From the IMG/VR virus record IMGVR_UViG_3300008448_000256, positions 1-37,999 of that record: DNA of 37,999 nucleotides; one strand, written 5' to 3'. The stretch comes from a virus. The position numbers and the translations under genes are program-made. Positions within the stretch are counted from its first letter, which is position 1. The number at the start of each line of letters is the position of its first letter. Below are positions 1 to 37,999 of the stretch, piece by piece. The notes below the pieces were generated by a model. It ran no database searches and was not told where the DNA came from. It worked only from the letters and a program-made list of their open reading frames with translations.

Positions 1-399
1 TGGGGATTTCTTCATCCCTGCGGCTACGTCAGCCAAGATGCGGTTTGCCCATGCTTTGTGATCGACCTTCTCAAAAGTCTTTGCCATCAAGCCGCCCAGC
101 ACCTTCGCGGCAATCTCTGGGTTGACCACAGGGGCAGGCAACATCACAGGCGCTTTGCTCGGTGCGCGTTGGCAGAGAGTGCGGAACTGTCGGGCGTTGG
201 GCACTGTGTCGGGCAGGTTCTTCAGTCCCCACAAAATGGCCTGCTTTGCATCGTCCGAGTGCATGAAGTCGCTCAGTGCGTAGCCCCAAGCGGTTTTCAC
301 ATCAGCGATAGGGGCAGTGCCTAGACTGCGCTCCCATGCTGCCCCGTAGGTAGCTCCAAGCACGTTAAAAACGTGGTCAACGGCTGCTGCTGCGCTCAT
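1..399 (-). CDS. Replication protein P-like, C-terminus beyond left edge (partial)
   Basis: Open reading frame of 133 codons with no stop before position 1, so the C-terminus lies outside the window. The ATG (399-397) overlaps the TGA of the upstream DUF1376 gene in an ATGA junction, indicating translational coupling. The protein begins MSAAAAVDHVFNVLGATYG and contains an NARQFRTLC stretch. Its place directly after an O-like initiator gene, and the short 'x-NxRQFRxLC' pattern, resemble helicase-loader or P-type replication proteins of lambdoid phages of Betaproteobacteria. The family call is inference from position and general pattern; no ATPase motif is visible in the part present. Confidence 0.75.
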   Translation of the reverse strand, partial: MSAAAAVDHVFNVLGATYGAAWERSLGTAPIADVKTAWGYALSDFMHSDDAKQAILWGLKNLPDTVPNARQFRTLCQRAPSKAPVMLPAPVVNPEIAAKVLGGLMAKTFEKVDHKAWANRILADVAAGMKKSP

Positions 400-1247
400 T
401 GTGTGATCTCCAAAAATGGGGGGGTTACGTCGATGACTTGGCCGTTCTGTTGCTCGGCCTTGATGCGGTCGGGGTGGGTGCGGTTGGTCATTTCTTCCCA
501 ACGTGCCCAGCCTGCTTCGCGCTCTTGTTGGGCAAAGGACTTCGCTTGTTTTGCAGGTGCGGCAGTGGTTGACTTTTCCGCTACCCAATGGGCCTTGAAT
601 GCAATCCAGCCACGGGCGCAGCACTCACGCAGCGCCGCTTCAAGTTCCCAGCCAGCCTTCTCAGCCTCGGCCTTGATGCCAGCCAATGCTGTCGGGGTGA
701 GCTTGGCTTTGCGGTCTTTGCGAAGTTGAACAAAGTCAGTCCACACGGAAAGATCAACGCCGTCAGGCGCGGCGACAGCCGGTGCTTTTGTATTTACTAC
801 CTTTGGTGTTGGTGTTGGTGTTGGTGTTGGTGTTGGTAGCTCAACGTCCGCTCGTTTTTCTTGAGCGTCCGTTGAACGTTCGCTGCTTGATTCGTTAGCG
901 TCCGTTGAGCGAACGTTTAACGACTTAGCTTTACGTGCGTTCACCGAAGCCTGAGCAGATGCGCGAGCCTTCGTTTGCTTGTCCTGCATACGTTCGATTT
1001 CAGACTCGCAGCGGTTGTGCATCCAGCCGCTTTCTGTGAGCGTGAAAAACTCGTTCAACACGGCTTCAACATCAGCAGCAAACGAACGCATACGCACCAG
1101 CTTTGCAGTGGTTTGAATGTCGGCAGGCAAAGAGCCTTCACGCAGGTAATACTGGTCAAGCAAGCGGCGATAAGCCAAGTCTTCCATTGGCTCTAGGTGC
1201 GCTGTGTGTGCAGCGTAATCACCCACATGGAAGGGGTAGTAGTTCAA
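396..1247 (-). CDS. DUF1376 (YdaU-like) replication initiator, O-like
   Basis: A 283-aa protein whose first 110 residues (MNYYPFHVGDYAAHT..., then AYRRLLDQYYLREG) match the DUF1376 pattern found at the replication locus of many prophages. A Ser/Thr/Pro-rich linker follows, with a Pro-Thr dipeptide run and a duplicated RSTDA segment. The C-terminal part (about 165-240) looks like a second small helical domain. The start is TTG, one base after the TAA of the upstream 54-aa gene, chosen because family members begin MNYYPFH. The linker DNA holds iteron-like repeats (see 842-920), so the gene may carry the phage origin as lambda O does. Initiator role is inferred from family and context. Confidence 0.85.
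   Translation of the reverse strand: MNYYPFHVGDYAAHTAHLEPMEDLAYRRLLDQYYLREGSLPADIQTTAKLVRMRSFAADVEAVLNEFFTLTESGWMHNRCESEIERMQDKQTKARASAQASVNARKAKSLNVRSTDANESSSERSTDAQEKRADVELPTPTPTPTPTPKVVNTKAPAVAAPDGVDLSVWTDFVQLRKDRKAKLTPTALAGIKAEAEKAGWELEAALRECCARGWIAFKAHWVAEKSTTAAPAKQAKSFAQQEREAGWARWEEMTNRTHPDRIKAEQQNGQVIDVTPPFLEITQ
803..838. repeat. Hexanucleotide microsatellite TTGGTG x5-6
   Basis: Five full TTGGTG units plus a partial sixth, encoding the (Pro-Thr)n run in the linker of the DUF1376 protein on the minus strand. Because the unit is six bases, slippage would change linker length without a frameshift. Confidence 0.9.
842..920. other. Candidate replication origin: iteron-like repeats inside the O-like gene
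   Basis: GCGTCCGTTGA occurs at about 865 and 898 with a degenerate copy (ACGTCCGCTCG) at about 844. GAACGTTCGCT (873-883) and AGCGAACGTTT (909-919) form an inverted repeat between the copies. The repeats lie in the low-complexity linker of an initiator-like gene, the same relation as lambda ori within gene O. That analogy is the basis for calling it an origin; the repeats themselves are directly visible. Confidence 0.45.
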
Positions 1248-1412
1248 TTACCGACCCCCGCGACGAATCTGATCTGCGCGGATGGCTGCATCAGGTGTGC
1301 TACGAGCAACATCTGAATAGCTGTTCACGCGCTTGGCGTCTTTCTTGATCTGCTCGGCAGACTTAGTGCGGCCAAGGTTGATGCCCTTGGCGGGTGCTGT
1401 AAATGCGTTCAT
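1248..1412 (-). CDS. Small basic hypothetical protein
   Basis: 54 aa starting MNAFTAPAKGINLGRTKSAEQ, rich in Lys/Arg/Ala with no recognised domain. The ATG at 1412 is two bases after the TAA of the CII-like gene, and its own TAA abuts the TTG of the DUF1376 gene, so it sits in a tight operon. The longer frame upstream overlaps the previous gene and is not used. Function unknown. Confidence 0.65.
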   Translation of the reverse strand: MNAFTAPAKGINLGRTKSAEQIKKDAKRVNSYSDVARSTPDAAIRADQIRRGGR

Positions 1413-1414
1413 GG

Positions 1415-1762
1415 TTAGGCTGCCTTGCGTTGAATGAGGGCTTCCAAGATGGTCAATTGCGCCTGTGCGTTCATCCACTGGGTCACAACACGGTTGCCCA
1501 TGGAAATGTCCCAAGCGTTGATAAATTCGGCTGGCAAGTTGCGGGGAATCTTGCGGCCTTGCGCGGTGACGTAATCACCAATGTGAGAGGCGCAGCAGCC
1601 GACTTCTTCAGCAATCAGGGCATTGCTCATGCGTGTGCGTGTGCGCAGCTCAAAAGACTTTTGGACGGCTTCGCGGTAGGTCTTGATGCCGGCGATAACC
1701 TCATCGGCTACAAACTTCGGGCCTTCATAGACCGTCAGCATGGGTAAGTTCATTTGAGCCAT
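1415..1762 (-). CDS. CII-like HTH transcription regulator (candidate)
   Basis: 115 aa from the ATG at 1762, preceded by an AAGGGGC ribosome binding site; the extra upstream codons overlap the intergenic hairpins and are rejected. The middle reads RMSNALIAEEVGCCASHIGDY, a helix-turn-helix-like segment resembling CII-type activators, and the gene occupies the cII position between cro and the replication genes. If it is CII-like it would activate repressor and integrase expression early in infection. The call rests on the HTH pattern plus position, not on strong sequence identity. Confidence 0.6.
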   Translation of the reverse strand: MAQMNLPMLTVYEGPKFVADEVIAGIKTYREAVQKSFELRTRTRMSNALIAEEVGCCASHIGDYVTAQGRKIPRNLPAEFINAWDISMGNRVVTQWMNAQAQLTILEALIQRKAA

Positions 1763-1790
1763 TTGTTGCCCCTTAGAAAAATACAATGGG

Positions 1791-1824
1791 TTCGCCAGTT
1801 GATTCGCCAATCGAATCGGGCGAA
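1791..1824. promoter_or_regulatory. Nested perfect inverted repeat between cro and cII-like gene
   Basis: TTCGCC(1791-1796), GATTCG(1801-1806), CGAATC(1812-1817), GGCGAA(1819-1824) form two nested perfect stems around a 5-base loop. It lies in the 99-base cro-cII intergenic leader next to a terminator-like hairpin. It could be an RNA hairpin acting with the terminator or a DNA operator. Confidence 0.6.
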
Positions 1825-1856
1825 AAATGAAGGCACTCACAAACGAAAGTGCCTTT
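1824..1856 (-). terminator. tR1-like intrinsic terminator after cro
   Basis: On the minus strand, AAGGCACT and AGTGCCTT (plus coordinates 1848-1855 and 1830-1837) form an 8-bp stem followed by CATTTTTC. It lies just after the cro stop codon and before the cII-like gene, the place of lambda tR1, implying that downstream replication genes need read-through. Confidence 0.65.
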
Positions 1857-1860
1857 CATG

Positions 1861-2067
1861 TCAGGACACGGAAACGGGGGATTGCTTCTTGGTGCGCTTG
1901 GGTTTTGCCGCCTTCAACCGCAGGCAAGCGCCATTGACTTGATCTGCCAAAGATTGAGGGAGTACTTCGGGCCACATGTAGATGGCCTGCACGGTTTGGT
2001 AGCCCATCGCTTCTTGCGCTTTCTTGGGCGTACCACCGAGCAATTCAATTGCGGTTTGTTTTTGCAT
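1861..2067 (-). CDS. cro: Cro-like repressor
   Basis: 68 aa beginning MQKQTAIELLGGTPKKAQEAMG, then YQTVQAIYMWPEVL: the compact HTH of Cro/YdaS-type proteins with the typical 'LLGG-T--KAAEA-GY-T-QAVYMWP' layout. It is divergent from the CI-like repressor across an operator-bearing interval. A TACAAT -10 element (2078-2073) lies only about 6 bases before the ATG, with TTGCAT 18 bases further upstream, so the transcript may be leaderless or nearly so; GAGG is too close to the ATG to be a normal ribosome binding site. Cro would repress the lysogenic promoter and tune early transcription. Confidence 0.85.
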   Translation of the reverse strand: MQKQTAIELLGGTPKKAQEAMGYQTVQAIYMWPEVLPQSLADQVNGACLRLKAAKPKRTKKQSPVSVS

Positions 2068-2074
2068 GCCTCAT

Positions 2075-2113
2075 TGTAATTCGAATTACAGGCATGATGC
2101 AATACAAATTACA
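2075..2113. promoter_or_regulatory. OR-like operator cluster between cro and repressor
   Basis: TGTAATTCGAATTACA (2075-2090) is a perfect 16-bp palindrome; TGCAATACAAATTACA (2098-2113) matches it at 13 of 16 positions. They overlap the cro promoter (-35 TTGCAT, -10 TACAAT on the minus strand) and the divergent repressor promoter (-35 TTACAG 2086-2091, -10 about 2109-2115). Related sites recur at 3231-3268. Binding by CI/Cro is inference. Confidence 0.8.
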
Positions 2114-2135
2114 AAAATAGTTGTACTCTGAAAAA

Positions 2136-2555
2136 ATGAGTACCTATGGCGAGCGCCTGAAAGAGGCAATGGCATACCGCAGCGCGCAAATTGGCCGCGA
2201 AGTCACCCGCATTGAGTTAGCAAATGCGGCAGGGTGTAGCCGCCAAAACATAGGAATGATCTTGACCGGCGCGCAGGGTGAAGATCAAAAGCTGTCTACT
2301 GAAAGACACGCAAAGGCAGCGGCCTACTTGAAAGTAGACGCAGACTGGTTGCTTGAAGGCAAAGGCTCGATGGAGCTTAAAAGCAACATGGCAAGCGAGC
2401 TATCAGAGCTGGCGCTTGGCCTTGGCGCACTGCTAGACAAAATACCAAGGACAGACCCTATCAAGCGCGCAAGGGCGCATGCAGCAGCGTGGGAGGCTAT
2501 ACGTAAAGAGCTGCCACCCGAAGACGCCAATCATCCAGCGCAGCCTGGCTATTGA
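2136..2555 (+). CDS. CI-like prophage repressor lacking a peptidase domain
   Basis: 139 aa from ATG 2136. Residues about 20-50 (REVTRIELANAAGCSRQNI) form an XRE-type helix-turn-helix, and LKVDADWLLEGKG at about 70 is the usual end of this N-terminal domain. The remaining 60 residues are helical and hydrophilic; there is no S24/LexA-type Ser-Lys protease domain, so RecA-stimulated self-cleavage is not possible from what is seen. It is divergent from cro with shared operators. Its 3' end is overlapped by a LexA-box-controlled gene on the other strand, which suggests induction through an antirepressor. The TTG-initiated longer frame is rejected. Confidence 0.85.
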   Translation: MSTYGERLKEAMAYRSAQIGREVTRIELANAAGCSRQNIGMILTGAQGEDQKLSTERHAKAAAYLKVDADWLLEGKGSMELKSNMASELSELALGLGALLDKIPRTDPIKRARAHAAAWEAIRKELPPEDANHPAQPGY

Positions 2556-2670
2556 AGTAGCAGACGATGCGACCAGCATTAGCGCAGCGCATGACTTCCT
2601 CTGCAATCTCTGCATCCGTCTCTGTAGTTCTTACCCTGAGTTCGGGTTTTTCGTTGTTATCGTTGTTCAT
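2497..2670 (-). CDS. Small SOS-controlled protein, candidate antirepressor
   Basis: 57 aa, MNNDNNEKPELRVRTTE..., ending DDWRLRVAALYV; acidic N-terminal half and a compact C-terminal half. The ATG (2670) follows GGGGCAAGA, a good ribosome binding site. A near-consensus LexA box lies 14 bases upstream of the start. Its last 59 bases overlap the 3' end of the CI-like gene on the opposite strand. Small LexA-regulated antirepressors that inactivate non-cleavable CI repressors are known in Salmonella Gifsy prophages; the role here is inferred from promoter, size and location, as no family is recognised by sequence. Confidence 0.6.
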   Translation of the reverse strand: MNNDNNEKPELRVRTTETDAEIAEEVMRCANAGRIVCYFNSQAALDDWRLRVAALYV

Positions 2671-2683
2671 TCTTGCCCCTTAA

Positions 2684-2703
2684 TACTGTGTATTTATACA
2701 GTG
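2684..2703. promoter_or_regulatory. LexA (SOS) box
   Basis: TACTGTGTATTTATACAGTG contains CTGT-N8-ACAG and agrees with the enterobacterial consensus at 17 of 20 positions. Candidate -10 hexamers for the minus-strand gene (TATAAA or TATTAA) lie inside or next to it; no strong -35 is visible. Confidence 0.85.
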
Positions 2704-2884
2704 TTTTGCAGGGCTTGTGCTGTCTTTTTGAGTCCATTTGAAAATCGCAAAAATCGGTAATCTGGCTTATCAAATTCAATGAATGCTGTATGCAAACACA
2801 GTGCAAGTGTTACGAAATGTATGAATAGGGGCAATCCCCCATTCGAGTGAATTTGACCGACCAGTCAACTAAAGGAAGTGTTCA

Positions 2885-3142
2885 ATGCAAGTAAGTGCTT
2901 CTGACTTCATCGCAATCATCATTGCCTTGGCTACTGGCTGTGTTGTAGCTGTCGGGCTGGCTTGGCGCTGGTATGTCAAACTCAGAGACTGCCAATCGCT
3001 TTTGGATAAGGCTCTGAAGGACTTGGAGTTGACCTCTGCTGAGTTGGCCGCGCTCAATGTAGCCGCGAACAGAATGAAGGCGTCCAAGTCGGATGGTTTC
3101 AACGACCCAATCAATTACCCGCCATCGCGCTACGTTGCCTAA
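2885..3142 (+). CDS. Small single-span membrane protein in rex position
   Basis: 85 aa starting MQVSASDFIAIIIALATGC; residues about 8-27 form one hydrophobic helix (FIAIIIALATGCVVAVGLAW), followed by a Lys/Leu-rich amphipathic segment. AAAGGAAGTG precedes the ATG. It lies downstream of the repressor on the same strand and upstream of a terminator and the second operator cluster, the place held by lambda rex genes, so expression in the lysogen and a role in excluding other phages are possible but unproven. Confidence 0.7.
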   Translation: MQVSASDFIAIIIALATGCVVAVGLAWRWYVKLRDCQSLLDKALKDLELTSAELAALNVAANRMKASKSDGFNDPINYPPSRYVA

Positions 3143-3164
3143 CCAGCTCATCCAGCATCTCCAT

Positions 3165-3188
3165 ACCGCCCACTGAGGCGGTTTTTTT
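3165..3188 (+). terminator. Intrinsic terminator ending the repressor-side transcripts
   Basis: ACCGCC (3165-3170), loop CACTGA, GGCGGT (3177-3182), then TTTTTT. It isolates the lysogenic genes from the early promoter just downstream. Confidence 0.9.
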
Positions 3189-3230
3189 ACGTCTGGATTG
3201 TAGGTATTTTCCCTTGGTTGTAAATATTTT

Positions 3231-3268
3231 TGTAATTCGTATTGTCTTTGCTTGTAATTTGATTTACA
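3231..3268. promoter_or_regulatory. OL-like operators at the rightward early promoter
   Basis: TGTAATTTGATTTACA (3253-3268) matches the palindrome at 2075-2090 at 14 of 16 positions; TGTAATTCGTATTGTC (3231-3246) shares its left half and part of the right. A further half-site TGTAAATA starts at 3219. These overlap a promoter for the plus-strand early operon. Confidence 0.75.
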
Positions 3269-3270
3269 CT
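3242..3270 (+). promoter_or_regulatory. Early promoter (PL-like)
   Basis: TTGTCT (3242-3247) as -35, 17-base spacer, TACACT (3265-3270) as -10. The operators overlap both hexamers, so repressor binding should block it. Transcription would start near 3277. Confidence 0.6.
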
Positions 3271-3276
3271 ACTTTC

Positions 3277-3584
3277 CATGCCGCAAACAAAGCAGCTAAC
3301 ACCGGAGTGATCGAGCTAGGTGTTCAACGTTCAGTCCTTCCGAGACTTCAAACGGAAACGGCGCAGCTTGGCCGGAGAAACAAGCAAAGGCGAAAGCCGA
3401 GTAGGGCCGGGGATGTACGTGTAAGGCGTCGTCTAGGTCGGTGGGTGCCCCCTACTTCATGCCGCAAGGCCGTATCAAACAACTCTGCGCAAAAACGCAG
3501 GGCGTGTGCCTTCGGGTGTGAAACACGCAATGAGCCGGAGCCGGTGACAACCGGGAGATGTCGGCCAGTCCCTTTACGGAGGGC
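3277..3584 (+). ncRNA. Highly structured early leader RNA (candidate)
   Basis: About 300 bases with no convincing gene but dense local hairpins: TTCCG/CGGAA (3338-3357), GCTTG/CAAGC (3366-3385), GGC-GAAA-GCC (3389-3398), GTGGG/CCC-TAC (3441-3455), GCC-GCAA-GGC (3461-3470), CTGCG/CGCAG (3485-3500), GCGTGT/ACACGC (3502-3528, with an inner UUCG loop), CCGGT/ACCGG (3541-3554), CCCT/AGGG (3570-3583). Two stems carry GNRA loops. It begins at the predicted early transcription start and ends at a terminator, so it is a leader or a free small RNA. It may act in antitermination like HK022 put RNA (speculative). Short frames exist (for example 34 codons from a GTG at 3320) but lack good ribosome binding sites. 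Confidence 0.5.
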
Positions 3585-3620
3585 ATTCAAAAGCGCATTC
3601 CAAAGAGTGCTTTTTTGAAT
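3585..3620 (+). terminator. Terminator after the leader RNA
   Basis: ATTCAAAAGC (3585-3594) ... GC-TTTTTT-GAAT (3609-3620), with an inner ATTC/GAGT stem around CAAA. A-rich on one side and T6 on the other, so it may work in both directions. It lies 20 bases before the HNH gene. Confidence 0.65.
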
Positions 3621-3639
3621 CAACCAAGGAGTAACCGTT

Positions 3640-4137
3640 GTGCGCAATGACCCATCAATTACATGTGAGCTGGTTAGGTCGATTTATGACTACGACCCTG
3701 ACACGGGAGCCTTTAGCTACAAGGCAAGCCGAGGCCGTATGTCTAAAGGCTCGATAGCTGGCACGGTAAAAAAAGGATATGGAGTCCTAGCCATAGGTGG
3801 GAAATTCTTTCAGGCATCTCGCGTGGCTTGGCTATACGTGCATGGGTCATGGCCAATAAATGACATAGACCACATCAACCACAACCCACTGGATAACAGG
3901 ATTGAAAACCTAAGAGACATATCGCATCAAGCAAATATGCACAACCAATCGCGGGTCAGGGCAAATAACACAACCGGCGTGGTGGGCGTCTATTACTTCG
4001 CAAGAAACAAGCGGTATCACGCACAAATAAACATCAAAGGGAAGCCTACCTATCTAGGCTCTTTTTTAAACATTGAGGATGCTGAAAAAGCTTACTTAAA
4101 GGCAAAAGAAACCTATCACGCAATACCTGCGCAATAA
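3640..4137 (+). CDS. HNH homing-type endonuclease with AP2 domain
   Basis: 165 aa. HNH core at about 75-92 (DIDHINHNPLDNRIENLR, with Asp77-His78 and Asn82/Asn90), followed by an AP2/ERF-type DNA-binding domain at about 112-158 (TTGVVGVYYFARNKRYHAQI...YLGSF). This arrangement is typical of free-standing phage HNH endonucleases that spread by cutting unoccupied alleles. The GTG start is set by AAGGAG eight bases upstream. It is more A+T-rich than its neighbours and has a terminator on each side, consistent with an inserted selfish gene. Confidence 0.9.
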   Translation: MRNDPSITCELVRSIYDYDPDTGAFSYKASRGRMSKGSIAGTVKKGYGVLAIGGKFFQASRVAWLYVHGSWPINDIDHINHNPLDNRIENLRDISHQANMHNQSRVRANNTTGVVGVYYFARNKRYHAQINIKGKPTYLGSFLNIEDAEKAYLKAKETYHAIPAQ

Positions 4138-4140
4138 AAG

Positions 4141-4172
4141 CACAAGCGCCGTGACAGGGGGCTTGTGTTTTT
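4141..4172 (+). terminator. Terminator after HNH gene
   Basis: CACAAGC (4141-4147) pairs with GCTTGTG (4161-4167) with GCC/GGG pairs inside the loop, followed by TTTTT. Confidence 0.85.
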
Positions 4173-4188
4173 AACCAAGGAGAGAGAA

Positions 4189-4458
4189 ATGGAAATCAAC
4201 CAGCAAAAGACGATCAAGGTGAATGCAAAGACATTGAGCATTTACTGCAAAATTCGCGACCGGTTCACCTACTCCATCAAAGATGAACAGGGCGAACCAA
4301 TCCACACCCAAGACCATGGCTATGTACCCGGCTTCATGCCCGGCGATCACTACGGCGATTACGTGATTCTTGACATTGATCTGGATACCGGCGTCGTAAC
4401 CAACTGGAAAAAGCCGAGCGCTGAACAGATTGAAGAAGCGATTAAGTCGGAAGACTAA
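4189..4458 (+). CDS. Hypothetical early protein
   Basis: 89 aa from ATG 4189, chosen because GGAGAGAG lies just before it. Acidic C-terminus; the motif PGDHYGDYVILDIDLDTG in the centre suggests a small beta-rich fold. No family recognised. It stands alone between two terminators in the early operon. Confidence 0.75.
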   Translation: MEINQQKTIKVNAKTLSIYCKIRDRFTYSIKDEQGEPIHTQDHGYVPGFMPGDHYGDYVILDIDLDTGVVTNWKKPSAEQIEEAIKSED

Positions 4459-4469
4459 CCCCCCTCCCC

Positions 4470-4522
4470 GCCCTTCCACAAGGGCAAATACCAAAGGCTC
4501 CACATCGGGGCCTTTTGTTTTT
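4470..4522 (+). terminator. Tandem hairpins ending in a terminator
   Basis: GCCCTT/AAGGGC (4470-4485), then AAAGGC (4493-4498) pairing with GCCTTT (4510-4515) and a following GTTTTT. It separates two early genes read in the same direction. Confidence 0.75.
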
Positions 4523-4536
4523 CAAGGAGCAACACC

Positions 4537-4905
4537 ATGCACTTAGACGCAATCGAACACGCCGACGACATTGGCGCAATGCAAGACGGCTTGCTTGCTC
4601 GGCAGATTGATGCAGAGCGACACGCAGCCGCAGAGATTCGTGAGCTGCTGACAAAGACGGTTCGCTTGATTGACCCCAAGCGACTGTCTCTCCCCTTCCC
4701 CGCAGATCGCAATGGAACAACGATTGTTTCCACGATTGGCATGGACGAGGCAATCAAAGACGCGCTGACCTACGGCGCACCGCTTGAAGCCTTTTTGAAG
4801 GTCTACGCCAAGAGCGATTGCCCCCTAGTGGCTGCTCTGCGCGAGGCGGTGGCAGTTGATTACATAGGCCGCAATGCGGCAGAAATTGGGAATGCAACGG
4901 TATGA
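4537..4905 (+). CDS. Hypothetical early protein
   Basis: 122 aa, MHLDAIEHADDIGAMQDG..., mostly helical, with CAAGGAGC as ribosome binding site. The last codons overlap the next gene by four bases (ATGA). No domain recognised. Confidence 0.75.
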   Translation: MHLDAIEHADDIGAMQDGLLARQIDAERHAAAEIRELLTKTVRLIDPKRLSLPFPADRNGTTIVSTIGMDEAIKDALTYGAPLEAFLKVYAKSDCPLVAALREAVAVDYIGRNAAEIGNATV

Positions 4906-5300
4906 CTACAGAAAAACAAAAGTGCAGCGAGATTGTGTGGCCTGCTGGCGCATTTCGAGGCCATCAATGCCACAACAGCGCAAAGGTTGAGCGCGACGGC
5001 AAGTGGTTTTGCGGAACGCACGACCCAGTAGCCGTCATCGAGAAGCGAGACAAGAAAAACGCTGAATTCAGAGCGGAAGTGGCTGCGCGCCAAAAACTGC
5101 AAGCGGAGGCCGCTGCAAAACGCAACGAGCAACAGCGCCGCGCCGCCTGCTTTCCTGAGCTTCTGGAGGCTCTCAAAGCCATCAAGGAGCGCCTTGATAC
5201 ATGCCACTTGCACGTTGTTGGCGGACATGAAGTCTTTGACAGCTTCTACACAGAGCTGATTGCAAACGCCATAGCAAAAGCAGAAGGAGAGCAGCAATGA
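4902..5300 (+). CDS. Hypothetical protein with Cys/His zinc-knuckle-like N-terminus
   Basis: 132 aa. Cys8, Cys23, Cys37 and His40 (FCGTHDP) could bind zinc; residues 45-90 are a charged coiled-coil-like helix rich in Ala/Lys/Glu; the tail is helical. It starts in an ATGA overlap and ends in another. Likely DNA- or protein-binding, but no function is assigned. Confidence 0.75.
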   Translation: MTTEKQKCSEIVWPAGAFRGHQCHNSAKVERDGKWFCGTHDPVAVIEKRDKKNAEFRAEVAARQKLQAEAAAKRNEQQRRAACFPELLEALKAIKERLDTCHLHVVGGHEVFDSFYTELIANAIAKAEGEQQ

Positions 5301-5455
5301 ACCAATACAAACGCAACTTTGACGAGTTCGGCAACCTGCGCGAGAACCACTCGCCGTGGACTTTGAGCGATCTAGCAGTAACCGCAATCGCTGTGCTGTG
5401 TGTTGCTTTGATGATGTCGGGCTATCTGCCTGAGATGCTGGGGGGATGGTTGTGA
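5297..5455 (+). CDS. Small single-span membrane protein
   Basis: 52 aa, MNQYKRNFDEFGNLRENH..., with one hydrophobic helix at about 25-44 (LAVTAIAVLCVALMMSGYL). The ATG overlaps the preceding TGA, and its own TGA overlaps the GTG of the next gene. Function unknown. Confidence 0.65.
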   Translation: MNQYKRNFDEFGNLRENHSPWTLSDLAVTAIAVLCVALMMSGYLPEMLGGWL

Positions 5456-5556
5456 ACGAGCGAATCACCAAGTTTCACACGAAATACAAGCTCTATCGGG
5501 CTAACGCATGGAGCTTCTACAGGTCGGTAGTAACTGCATGGAGGGCTAGCAAATGA
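5452..5556 (+). CDS. Micro-protein, 34 aa
   Basis: GTG start inside the previous gene's TTGTGA end; sequence VNERITKFHTKYKLYRAN then AWSFYRSVV. Basic and aromatic-rich. Supported mainly by exact stop-start coupling on both sides. Confidence 0.4.
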   Translation: MNERITKFHTKYKLYRANAWSFYRSVVTAWRASK

Positions 5557-5648
5557 CCCCCGCAATCCGCTTCTGTTTTCAGGTCTTCACGTTGTGCGTG
5601 TTTGGCCTTGGTTTTGTAGCTGGATGGATGTCGAAAGGATTGATATGA
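5553..5648 (+). CDS. Micro-membrane protein, 31 aa
   Basis: ATG overlapping the preceding TGA; one hydrophobic stretch (FQVFTLCVFGLGFVAGWM). Its ATATGA end holds the ATG of a further short frame. Small and unrecognised. Confidence 0.45.
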   Translation: MTPAIRFCFQVFTLCVFGLGFVAGWMSKGLI

Positions 5649-5830
5649 GGCTCAAGGAACACCTGATAGGCCTTATTGAAGAAGGCAAACCACAAACACT
5701 CACCCTAGGAACAGCATATGCAAAACAAACAACTTTGGGACAGCGTAAAAGTCACCAATCCGTCAGCGGTCAAAAAGATCACCGGCAAGACGTACCAAGG
5801 CAACAGCCCAAAGCCTTATTGGCTCATTGA
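5645..5830 (+). CDS. Doubtful 61-codon frame overlapping the annealing protein gene
   Basis: ATGA-coupled start MRLKEHLIGLIEEGKPQTLT looks protein-like for about 25 residues, but the rest lies inside the next gene in another frame and becomes Gln/Arg/His-rich. It may be a short leader frame that couples ribosomes to the next gene. Confidence 0.2.
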   Translation: MRLKEHLIGLIEEGKPQTLTLGTAYAKQTTLGQRKSHQSVSGQKDHRQDVPRQQPKALLAH

Positions 5831-6377
5831 ACGCGCTACCGACACCTTTGGGCCTATCGGCATCGGCTGGGGCGTTGTGGTCAAGTCTGAGCGGTTTGAG
5901 CGGATGAGTGATACCGATGTGCTGCACGTTGCCGTGGTTTCTATCTGGTACATGCAAGACGGCAAGCGCTCCGAGACATTCGACCAGATGGGCGGCACAA
6001 AAGCAGCCTACATGAGCAGCAAGGGCACATTGGTTGTGGATGAGGACGCAGGCAAAAAGTCTGTCACTGACGCGATGGTCAAGTGCTTGTCAATGATCGG
6101 GTTCTGCGCCGACATTTTCAGCGGCATGTGGGACGACTCTAAATATGTGGAGTGGGCAGCGGAGCAATACGAGCCTAAGCCCGAAACACTAAGCGCGGAG
6201 CAAGTCGCCAACGTGGAAGCCTTAATTGGTGAAGTTGGGGCGAATAAGCCAAAGCTGCTGGAGTGGGTTTCTAAGGCGGCTGGCTGGCAAGTTAAGGCGC
6301 TGGAGGATGCCCCCGCAGAGGCTTACCCGCACATCGTCAAACAGCTTGAAGCAAAACGAAAGGTAGCCACAGCATGA
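5718..6377 (+). CDS. Single-strand annealing recombinase (Rad52/Sak-like)
   Basis: 219 aa. The first 150 residues (TYQGNSPKPYWLIERATDTF, GPIGIGWG, then ...GTLVVDEDAGKKSVTDAMVKCLSMIGFCADIF) resemble the Rad52/22-type annealing proteins of phages, including the conserved helix 'D--KKS-TDA--K-LS-LG---D-F'. These anneal ssDNA for phage recombination and circularisation. The C-terminal 60 residues form a separate helical region. It overlaps the Gp157 gene by four bases and lies near ssb, a normal recombination module. Confidence 0.8.
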   Translation: MQNKQLWDSVKVTNPSAVKKITGKTYQGNSPKPYWLIERATDTFGPIGIGWGVVVKSERFERMSDTDVLHVAVVSIWYMQDGKRSETFDQMGGTKAAYMSSKGTLVVDEDAGKKSVTDAMVKCLSMIGFCADIFSGMWDDSKYVEWAAEQYEPKPETLSAEQVANVEALIGEVGANKPKLLEWVSKAAGWQVKALEDAPAEAYPHIVKQLEAKRKVATA

Positions 6378-6883
6378 GCCTCCCTAGCCTTTACAGCCTA
6401 CGGGCTGAATATCAAGCCCTAGCCTACAAGCTGGCCGATATGGACATTGATGCAACCACTATTGCAGACACGATTGAAGCGTCTGGAATCATGGACAGCA
6501 TCGCAGAGAAGGGGCAAAACATCATCATGGTGTCGCGCTCCTTTGAGGCGCACATTGAAGCAATTGACGGCGAAATCAAGCGGCTCACCGCCTTAAAAAA
6601 GCACCGCCAAGCCACCGCCGACAAGCTGCGCGATTATCTGCTCACCAACATGCAGGCCGCAGAGATTGAGCGCATTGAAGGCCCGTTGATGACTATCAGC
6701 ATCCGCAACAACCCTGAGAGCGTTGAAGTGTTTGATAGCAACCAAGTGCCAGCCGAGTACATGCGGACGCCTGAGCCGCCACCAGCAGCACCAGACAAGA
6801 CAGCAATCAAGGCAGCAATCAAGAGCGGCAAGGAAATCGCCGGTTGCCGTCTTACCCGTACCCAAAAACTTCACATCGCATAA
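6374..6883 (+). CDS. Gp157 family protein
   Basis: 169 aa with a long helical N-terminus and the family signature around 95-130 (EGPLMTISIRNNPESVEVF...VPAEYM) and 145-165 (KTAIKAAIKSGKEIAGCRL). Siphovirus Gp157 proteins sit beside SSB and annealing proteins and were first linked to resistance against phage Sfi infection; their biochemical role is unclear. Coupled by ATGA to the annealing protein gene. Confidence 0.9.
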   Translation: MSLPSLYSLRAEYQALAYKLADMDIDATTIADTIEASGIMDSIAEKGQNIIMVSRSFEAHIEAIDGEIKRLTALKKHRQATADKLRDYLLTNMQAAEIERIEGPLMTISIRNNPESVEVFDSNQVPAEYMRTPEPPPAAPDKTAIKAAIKSGKEIAGCRLTRTQKLHIA

Positions 6884-6892
6884 GGAACCCAC

Positions 6893-7309
6893 ATGAACAA
6901 CATCACAGTAGCAGGCCAATTGGGGCGAGACGCTGAAGTCCGATTTTTGCAAGACGGCAGCGCCGTTGCTAACTTTAGCGTTGCCGACTCTCAAGGGCGC
7001 GAGAAGCCCACGATCTGGTGGAACTGCTCATTGTTCGGCAAACGCGCTGAATCGCTGGCTCCGTACCTCATGAAGGGCCAAGCCGTGACGGTAAGCGGAA
7101 ACATTACGGAGCGCGAGTACCAAAAGGACGGCGTAACCCATAAGGCTATGGATTTGCGCGTCAATGACGTTGCATTGCAGGGCGGCAAGCGCGAAGAAGG
7201 CGCAGCACCGATGAAGAAGCCCAGCCAAGACGCAGCAAAGGCACGACAAGCGCCAAAGCAGGCCACGCAAGGTAGCGGATTCGATGACTTCGAAGACCCG
7301 CCCTTCTGA
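6893..7309 (+). CDS. ssb: Single-stranded DNA-binding protein
   Basis: 138 aa. Residues 1-105 form the SSB OB-fold (NNITVAGQLGRDAEVRFLQD, then NFSVADSQ, WWNCSLFGKRAESL, VTVSGNITEREYQKDG); a flexible linker and the acidic tip DDFEDPPF follow, the standard SSB protein-interaction tail. It protects ssDNA during phage replication and recombination. A terminator follows directly. Confidence 0.95.
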   Translation: MNNITVAGQLGRDAEVRFLQDGSAVANFSVADSQGREKPTIWWNCSLFGKRAESLAPYLMKGQAVTVSGNITEREYQKDGVTHKAMDLRVNDVALQGGKREEGAAPMKKPSQDAAKARQAPKQATQGSGFDDFEDPPF

Positions 7310-7333
7310 CGCCTAACCAAATCAAGTAACTAA

Positions 7334-7364
7334 AAAGGGGCGGCATGTGTCGCCCTTTCTTTTT
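7334..7364 (+). terminator. Terminator after ssb
   Basis: AAAGGG-G-CG (7334-7342) pairs with CGCCCTTT (7351-7358), then CTTTTT. Confidence 0.85.
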
Positions 7365-7375
7365 GAGAGTAGACG

Positions 7376-8032
7376 ATGCGATTAATTGAATGGTCAGACG
7401 CAGACCGCGAAACATTGAGAACCATGCGAACACAAGGCGACAGCTATAGAGCAATCAGTGATGTTCTGAAGCGCCCCCAAAGCTGCTTGATTCAAGCCTG
7501 CAAACGGTTTGACATTCACGCCCCGCAGGTTCTGGCAACCGATGAAATGGTTGTTGAAATCTGCAAGACAAAAGAGGGCATGAAGGTGCAAGAAATCTCG
7601 CACAAGGTAAACAAAAGCCCTTCCCGAATGATTGCCGTAGTCCGCAATCTGACAAACGCAGGACGCCTATTTAAAGGCGGTTCTCGCAAGTATCCGCGCT
7701 ATTTCTTTGACGAAGAAGACGCCAAGGCCTACGACATAAAGCGGAAAGAAGAAACCCGCAACAAGGCCCGAGAGGTTCAGCGCGAGAAGAGGGCCAAGGC
7801 ACAGAAACCCGCACCAGCGAAGAAGCTGACCGACAAGAAGCCTGTGCAGATTCACATCACCAGCAAGGCAAAGCAACCCGCCGCGCCGGTAAACGCAAAG
7901 ATCGTGTGGCCGGAGCATGTCGCCGTGCAGGTCATCCCGACGCCGCCGCCTCGGTTTGCTTTTACCCCGCCTGCCGGTTGGCGCGGACAAATAACGCACG
8001 ACTGGCTAGACCGACGCTTGGGGGCTGCATGA
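7376..8032 (+). CDS. HTH DNA-binding protein with basic tail
   Basis: 218 aa. Residues 1-50 (LRTMRTQGDSYRAISDVLKR) are a Myb/GcrA-like helix-turn-helix, and 60-105 (VQEISHKVNKSPSRMIAVVR) look like a second winged-helix. Then comes a Lys/Arg/Glu-rich coiled segment and a Pro/Ala-rich linker, ending in a conserved-looking WRGQITHDWLDRRLG tail. A regulator or nucleoid-type protein is likely. Exact role unknown. Confidence 0.75.
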   Translation: MRLIEWSDADRETLRTMRTQGDSYRAISDVLKRPQSCLIQACKRFDIHAPQVLATDEMVVEICKTKEGMKVQEISHKVNKSPSRMIAVVRNLTNAGRLFKGGSRKYPRYFFDEEDAKAYDIKRKEETRNKAREVQREKRAKAQKPAPAKKLTDKKPVQIHITSKAKQPAAPVNAKIVWPEHVAVQVIPTPPPRFAFTPPAGWRGQITHDWLDRRLGAA

Positions 8033-8088
8033 ACTGGTGGCCCGTAACTGACGAAGACAAAACGCCCATTGGGCCGCAAGACGTATGA
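8029..8088 (+). CDS. Micro-ORF, 19 aa
   Basis: ATGA-coupled start, MNWWPVTDEDKTPIGPQDV, ending 9 bases before the next ATG. Supported only by coupling and protein-like composition. Confidence 0.3.
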   Translation: MNWWPVTDEDKTPIGPQDV

Positions 8089-8097
8089 GGGGTTGAT

Positions 8098-8403
8098 ATG
8101 AGCTTACCGAGTGATGAAGAAAAAGCAGCATTTGAGTTCGTTTTAGACGCATTGGAAAAGGCGGAGGCTTTTGCGCTTGCTGTTGGATATTGGGAACTGC
8201 GAGATAAGACTTCTGCTGCCGCCGCAAAACTCTACGAAGTACGCGCACAGGGATTTGCACAGGGAGCAGCGGCACAGCTTGCGGAGAAGCCTACTTGCTG
8301 GGTTACTCCCGATGGCGAGGGCTTCCGCATGCGACTGTCGCCACCCGTTAACGCCGTTCCTTTGGGGTGGCAGGAACTCTACACACGGAGGGAAGCCAAA
8401 TGA
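8098..8403 (+). CDS. Hypothetical early protein
   Basis: 101 aa: an N-terminal helix rich in Ala/Glu, an AAAAKLYEVRAQGFAQG helix, then WVTPDGEGFRMRLSPP and a PLGWQELYTRREA tail. This tail style is common in small phage proteins of this operon type. ATG after GAGGGGTTGAT; ends in an ATGA overlap. Confidence 0.7.
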   Translation: MSLPSDEEKAAFEFVLDALEKAEAFALAVGYWELRDKTSAAAAKLYEVRAQGFAQGAAAQLAEKPTCWVTPDGEGFRMRLSPPVNAVPLGWQELYTRREAK

Positions 8404-8630
8404 CCAAGCAAAAGCTGACGAAATGGTTTCCCGACTCAGTTGAACCAGTGTGCAGTGGCGTGTATGAGGTGCGTTTTCCGACCAGCCGCGGTCGGCTTTA
8501 CTCACGCTGGCATAAGGGGGTTTGGCGATCAATTTCACCTAGCAAAAGCGATGCAGCCAAGATCGAAATAACATCATTTTGCGCAAAAACATTTCATGGG
8601 CAAATGCAGTGGAGAGGGATAGCCAAATGA
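8400..8630 (+). CDS. Hypothetical early protein
   Basis: 76 aa, MTKQKLTKWFPDSVEPVCSG, with GVYEVRF...YSRWHKGVWRSI, a small beta-rich layout with alternating aromatics. ATGA overlaps at both ends. No function known. Confidence 0.7.
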   Translation: MTKQKLTKWFPDSVEPVCSGVYEVRFPTSRGRLYSRWHKGVWRSISPSKSDAAKIEITSFCAKTFHGQMQWRGIAK

Positions 8631-8944
8631 CACAAGAACTGCGAAAGCTGGCTGACGATTTGTTGTTTACCGGTCGATACGGCAACGAATCAGAGGAACA
8701 GGCGTCTAAGCGTCGAGTTGCTAGGAATAAAGAGGCATCAATCGCAATCCTTGAGCTGCTAGACAGGCTGGAGAAGGCTGAGAAAGATGCGAAGCTGTGG
8801 CGCAATCTCTGCGACTTGATAAACGATGACCAAGTAAGCGTCACCTTCTACGGGCGAGTCAACACCCTCAATACCGGCCTTGAGGTTCACGACTCTGGCG
8901 ACTTGCACGACGAACTTGATATTGCAATGGAGGCAAGCAAATGA
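8627..8944 (+). CDS. Hypothetical early protein
   Basis: 105 aa from ATG 8627; helix-rich first half (LDRLEKAEKDAKLWRNLCDL, coiled-coil-like) and a short beta-like second half (VSVTFYGRVNTLNTGLEVHD). Coupled on both sides by ATGA overlaps. Confidence 0.7.
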   Translation: MTQELRKLADDLLFTGRYGNESEEQASKRRVARNKEASIAILELLDRLEKAEKDAKLWRNLCDLINDDQVSVTFYGRVNTLNTGLEVHDSGDLHDELDIAMEASK

Positions 8945-9567
8945 CCGACTACAAAAGCACGATTGCAGAACTGCGCTACTTGGCAGATTGGGCGAAGCAT
9001 CACTTGGACAAGGCGAAGATTGCCAACGACGCCGCAGAAGCTATTGAGGCGCTGCAAGCTGAGAACGAGCGGCTAGAAGCCGAGGCAGAGGAAAACGCCG
9101 TTTGGCCGCAGTGGGCTGAAAGAGCGCTTAAAGCCATTCGCAAGCAAACTGGCAATGATGGCTTTTTCGATATGACCGAAGGCGTTGACCTACCTGTAGA
9201 ACTGGATGAATGCCTTGAAACTTTGGAAGCTGTCATCAAAGAACGAACTGCCGAGCGCGACGCCCTTCAATCCCGATTGGACGCTATGGGCAAGGGGGAG
9301 GCAATCTACCAATTCAAGCGAGGTGACGGAAGCTGGTTTGACCAGACGAAAGCCAGCTATGACTACAACGTTAAGTGTGGCGTTTCAGGGCTTCGCATTG
9401 TGTACGCAGCGCCCAAGGCGCTGGCACTGGACGTTGATTGGCTTGCAAACGTAATTCGCCAAGTTGACGGCAATCACAAGCTTGGTGCGGGTGCGCTGGC
9501 TGAAAAGATTGTTGAGGCGATTGCCGCTAACGGAATCCACGCAAAGGGAGGCCATCATGAGCCATGA
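8941..9567 (+). CDS. Coiled-coil hypothetical early protein
   Basis: 208 aa. Residues 30-60 and 90-120 form coiled-coil-like Glu/Ala-rich helices; the middle carries GDGSWFDQTKASYDYNVKCG, and the C-terminus is helical. Such mosaic proteins are frequent in prophage early operons. The ATG overlaps the previous stop. Confidence 0.7.
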   Translation: MTDYKSTIAELRYLADWAKHHLDKAKIANDAAEAIEALQAENERLEAEAEENAVWPQWAERALKAIRKQTGNDGFFDMTEGVDLPVELDECLETLEAVIKERTAERDALQSRLDAMGKGEAIYQFKRGDGSWFDQTKASYDYNVKCGVSGLRIVYAAPKALALDVDWLANVIRQVDGNHKLGAGALAEKIVEAIAANGIHAKGGHHEP

Positions 9568-9823
9568 GATTGATGACGTTGACCGCGAGTTGCTTGCAAA
9601 GGTTTCAAAAGCCCTTGCGTATTACAGCAACGGCGACCCATTGAGAGACTTTTTAGGGCTAGATGAAATTGCTGAGGCTTTGGAATTGCTGATGCGTGTT
9701 ATCCCAGCAGGCGACCGTACTGAGGCAATTCAGGCATTTGTGACGGAGTACCGGAGCGGCTACGAAAAAGAGCCGAGTGCAGAGATGGTGAGAGCAGCGG
9801 GAGGCCAGCATGAAGATGCCTGA
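9557..9823 (+). CDS. Hypothetical early protein
   Basis: 88 aa from the ATG at 9557, within the last codons of the previous gene; MSHEIDDVDRELLAKVSKAL then LDEIAEALELLMRVIPAGDR. Helical and acidic. Overlaps the next gene by 14 bases. Confidence 0.65.
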   Translation: MSHEIDDVDRELLAKVSKALAYYSNGDPLRDFLGLDEIAEALELLMRVIPAGDRTEAIQAFVTEYRSGYEKEPSAEMVRAAGGQHEDA

Positions 9824-10064
9824 GCCTATCGCAACCGTTACCGACAACTTTGCTACCGACTTCAGTGAAATCAGCCGGACATGGCAGAGGCCGATTCCAG
9901 TTGGCACGAAGCTCTACGACAAGCAAGCCCTGATCGACTTGCTGGAGGCTGCTGCGTTGGCGGTGCTACTACAAGCCGGTGATCGAGCCGAATTCGATGC
10001 GGGCGAGCAACGGGCATTTGTGTACGCAAAGAATGCGATCACAAAACTGAAGGAAAAGCTATGA
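9810..10064 (+). CDS. Hypothetical early protein
   Basis: 84 aa: MKMPEPIATVTDN, then RTWQRPIPVGTKLYDKQALI, a 'PVGTKLY' segment common in small proteins of phage early operons, followed by an Ala-rich helix. ATGA overlap with the next gene. Confidence 0.65.
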   Translation: MKMPEPIATVTDNFATDFSEISRTWQRPIPVGTKLYDKQALIDLLEAAALAVLLQAGDRAEFDAGEQRAFVYAKNAITKLKEKL

Positions 10065-10315
10065 CCACCAAAGACGTGCGAATTGCCGTTGTTTGCACCG
10101 CTGGCTTGCTGAACACATCAGTGATCGCAGCACTGGCAGCAAAAGGCATATCCGTTGAACTGGAAGGTGAGCGCGTGCTGACGGAGGCAAGCCCTGAGCC
10201 GCTGCGCCTTTCAAACCTGCGCGACCCCGAACCAATCGGCCCTTGGTGGGAACCGCACACCGGCAAGAAAAAGGCTCAGTGGAAGCAGGAAGCCTACGGG
10301 AGAAAACTCAAATGA
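10061..10315 (+). CDS. Hypothetical early protein
   Basis: 84 aa, MTTKDVRIAVVCTAGLLNTS. The first 17 bases are identical to those of the next gene (10312). The C-terminal half is Pro/Trp/Lys-rich (GPWWEPHTGKKKAQWKQEAY). No family recognised. Confidence 0.65.
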   Translation: MTTKDVRIAVVCTAGLLNTSVIAALAAKGISVELEGERVLTEASPEPLRLSNLRDPEPIGPWWEPHTGKKKAQWKQEAYGRKLK

Positions 10316-11427
10316 CCACCAAAGACGTATTAGCACTGGCGCTGGAGGCGCACAAAAAACTCATTCGCGCATATGTGAACCTTTTGGAAACGGGGCGTGA
10401 TCGCATCATTTCTCATGGCGGCACTTGCGACTCTGTGGAGCAGATGGAAGCCAGCGACCCAGCATTGCGCGAGGCACGGGAAGCCATCACCGCCATCAAG
10501 CAAGCACAGGGGGGCGGATGGTCTGACGACCAAATGATTAGCTTTGCTGGAATGATCCTACTGCAACGCGATCATGCAGACAGCATTGAGCAACGACTGA
10601 ACCTCTGGAAGCGGCATAACAAGCCACAAGGCAGCGCGCAAATTCAGGCGGAGCCAGCAAAAAATGGTGAGCAAGAATTCAAAAAATACTTGAAAGATTG
10701 CACGGTGTGCAGCATCGAACCGGATATTGCAGGGGCCTTCCATGCCGGATTTCTTGCAGCCGCCAACCTCCAAGCCATCAAGCAAGCTATCACACCAGAA
10801 ACCGTAAACGCTGCACCGCCCGAGGCGTCGGCTATCACAGCGGGAAACGGACAAGCGCAAGAGCCGGTTGGAATTGCAATGGTACTGGTTGACCGTGAGG
10901 TGCTGGTGCGCGCAAAGACTGCCCTAAAGGAATCGCTTGAAAGCTTCAAAGCACTCGAAAAAACTGGCGTGTGTGGCGTTGATGATTGGGAGGCAGGTGC
11001 GCTGGTTAAGCAGTCACGCAATGAAATTAGCGCGGCTCTGTCAGCACCCAAGCAAGCGCAAGAGTCGGTGGAGTCCGAGTACAAGCGCGGATTTAACGAC
11101 GGGATGAACGAAGCCCCGACAGGAGATTGCTGGGTTCGCGCGGTTGACGAGGCTATGGTTGGCGCACACCTTGGAGTGGCAGACATGGCTGACGACTACG
11201 GCACGGCCAAAAAGAAACTAAACGACCTAATTTGCTGGCATGTCGAAGTAGCCCAAGAGCCAGCACCCAAGCAAGCGGAGCCCGAAGGCTACAAGCTGGT
11301 GCCGGTGGAGCCTACGCTTGGAATGCTGTACGCCATGCAAAACGATTGCGACATCATGCCGCAGAGGGGTAAGCGCGTCTGGGCAACTCTGCTTGCAGCC
11401 GCGCCAACTCCACCGGAGGCGGCATGA
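10312..11427 (+). CDS. Large mosaic hypothetical early protein
   Basis: 371 aa from ATG 10312. N-terminus MTTKDVLALALEAHKKLIRA; several Ala/Gln-rich linkers (AITAIKQAQ, APKQAQESVE, APKQAE) join helical blocks; the C-terminus has YKLVPVEPTLGMLYAMQND...WATLLAAAP, an 'LVPVEPT-x-MLAAAP' module common in phage hypothetical proteins. It looks assembled from repeated exchangeable pieces. No catalytic motif is seen. ATGA overlaps at both ends. Confidence 0.7.
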   Translation: MTTKDVLALALEAHKKLIRAYVNLLETGRDRIISHGGTCDSVEQMEASDPALREAREAITAIKQAQGGGWSDDQMISFAGMILLQRDHADSIEQRLNLWKRHNKPQGSAQIQAEPAKNGEQEFKKYLKDCTVCSIEPDIAGAFHAGFLAAANLQAIKQAITPETVNAAPPEASAITAGNGQAQEPVGIAMVLVDREVLVRAKTALKESLESFKALEKTGVCGVDDWEAGALVKQSRNEISAALSAPKQAQESVESEYKRGFNDGMNEAPTGDCWVRAVDEAMVGAHLGVADMADDYGTAKKKLNDLICWHVEVAQEPAPKQAEPEGYKLVPVEPTLGMLYAMQNDCDIMPQRGKRVWATLLAAAPTPPEAA

Positions 11428-11546
11428 CACCAAGGCTAATCAAATTTTATGCAACTGTTGCTTTATTCAATCGCCGGTCTGAAGCGCGAAGCAAGCAACG
11501 ATACGCAGCCAAGCGGGTTCGATGGATTCGCGGGTTTGGGGGCTAA
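11424..11546 (+). CDS. Small basic protein, 40 aa
   Basis: ATGA-coupled start MTPRLIKFYATVALFNRRSE, then Arg/Lys-rich. Ends 4 bases before the next ATG. The high Arg content suggests nucleic-acid or membrane contact; function unknown. Confidence 0.45.
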   Translation: MTPRLIKFYATVALFNRRSEARSKQRYAAKRVRWIRGFGG

Positions 11547-11550
11547 TGAC

Positions 11551-11871
11551 ATGACCGACATCATCAAACTGGCTAGAGAGTCAGAGCTAAATAAAGAGCT
11601 TTGGTTGACGAACGAATGCAAGTCACGGCTTGAGCGCTTTGCGGAGCTTGTAGCCGCACAGGAGCGGGAGGCCTTCAAAAACGCCGTCTATGTGGCAATC
11701 ACGATGCTGTTTGACAGCCACCGCGATGACGTGGCGCGGACATTCAGCATTGCAGAGCTTCAGCGCATTGCAGACCACACCGACGCGCTGGGCAATGAAC
11801 AGGTAGAGAACATTTACCGCGCTGCGTTTGACAAGTTCGACGCAGCACGGGCAAAGGAGCAGACACCATGA
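11551..11871 (+). CDS. Hypothetical early protein
   Basis: 106 aa from ATG 11551: MTDIIKLARESELNKELWLT, then LERFAELVAAQEREAFKNAV, a helix widely seen in phage proteins of the 'ERFAxLVAAxERE' type. Coupled to the next gene by ATGA. Confidence 0.7.
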   Translation: MTDIIKLARESELNKELWLTNECKSRLERFAELVAAQEREAFKNAVYVAITMLFDSHRDDVARTFSIAELQRIADHTDALGNEQVENIYRAAFDKFDAARAKEQTP

Positions 11872-12125
11872 GCCTAATCGTCAATTTTTTTGCGGCTCGG
11901 CGCAGTCGCCTACCCTTTGGGCTAGCGTTTAAACGTGCGCAGTGCATATCAAGCAACCACGCCGAAAACACTGATTGGGAAGCTGTGGAGAAAAAGCGCT
12001 TTGAGTATCACCCGCAAAACGATAGTCAATTCATCTTCACGGCAAACCTGAGCAAATGCAGCAATTGCGGATTGCACTTTGTTGATACGGGTTTTGAATC
12101 AAGGAGTTTTACACATGGCAAGTGA
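11868..12125 (+). CDS. Hypothetical protein with C-terminal Cys pair
   Basis: 85 aa. Basic N-terminus (MSLIVNFFAARRSRLPFGLA), a central acidic stretch and NLSKCSNCGLHFVDTGF near the end, one CxxC pair plus His, suggestive of a partial zinc site. Overlaps the next gene by 11 bases. Confidence 0.55.
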   Translation: MSLIVNFFAARRSRLPFGLAFKRAQCISSNHAENTDWEAVEKKRFEYHPQNDSQFIFTANLSKCSNCGLHFVDTGFESRSFTHGK

Positions 12126-12258
12126 CGGCGGCAAGGGCGACAAGCAGCGCCCGACAAATCACGAAGCATTCAGCAAAGCCTTTAAGCGCATCTTCGGCAA
12201 GAAGCCAAGCGATGAACAGCAGAAGGCATACGAGCAGCAACAAGGAGAGAGCAAATGA
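12115..12258 (+). CDS. Small hydrophilic protein, 47 aa
   Basis: MASDGGKGDKQRPTNHEAFS..., Lys/Gln/Glu-rich, with AAGGAG eight bases before the ATG and an ATGA overlap with the excisionase-like gene. No known family. Confidence 0.6.
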   Translation: MASDGGKGDKQRPTNHEAFSKAFKRIFGKKPSDEQQKAYEQQQGESK

Positions 12259-12452
12259 CCGAGAAAGTATTGATGCGCGATAAGGAAGCCGCAAAGCTGT
12301 TGGGCATCGGAAGAACGACGCTATGGAACAACGTCAAGAAAGGCGAAGCACCCGCCCCTGTAAAGTTCGGCGGCGCTACTCGCTGGCGGGTTGCTGATCT
12401 GCTTGCGTTTGTAGCCAATTTGCCCACCACGTCATCAACTCCCGCCTCTTAG
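12255..12452 (+). CDS. AlpA/excisionase-like HTH protein
   Basis: 65 aa; MTEKVLMRDKEAAKLLGIGR, then TTLWNNVKKGEAPAPVKFGG and TRWRVADLLAFVANL: the AlpA/MerR-like winged-helix seen in Xis-type proteins, with 'LGIGRTTLWNNVKKG' as the recognition helix and the 'P-PVKFGGATRWR' wing. It is the last gene of the early operon, and its 3' end overlaps the integrase 3' end by 77 bases tail to tail, fitting directionality control of integration or control of int. Confidence 0.85.
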   Translation: MTEKVLMRDKEAAKLLGIGRTTLWNNVKKGEAPAPVKFGGATRWRVADLLAFVANLPTTSSTPAS

Positions 12453-13521
12453 GTAGGTACTGCGCACGGTTGTACGCTGCGCGAACTTCATCCGTTTCCT
12501 TGTGGGAAAGCTGGCGCTCTATCACGTCATGAGCAAACCCTGAATGCTCGTTCAAGACGGTAGACGCCAGCGCCCTGAAGCCGTGCGCAGTCATACGGCC
12601 ACGGTAGCCCAAGCGGTACAGGGCAAAAAGTAGCGTGTTTTCGCTAATCGGTGATTTAGGCTTTAACGGGGAAGCCAGCACGAATTGCTTATCCCCGTTT
12701 ATCAATTCCAGCCCTTTCAAAATATTTTGGGCTGCGTCACTCAGGGGAACCACATGCGGTTTTCCCATCTTCATTCGCTCTTCTGGAATCACCCAGACAG
12801 TGCCACCTTCTTTTAATTCACCCCACTCCATAAGCCGTAGCTCAGTAGGTCGCACGAACACATGCGCCAGAAACTGCAAGCCCAAGCGCGTCACCGGCTC
12901 GTCGTAGTCCTTAATCTGCCGGAGTAGCGCCCCCGCCTCATCGGGAGGGATTGACGCCATCGGCGCTTTAGTCTTTCGCGCCTGGAGCACCCGCACCAGA
13001 TTGGATGCCGGATGGTTTTCCAATATGCCAGCGTCTAGCGCGTAATCAAACACCATGCCAATACGCCCCGCCACTCTATGCGCGGTTTCGTTCACGCCCG
13101 TAGCCTGCACCGCCTGCACCACAGAAACAAGCTCAGAGCGCGTCAGGGCTGTGATTGATGCATTGCCTATACGCGGGAAAACAAAGCGCTCCAAGCTGTT
13201 TACGACCTGAATCTGATGCTTCCCATTAGATAGAGTGGGCAGCTTCAATTGGAGCCAATCACGCGCCACGGCTTCAAACGTCACCACCTTGACCGGCTGC
13301 ACTTCCTTTGCCCCCAAATGCGCTTTACGGGCATCGGCAAGGCTCATTTCAGGATAGCGGCCATAGGTGCGCGTGGCCTGCTTTCCAGCCTTGGTGTAGT
13401 TCGCCCTCCAACTCTTGCCACCAGCGGGAGACACGAACAGGTACAGCCCCGCGCCGTCTGTGAGCTTGTAGGGCTTGTCCTTGGGTTTGGCTGCTTCAAC
13501 AGCTTTTACGGTAAGAGTCAT
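12376..13521 (-). CDS. int: Tyrosine-type integrase, P4 family
   Basis: 381 aa from ATG 13521 (AAGG eight bases upstream); the upstream extension is rejected. N-terminal arm-binding domain of the P4/DUF4102 type (MTLTVKAVEAAKPKDKPYKL...DGAGLYLFV), SAM-like core about 95-190, and a catalytic domain with VRPTELR (Arg), AHGFRALAS (His-x-x-Arg), QLSHKE (His) and AAYNRAQY (Tyr nucleophile). It inserts phage DNA at attB, often a tRNA gene. Read opposite to the excisionase-like gene; repeated TACCAT sites lie just upstream. Confidence 0.95.
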   Translation of the reverse strand: MTLTVKAVEAAKPKDKPYKLTDGAGLYLFVSPAGGKSWRANYTKAGKQATRTYGRYPEMSLADARKAHLGAKEVQPVKVVTFEAVARDWLQLKLPTLSNGKHQIQVVNSLERFVFPRIGNASITALTRSELVSVVQAVQATGVNETAHRVAGRIGMVFDYALDAGILENHPASNLVRVLQARKTKAPMASIPPDEAGALLRQIKDYDEPVTRLGLQFLAHVFVRPTELRLMEWGELKEGGTVWVIPEERMKMGKPHVVPLSDAAQNILKGLELINGDKQFVLASPLKPKSPISENTLLFALYRLGYRGRMTAHGFRALASTVLNEHSGFAHDVIERQLSHKETDEVRAAYNRAQYLPKRRELMTWWANWLQTQADQQPASE

Positions 13522-13586
13522 GGTATCGCCTTGAGTCCGTACCATGCGAAATACCATACTTGGCGGCTGGCTGGCATGGTATCGCG
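13519..13586. promoter_or_regulatory. Cluster of TACCAT repeats upstream of int
   Basis: CATGGTATCGCC (13519-13530), TACCATGCGA (13540-13549), ATACCATAC (13551-13559) and GCATGGTATCGCG (13574-13586): four copies of a TACCAT core in both orientations. They could be AlpA-type operator sites controlling int or integrase arm sites. Confidence 0.55.
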
Positions 13587-13624
13587 CTGTACTAAAGCGA
13601 ACGATTATGAACCACTGCCCCAAT

Positions 13625-13658
13625 GAAAAAGCCCCTTTCCTTGGGAGGATTGGGGCTT
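13625..13658 (-). terminator. Terminator of the late operon
   Basis: AAGCCCC (13629-13635) pairs with GGGGCTT (13652-13658), with an inner CCT/AGG stem; on the minus strand it is followed by TTTTTC. It lies downstream of the last late gene and upstream of int. Confidence 0.85.
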
Positions 13659-13800
13659 ATCAATACTGGCTTGAACAATAACTGGAGGAGAAGGAGGGAG
13701 CCAAAAACCTATATGAATCAATGCTGTTTTTCAGAAATGCCATGATTTATGCCATGATTGGCGGTAGGCTTGGATTTGAATCCCTGCGCGGGAGATTGCA
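13659..13800. other. Intergenic region, possible attP
   Basis: No gene. It contains the direct repeat GCCATGATT twice (about 13740-13759) and a GGATTTGAATCC palindrome at about 13772 that resembles the T-arm of a tRNA. Since it lies beside the int gene in a temperate phage it is a reasonable attP candidate, but no second att copy is available in this window. Confidence 0.3.
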
Positions 13801-14946
13801 TCATGCCTCGATCATTCCAACATCGCATCTGTGTCTCTCGATCTCTCCATGCTCAATGTGGTGCGTGATGCACTGCATATCGCGCCCTGCCCTGTAGCCG
13901 TGCCCCGCTGCATAGGCATCCTTTGCCGCTAGTGTGCGGAACGACTCGCACACAACGCCGGGAAACTCTTTCACGCTCTTGTGGTGGACGTGGCCGGTGT
14001 ACCAGTAGCGGTGCTTCGTGCGCCCCCATGCTTGCGCCCTGTCGCATGCCATCACACCCAAGAGCGCTTCATGCTTCACCGTGTCGCCGTGGGTTGCGCC
14101 AATCAGCACATTTCCAAATTCGTGAAACCAGAACTTAGACGGTGACAGGTCAACCGTTACCCGAGGGTTATCCGCAAAATACGCCTGAATGGTGAAGGCC
14201 AGCGCCCACACTGCTTGCGGGTCGTGGTTGCCAGACACAAAGCGGACAATCACGCTCTTGTGCTTTTCCAGTGCCTTGATGACTGCGTACCGGTAGGTTT
14301 CAATCCCAATCCCCAACACCTTCACAAAGCGCGAATCAACGTCTAACTGGTGCTTGTGCCCCGGCGTCACGTTACTTTGGTCGTTGGCGTGGAAAACGTC
14401 ACCCAGCGGGAGAATGATGCAGGTTTCCGCATTGGGAGCCGCCGCCATCAAGCGATCAACCGCGCCGAGCGTCAGCCTTCGGGCAATGTCGCTATCAAAA
14501 TCGTCGCCCGACTCAGCCGCCCATGCGTACAGGCCGTGATGTGGGTCACCCATAGGAATCACGTTCAGCAGCTTGGAACTTGTACCCTCTGGGGGTATGA
14601 CCGTACCCAATTTGGGAACGTCTCGGCACATGGCGTCGATCATTTCCCGCATCATCTCCGCTTGCCTCTCTGCGTCACGGCTGGTCTTTACCCACTTGCG
14701 CTCTTCTGTCAGATATTGGGAGACTCCCGTTATCGCGAAGCCATCCGGCACCGTCTTGGAGTAATCGTGCATTTGCGGCTCTCGCAATGCCGCCTTCTTT
14801 CTGAGGCTTTTCAGCCCGTCAGTGATCGTGCCCTTTGCGCATCCGAGAGCCTTTGCAGCCTTCCGAATCGTGCCGTGCTGTTCTAGCGCCTCCAAATACT
14901 CAAGCTGTCGAACAGTGGCGTATTGGGTCAGGTCTTGGTAGTTCAT
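13801..14946 (-). CDS. HTH-metallophosphoesterase fusion protein
   Basis: 381 aa. Residues 10-50 (VRQLEYLEALEQHGTIRKAA...KGTITDGLKSLRKK) form a winged HTH. The C-terminal 250 residues hold all calcineurin-like phosphoesterase motifs: GDPHHG (133-138), GDVFHAND (182-189), GNHD (239-242), THGD (285-288), GHVHH (318-322). Such phage proteins are usually labelled DNA repair exonuclease or phosphoesterase; substrate unknown. It is the last gene of the late operon, after the lysis genes, and its first 17 bases (MNYQDL) are identical to those of the gene at 16349. Confidence 0.85.
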   Translation of the reverse strand: MNYQDLTQYATVRQLEYLEALEQHGTIRKAAKALGCAKGTITDGLKSLRKKAALREPQMHDYSKTVPDGFAITGVSQYLTEERKWVKTSRDAERQAEMMREMIDAMCRDVPKLGTVIPPEGTSSKLLNVIPMGDPHHGLYAWAAESGDDFDSDIARRLTLGAVDRLMAAAPNAETCIILPLGDVFHANDQSNVTPGHKHQLDVDSRFVKVLGIGIETYRYAVIKALEKHKSVIVRFVSGNHDPQAVWALAFTIQAYFADNPRVTVDLSPSKFWFHEFGNVLIGATHGDTVKHEALLGVMACDRAQAWGRTKHRYWYTGHVHHKSVKEFPGVVCESFRTLAAKDAYAAGHGYRAGRDMQCITHHIEHGEIERHRCDVGMIEA

Positions 14947-15302
14947 TGGTTCACCTGTGAAAGCAGCTTCTCGAGCACCACGATTGCGGAATGCTCGAGA
15001 GTTGCAATAGCTGATTCGTCTCGCTGCATGGCTGAATCAATCAGCGGCTTCATGAAGATGTGCAAAACCTCATGTAGGGCGGTTTCTCGCAAGGTCTTGG
15101 AGGTGATGGGCATGTTTCCCCAATCTTTCCCAAGGCTCCAGACTGCTAGACGGTCATCCAGAGATATGCCCACCTCGGCCATAGCGCCCTTGCTGGCAGG
15201 CTTTCCAGACGGCTCTATGCGCCAGTCTCTGAGATTGAGCAGGTTCTGAAACTCTGCGATGTAGAGCGCGAATTCCTCTACATGCTCGGGGGTTGTTTTC
15301 AT
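14943..15302 (-). CDS. HExxH metallopeptidase-like protein
   Basis: 119 aa from the ATG at 15302, which overlaps the previous TGA. HEVLH at residues 77-81 in the context ETALHEVLHIFMKPLI is the zincin HExxH motif, and a downstream Glu (about 103) in TLEHSAIVVLEKLL may be the third ligand. Small phage zincins of this type are widespread and of unknown target; a lysis or host-takeover role is possible. It overlaps the next gene by 4 bases. Confidence 0.75.
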   Translation of the reverse strand: MKTTPEHVEEFALYIAEFQNLLNLRDWRIEPSGKPASKGAMAEVGISLDDRLAVWSLGKDWGNMPITSKTLRETALHEVLHIFMKPLIDSAMQRDESAIATLEHSAIVVLEKLLSQVNQ

Positions 15303-15472
15303 GCATCCACCCCGCAAAAGTTCTTAGGAATGGCGAACTTGTAGAGCCCCGCCTGATGCGCTGCGACTGCTATCAAAATGTTTCCCTTGTCGCAGAAGGC
15401 TGCAACCTCTACGGGCGGGGTCTGGGCTGTAGCCGAGAACGAGAGAAGCATGGTCATCAAAAAGATACGCAT
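15299..15472 (-). CDS. Small secreted protein with two cysteines
   Basis: 57 aa with a clear signal peptide (MRIFLMTMLLSFSATA, cleavage likely before Gln17) and a short mature part with exactly two cysteines (Cys27 and Cys53), which could form a disulfide in the periplasm. Strong ribosome binding site GGAGGTGAT directly upstream. Sits between endolysin and metallopeptidase genes. It lacks a lipobox, so it is not an ordinary Rz1. Role in lysis or its control is inferred from location only. Confidence 0.7.
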   Translation of the reverse strand: MRIFLMTMLLSFSATAQTPPVEVAAFCDKGNILIAVAAHQAGLYKFAIPKNFCGVDA

Positions 15473-15480
15473 ATCACCTC

Positions 15481-15891
15481 CTACAAGAGTGAGATTTCGG
15501 CCTCTCGCCGTTTGACAAGTCCGGGCAATTTCTTACCCCCACCGTTTACCCATTTGCGCAGTTCAGCGGGTACTAGCTCCCACTGCTCGGCGTTGATGCG
15601 TTTGCGCAGGGTGGATGCCTTCAAGCGCCCCGCCCCAAGGTTGAAAGTGAAATCAGCCACGGCATACAAGCGATTGCCTGAGAGGTTCGGGCATAGGGCA
15701 AGCGTCTGCCGTACAGCCTTCAGCGCGTCAGACTCAAGGCGCTTATCAGCCTGTTCCTGCGTCCACACTTCACCCAGATTCACCCCTGCGCCGGTAGCGC
15801 CCCACCCCACCGTTAAGACACCAGCAGGGCAGATATAAGGGGTTAACTTGCAGCCCTCAAACTGTTTGATGAGGTCTAGCAAGGGCTTCAT
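15481..15891 (-). CDS. Endolysin, phage lysozyme (GH24)
   Basis: 136 aa. The E-8-C-5-T catalytic pattern is present: Glu12 (IKQFEGC), Cys21 (ICPAGV) and Thr27 (LTVGWGATG). The rest (DALKAVRQTL, LYAVADFTFNLGAG, LRKWVNGGGKKLPGLVKRR) is typical of this family. It cleaves the MurNAc-GlcNAc bonds of peptidoglycan. No signal or SAR helix, so release should depend on a holin. Starts in an ATGA overlap with the holin candidate. Confidence 0.95.
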   Translation of the reverse strand: MKPLLDLIKQFEGCKLTPYICPAGVLTVGWGATGAGVNLGEVWTQEQADKRLESDALKAVRQTLALCPNLSGNRLYAVADFTFNLGAGRLKASTLRKRINAEQWELVPAELRKWVNGGGKKLPGLVKRREAEISLL

Positions 15892-16352
15892 TTCCAGCGC
15901 TTTCCTAACGTGCGATCAGCGAAGAAGAAGCCAAGCACTACGCCCGAAATCTCCTTGTCCCATCCGTCCATCACGAAGCCCTGCCCTGCCAGCTTTGCCG
16001 ACCAGAGAACTAGCACGATGGTTGCCGCCGATGGTCGGATAACGCCGTTCCACACATCCACCAAGACAAAGCCCGTAGGCTTGAAGGCGTTGGACATTGC
16101 CACGCTGAAGGCATCAGCCTCGGCCCTTGCCACGTCTGCATCTTTCTGCACCTCGATGGTGCGGACACCTAGCGAGGCTTGCAGATTGAGTTGTTCAAGG
16201 GTTCGCTTGTGCGCCGCATCGTCTAGCTCAGACTGCAAGCGCAGCATTTCCAGTTCGTGCGCGTTGTCCTGCTTTTTGTTGATGAACGAGGAAATCTCGC
16301 CCCACAACATGCGGAAAACAGACCCGCCAAGGAAGGTAAGCAAGGCGCTCAT
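15888..16352 (-). CDS. Holin candidate
   Basis: 154 aa, MSALLTFLGGSVFRMLWGEI..., a short hydrophobic N-terminus, a charged helical middle (about 25-80) and two hydrophobic segments near the end (ATIVLVLWSAKLAG, GVVLGFFFADRTL). This organisation is shared by conserved phage proteins encoded just upstream of GH24 endolysins. Overlaps both neighbours by ATGA. Pore formation is inferred from context. Confidence 0.7.
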   Translation of the reverse strand: MSALLTFLGGSVFRMLWGEISSFINKKQDNAHELEMLRLQSELDDAAHKRTLEQLNLQASLGVRTIEVQKDADVARAEADAFSVAMSNAFKPTGFVLVDVWNGVIRPSAATIVLVLWSAKLAGQGFVMDGWDKEISGVVLGFFFADRTLGKRWK

Positions 16353-16582
16353 TTGTCAGCCTTCTTGTCCAGCTTGTCGGAAATCTCGCGGAACATCTGC
16401 CGAATCTCGCTGGCAAACTCCTTGAAGTCGTCGCGCCTTGTGTAGTCTTTTGCGATTTCTTCCCGAAGTGCGGAGAGGTCTGATTGCAGGCTCTTTACAG
16501 CGTCCCAGAGTTGCCGAGCGAACCAGCCACCGATTGCGATGACCGTTCCAGCGGCTATGTTGATGAGGTCTTGGTAGTTCAT
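16349..16582 (-). CDS. Small membrane protein with coiled coil, holin-associated
   Basis: 77 aa: one hydrophobic helix at about 8-25 (NIAAGTVIAIGGWFARQLW), then a charged coiled coil to the C-terminus (DLSALREEIAKDYTRRDDF). The layout suits a small holin, antiholin or XhlA-like protein. Located directly before the holin candidate with ATGA overlaps on both sides. Confidence 0.7.
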   Translation of the reverse strand: MNYQDLINIAAGTVIAIGGWFARQLWDAVKSLQSDLSALREEIAKDYTRRDDFKEFASEIRQMFREISDKLDKKADK

Positions 16583-16845
16583 GATCGGCCTAGCAATAAG
16601 GTGTTTTGATTCACCATCTCATTGCGGAACGATTCAACCGCTGCCGAAGTGCCCCGCTGTTGGTTGGAGTTTTCGACCAGCAGCACAGGCATCCAAGCCA
16701 TAGCGCATCCGTTTTCGTCCACCTGTGCGCCTGTGTTGGGGTTGGTGCCAGCCAGCTTGATAAACCATGCGCAACGGTGAATCTTGCCGTCCTTGGCTTC
16801 TTCGCACTTCGACCCGAGGGGACAGGTTAGGACGGTATCAATCAT
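16579..16845 (-). CDS. Small Cys-containing hypothetical protein
   Basis: 88 aa from ATG 16845. Cys8, Cys14, Cys25 and Cys47 in MIDTVLTCPLGSKCEEAKDG...RCAWF...GCAMAWMP resemble a metal site; the rest (NQQRGTSAAVESFRNEMV) is helical. Conserved-looking partner between tail fibre and lysis genes. Function unknown. Confidence 0.75.
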   Translation of the reverse strand: MIDTVLTCPLGSKCEEAKDGKIHRCAWFIKLAGTNPNTGAQVDENGCAMAWMPVLLVENSNQQRGTSAAVESFRNEMVNQNTLLLGRS

Positions 16846-17438
16846 GATTTTTGGCACACGATCATGTCGATATATCGGGGTGTCCAATTGCTAGCCGAGC
16901 CGTTTGCAGCCGTGGTGCCCGAGTGGTTGTGCGTGACGTTTTGGCTCATACCGCCAAGCTGTGCAAAGCCAATGTCTGTCAATTGCGTTGATGCAGCATG
17001 AAGACCGCGCCCTAGAGGTGCGTCAGTCCCCGTATAGCCGCCAGAGTTCGCGGGTACTGGGTGGTTGTGGCCGCTGTCGCTGTGGGTGTGCTCTAAGTTC
17101 TTTGTGTCTGTTGTGAACGTGTGCGTGTGGCTTGGCACTACGTTGTTCAGAATCGGGCTGTGTGAACCCGCTACGCCACCGCCTGCGGTTTTAACAACGC
17201 GAAGCATCCGGTTGTCTGCCGTGTCATCCGTGATCTGCACCCATCCGGTAGGCGCTGCCGCTTGAGGAAACGCCAGCTTTGTGCCGGAGGTGAAAGAGCC
17301 TAGACCATCGCGCAAGAGGGCAATGAATGCGCCATAGTTGCGGATTACGTCATCCAGCGTAGATGGACTATCAGAGCCGGAGGGGTAGTTACTACCCGCC
17401 GTGGTCGATAGATCTGCGATTGAGGTTGCTATGGGCAT
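16842..17438 (-). CDS. Tail fibre/collar-like protein with HxH repeats
   Basis: 198 aa. N-terminal 60 residues are a short adaptor; the C-terminal half has PTGWVQITDDTADNRMLRVV, four HxH motifs (residues 104-106, 117-119, 124-126, 170-172) in Gly/Asn-rich spacers, and ends WTPRYIDMIVCQKS, the end common to phage tail-collar and short-fibre tips. In T4 gp12/gp37 such HxH sets bind metal ions along the trimer axis. Preceded by the 20-bp late element and a GNRA hairpin. Confidence 0.8.
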   Translation of the reverse strand: MPIATSIADLSTTAGSNYPSGSDSPSTLDDVIRNYGAFIALLRDGLGSFTSGTKLAFPQAAAPTGWVQITDDTADNRMLRVVKTAGGGVAGSHSPILNNVVPSHTHTFTTDTKNLEHTHSDSGHNHPVPANSGGYTGTDAPLGRGLHAASTQLTDIGFAQLGGMSQNVTHNHSGTTAANGSASNWTPRYIDMIVCQKS

Positions 17439-17449
17439 AAATTCTCCGG

Positions 17450-17490
17450 CGCATTCGCTGCGTTGGGTGAATTGTCAGAATTGGTAAAGC
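17450..17490 (-). promoter_or_regulatory. Late element C: promoter-like 20-mer plus hairpin before tail fibre
   Basis: GCTTTACCAATTCTGACAAT on the minus strand (17490-17471), then CGCA-gcgaa-TGCG hairpin (17462-17450) and GGAG 8 bases before the ATG of the tail-fibre gene. See the findings for comparison of the copies. Confidence 0.7.
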
Positions 17491-17569
17491 GGGATAGGAT
17501 TGGGGGATGACTGAAGACCAAATGATTCGCGGCGCGATCACTGGAGCAGCCATCCCCGTATGGGCTTGG

Positions 17570-19237
17570 TTAATTCAGAAGACCAAGACCCATCTGCGCG
17601 CCGCTAGGGATAAGCGCGGGTGCGGCTTGCCTGAGCATTTGGGCCGCGCCTTGGGCCGCTTCTGGTCGCGCTGCTACCGCTCCGCTCAAAAGTCCCTGAA
17701 TCGGGCGTGAATAGAGCGCTGCACCAGTAAGCAAGCCAGCCGGAATAAGCGGATTCAGCAAGCCAGAGCCAAGCGCACCACCACCAAGCAACAGGCGGTC
17801 AACCGTGCCGCTGTTTGGGACTTTGTTGTTCAGGATGTTCTTGCCTGCCGCACTAAGGTCTTGCATCAGGGCGTTGCCTTCAGCAAATCGCGCCTTATCC
17901 TTGGAGCGATCTGCCGCCTTCACTGCGTTATGCAGTTGCGCAGGGTTGAATACTCCATCCTCTGCCGCCACCGAAGAAGCCGCTTTCTGTACGCGCTTGA
18001 AGTTTGCCCAGCCGCGATTAATCGCCGCAAGGTCTTGCCCAATCGCTGGATTGGAGCGTACCGATAGCTGATTGAGCTGGTCGCCTAGTTCGCGATACGC
18101 ATCACCAAGCAAACGCTCATCTGCATTGGTAGATGCGCTGGTGCGCTGAATCTGCTCCGTGACCTTGCTTTGCAGTCGCTTAAAGGTTTCGCCGGTCATC
18201 GCCTGCTGGCCTTGAAAAAGTGGCTCCACTTCATTCGCCATAAAGCGATTGAACTGCCGAGGCGCGTTGGTGCTGATTGCGCCAGTGTTGACCATTTGGC
18301 GAAGGCCCGTAACCGCCTGACGGTATGGCTGATCTTGCTGCACTGCCATTCGCGGCAAAAGACTGTCGTAGGCGTCGCCAAGTGCGCGCCGTGCAAAAAG
18401 CACCGCATCATTGCCAGTAACGCCTACGGGTAGCTCTTGACCGATAGGTGCTAGCGCCCGATTGGTAGCCGCCCTGTTCAAATCTGCGCCTGCTGCCTGT
18501 CGTGCGTACTGGATTGCGTCGCCCACGATAGGAACGCTTTGCAACTTTTCCTCAATGCGGTTAGCAGTGCCACCCAGTGCCTGCCCGATAGTGGGGCGAA
18601 CACCTTCAGCGCGCAACGCCTGAACCTGCGGATTCACAGAAGCATTGGGAGAAATAACCCGTGCAATGCCGCTAGTGATAGCGGGAACTGCTGCACCACC
18701 GATTGCACCAACTCCGACTTGCTTTGTCTTTTCTGCCCAATAGTCGCCACCAACTACCGGATTCAGCAAGGCAGAAGCCGCTCCCCCACCAGCGCCAGCG
18801 GCCATCCGAAGGCCAAAAGACGCAGCAGCAGGAGCCCTAGCCGCAATCGCTACGTTTGCAGGGCTGGCTACGTTGCCAAGGGTTCGATAGCCATCAAAAC
18901 CAGACTCCCCCGCGGCCTTGCGTTTAGCCTGGTAGTCTGCCTCTTGCTGTGCAATGAGGCCATTCATTCCAGATTCTGGCAACTTGGCGACTAGCCCCGT
19001 TTTGTCGGCAATCCAGTTATTCACGCTGTTGCCAACATCCACCACACTACGAGGCAAAATGTTTGTCAGCAACTGCGCGCCGCCGTCAATCGGGTCTTTG
19101 ATGCCCCGCATCACTTTTTCAGTGCGGGAAATCTCGCCTTTAGGCTTTGCAGGCTCATCCCACTTCACCATTGCAGGATTAGGAGCGCCGGTTGTGGGTT
19201 CGTCGTCCCACTTCACCATCTTTGGGTCAATCTGCAT
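17570..19237 (-). CDS. Large ejection-type virion protein
   Basis: 555 aa from ATG 19237 (alternative start 19252). Two N-terminal 'MVKWDE/D' repeats (MQIDPKMVKWDDEP..., NPAMVKWDEPAKP), a long Ala-rich helical body, and hydrophobic Gly/Ala/Leu segments at about 155-175 (AAGAGGGAASALLNPVVGG) and 500-530 (GGALGSGLLNPLIPAGLLTG). Size, place after the other ejection-type genes and membrane-seeking segments resemble podovirus internal proteins that pass into the host envelope with the DNA. Function inferred. Confidence 0.65.
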   Translation of the reverse strand: MQIDPKMVKWDDEPTTGAPNPAMVKWDEPAKPKGEISRTEKVMRGIKDPIDGGAQLLTNILPRSVVDVGNSVNNWIADKTGLVAKLPESGMNGLIAQQEADYQAKRKAAGESGFDGYRTLGNVASPANVAIAARAPAAASFGLRMAAGAGGGAASALLNPVVGGDYWAEKTKQVGVGAIGGAAVPAITSGIARVISPNASVNPQVQALRAEGVRPTIGQALGGTANRIEEKLQSVPIVGDAIQYARQAAGADLNRAATNRALAPIGQELPVGVTGNDAVLFARRALGDAYDSLLPRMAVQQDQPYRQAVTGLRQMVNTGAISTNAPRQFNRFMANEVEPLFQGQQAMTGETFKRLQSKVTEQIQRTSASTNADERLLGDAYRELGDQLNQLSVRSNPAIGQDLAAINRGWANFKRVQKAASSVAAEDGVFNPAQLHNAVKAADRSKDKARFAEGNALMQDLSAAGKNILNNKVPNSGTVDRLLLGGGALGSGLLNPLIPAGLLTGAALYSRPIQGLLSGAVAARPEAAQGAAQMLRQAAPALIPSGAQMGLGLLN

Positions 19238-20543
19238 AGCCGGTAGTCCCATCAGAATATTGAACGACCTTGCGGCCTTGGTAAGTCCCGCTTTTCACCA
19301 CCGTTTTTCCCGCTGGTGGAGTTTGTGCGGCTGGAGAAGCGACTTGAGGGACGCCATCCGTCAGATACGTGCCGCCACGAATAGCACCCGCCTTGCTCTG
19401 CGCATAAGTTGCACGGCGCTCTGCCGCAGAAATGGCGCGATCTAAGATGGCTTCACGCTGCTTGGGCGTCTTGTCCGAGCTAGCTTGCATATCCATCAGA
19501 ATCTTGCGCTCACCCTCGGTAGGTGCTGCGCCAAAGATGGCTTTCATCTGCTCCAAGCCTTGGCCTGTCAGGATGTTGTCTAGTTCCACGGTCGCATCAG
19601 CGCCATCAGATGAGCCAACGTTGCTAACAATCTTGGCGCGAGTAGATGCACCCCAGCCAGAATAGGCGGCTTCGTTGATTGCCTTGGCGCGTTGCAGCGA
19701 AGAAATTACAGACTTGCTTGTCTGCGCCGTGTCATCGCTCTCGATCAATTCCTTTTGTAGCGTTACAGACATTGGGCCAGTGGCGCGGGGATTGGTTAAT
19801 TTGTCCCTGTCCATTGCGATGCGCTCACCAGCCTGCCGAACACCGGCCCAGCCACGCGCAGAAGAATCGCGCTCAGATGGAGACATACCAACCGGCAAAG
19901 TAACGCCTGCACTTGGTTTGACAAATGAAACCTTGTCGCCTTGGTTGACCTGAACCGGTGCAACGTAGCCATTTACGCCAGTGCCCACAGGTTGACCAAA
20001 GCGGTCAAAGCCTTGGCGAATCTTTGCGCCGCCAGCGCCTTCAATGTCTTGCCAGTCCTTCACCTCTTGCTTTCCGAGGTTGCTTGTTTCTGCCAGTGAC
20101 TTCAGGCGCTCAAATGGCACTCCCTGCTGATACAGCGACTGAAAATCAATAGCGCCACCACTTCGCAAAGCGGGAACGGCTGTGCCTGTCTGCATCTCAG
20201 GCGGCAAGCCACCCAAAACATCAGGGGAAAGCCCCGCACCCATACCCGCAGGAACACGGCCAGCATTGCGCAAAAGTCCATTCACGCGCTGCGCCTCTGC
20301 TTGTGCCGCTAGCTCTTGGGCTGTTTGAGCCTTTACGCGCTCTGCCTGTGCCTGATACGCCTCCATTTGCATCTGTTGGAGCTTGGAGCGCTGTTTGTTC
20401 TGCTTGTACGCATCCATGCCCATCAAGGCTTCTTGGATGCGCTGCCCATCGTTAGCACCGTCAAAGCGCGGCCCTGCTGCTGCCAGCAAACCCAACGAAA
20501 AGCGGGTGTTGTCGTCGCCAAATGCGTCTAGTAGTCCTGCCAT
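19227..20543 (-). CDS. Ejection/internal virion-type protein
   Basis: 438 aa. MAGLLDAFGDDNTRFSLGLL, a Gln/Ala/Glu-rich coiled coil at about 40-90 (KQNKQRSKLQQMQMEAYQAQ), and a C-terminal region with SKAGAIRGGTYLTDG and a final SGTYQGRKVVQYSDGTTGYA. Start shares the MA-G/L-L-type beginning of the two preceding genes. Probably a virion component ejected with DNA; no enzymatic motif is visible. Confidence 0.65.
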   Translation of the reverse strand: MAGLLDAFGDDNTRFSLGLLAAAGPRFDGANDGQRIQEALMGMDAYKQNKQRSKLQQMQMEAYQAQAERVKAQTAQELAAQAEAQRVNGLLRNAGRVPAGMGAGLSPDVLGGLPPEMQTGTAVPALRSGGAIDFQSLYQQGVPFERLKSLAETSNLGKQEVKDWQDIEGAGGAKIRQGFDRFGQPVGTGVNGYVAPVQVNQGDKVSFVKPSAGVTLPVGMSPSERDSSARGWAGVRQAGERIAMDRDKLTNPRATGPMSVTLQKELIESDDTAQTSKSVISSLQRAKAINEAAYSGWGASTRAKIVSNVGSSDGADATVELDNILTGQGLEQMKAIFGAAPTEGERKILMDMQASSDKTPKQREAILDRAISAAERRATYAQSKAGAIRGGTYLTDGVPQVASPAAQTPPAGKTVVKSGTYQGRKVVQYSDGTTGYAD

Positions 20544-20545
20544 GA

Positions 20546-21367
20546 TTAGTTCTCGCTGATGCTGCCGGCGCTTACATTGCTGTCGCCATAGCCGGTGTTT
20601 CCATAGCCCGAATGACCCAAGCCAGCAAAGCCGCTGCCGTCATAGCCGCCGCCGAAGTAGGAGCCTGCGCCCCTGCCGCTGCTTGTCCAGCCCTGTACGT
20701 CGTTCAAATGAGCGATAGGGTCTGCCGCTGCGTTAGCTGCTGCGAGTGCTTCCTGTTGTGCTTGGTGCTTCTGATACAGCGCGGCAAGGCCACCAGCCAC
20801 CGCACTGAATGGCGCAATGTCCTTGAATGTCTGCATTGCCTGCCCGTTGATAGAGTCGGTCAGGTTGCCGGTTCCAATGCCGCCCCAAGGTGTGCCCTCA
20901 TCGGTATAGCGGCTGCTACCGGAGGGCTGAGAATTTCCCAATAGACCACCTTCCACAATGCGCCGACCTAAATCAAGCTGGCTGGCTTGGGGTAGCGAAT
21001 TGATGGTGGTTCGCATCGACTGTACAGACGTATCAGGTGCGCTATTGAAATTGAATTGCGTAGCCCGTTGCGTCGGGTTGTTGCGATCAAACTGGCGCAT
21101 GTTGTTCATCTGGCCTACAAGGTCGGTAGCCTGAGCGCGGAAACCGTCTGTCAGGCCCTGAGAGTTCGCATACGCCCCGATCTGCCCGAGGCTGAGGGGT
21201 TGGGCTTGGTATTGCTGCTGCAAGCCCATGCCGCTGTTGATCGTTTGATTGATAAACGGTTGTGCGGGTTGGTAAGGGTCGCGTGATTGGGTTGTGCTTT
21301 GTGTGGCCGATTGACCACCCAACAAGCCGCCCAACAGAGCGCCGCCAATGTTCCACATATCTGCCAT
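20546..21367 (-). CDS. Gly/Gln-rich ejection-type protein
   Basis: 273 aa. MADMWNIGGALLGGLLGGQS (hydrophobic Gly-rich start), Gln-rich centre, and a low-complexity tail of GSGFAGLGHSGYGNTGYGDS repeats. Together with the flanking genes it forms the ejection-protein block typical of podoviruses. Function inferred. Confidence 0.6.
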   Translation of the reverse strand: MADMWNIGGALLGGLLGGQSATQSTTQSRDPYQPAQPFINQTINSGMGLQQQYQAQPLSLGQIGAYANSQGLTDGFRAQATDLVGQMNNMRQFDRNNPTQRATQFNFNSAPDTSVQSMRTTINSLPQASQLDLGRRIVEGGLLGNSQPSGSSRYTDEGTPWGGIGTGNLTDSINGQAMQTFKDIAPFSAVAGGLAALYQKHQAQQEALAAANAAADPIAHLNDVQGWTSSGRGAGSYFGGGYDGSGFAGLGHSGYGNTGYGDSNVSAGSISEN

Positions 21368-21369
21368 GT

Positions 21370-21966
21370 TTAGCTCCCGCTCTTTTGTGGGTTGAAGTAG
21401 TTAGCGAAGCTGGAGCCAAGACCCCAGCCGCCTAGCGCACCAGTGAGCGCAGAGCCTGTGCCTGTTTGACTTGCTCCAGAAGTGCCACCCACGCCACCGG
21501 CTGCGTTTGCCATGCCGCTGAAGGCTTGCTGATAGCCAAGGGGCGCGTTGTACATGGCGGTTTGATTCGCAATGTCCTGCTGGTTGAAAGCGTTGGCTTG
21601 GTTGGTCAGGCCCATGTAGTTACTCAGGTTCTGCTGGTTCTGCGCAAAGCCATCGTTGAACACATCGCGGTTAAAACCTTGGTCCCACTGATACATCTGC
21701 TGCTGCTGGCCGTAGTCCTGCATGCGCATGGTGTTTGCGGTGTTGCCCAGAGTCGCCGCAAGCTGTCGCTGCTGTTCACCCTGAAGCTGTTGCAAACCTG
21801 AGTTGCCAAAGCTGCCAGAGTTAGCCATTGCCGCCTCTGTGTTGGGCTTAACTGCGAGGTTGTAATTGCGCGTAATGTCACCCATCGCGCTGTCGATTTG
21901 CCCCTGCAAGAAGGGGTTATTGGTGCCCAAGAATGGGTTGCCACCTGTCCACGATTCGCCTGCCAT
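21370..21966 (-). CDS. Gln/Asn-rich tail or ejection-type protein
   Basis: 198 aa. MAGESWTGGNPFLGTNNPFL, then LAVKPNTEAAMANSGSFGNSG and a Gln/Asn-rich helical region (DYGQQQQMYQWDQGFNRDVF), Gly-rich end. The NPFLG and 'SGSFGNSG' parts recur in small virion proteins next to P22-like heads. Preceded by late element B and its hairpin. Confidence 0.65.
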   Translation of the reverse strand: MAGESWTGGNPFLGTNNPFLQGQIDSAMGDITRNYNLAVKPNTEAAMANSGSFGNSGLQQLQGEQQRQLAATLGNTANTMRMQDYGQQQQMYQWDQGFNRDVFNDGFAQNQQNLSNYMGLTNQANAFNQQDIANQTAMYNAPLGYQQAFSGMANAAGGVGGTSGASQTGTGSALTGALGGWGLGSSFANYFNPQKSGS

Positions 21967-21980
21967 GTTTTGTCCTCCAG

Positions 21981-22021
21981 CGCATCACTGCGTTAAGTCG
22001 TATTGTCGAAAGTGGTAAAGG
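21981..22021 (-). promoter_or_regulatory. Late element B: promoter-like 20-mer plus GNRA hairpin
   Basis: CCTTTACCACTTTCGACAAT on the minus strand (22021-22002), then CGCA-GTGA-TGCG (21992-21981), CT and GGAG, before the ATG at 21966. The 20-mer begins one base after the previous gene's stop. Confidence 0.7.
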
Positions 22022-22297
22022 CTAATTACCTGTGAGCGTTCTTTGTTGCAGCCAGCCGGTAGCGGTGTAAATCCAGCCGTCTATCACGTACTTGGAGCCG
22101 ACTAGCCCTAGCTCTGCCGGTGCGCTGTTGCGTACCTTGTCGCCAATGTTCCAAGTGCCAGCTGTGGGCGCTGCGGGTCGGGCGGTGTAGTTCGCCGCAA
22201 TGCTGCCCTCGGACAACGCATTGAGTTGTGCGGCAATCTCGCGCAAGATGCGCAGCGTTTCAACATCGCCATTGAGTCGGTTGACGTTGATTTTCAT
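22022..22297 (-). CDS. Small structural-module protein
   Basis: 91 aa. Helical N-terminus (NGDVETLRILREIAAQLNAL) followed by a beta module YTARPAAPTAGTWNIGDKVRNSAP...KYVIDGWIYTATGW, a segment common in phage tail-associated proteins. GAGGGGGG ribosome binding site. Role unknown, probably virion-associated. Confidence 0.7.
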   Translation of the reverse strand: MKINVNRLNGDVETLRILREIAAQLNALSEGSIAANYTARPAAPTAGTWNIGDKVRNSAPAELGLVGSKYVIDGWIYTATGWLQQRTLTGN

Positions 22298-23739
22298 TAG
22301 CCCCCCTCTGCGGTAAGGGTTGCGCCTATGCCGATCACCTCACAATTGCCCGTAAACGAGAAGGATGCGCGGTGGAAACGTGCGCTTTGCATCACGTCAA
22401 ACTTGCCGTCCTCCATCACTGCCGTGGGTCCAGCCGTGAGCGAATCACCCGCCTCTGCCTTGCCAAATACTTGCACTTGCGCGGTGCTTGGCTTGTTACT
22501 AGGGGCAAAGCGAAGCCTGATTTTTGACAAGAACGAGTAAACGTCATCGTCGCCAGCGTCACCGGTTGTGAAGCCCGATTCACCCGCCGCACCTGTCAGG
22601 GTTTGCAACTGGTGTGAGCCGTTGAACACGCTCAAAGCGCGGCCACCTGTCAGCCAGTATTGCGAATCGAAGCTGAAAGCCGACAAACCGTCGATAGTGG
22701 GCGAAACCGTATCAAGACCGTCAATCGTGACGCCACCCGCTACATAGTTCATAGCAGTCTCAACACCGATATTCACCAGTCCCCATTTCTTCGTGGGAAC
22801 GTGATAAATCAGCGCTTTGTCTAGCGGTTTGCTGCTCTTGGTAGAGAAGAACGTCCACACATGGCCGTTTTGTCGGTCATATACGCACTGAATTTGTGAG
22901 CGCAGTTCAGGGCTGGAGGTGTTGAAAAACCATTGCCGCACTTGACCGGAGCCAATCGGCACAGGGCGCGAGCCATCAAACAGCCAGAAAGAATCAGGGC
23001 CGACAAAGAAGTGCGCGCCGTCAATATCGCACCAAGCATCCTGCCCGACACAGCCAGCGCCTGCGATAGCTTTCCAATCCCACACAGCCGGAGAGCCGAC
23101 AAACTGGCCAATATGCACTGCGCGTTCTTTGTAGGCCACAGCGTACTCGCCTAGCCTGCCGCCTGCTGTAATTTGTCCTGCGGCGTCCACCAGTTGACCA
23201 GAAGCGGCCAAGGTAGAGACGTTCGGCGTCCAATCCGTGTCATTGAACGATGCCGAGCAGTGCCAGCCGTTAGGCTTTACAGCGCCATCGTTGGTATTGA
23301 GCGCCATGACCTGCGAACCCACAGCAAACACGATCTTTGCTTTCGGTGCGCCACTGATAGCAGAGAATGCGCCGGAGCCGTTAGAGCGCTGTATGGTGTC
23401 TGAGAGGTTCGCCGCTAGTGTGGCATTGCCAAACTGCGTAAAGCACCAGCGCGTATCAACGCCGCCCGTGTAGGTGCCTGCCGATACATCCGTCCAGCTT
23501 GAGCCGGTTAACTCATAAATCTTGCTGGCAGTACCCGCAAACACTCGGCGCGTGTCGTCTAGCTTGGTAACGGTAGCCGCACCAATACAAGCCGCAGCCA
23601 ATGGCGACACACCAACAGGCACTTGCGGAGACTTTGCAGCCGCCATGCCGTTCTCGGTGGGTACAAGGTTGGTGCAGTCCAGCATTGCGCCGGATGTGGT
23701 GCTTTCAACATCAGGGAGGAAGCCTAAGAGCTTGTCCAT
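22297..23739 (-). CDS. Packaged-DNA stabilization-like beta-propeller protein
   Basis: 480 aa, beta-rich with repeated blades (VYDRQNGHVWTFFSTKSSKP, KALIYHVPTKKWGLVNIG, DGAHFFVGPDSFWLFDGSRP). The DxxxxxVWxxxS and 'Y-----KW' repeats resemble the gp10-type hub that closes the P22 portal. It follows the head-completion gene, as in P22-like tail machines. Overlaps its upstream neighbour at the stop/start junction. Confidence 0.7.
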   Translation of the reverse strand: MDKLLGFLPDVESTTSGAMLDCTNLVPTENGMAAAKSPQVPVGVSPLAAACIGAATVTKLDDTRRVFAGTASKIYELTGSSWTDVSAGTYTGGVDTRWCFTQFGNATLAANLSDTIQRSNGSGAFSAISGAPKAKIVFAVGSQVMALNTNDGAVKPNGWHCSASFNDTDWTPNVSTLAASGQLVDAAGQITAGGRLGEYAVAYKERAVHIGQFVGSPAVWDWKAIAGAGCVGQDAWCDIDGAHFFVGPDSFWLFDGSRPVPIGSGQVRQWFFNTSSPELRSQIQCVYDRQNGHVWTFFSTKSSKPLDKALIYHVPTKKWGLVNIGVETAMNYVAGGVTIDGLDTVSPTIDGLSAFSFDSQYWLTGGRALSVFNGSHQLQTLTGAAGESGFTTGDAGDDDVYSFLSKIRLRFAPSNKPSTAQVQVFGKAEAGDSLTAGPTAVMEDGKFDVMQSARFHRASFSFTGNCEVIGIGATLTAEGG

Positions 23740-24327
23740 TTAGCGCCTCGGCTTCATCTGCATAGAACCCGTTACCGGCTGTGCGCGGCGATCTGCAAAG
23801 CGTTTGACGCTATCGAGCAAGGGCTGAATCTGGCCTGTGAGCTTGTCTATCTCGCCTTGATTGCGCACATGCTTGGCACCTTCCAATGCGGAGGCGTACA
23901 AATACAAGTCGGCTGCGTTGTCCAAGAGCCAATTGGTCGGGACTGACGCACTCAAGGGCAGCACATCGGGGATGTAATAGAGCTTGTAGGCTTGCCCCGT
24001 ACCAGCGCCCCAAATGCGCAGTTTGTTGTTTTCCAGAGCGAACGAATCGGGGTATGTGCGGTGTGCGCTCTCTGGCTGCGCTTTGTAGTCAAGGCTGTAC
24101 TCACGGCCACCGATAGTCGCCGTCAGGCGGGACAAGGTGCCGAAGTCTGCGGGGAGGTCGGCATATTCGTCCGTTGTGGTGCCAGTGACAGAGATTTGCA
24201 GTTCTTTGACTTGCAGCTCACGAAATAGGTAAGCCTCTGCCAGAGCGATAAAGCTAGGCACAAGCGCTGCAATATCTGTGCGGTGCAGATACTTGGCAAC
24301 GTTGGTTTGTAGTTCGCTGTAGGTCAT
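23740..24327 (-). CDS. Head-to-tail adaptor (head completion) protein
   Basis: 195 aa. MTYSELQTNVAKYLHRTD, FIALAEAYLFRELQVKELQI, then YADLPADFGTLSRLTATIGG and KLYYIPDVLPLS...LYLYASALEGAKHVRNQGEI: the phage adaptor pattern 'hAEaxhxReLrh ... hPxDFhxhxxl ... YYxxhPxLs ... YLYAaLxEAa'. It joins the portal to the tail hub. Confidence 0.8.
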   Translation of the reverse strand: MTYSELQTNVAKYLHRTDIAALVPSFIALAEAYLFRELQVKELQISVTGTTTDEYADLPADFGTLSRLTATIGGREYSLDYKAQPESAHRTYPDSFALENNKLRIWGAGTGQAYKLYYIPDVLPLSASVPTNWLLDNAADLYLYASALEGAKHVRNQGEIDKLTGQIQPLLDSVKRFADRRAQPVTGSMQMKPRR

Positions 24328-24328
24328 T

Positions 24329-24652
24329 TCAGGTCTTCAGGAACTTGTCGAACGTGACAAAAGCGGTATTGATACGCAGCCAGCCGAGAATGGCCTTTTC
24401 TCGCGCTTCACGGCCTGCGTGTGTGGCGTAAATCTGGTTTAGCACCGGCATGGGGATAGTTCCCACCTTGCGGCCATCGCCCCAGCGCTGATCTGCTGTA
24501 GCGGTGCGCTCTGCTTTTGCCGCTTCAATCATGGGTTCGGCATCAAAGGTGAGCTTTGTCACCACCTGATCGCCTTCAAACGTCACGGCCTTATGCACTC
24601 CGTGGCGGTCATAGCCTTCATTGACTGTGAATGATTCGATTGGCTCTGCCAT
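24329..24652 (-). CDS. Hypothetical head-region protein
   Basis: 107 aa, MAEPIESFTVNEGYDRHGVH..., C-terminal TFDKFLKT. Lies between coat and adaptor genes, consistent with a minor structural protein. A GNRA-type hairpin lies just before its ribosome binding site (see 24653-24736). No family recognised. Confidence 0.7.
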   Translation of the reverse strand: MAEPIESFTVNEGYDRHGVHKAVTFEGDQVVTKLTFDAEPMIEAAKAERTATADQRWGDGRKVGTIPMPVLNQIYATHAGREAREKAILGWLRINTAFVTFDKFLKT

Positions 24653-24736
24653 CGTGTACTCCAGCGTTTCACAACGTTAAGAAATTGGAGGGGCATCGCA
24701 CCCCACCGGAGCTTTACGGCCTCTAGCCGTTACCCA
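24653..24736 (-). promoter_or_regulatory. Coat-downstream hairpins and element F
   Basis: On the minus strand ACGGC/GCCGT stem, then a GGGGTGC/GCCCC-type stem after the coat gene, followed by AACGTT-GTGA-AACG-CT-GGAG before the ATG at 24652. The last hairpin matches those at elements A-C but without the 20-mer promoter-like box. Confidence 0.55.
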
Positions 24737-25702
24737 TTAGGGCGTGAGGTCAGCGATCTTGCCCTGAGCAGCCGAGGCGCGCACAGTCAAGGCGCAGTCA
24801 GCCGTAATCAGGATTTTCTCGCTGTCGCCGGTCTTGGCCAAATCGGAGGTTTTGAAGCCATCCAAGAAAGCCATGTCCAGATAGTCGGTGTTCAGCACAT
24901 AAGCGCTGGTAGAACCCACCATCAGGTAGTGAGGAACGATGGTCAAAGAACCGAAGTCCGACACGTACACGTCAGCACCACCAATCACAGCGCCCTGCTC
25001 TTTGCCCTTGACGTCGCGGCGGTTAGCAGCGATACCAGTGAAGCCGGAGAAGGTCACCTTGTGGGCGGGAGACACCACCACCATTTCGGCAAAAGCGCCG
25101 GAACTGGAGTAGATCGACTGGCAAACGGTGTCCAGCAGAGTCTTCGTGAAGGCGCGGCCTGTACCTGCTGTTGGAGCGGTAGTAGGTGCGCCAGAAGTCC
25201 AAGACGCTGTAGAGCCGCCTGCACCGTGGGAGGTGTTCAGGTACAACTGAGCGCCCAAACCTGCGGATTGACCAGCTACGGAAGTAGTAGCAGCAACTGC
25301 GGGCTGTGCGGACAACACCATAGCCTCCATGTCGCGCTTCAATTCCAGCATCTTCTTGGCTTTGAGGTAAGCCATTTCAGCGCCTCGGCCTGCCTTCTTC
25401 ACGATGTTGGCACGGCGAGACACGCCCACTGTGCCGTTGAAGATTTGCAAGTGGTTGCCTACGCGATCTGTAGGTGTCTGAGCCTGCAAAGTGGCGTCGT
25501 CACCGTCGATCATCTTGTTCGCAGCGTTAGCAGCGGCCAAGGCGTCGCGTTGCCATTCGTGGTAATCGCTCACCGCAGTGGCGCGGCCCATTGCGGAGGT
25601 CAGCGGGGTTTCGGTGGGCGAAGTGTTGAAAATCTTTTCAATCAGGTCTTCGCGGTTGCCTTTGAGGGAGGCTTTTTGGTACAGGTTGGATGGAACTGCC
25701 AT
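24737..25702 (-). CDS. Major capsid (coat) protein
   Basis: 321 aa. MAVPSNLYQKASLKGNREDL, then KIFNTSPTETPLTSAMGRAT, DALAAANAANKMIDGD, YLKAKKMLELKRDMEAMVLS and GADVYVSDFGSLTIVPHYLM match the SU10/DUF5309-type coat proteins, whose signature is 'P-TPF-S-hG...a..h.WQ.D.L'. It forms the icosahedral shell, is encoded right after the scaffold, and has an AAGGAG site directly preceded by a perfect hairpin (AGCGC-tatt-GCGCT). Confidence 0.85.
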   Translation of the reverse strand: MAVPSNLYQKASLKGNREDLIEKIFNTSPTETPLTSAMGRATAVSDYHEWQRDALAAANAANKMIDGDDATLQAQTPTDRVGNHLQIFNGTVGVSRRANIVKKAGRGAEMAYLKAKKMLELKRDMEAMVLSAQPAVAATTSVAGQSAGLGAQLYLNTSHGAGGSTASWTSGAPTTAPTAGTGRAFTKTLLDTVCQSIYSSSGAFAEMVVVSPAHKVTFSGFTGIAANRRDVKGKEQGAVIGGADVYVSDFGSLTIVPHYLMVGSTSAYVLNTDYLDMAFLDGFKTSDLAKTGDSEKILITADCALTVRASAAQGKIADLTP

Positions 25703-25714
25703 GATGAAATCTCC

Positions 25715-26704
25715 TTAGCGCAATAGCGCTGCTAGGTCGTTGAGCTTTGCCTTGCCTGAGCGGAATTTGTTTTCCATTGCTTGGGCTTGGCGTTCTTGTG
25801 CGGGTGATGCTTGTCGTGTGGGCAGCTTGGGCGCGGCTGTGACCTTCTTGGTCACTTCGGACTTCTGTGCCTTCAGCGCTTGATAGGCTTGGGCGTCTTT
25901 CATCATCCGAACCAAGCGCGGGTCATAGACCTGTCCCAGTTCTTCAGGTGTGAAGCCGTAAGCCTTGTTTGCGCCCTCGTAAATCTTGGAGAGCGCAGGC
26001 TTGTCGATGCCGTCTTTTTGCAACTCAGTCCATGCACGCTCGTAAAGCTGCTTCGTCGCCATTTGCTGGCGTTGCGCGGCCTCTTGTTGAGCGGCTTGCT
26101 TTTCCCCTGCGATCTGGCTGTCCAGTTGCTGGAGATACTTGGAGATTGCTTGTTGTCGCTGCGATTCAGCTACCCACTGAGCGGGGTCAGTGTTGGCGAG
26201 TTGCGCCATCTCTGCCTCGGTCTTAATGCCAGCCATCTGTACAACCGCCGCCCGTGTCACCTCGGCCTGTTGCAAGTAGTGGCTGCGCACTTCGTCGTGC
26301 TTGGTTTTGAGGAACTCAACCGCCTGTGTCTCACGCTCTGCAAGTGCCTGAGTTTTGCGGGTGTAGTCAGCTTGGCGCTGATACCCTTTTACGAGTTCTG
26401 TCTCGGCTACTTCTTCAGTAACCTCTGTGCCATCCTCATTTTTGAGGGTGACTTTCACCTTACGCTCGGGTGCAGGCTCGGTGTCTTTTTCCGCTTCGGC
26501 TTCTTCGTCTTGCGACTCGTCGGCTTCAGCTTCGTCCTGTCCGTCGTTTGCTTCCTCTACCGTGTCGCTTTCGGCGGTGGTTTCGTCGGCGGTTTCTTGT
26601 GCTTCAATTTCTTGTGCGGATTCCTCTTCAGGAGTGTCCAGAAAAGAAGCAAGCTCACTTAGCCCACCGGCTTCGGGTGCATCAGATGCGTGTCCGATTT
26701 CCAT
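25715..26704 (-). CDS. Scaffolding protein
   Basis: 329 aa. Very acidic N-terminal 95 residues (Glu/Asp-rich), then the widespread VKVTLKNEDGTEVTEEVAET...LVKGYQRQADYTRKTQALAE segment, long coiled coil (130-230), and a basic C-terminus (MENKFRSGKAKLNDLAALLR), as in podovirus scaffolds whose basic end binds coat. Directly upstream of the coat gene. Scaffold would guide capsid assembly and leave afterwards. Confidence 0.85.
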   Translation of the reverse strand: MEIGHASDAPEAGGLSELASFLDTPEEESAQEIEAQETADETTAESDTVEEANDGQDEAEADESQDEEAEAEKDTEPAPERKVKVTLKNEDGTEVTEEVAETELVKGYQRQADYTRKTQALAERETQAVEFLKTKHDEVRSHYLQQAEVTRAAVVQMAGIKTEAEMAQLANTDPAQWVAESQRQQAISKYLQQLDSQIAGEKQAAQQEAAQRQQMATKQLYERAWTELQKDGIDKPALSKIYEGANKAYGFTPEELGQVYDPRLVRMMKDAQAYQALKAQKSEVTKKVTAAPKLPTRQASPAQERQAQAMENKFRSGKAKLNDLAALLR

Positions 26705-26796
26705 GATGGTTTTCTTTCAGTCAAGTTCCACCCCCTCGGCACTAGGGGTAGAGCGCGGCGCATCTCTGCGTTCGCTAAATGGCTAAGTGCCTAGCC
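26705..26796 (-). promoter_or_regulatory. Scaffold leader with three hairpins
   Basis: On the minus strand: GGCTA/TAGCC stem (26796-26781), CGCA-gaga-TGCG with a GNRA-type loop (26770-26759), and ACCCC/GGGGT (26749-26730) ahead of the scaffold ATG. GGCACT in the third loop (26738-26743) can instead pair with AGTGCC in the first (26786-26791), so two folds are possible. Confidence 0.45.
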
Positions 26797-27092
26797 TATA
26801 AATACTTGCGTTTGGCCCGTTGCAGTGCGTTTTCATCTCGCAGTGCTTCCATGTCCAGATGGTGCTGTGCGAGCTTTCCGCGCTCAATCAAACCGGCCAA
26901 AATGCCCTCAAACTTGTCTGTAATCTTTGCCAACTGAAGCAGAAGGAGCGCCCCCTCTTTGTCACGAACGGGGCACTCTTTCCACTGCATCACAACCGCT
27001 TCACGCAGTACGCGCATTGCCTCCTGATATGCTGGGTTCTCCAGCACTTCAGCGGCTTGTCGGCCTGTTTGCACATCGGTTCGATCTGTCAT
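26796..27092 (-). CDS. Small hypothetical virion-region protein
   Basis: 98 aa from ATG 27092 (MTDRTDVQTGRQAAEVLENP), followed by AYQEAMRVLREAVVMQWKEC and a Leu/Glu-rich helical end. The start lies only 6 bases from the 20-mer element D, so its mRNA may be nearly leaderless, or a later ATG is used. This is a small helical protein of a kind found between portal and scaffold; function unknown. Confidence 0.7.
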   Translation of the reverse strand: MTDRTDVQTGRQAAEVLENPAYQEAMRVLREAVVMQWKECPVRDKEGALLLLQLAKITDKFEGILAGLIERGKLAQHHLDMEALRDENALQRAKRKYL

Positions 27093-27098
27093 GTGTGC

Positions 27099-27118
27099 AT
27101 TGTCTAAATTGGTAAAGC
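27099..27118 (-). promoter_or_regulatory. Late element D: promoter-like 20-mer
   Basis: GCTTTACCAATTTAGACAAT on the minus strand (27118-27099), placed 16 bases after a terminator and 6 bases before the next ATG, the best evidence that the 20-mer starts transcription anew. Confidence 0.7.
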
Positions 27119-27133
27119 GAGTTGTGCAGGCGT

Positions 27134-27157
27134 AAAAAAACCCTCCGTAGAGGGTTC
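27134..27157 (-). terminator. Terminator after the tailspike-like gene
   Basis: ACCCTC-CGTA-GAGGGT (27140-27155) with a run of seven A (27134-27140), which on the minus strand is a T-run after the stem. Confidence 0.9.
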
Positions 27158-27172
27158 TTCGTGCTGAGGGGA

Positions 27173-29131
27173 TTAGGCCGCTGTGCGTGTCCAAGTGGTA
27201 GAACCACGGACGTAATAACCAACACCCGCCCCAAATGCGGCATTGGTGTTGTAGAACCCTGCGCCTGCTGCGTGGTTGGTAGCCGTTGCATCAAGCAATG
27301 CACCATCCAGCGGAATGTCGCAGTTACCACCAAGACGCAGCGAAGAGCCAGCGCCCATTGAGTAGGTTGCAGCGCCTCCCGCCACGTTGACCGTGCCATT
27401 CGCTGAAATCCTCAAAATCCCAGTGCCAGCCGCCGCGCTCAGTAGCTGGCTACCGAAGTTGTTTTCAAAGATCACGCCTTGCAAGATCACATCCAAAATC
27501 CCTGCGGTACTTGCGCGGAATGTTGCAAAGTTCACATTCATGCGCGTGCCAATCAGCGCAAATGTGACGCGCCCCGTGTTGTTTCCGCAGTTGATAGCGT
27601 TATCAGCGCCTGAAATGTAGCCACCAATCGACGTGATGGCGGCAATCACATTTGACCCGCCGATACTGACCAATCGACCCGAGTTCGCAGATGAACGCAT
27701 TGCTGGGTTCAGCAATACAAGATTCTTGACAATGATCGGGTTTGCTCCGCTGCCAATAGAAACCAGCGTTTTTTGGTCAGCCGACGCAATATTGGAGAGC
27801 GTCACTGTCCCGATTTCACTTGTGCCAGAAGGGTAAAGCGTTTCAATCCGGCAATGCGGTACTGATGTGCCCATAGCCTCTGTTGCGGTGTCAATCGTCA
27901 CCCCATCAATGAGGCCAAAGGGCGAGGCATAGAGCAAGAAAGCGCCGGTCAGCGAGGTGCCGCTCAGTCCCTTTACAGATGCCCCCAAAACGTCGCCGTG
28001 GCAGAAATCGTAAGCCACATATGCAGCAGGCTCGCGGGTTTGGAAGCTCACAAAATCGTCACCCGACTTGCTTGCGTAGATGCTCTCCACGACCCCAGCG
28101 AATGCGGGGCCGTAAACCTTCAGCACGTCGCTATTCAATACAGCGCCACCAATGTTTTTGAATGTGTAGCGTGACAACGCGCCAGCACAAACGAGGTATT
28201 TTTGTGTGTTTTTACCGTAGACGTTTTCGACGGTCAGATTCCAAACACCAGCAATGACCACAGCGTGAAGGTTGTTGCCAGTGCCGGTATTGGTTCCTGC
28301 GTTGTAGTTGATGCCGATGTTCTTGATTGTCAAATTCTCAAGCGCTCGGCGTCCGACAATGGTTCCCGTGGCCGCAGCCGAAGGCAGGCGCATAAGCTGG
28401 ATGACAAACGTATTTGCATCAGTCACGGACTCGATGCGAAACACTCCGCAAAACTGCGGCTGATCTGCTCGGTTTAGCCATACATGCTCACCAGCTACAA
28501 AACCATGATTTGCCCACGTAACAGGCGAAGTCATGCCAGCAGTCCAGCCCACTGTCACCACAGTTCCGGCGTCCAAATAGGCCGAAGTAACAATCAGGCT
28601 ACCAATCGCGCCTCGGGCTTTTAGCTCAACATCTGCAAAATCAATGTCAGTATTCCCGCCGATAACAAGCTGCGACGAGATTTGCGCCGCACCGTCGCAA
28701 TACACCTCGTAGCGCCCCTTTGTGTTCATTGCAAGCTGAAGCAAGTACGCATTTCTTGCTGCGGCATCTGCGCTGTCTTCACTTGACAGGATGAGGGGGA
28801 GTCGCAGCGAACGAGCGCCCAGAAGCAGTACGTCCCCCCCGGTGAAAGGATTGGTATTTACCATCGCAGGCGTATCGCTTTCAATCACCGGAGCCGTGCC
28901 GAAATCAAAGTCGATTTCACTCAGGGCGCTCGATGTGAGCTGCAAGGTGACAGCCGCAGGATAGGGGCCGTAGGTGCCGCCTGTTGCCGCCGTTGCAATG
29001 ATGGTGCCAGCCACTGAGCCAGCTTTGCCATGCAGGGTGTAAGTGCCCGTAACTGCTACGACCTTCAGCGTTTCAGTAGGTTGCAGATTGACGGTGGTTG
29101 ATACACCGTTGCGTAAGGTTTGGGTGCTCAT
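27173..29131 (-). CDS. Beta-helix tailspike-like protein
   Basis: 652 aa. After an N-terminal beta-rich region (about 1-130), the centre and C-terminal parts show repeated short beta strands with N/G/T/V turns (NLTIKNIGINYNAGTNTGTG, DVELKARGAIGSLIVTSAY, PIIVKNLVLLNPAMRSSANS) typical of right-handed parallel beta helices of tailspikes and pectate-lyase-like enzymes. No catalytic residues can be named. Position between portal and scaffold, before its own terminator, is unusual for a tailspike. Confidence 0.7.
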   Translation of the reverse strand: MSTQTLRNGVSTTVNLQPTETLKVVAVTGTYTLHGKAGSVAGTIIATAATGGTYGPYPAAVTLQLTSSALSEIDFDFGTAPVIESDTPAMVNTNPFTGGDVLLLGARSLRLPLILSSEDSADAAARNAYLLQLAMNTKGRYEVYCDGAAQISSQLVIGGNTDIDFADVELKARGAIGSLIVTSAYLDAGTVVTVGWTAGMTSPVTWANHGFVAGEHVWLNRADQPQFCGVFRIESVTDANTFVIQLMRLPSAAATGTIVGRRALENLTIKNIGINYNAGTNTGTGNNLHAVVIAGVWNLTVENVYGKNTQKYLVCAGALSRYTFKNIGGAVLNSDVLKVYGPAFAGVVESIYASKSGDDFVSFQTREPAAYVAYDFCHGDVLGASVKGLSGTSLTGAFLLYASPFGLIDGVTIDTATEAMGTSVPHCRIETLYPSGTSEIGTVTLSNIASADQKTLVSIGSGANPIIVKNLVLLNPAMRSSANSGRLVSIGGSNVIAAITSIGGYISGADNAINCGNNTGRVTFALIGTRMNVNFATFRASTAGILDVILQGVIFENNFGSQLLSAAAGTGILRISANGTVNVAGGAATYSMGAGSSLRLGGNCDIPLDGALLDATATNHAAGAGFYNTNAAFGAGVGYYVRGSTTWTRTAA

Positions 29132-31326
29132 GGCTGGAAGGCTCCTTCGTTAGTCGGTGGGGATGAATTGCCACCATCGGCGGCGTCTGCTGCTTTGAAC
29201 TGCGCGGCGCTGAGAGTGGTTTGCGCGCTGATCTGTGCAATAGCAATGCGTGTCCGTGCGTCTAGCTCGGCTTTCCACTGCTCGAACTGCATCTTTTGCT
29301 GCTCCATCAACTGCGCAAATTCGGCCTTTTGGCGCTCACGTTCGGCGTCTCGCGCATCGTTAGCGGCTTGCAGTTCGAGATTGGCCTGCACTTCTTGCAG
29401 CTTGGCTTGTGCGCGTACCTGCTCGATTTGCATATCGGCCTGTAGCTTTTGCTGCGCCTGTTGCTGAGAGGCTTGCAACTTCATTTGCTCGACCTGCATA
29501 GCGGGGTCGGGCTTCGGAGGCTGTGGCGGCTGTTTGCTCGGGTCTTGGATGAAGTTCTGCACATCCTTAAACCCAGCGTTTTCGATGATCTTGGATTGCG
29601 TGTGATACAGGTGCGCAGGGGTAGACAAGCCCATACCCATGCCTGCCTGTTGCATCTGGTAGATCATGGTCAGCATCTGCGATTGCATCTGCTTGTCACC
29701 AGTACCCAAGCCCACGTTAATCGTCATGTCGTACTGATCGCGCCACTCTTGCGGGTCGTACTCCACAAACTCGTCACGCAGCTTGAATGAAAGCTTTTGC
29801 ATCTCGCCATCGGTGAGCAGCTTCAAAATGCCTTGGAAAATGGGTTTGACCAGCGTTTCGGCAAAGATGCGCGCTATCAGTTCAATCCGCTGCATCGCTG
29901 CCGTTTGGTCGATCTGGCGGCCTGTTGCGGTGTTGTTCAGGCTGTCGGGGTTCAGGCCCATCGAAGTACGAGATACGCCCGTGCGGTTCTCTCGCATACC
30001 CTGCACATACTCCAGCATCGGCATAGCAGCGCCACCGGCAAAGCTGGTCACTTCCTCGGTTACAGCATCGGCAGAGCGCATACGCACAATGCCACCAATG
30101 CGGCTATCAAGCAGGTCGTCCAAGTTCGCCATTGGCGTGCCGTTGGCGTCTGTGAGCAGCTTTTTGCGGGGGTTGGTCGTCAGCTTCAGGTTGTCCAGAG
30201 TGCCGCGCAGAATCTCGGTGTGCAGCTTCTGAATGTCGCCCACCAAGTCTTCGATGCTCATACCGTCCCAACGGTGGGGATTCAGTACGGGCGAGGTCGT
30301 GGCAATGGGAACGTGAGAAACGACTTCAGTGTCCAGAATCTTGTCACGTAGGCGCGTTACCTTGATGCGTTCGGCAATACCGTCGCCGTCCATATCAGCA
30401 AGCACGTACTCAATACGCAGCCATCCGAAAGCCATATCGTCGGCTTCTTCGTTGTCTGCTCGGGAAAATGCGCCGCTGTCTTGGCGGTCAACCGACATTA
30501 GGCGGTCTTCGTCTGCGTCCACCTCTACGTCAGAGGCCTTCAACTCGTCGGCTGTAGCTTTCAGGCCCATCGCCTTCACGTCAGACGCTGAGACGTACTT
30601 GAGCCTTGCCACATATGGGCAGTCTTGCAGGAGTGGGCTAGTCCAGTCTTTCTCAATCAGCAAGTGCGCCGGATTGAAGGCCTCGACCTTGCAAATCGTG
30701 CGCTTTTCTGTGATCTTGATGCGGCCTGTGTAGTGCGTGACAGGCTGCAATATGACCCCGCCCATCCCATCGGGCATAGGGTTGACCAATGGAGTGCCAT
30801 CAGGCCCCATAGCCTGCTCAGGATTGGCATATTCAATCTCGCCGCCGCTTTCTTGCAGCAGCATCGCAAGCATTTCCTCAGAAGCGCTCTTAAACGGCTG
30901 GCTGCTTACGACTTCTTGCGTTTCTTTGAACCAGTGAACCGCGCAGTTCTTGACTGTGAGCGCGTCCTTGATGGCTGTATAAAGTATCAAAAAGCCGTTG
31001 TTCTGTTTGTAGAAAACGTAATTGGCCGCGTCCGTTGCTTGCTCTGCGCCTTTTACCTCACTGGCCTTGGTTGGCTCAAACGCCACAGCCTTATCAGTGC
31101 TGGTGAGGGTATTGAGCATCGCTGGCAAAACCCACTCGACGCTATCGGCTACATCTGAGGCGACAACATTGCTCCAGCCCTCGTTTTCATCGCCGTATGG
31201 CAGGCGGTGATAAGCGCGCATAGCCCTCTCACGGGCGTCTCCAAGCTCACCATGCACGTAATGACCGGCTGCACTCTCTTTGCGCTGCAATAGCTCTAGC
31301 AGCTCTGTTTCGTCCATTTTCGACAT
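29128..31326 (-). CDS. Portal protein, P22-like
   Basis: 732 aa. MSKMDETELLELLQRKESAA..., DSVEWVLPAMLNTLTSTDKA, then long portal core with GMSIEDLVGDIQKLHTEILR, TGVSRTSMGLNPDSLNNTAT and GRQIDQTAAMQRIELIARIF, all features of the large P22-type portals. The last 150 residues are a Gln/Ala/Glu-rich coiled coil (barrel-like extension, KLQASQQQAQQKLQADMQIE). It is the DNA-entry ring at one vertex. Stop overlaps the start of the tailspike gene (ATGA). Confidence 0.9.
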   Translation of the reverse strand: MSKMDETELLELLQRKESAAGHYVHGELGDARERAMRAYHRLPYGDENEGWSNVVASDVADSVEWVLPAMLNTLTSTDKAVAFEPTKASEVKGAEQATDAANYVFYKQNNGFLILYTAIKDALTVKNCAVHWFKETQEVVSSQPFKSASEEMLAMLLQESGGEIEYANPEQAMGPDGTPLVNPMPDGMGGVILQPVTHYTGRIKITEKRTICKVEAFNPAHLLIEKDWTSPLLQDCPYVARLKYVSASDVKAMGLKATADELKASDVEVDADEDRLMSVDRQDSGAFSRADNEEADDMAFGWLRIEYVLADMDGDGIAERIKVTRLRDKILDTEVVSHVPIATTSPVLNPHRWDGMSIEDLVGDIQKLHTEILRGTLDNLKLTTNPRKKLLTDANGTPMANLDDLLDSRIGGIVRMRSADAVTEEVTSFAGGAAMPMLEYVQGMRENRTGVSRTSMGLNPDSLNNTATGRQIDQTAAMQRIELIARIFAETLVKPIFQGILKLLTDGEMQKLSFKLRDEFVEYDPQEWRDQYDMTINVGLGTGDKQMQSQMLTMIYQMQQAGMGMGLSTPAHLYHTQSKIIENAGFKDVQNFIQDPSKQPPQPPKPDPAMQVEQMKLQASQQQAQQKLQADMQIEQVRAQAKLQEVQANLELQAANDARDAERERQKAEFAQLMEQQKMQFEQWKAELDARTRIAIAQISAQTTLSAAQFKAADAADGGNSSPPTNEGAFQP

Positions 31327-31337
31327 AGGTTCTCCAG

Positions 31338-31378
31338 CGCTATCACAGCGTTGGGCCTATTGTCAAAAGTGGTAAAGC
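31338..31378 (-). promoter_or_regulatory. Late element A: promoter-like 20-mer plus hairpin before portal
   Basis: GCTTTACCACTTTTGACAAT (31378-31359 on the minus strand), then CGCT-gtgat-AGCG (31350-31338), CT and GGAG, before the portal ATG at 31326. Confidence 0.7.
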
Positions 31379-31393
31379 GGCTAGACTCGCTCT

Positions 31394-31582
31394 ATGAGCG
31401 CTCAAACCTTCCCATCTGATTTCTGTAGCGGTATAACTGGCAAAGAGCCATCAAGCAGGCTTAAGCGGCTATCCAAGCGCAAGCTGAAGAAGCGCGTTCA
31501 GTCCATGCTTGCTGATGCAATGCAAGCCAGCGCTGTGAAGCTGTCGCCAGTGGCTAGAACCGCTTTCTCTGCCTTTATGTAG
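31394..31582 (+). CDS. Isolated plus-strand basic ORF upstream of portal
   Basis: 62 codons, MSAQTFPSDFCSGITGKEPS, Lys/Arg-rich middle (RLKRLSKRKLKKRVQSML) and an Ala-rich end. It is the only plus-strand frame filling a 248-base gap between two minus-strand genes, overlaps the neighbour at 31575 by 8 bases, and starts 15 bases past element A on the opposite strand. No good ribosome binding site; real status uncertain. Confidence 0.35.
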   Translation: MSAQTFPSDFCSGITGKEPSSRLKRLSKRKLKKRVQSMLADAMQASAVKLSPVARTAFSAFM

Positions 31583-31904
31583 GCATTGCCTCACCGATAG
31601 CCGCTGCTGCTCTCACTATGGCGCGGCGGGTTGCGGCGTAGTCGCATGGGTCGGAAAAATCAGAAAACTCCCCCGCATCACTCCGAGCGATTCCAACACT
31701 TAGAGACATTTTTAGCCGTACAGCCAGCCGCAGCGCGTCGCCGTCGTCGTGCATGGGGTTGAACGTCTTTTCTGTTTTGGTGCCATCCATGTTCCACCAC
31801 TGAAAGCCGTATTTGTCGCCATAAGTAAGCCAGCTATTCAGCTTTTTTGGAACATCAATCCCCGCAGCCTTAGCCGCTTTCTCCAATAGCTCACGATCAT
31901 TCAT
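31575..31904 (-). CDS. Hypothetical protein of accessory cassette
   Basis: 109 aa from ATG 31904 (GCAAGGAGC before it): MNDRELLEKAAKAAGI, W-rich centre (YGDKYGFQWWNMDGTKTEKT), then NPMHDDGDALRLAVRL and ATRRAIVRAAAAIGEAM. The 'NP--DDGDALRLAV-L' core and 'RRAIVRAAA-IG' tail recur in a family of small phage proteins of unknown function. Confidence 0.75.
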   Translation of the reverse strand: MNDRELLEKAAKAAGIDVPKKLNSWLTYGDKYGFQWWNMDGTKTEKTFNPMHDDGDALRLAVRLKMSLSVGIARSDAGEFSDFSDPCDYAATRRAIVRAAAAIGEAMPT

Positions 31905-32094
31905 TTCTTGCTCCTTGCGCGGACTGATTAATTTCCACAGATGCAACCTCTGCCGCAGCCGACACTGCGTGTAGAGCAACACGCACGGCCTCATCAAAAA
32001 CCGTGCTAAGTGCGTTGTTGTCTGTGCTCTTGGACATGGATTTTTCCATCTCCTTCATGGCAAATAGAAATTTGTCAGAATCAATGACTCTCAT
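31897..32094 (-). CDS. Hypothetical protein of accessory cassette
   Basis: 65 aa, MRVIDSDKFLFAMKEMEKSM, helical and mixed charge. Start overlaps the preceding TAA (TAATG), and the end overlaps the next gene by 8 bases. No family recognised. Confidence 0.65.
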   Translation of the reverse strand: MRVIDSDKFLFAMKEMEKSMSKSTDNNALSTVFDEAVRVALHAVSAAAEVASVEINQSAQGARNE

Positions 32095-32267
32095 TACTTC
32101 CCCCTTGTTTGCTCAATAGCCTCATCCAGCAAGCGCTTTGCCCAGCGACTACCGCCTAGCTCATCCCACTTTGCCTTTTGCTCGTCAGTCAGCCGCGCCT
32201 TGACTATGTGTCGGGCGGGGTTGTCGGCTGGGGGGCGTCCTGCGCCTGGTTGTTTGCCGCCTTTCAT
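32094..32267 (-). CDS. GRP-motif/GGSRW small DNA-binding-like protein
   Basis: 57 aa: MKGGKQPGAGRPPADNPARH, then IVKARLTDEQKAKWDELGGS-RWAKRLLDEA. An AT-hook-like GRP segment precedes a ribbon-helix-helix-like stretch. It shares GRPxxP and the E-x-GGSRWxxR pattern with the protein at 36078-36254, so the two are paralogs. Likely a small regulator. ATGA-coupled to its upstream neighbour. Confidence 0.65.
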   Translation of the reverse strand: MKGGKQPGAGRPPADNPARHIVKARLTDEQKAKWDELGGSRWAKRLLDEAIEQTRGK

Positions 32268-32461
32268 GCTGCCTCTACAGAATCAAGCAGCGCGTCTAGC
32301 TTGGCGTTAAGTGCGTCAACCTTCTTTTGCGCCGCTTGTGTCAAGAATGTTTGATTGCCGCTGTAGTAGGCCTTAGCGCCACCACACACACTAGATGGAT
32401 TGTTTTCAATCTGGGCAATCTTGATTTCAAGCGCTTTGATTTGTTCTGCTGCTGTTGCCAT
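32264..32461 (-). CDS. Helical protein, first gene of accessory cassette
   Basis: 65 aa from ATG 32461, which has AAGGGG at 7 bases (better spaced than the alternative ATG at 32467). MATAAEQIKALEIKIAQIEN, then CGGAKAYYSGNQTFLTQAAQ and a Leu/Ala heptad-like helix. A coiled-coil protein of unknown role. Confidence 0.65.
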   Translation of the reverse strand: MATAAEQIKALEIKIAQIENNPSSVCGGAKAYYSGNQTFLTQAAQKKVDALNAKLDALLDSVEAA

Positions 32462-32493
32462 CTTCATTCCCCTTAGTGTGTTGCGATGAATGA

Positions 32494-32521
32494 ATTATAG
32501 GCCCACAACAAACAATTGCAA
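32494..32521 (-). promoter_or_regulatory. Sigma70-type promoter for the accessory cassette
   Basis: On the minus strand TTGCAA (32521-32516), 16-base spacer, and a perfect TATAAT (32499-32494), about 33 bases before the first cassette gene. No 20-mer late element is nearby. Confidence 0.65.
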
Positions 32522-32546
32522 GCAGTATTTGCTACCGTTCGTCGGA

Positions 32547-33869
32547 TTATGTGACGTAGCGCTTTTTATACGCAATCGGCTTTTGAGCAGGCGAAGCAGC
32601 GCCCATAGCCTCAGACACGACAGCCATCAAGCCGAAGCTATCAGCGCCGTGACTTGACCAATCGTGTTCAGGGCCTAAACCAATCGAGCGGTTCCCATCT
32701 CGCTTTTCGTGATACCAGCCGATAGCCTCTAGGCCAGCTTCACAGCCATCCTTATCAATCCACATTGAGGGAAATACGCGCTGTGCAGCACGGACACGAA
32801 GCATTGCCGCGCCCTTGCCTTGATTGGGCACGACTTCCACTGGATAGCCTGCGCCCTCGAATGCGCTCTTGTAGGACACGTCAAACACCTTGTCTTGTGT
32901 GTCGCCGTCATGGGGTAGCCAGATGGTTGTATTGGCTCCGGTGTAGCCGTTCTCACGTAGCCATTCAAAATGAGATTTGGCGGGTTGACCTACAGCCTCG
33001 TAATACTTGAGAACGCGCCGCTCTCTGCCGATGAACTGAGCCACCCATATAGTGAAGGCGTCCGCACGTTGACCAGTTCCCCCAATGTCGCAGAAGGCGC
33101 GGAACGTCATCAATGGGTCAGGGCCGACTCTGCCTATCCTGCCCTCGGCTTTGGCTTGAATGATGCTCTTGGCGTAGTAAGCGCCCTCCACTACCCCAAC
33201 GTAGTCACCTTCCCAGATGTGTTCGTACTGATCGGGGCGTTCTTCCAAGTCTCGCAAGCGCTCACGCTCCAGCTTGGCGGGGAATTTGGGGTTGTCGGTG
33301 TAGTTCAGCTCGACAACCTTGATTAGCGGGTCTTTGGCGAATCGAAACCGCTTTTCTACCGTGGCCTTCTTGCGCTTGGGGTTCCATGTCACCCACAACT
33401 CAGCGTTCCAATCTGTGCCTTCTTCCCGCAGCGTAGGAATGAGCGTGTTAAACGCTTCGTCCGTCACCGGCTCGGCTTCGTCAATCCAACAAATGAGAAT
33501 GCGCCCCTTAGACTTCACAGAGGCAATGTTGCGATCTAGCCCGACGAAAGCGAACTCTATATTTCCGTCGAAGCTCTTGATGTAGTTTTGGCCTATGTCG
33601 TAATAGGCCTTCAGGAATGGCTCATCCTCAATGGCTCGTTTCAGTTCCTCAAGGGAGGAATCAGCCAAGGAGTTCATGAACTGACGCGCACAGAGCAATA
33701 GGCCCTTGGTGCCGGTGCTACCGTACATGTAGCCACGTATAGCTATCAGCTTGGCGAATGAGCGTGTTTTGCCTGAGCCTCGCCCACCGTAAGCACCGCG
33801 AACGTCAGCAGGCCCATCAAATACGGGCCTTAGCTTGTCAGGGATTGCGATTTGTACTGTGCCTGTCAT
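32547..33869 (-). CDS. terL: Terminase large subunit
   Basis: 440 aa from ATG 33869, chosen because related proteins begin with a short M-T-x-x-V-x-h-P leader; longer frames start at GTG without spacing for a ribosome binding site. Walker A GGRGSGKT (28-35), Walker B ILICWIDEAE with Asp130/Glu131, coupling TWNPKR, and a C-terminal nuclease domain starting at FCDIGGTGQRADAFTIW. The PBSX/terminase-3-type motor cuts and packages DNA into the prohead. A 130-base spacer separates it from terS. Confidence 0.95.
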   Translation of the reverse strand: MTGTVQIAIPDKLRPVFDGPADVRGAYGGRGSGKTRSFAKLIAIRGYMYGSTGTKGLLLCARQFMNSLADSSLEELKRAIEDEPFLKAYYDIGQNYIKSFDGNIEFAFVGLDRNIASVKSKGRILICWIDEAEPVTDEAFNTLIPTLREEGTDWNAELWVTWNPKRKKATVEKRFRFAKDPLIKVVELNYTDNPKFPAKLERERLRDLEERPDQYEHIWEGDYVGVVEGAYYAKSIIQAKAEGRIGRVGPDPLMTFRAFCDIGGTGQRADAFTIWVAQFIGRERRVLKYYEAVGQPAKSHFEWLRENGYTGANTTIWLPHDGDTQDKVFDVSYKSAFEGAGYPVEVVPNQGKGAAMLRVRAAQRVFPSMWIDKDGCEAGLEAIGWYHEKRDGNRSIGLGPEHDWSSHGADSFGLMAVVSEAMGAASPAQKPIAYKKRYVT

Positions 33870-33999
33870 GGGCCAACGCCCCACACAACCCAATGCCATG
33901 CTTCGTAGGCTGTAGAACCATGAGCAACCCGCGCATAGTTCCCGCAATCTGCTTGGCACCTCCAGAAGTTGGGGGCCAATCTCTCAATAAATGGTTTCT

Positions 34000-34431
34000 T
34001 CACTCGCCATCCTTGCGCATGGCAACCAGTTCAATGCGGGTCACTGTCTGCAATGGGTTCTCTTTGTCGCCAGATAGCTCCAGCTTGTCGCCGTATATCT
34101 TGGGCAGCATCTTGGAGAGCATCCACTTGCGGGTGTCCACTCGTAAGCGGTTACGGGCAATCGCTGTCGGGCTAAGGTCTAGGCGCACATCCTCGCCATC
34201 GTGCTTAACCTCTACCTCGTACTCATCGGAGATATTCAAGATGGTGTCTGCCAGTTGCAGATAGCCAATCTCACGGCTTCTCGCGTATTGTGTAGAAAAC
34301 TCTGGATTTGATCGCGTCCAGTTGAGGATAGTGCGTGCTGATTCGCCCACTGATTCAGCGGCTTTGCGCAGACTTAGACCATCCTCTAAGGCTATGCAGA
34401 TTTCGTCTGCTTTCTGTTGGTCAAAGGCCAT
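34000..34431 (-). CDS. terS: Terminase small subunit
   Basis: 143 aa from ATG 34431, starting MAFDQQKADEICIALEDGLS, with LRKAAESVGESARTILNWTR as the helix-turn-helix and LQLADTILNISDEY...TRKWMLSKMLPKIYG as the oligomerisation region, the layout of small terminases that select viral DNA. Its first 25 residues are related to the N-terminus of the GIY-YIG protein just upstream. Two bases separate that gene's stop from this ATG. Confidence 0.85.
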   Translation of the reverse strand: MAFDQQKADEICIALEDGLSLRKAAESVGESARTILNWTRSNPEFSTQYARSREIGYLQLADTILNISDEYEVEVKHDGEDVRLDLSPTAIARNRLRVDTRKWMLSKMLPKIYGDKLELSGDKENPLQTVTRIELVAMRKDGE

Positions 34432-34433
34432 GA

Positions 34434-34991
34434 TTAAATAGCGCTCCATTCGCCGAAAAGTTCGGGGTTCTTTATCGCCGCATACCTAAGCTTTCCTTTT
34501 ATTTCTTCAGAAAGATGACCACGCTTCAGCGCGTCGCCAAACGTCCGCTTTAGCCACCATATGCGCTTTCTATTAGCATCACCATGAAGCCTTTTCGCAT
34601 TGCTGGCCCCATTTGCAGCCCTGACGCTGCGAGGACAAAATGGCTGGTTTCCTCCATCTGCAATGTTTAGCAAACGAAAGCCGTCTGATCGGTATTGAGA
34701 AATAGCCTCAACCTCGGAAGCCTCCCAATCCCAAGAGGACATTAATACCGATAACTTTGGAACAAGCCCTCGCCTCAAAAGACTGCGAATCCAATCGTAA
34801 AGTGGCGTTTTCCTGTCGCTGGATAGGTGCTGTTTAAAACGGGTGAGAGAGTTCTTTGCCTTGCCGATGTAACGCACATCACCGCTAATCGGGTCATAAA
34901 TGGCGTATATCTCTACACACGCAGCGCGGAGGCTCTTGCCTTCCTCTAGCAGCGCACACACAGCATCAGCAGCGACTTGATTGAATGCCAT
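34434..34991 (-). CDS. GIY-YIG endonuclease fused to a TerS-like N-terminus
   Basis: 185 aa from ATG 34991 (ATGA junction with the upstream gene). Residues 1-25 (MAFNQVAADAVCALLEEGKS, LRAAC) are a second, diverged copy of the TerS start. Residues 27-105 form a GIY-YIG nuclease: VEIYAIYDP ... VRYIGKAKNSLTRFKQHLSS with Tyr29, Tyr41-Ile42-Gly43 and Arg51. A basic tail (KRIWWLKRTFGDALKRGHLS) is a probable DNA-binding region. A homing endonuclease that captured the terS start during insertion is the simplest reading. Confidence 0.85.
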   Translation of the reverse strand: MAFNQVAADAVCALLEEGKSLRAACVEIYAIYDPISGDVRYIGKAKNSLTRFKQHLSSDRKTPLYDWIRSLLRRGLVPKLSVLMSSWDWEASEVEAISQYRSDGFRLLNIADGGNQPFCPRSVRAANGASNAKRLHGDANRKRIWWLKRTFGDALKRGHLSEEIKGKLRYAAIKNPELFGEWSAI

Positions 34992-35179
34992 CACACATCC
35001 CACCTATCAGCGCCGATACAAACGAATCTCTCATCGTTTGCGGTGAACTCTTCTTCAGTGATTCGCTCGGCAGTGTCAAACGGGATGTATTGCCCTTCCC
35101 ACGATAGGTAAACGGGCAAGTCTTGCGGGTAGCTCTCCAAAAGCTTGCGGAGTTCTCCGACTGTGATTGGCTTGGTCAT
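34991..35179 (-). CDS. Hypothetical protein
   Basis: 62 aa, MTKPITVGELRKLLESYPQD, then LPVYLSWEGQYIPFD...FVCIGADRW. The 'h-x-ELh-hLe-hPxDhPVhh' start is frequent in small phage proteins; no known activity. ATG preferred over the upstream GTG; ATGA-coupled on both sides. Confidence 0.75.
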   Translation of the reverse strand: MTKPITVGELRKLLESYPQDLPVYLSWEGQYIPFDTAERITEEEFTANDERFVCIGADRWDV

Positions 35180-35361
35180 CACTCAGCCCTCCACCACGGA
35201 GCAGCCGCAGCACTATGCGCTTGATAGCTCTGGCCTGTTACCTTGTGGCGTGCTTGATAGCCTTGAGGTGTGCGAACTAGCTCAAACTGATCGTGATATG
35301 CGGCCTTCACTGCTTTGAAGTGATCGGCTAAGAAGTTTTCGATTGGTTTGCTGTTGGTCAT
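35179..35361 (-). CDS. Hypothetical protein
   Basis: 60 aa, MTNSKPIENFLADHFKAVKA, then ELVRTPQGYQARHKVTGQSY. Short helical N-terminus and a beta-like C-terminus. ATG at 35361 overlaps the previous stop (TGA); the GTG one codon upstream is an alternative. Confidence 0.65.
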   Translation of the reverse strand: MTNSKPIENFLADHFKAVKAAYHDQFELVRTPQGYQARHKVTGQSYQAHSAAAAPWWRAE

Positions 35362-35618
35362 CACGCCACCCCTTCAAGTGCAATCTCTTGCCCCAACTTG
35401 AACGGGCGCTTGTCCTTGTAGAAGATGCGGCCTGTCTCTGCGTAGTTGTCGCAGATGCTCATTGCGGTTGCTGTCACGCCCATGCAATATGCGAAATGAT
35501 GTTCTGGCTTCTCTGGCACAACTTGCACAGTAAGGGCCGCAATGTCTTGTGCTACTTCATCCGGCCAATTGCGGAAAATGCTGCATTTGCGGATTGTTTT
35601 GGCTAACCTGTCTTGCAT
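35361..35618 (-). CDS. Hypothetical protein
   Basis: 85 aa, MQDRLAKTIRKCSIFRNWPD, then VPEKPEHHFAYCMGVTATAM. Mostly helical, two-domain look with no recognised family. AAGGACTCAC gives a ribosome binding site. First gene of the short operon leading to terS, after a 436-base interval without clear genes. Confidence 0.7.
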   Translation of the reverse strand: MQDRLAKTIRKCSIFRNWPDEVAQDIAALTVQVVPEKPEHHFAYCMGVTATAMSICDNYAETGRIFYKDKRPFKLGQEIALEGVA

Positions 35619-36055
35619 GTGAGTCCTTACGGGTGTTCACGGTTAATAAATTGACGACTCACCCTCTCGCCAGTCGTATGCGGTAGTGACGCAACTCAAC
35701 GCGCTCTATCTGGAGTGAAGCCATCAAGTAAACCGCCTGTCCTTTAGCTGCATCAACGTGAATTGATACACAAGCGGCTTACGTGATAGAAATCCCCCGC
35801 ATGACTTTCTGCGCTTTCGCCAGTGACAGAGGCGAGGGACAAATATCAATGAATCGCATTGGGTCTTGACCTTTCGGCTGCGCTTCTGCCCTTCTCCACA
35901 TTCAACGGTTGAGCATTGGGAATTGCTCGGGTCATTCCCAACATTTAGCCGTGTTGGGCGCTGCCGTATTTCAGCGAATGATCGGCGCATAAGTTGCAGA
36001 GCCACAATCCCTTAGCTAAAAAGCGTCCGTGGTGTTGATTGCGCTCTGCCCCTCT
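35619..36055 (-). other. Interval of about 440 bases without a clear gene
   Basis: Downstream of element E. It contains a chain of very short minus-strand frames whose stops and starts overlap (32, 26, 15, 21 and 11 codons in order), for example MLGMTRAIPNAQPLNVEKG and MASLQIERVELRHYRIRLAR, but none has a convincing ribosome binding site. A 93-codon frame (35724-36005) has non-protein-like composition. It could be a structured leader, or micro-genes. Confidence 0.4.
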
Positions 36056-36075
36056 ATTCTCTAAAGTGGTAAAGC
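36056..36075 (-). promoter_or_regulatory. Late element E: promoter-like 20-mer
   Basis: GCTTTACCACTTTAGAGAAT on the minus strand (36075-36056), two bases after the stop codon of the GGSRW gene and at the head of the packaging/head operon. One base differs from the GACAAT half of the other copies. Confidence 0.65.
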
Positions 36076-36077
36076 GG

Positions 36078-36254
36078 TTACTTCGTCAGCCCCTCCATGA
36101 TTCGATCTAGCCACCGACTGCCGCCCATCTCGTAGAACTTGTCTCGCGCCTTCTTGCTCTTTGGCCTCCATCCCACTGTCGGAATTAGCGGCTTCTTGGG
36201 GCGTCCAGCCTTGGGCGTTACCTCGTGTTTTGTTACACAAATATCGTTTTTCAT
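36078..36254 (-). CDS. GRP-motif/GGSRW small DNA-binding-like protein
   Basis: 58 aa from ATG 36254: MKNDICVTKHEVTPKAGRPK, then KKARDKFYEMGGSRWLDRIM. It shares GRPxxP, a K-x-x-x-K-x-x-E helix and GGSRW-x-x-R with the protein at 32094-32267, forming a two-member family in this phage. An AT-hook-like GRP and an RHH-like C-terminus suggest DNA binding. ATGA-coupled to the upstream gene. Confidence 0.7.
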   Translation of the reverse strand: MKNDICVTKHEVTPKAGRPKKPLIPTVGWRPKSKKARDKFYEMGGSRWLDRIMEGLTK

Positions 36255-36550
36255 TGATGAATGCTCACCATAAAGATTGAAGGGCAACCCTTGAAAATGT
36301 CTGAAGATGCCAACTCACTCTGCGGCACTTGGTCAGGTAGATACCAGTGTGTGCGCCCATTCACATCAACCGGCTTCACCATCCCTATGTGGCTCAGGTT
36401 GTAGACCGCGCTTTTCACTTGCCCGATGAACTTCTTTGTGTCCACCCTGATCTTCTCTAGCGAGTGATTGCCGTCTTTGATGGAGTCGTACACCAAGCGC
36501 ATGGTGCTGTTCGGCTTGGAGAGCTTTACCGGCTGGTTCTTCTTCAACAT
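36251..36550 (-). CDS. Winged-helix-like hypothetical protein
   Basis: 99 aa. MLKKNQPVKLSKPNSTMRLV, DSIKDGNHSLEKIRVDTKKF, then VKSAVYNLSHIGMVKPVDVN-GRTHWYL: helix-turn-helix plus wing (the 'V-G-THW-L' part), as in small phage regulators. AGGGGC ribosome binding site. In lambda's map this is near Q, but no Q family signature is seen. Confidence 0.65.
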   Translation of the reverse strand: MLKKNQPVKLSKPNSTMRLVYDSIKDGNHSLEKIRVDTKKFIGQVKSAVYNLSHIGMVKPVDVNGRTHWYLPDQVPQSELASSDIFKGCPSIFMVSIHQ

Positions 36551-36601
36551 GTCTTGCCCCTTGCTTAGTAGTGGTTGATGCGGGTGTATGGGCGGGATGG
36601 T

Positions 36602-37066
36602 TTAGGCGGCTAATGCCACAGTCACCTCGGGCGACTTGCTGGTGATTCGGTTGGTCACATCCTTGATGTGCTTTTCGTAGGTAGAGCGCGGAATGCTCTG
36701 CCGTTGCAGGTCGTGGTACTCGTACACATCCCGCAGGCACTGCAAAGCGGTGAAGGTCAGACCCATGCGGCCTGTTGCCTTAAACCGTTTGGCGGCTTCA
36801 ATCAGGTGCTGGTGCGCTGCGTTCAGCGTTGGGAGTGCTTCGCCACCGATTCCAGCGACTGCCATGTTTTCGCAGAGGTTCATCATTGCGGCCAAATCTC
36901 TCCACTCTTGCTGTGTGGCTTGCCCGATGCGAAAGGCCTCAATCGCGGCCAGTTCACGCACTCGGAGTTGATTCAGGTGGGCGTCGCTTGCAATGCAGGC
37001 ACCCTCTATCGCGTAGGTAATAGGGTTCACCAGCTTGTAAACCTTGCGGTTGCACTTCTTACGCAT
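36602..37066 (-). CDS. Conserved phage protein of unknown function
   Basis: 154 aa from ATG 37066, starting MRKKCNRKVYKLVNPITYAI, with LNQLRVRELAAIEAFRIGQA, TQQEWRDLAAMMNLCENMAV and GRMGLTFTALQCLRDVYEYH. This matches a family frequent in Betaproteobacteria phages ('hNPhxYhhEG...LxxLxhxxhxAhxxhxxGxAT'). Start overlaps the DUF3310 stop by 8 bases. Function unknown. Confidence 0.75.
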   Translation of the reverse strand: MRKKCNRKVYKLVNPITYAIEGACIASDAHLNQLRVRELAAIEAFRIGQATQQEWRDLAAMMNLCENMAVAGIGGEALPTLNAAHQHLIEAAKRFKATGRMGLTFTALQCLRDVYEYHDLQRQSIPRSTYEKHIKDVTNRITSKSPEVTVALAA

Positions 37067-37319
37067 TGCCAGCCTCCCGCTTTGCAATCTCGCGCTGGAT
37101 GTACCAAACCGCTTTTTTCATATCCTCGATGGCGTCTGCCTTCAGGTCTGCGCGCCAGACGTACTTAATGGCGTTGCCAAGGTTGAAGCCCATGTGTTCA
37201 GTGATCTGAATGCACTCAATGCCGCTCGGGTGGTTGGTGTAGTGCTTGGGGTGGTTTACTGGGTCGTTAGCCACTGCTGGCTCAATCGCCGGAAATACCA
37301 AGTTGCTTGTTTCAATCAT
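37059..37319 (-). CDS. DUF3310 protein
   Basis: 86 aa from ATG 37319. DPVNHPKHYTNHPSGIECIQ, ITEHMGFNLGNAIKYVWRAD, then KADAIEDMKKAVWYIQREI: the complete DUF3310 pattern ('VNHPxHY ... GIExIdhxE ... hGNAhKYhxRxxxK ... DLxKAxWYL'). Widespread in phages next to nucleotide or recombination genes; function not settled. ATGA-coupled to ninG. Confidence 0.9.
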   Translation of the reverse strand: MIETSNLVFPAIEPAVANDPVNHPKHYTNHPSGIECIQITEHMGFNLGNAIKYVWRADLKADAIEDMKKAVWYIQREIAKREAGNA

Positions 37320-37885
37320 CCCTGTAGCTCCTTCAATTTGCGTCGGTAGGTTTGTGTGATTTCTTTCAGTTCTTCGCGTGTCCACTTGTGCGGCTGGTTG
37401 CTTGACTCCAGCGCTTCCACAGCCTCCAGCCCAATGCGGGCAATAAGGCCAATGCGGTAGTCCACAGCACGGCCTGCGCCCCAGCGGTTGCAAACCTTGC
37501 GCTGGGCGTGAGCGTTGTCCTCATGAAATCGGAGATGGGCCGCACTTCCTGTTGACCTGTAGTGCCCGCAGTCATACGCGCCACCCACTTCGCCTGTTCC
37601 CAGCGGTTGACCGCAACAAATGCAAGGCTTGCCAGCGTCACGCGCCCTAATAAAAGCGTTGAATGCAATTTGTGCCTCCTTGATGTAATCGGGTATCCGC
37701 TTAAGCGCTTCCTTGCGCTGGCGTGTCTCAGCCTTCTCAGCCCTGATCGCTTCACGGCTGCGCTTCCATTCCTCTCGCTCTGCTTTGGCTTGTCGTGCGT
37801 CGGCATAGCCTTGAATGCAGTGGTCATGAATGCGCTGGCCTTCTTCTAGGCGGCGCTTGCAATGGGGGCAAAGGCTGCGTTTCAT
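37316..37885 (-). CDS. ninG: NinG-family (Rap-type) recombination nuclease
   Basis: 189 aa. CPHC (6-9), the Lys/Arg/Glu-rich helix, AFNAFIRARDAGKPCICCGQ, then GGAYDCGHYRSTGSAAHLRF and NAHAQRKVCNRWGAG follow the NinG pattern with Cys/His metal sites. Lambda NinG (Rap) resolves branched recombination intermediates. It stands at the right of the replication block, as in lambda's nin region. Confidence 0.9.
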   Translation of the reverse strand: MKRSLCPHCKRRLEEGQRIHDHCIQGYADARQAKAEREEWKRSREAIRAEKAETRQRKEALKRIPDYIKEAQIAFNAFIRARDAGKPCICCGQPLGTGEVGGAYDCGHYRSTGSAAHLRFHEDNAHAQRKVCNRWGAGRAVDYRIGLIARIGLEAVEALESSNQPHKWTREELKEITQTYRRKLKELQG

Positions 37886-37999
37886 TCCTCACCCCCGCTG
37901 AACTTCACGCCCTTATCAGCGCCGAATGCCTCCATGAGCGTCTGAAGCTCGGCCAGCTCGCTTTTGGTCATTTGTGATGTGGATTGACCCAGCACGACA
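37882..37999 (-). CDS. C-terminal end of an unidentified gene (partial at right edge)
   Basis: Frame open to the window edge and ending MTKSELAELQTLMEAFGADK...GGEE. The ATG at 37971 has no ribosome binding site, so this is more likely the tail of a gene starting outside the window; if the ATG were used the peptide would be 29 aa. TGA overlaps the ninG ATG. Confidence 0.45.
   Translation of the reverse strand, partial: VVLGQSTSQMTKSELAELQTLMEAFGADKGVKFSGGEE

Follow-up and report, generated by a model that had tools for sequence, protein, structure and literature searches.

How does a temperate phage sense DNA damage when its repressor carries no self-cleaving peptidase? The question is raised by a complete virus record of 37,999 bp, analysed over its whole length and called the window hereafter. 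It encodes an integrase, a portal protein, a terminase, a lysozyme, and a lambda-like early region, and is therefore regarded as a temperate phage. The initial annotation of this DNA had singled out a 57-aa gene opposite the 3' end of the repressor gene as a candidate antirepressor under LexA control. The comparisons presented here make it quite probable, as far as sequence can tell, that this gene is the LexA-controlled antirepressor and the SOS sensor of the prophage. Its product would most likely represent an undescribed type of antirepressor that wakes the prophage, with its gene placed inside the immunity region.

The immunity region and its repressor

The region comprises the following features (window coordinates):

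1830–1855, minus strand: terminator-like hairpin (tR1-like) after cro, at which a transcript reading through from the LexA promoter could end
1861–2067, minus strand: Cro-like regulator, divergent from the repressor; weak phrog_409 match, 68% identity in the related contig L002
2075–2090: perfect palindrome TGTAATTCGAATTACA between cro and the repressor gene, probable CI/Cro operator
2136–2555, plus strand: CI-like repressor gene, 139 aa, helix-turn-helix (HTH) and helical C-terminus, without S24 peptidase
2497–2555: overlap of the convergent small gene and repressor gene, 59 nt by coordinates
2497–2670, minus strand: gene of the 57-aa small protein, candidate SOS-induced antirepressor, ATG start (supported by its ORF, homology, and purifying selection in relatives)
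2676–2681, minus strand: Shine-Dalgarno sequence AAGGGG, 5 nt before the ATG, read directly
2684–2703: LexA box TACTGTGTATTTATACAGTG, matching the consensus at 17 of 20 positions and complete in its CTGT-N8-ACAG core; 13 nt separate it from the ATG
2693–2698, minus strand: TATAAA within the LexA box, a probable −10 hexamer read directly, with a poor −35 region
2784–2803: second LexA-like site TGCTGTATGCAAACACAGTG with the full core, about 100 bp further upstream, 18.4 bits

The arrangement first described, with the small gene overlapping the repressor 3' end by 59 bases and a ribosome binding site between the LexA box and the ATG, is reproduced by these positions. The assignment of Cro is aided by its homologue in L009, which matches phrog_409 at E 5e-4.

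The repressor had been described as a 139-aa protein with an HTH and without an S24 protease domain, and this description holds. Three profile libraries (Pfam, PHROG, and NCBIfam) give weak HTH matches and no match to an S24 peptidase, and in the predicted fold a linker joins an HTH domain to two C-terminal helices. A Pfam scan of 27 window proteins revealed neither an S24 nor an M78 (ImmA-like) protease. Matches of the repressor in Acinetobacter phages were set aside as longer proteins that align in their N-terminal part only, and a plasmid search with the repressor of a relative gave no match. The single match of the genome_contigs scan was an unrelated S24 repressor in Derxia; searches across the order and class of this Derxia, with 399 and 369 genomes sampled, yielded nothing.

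Several other observations concern the window at large. A search for RNA families in it returned none. Ahead of an HNH endonuclease gene (3640–4137) lies a GC-rich stretch with many hairpins (3290–3640), which matches no Rfam family and does not fold clearly better than shuffled sequences (z −1.3). At 34434–35003, a GIY-YIG-like gene overlaps the small terminase gene, and the resemblance of its N-terminus (MAFNQVAADAVCALLEEGKSLR) to that of the small terminase (MAFDQQKADEICIALEDGLSLR) suggests a possible homing endonuclease insertion. Finally, a DUF1376 protein of the replication region (396–1247, minus strand) contains the Thr-Pro repeat run PTPTPTPTPTP.

The small gene and its relatives

Searches with the single 57-aa sequence found nothing in phages, viral_contigs, Pfam, PHROGs, or NCBIfam, and a PDB match at E 0.19 was dismissed as chance. 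The family was reached instead by anchoring on the repressor and Cro, and then by means of a repressor profile. The contig L002, found via its repressor, encodes a repressor 60% and a Cro 68% identical to those of the window, together with an antisense 63-aa ORF at the same place and a CTGT-N8-ACAG site directly upstream of it. Wherever the repressor reaches 50% identity or more over the aligned part, the contig carries an antisense small gene over the repressor 3' end, with a gene overlap of 38–77 nt and a LexA-like site 129–140 nt past the repressor stop. A profile of the small protein extended the family to the more divergent members L070, L072, and L076, where the gene is antisense to a repressor of about 134 aa, likewise devoid of a peptidase. 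In total, about 20 distinct phage contigs besides the window carry a homologous gene of 57–64 aa, counting L073, which ends before a repressor would appear. The LexA-box/ORF pair is thus kept beside a peptidase-less CI gene in every readable relative.

Searched with a profile HMM built from the relatives only, without the window and L002, a set of 1,460 ORFs gave the window ORF as its best match (E 8.5e-7), followed by the L002 ORF (E 0.0085). Outside the overlap, pN/pS in seven relatives is 0.34 for the reading frame of the gene; the two alternative frames have values of 1.05 and 1.29 and contain 1–5 stops per sequence. On the HMM ranking and the pN/pS values, the small gene is a genuine protein gene, whose reading frame is retained under purifying selection in related phages. 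The window protein is 27–36% identical to the proteins of family B, the main group of relatives, with a conserved core of residues. A beta-alpha-beta-alpha fold is predicted for it (mean pLDDT 82). Fold searches gave no significant match and none that assigns a function, which does not imply a novel fold.

The same data bear on another reading of the locus, in which the LexA promoter acts chiefly through its transcript: antisense RNA or polymerase collision would silence cI in cis, read-through would feed cro, and the ORF would be secondary. On the minus strand, no terminator-like site lies between the LexA box and cI, and the next one follows cro; a transcript from the LexA promoter would be antisense to the whole of cI, and the small gene occupies the same place in all relatives. 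However, an antisense transcript would work without a conserved reading frame, whereas purifying selection acts on the small protein outside the overlap and its residue core persists across the low identities given above. Moreover, the pre-existing pool of stable repressor would survive antisense silencing. A chief role of the transcript is therefore regarded as unlikely, and its strict form, antisense RNA only, is ruled out by the codon evidence. Selection on the frame indicates that the protein matters; an action of the transcript on cI does not follow from it, and an antisense effect of this kind is possible.

LexA-like sites at the start of the small gene

The LexA matrix was compiled from 16 E. 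coli SOS boxes, the lowest-scoring of which reaches 13.5 bits; it presupposes the CTGT-N8-ACAG motif, which may not be that of the host. As a control, the same scan was applied to four phages with known LexA-controlled antirepressors. In SPC32H, the best site lies directly before ant; in 186, directly before tum, at the annotated LexA site; and in Gifsy-2, before dinI, with which the gftA operon opens. In the stretch of N15 that was read, the best site falls at about 39,562, between the annotated genes 47 and 48 of a record that carries no antC annotation.

In the window, the box at 2684–2703 scores 24.5 bits and the site at 2784–2803 scores 18.4, followed by a next best site of 8.2. The former is also the sole site with at most three consensus mismatches in 37,999 bases, and no such site occurred in 100 shuffles. 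The initial annotation had reported 17 of 20 matches for this box; the count agrees, and the matrix ranks it as the best site of the 38 kb. That account is extended here by a second LexA-like site and by a family of relatives. The matrix scan found no other good LexA site and no second LexA-controlled gene in the window. Since, in addition, no S24 or M78 protease was found among the scanned proteins, the small gene is the only visible SOS input. The site at 2784–2803 could also serve a plus-strand ORF of 85 aa with membrane-like character (2885–3142).

In each of the 15 distinct loci scanned, the highest-scoring LexA-like site of the whole locus coincides with the point where the small gene begins. 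Most boxes of family B score 11.5–15.9 bits, compared with 13.5 for the lowest-scoring E. coli box of the matrix, and values below any of these E. coli boxes are found in L032 (4.9 bits) and L072 (7.6 bits). Given such scores, LexA binding may be weak in some relatives. The family-B box covers the start codon (ATGTATAAAAACACAGTA; pattern TGTATAAA(T/A)ACACAGTA) and lies directly behind a TTGTGG/TATGAT promoter, so that the mRNA of the small gene is probably leaderless there.

Counted from TGTA, the corresponding window sequence, CTGTATAAATACACAGTA, shares 15 of 17 positions with the family-B box; where family B has ATG, it has CTG, and the LexA half-site is thereby complete. The window gene is translated from a new ATG, 31 nt further down and preceded by a Shine-Dalgarno sequence of its own, and the old frame reads LYKYTVLRGKNEQR before it meets a stop. 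This relic of the N-terminus of the relatives (L034–L045) stands in another frame upstream of the 57-aa ORF (window 2657–2703, minus strand). The migration of the start codon is apparently tied to a single base of the LexA box. As the box codes for protein in the relatives but not in the window, the agreement of 15 of 17 bases argues that the DNA itself is conserved.

This comparison weighs on the suggestion that the box is the site of another regulator, or a mere consequence of coding constraint on the MYKNTV N-terminus. In family B, the box does overlap codons 1–6, and several boxes score low. In the window and L002, however, the box lies outside the ORF, and the window box combines 17 of 20 matches with the full core. 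The synonymous sites in the box are nearly frozen; of the conserved codons within it, three of four are invariant across sequences, compared with none of ten outside the box and the overlap. Regarding another regulator, the presumed CI/Cro operators differ in sequence from the box. They also vary between phages (TGTAATTCGAATTACA in the window is replaced by TGTAAACATGTTTACA in the relatives) while the box is constant, which points to a host regulator. Both forms of the suggestion are highly improbable.

Two loci provide a contrast. L019 encodes a homologous Cro and an S24 repressor that retains Ser and Lys; an antisense gene is missing from this locus, and none of its LexA-like sites scores above 6.9 bits. 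In L046, the HTH half of the repressor is related and the C-terminal half is different, and the locus has no small gene and no LexA-like site above 4.0 bits. The absence of the gene beside this other C-terminal half is a hint that the small protein targets the C-terminal part of the repressor.

Another job is conceivable for a small LexA-controlled phage gene, for example that of a DinI-like SOS modulator. The small protein would then be SOS-induced for modulation of SOS or RecA, host take-over, or exclusion, and the repressor would be relieved in some other way. DinI-like functions do occur in the LexA-controlled phage operons of Gifsy and 186, and no fold match assigns a function to the small protein. 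On the other hand, the protein shows no similarity to DinI, and the linkage of its gene to this type of repressor is complete in the loci read, L046 lacking gene and site alike in spite of its related HTH half. That no protease or second LexA-controlled gene was found in the window likewise speaks against relief by another route. Such a purpose is considered decidedly unlikely.

Proposed induction and comparison with known antirepressors

What the comparisons establish, at the level of sequence, is the conservation of three things: a coding gene, its pairing with a repressor that lacks the peptidase, and a LexA-like box at the promoter or start of that gene. From these we infer LexA binding, SOS induction, binding to the repressor, and a possible antisense effect, which together would form the following course of events. 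In the lysogen, LexA would sit on the box over the −10 region and keep the small gene off. Upon DNA damage, LexA would be cleaved and the small gene transcribed leftward. The beta-alpha-beta-alpha protein would then bind the non-cleavable repressor, probably at the helical C-terminal part responsible for dimerisation, and the repressor would leave its operators, allowing pR and pL to fire. The same transcript would run antisense through cI toward cro and may secondarily lower repressor synthesis.

The functional class of LexA-controlled antirepressors of non-cleavable repressors is known. The window displays three features of this class, namely a LexA box at the promoter (as a sequence match), a peptidase-less repressor, and a small conserved coding protein; in protein family and layout, its gene differs from the described members. 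The closest parallel is that of the Gifsy prophages, whose repressors have been shown experimentally to be inactivated by small LexA-controlled antirepressors (PMC3121763). The analogy drawn with Gifsy by the initial annotation is borne out for the inactivators but not for their location, since the Gifsy genes lie outside the immunity region (PMC3121763), unlike that of the window. GftA, GfoA, and GfhA, like the candidate in the window, are small LexA-controlled proteins facing a non-cleaved HTH repressor of about 138 aa, and the C-terminus of the Gifsy-2 repressor weakly resembles the window repressor family (E 0.03 in a database of 7 sequences). The Gifsy antirepressor is encoded in a dinI-gftA-irsA operon and is not antisense to the repressor, whereas the window gene is. 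Alignment of the family profile with hhalign gave no homology to GftA (probability 0.11, E 0.52).

Ant of SPC32H is similarly the product of a single small gene with a LexA-like box directly upstream. However, it has 86 aa, its gene adjoins that of the tailspike, some 14 kb away from rep, and Rep is a different protein of 198 aa. No homology was found by hhalign (probability 1.05, E 0.051, over 28 columns). Tum of 186 is annotated in its record as a LexA-controlled inhibitor of CI DNA binding, the role proposed for the window protein. It differs in its 146 aa with a DinI-like part and in the distance of about 6 kb from cI, and hhalign again gave no homology (probability 0.32). The statement that the 57-aa protein belongs to no known antirepressor family accordingly stands with respect to Pfam, PHROG, NCBIfam, and PDB, and to GftA, SPC32H Ant, and Tum.

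AntC of N15 is an antirepressor of the SOS regulon according to a title cited in PMC10432266, and the N15 repressor is reported as non-proteolytic (PMC10432266). The strongest LexA-like site of the N15 stretch read falls in the genome part of the SOS-controlled antirepressor. That gene is far from the main repressor gene, unlike the one in the window; with antC unannotated, the two are set apart by position and not by sequence. The smORF modules of polylysogenic phages, including Qtip, encode very small orphan proteins that lie beside the switch and inactivate cI (PMC10432266). They are driven by a phage transcription factor independently of DNA damage, whereas the window gene has a LexA box, and the study in question excluded non-proteolytic repressors (PMC10432266). 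An SOS antirepressor antisense to cI was not found in the literature searched, which omits most subscription journals.

A comparable arrangement was encountered in a second set of enterobacterial phages, consisting of L047–L054 and the GenBank phages Yersinia vB_YenM_21.09 (L062) and Flyfo siphovirus Tbat2_3 (L063). Their repressors have an S24 half without the catalytic Ser and Lys. Downstream of each lies an antisense, unannotated ORF of 66–80 aa with a Shine-Dalgarno sequence, which overlaps the repressor gene over much of its length:

L047, 3468–3668, minus strand: antisense ORF
L062, 2459–2701, minus strand: antisense ORF
L063, 2465–2701, minus strand: antisense ORF

The best LexA-like site of the locus stands directly before the antisense ORF (21.9, 18.9, and 25.1 bits). 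The 66-aa ORF of L047 was rejected as a member of the window family (hhalign probability 0.38). This second antisense set, with its unrelated small proteins, is to be taken as a lead and not as a result. It raises the tentative idea, which we hold to be possible rather than probable, that a LexA-controlled small gene antisense over the cI 3' end is a convergent induction module. At least two unrelated families of small proteins would then have been paired with two unrelated non-cleavable repressors, and one transcript would both make the antirepressor and silence new repressor synthesis.

Taken for the LexA-controlled antirepressor of the prophage, the small gene would probably explain how, outside the Salmonella and coliphage models, DNA damage is sensed by phages whose repressors cannot be cleaved, and it gives a new orphan protein family a proposed target. 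Being short, antisense, and orphan, such genes escape annotation, and the Yersinia and Flyfo records show no gene at the corresponding position. A simple rule may serve to find them, namely a best LexA-like site adjoining a peptidase-less cI. The family also presents an unusual operator over a start codon, in which a single base change separates an ATG start from a full LexA half-site.
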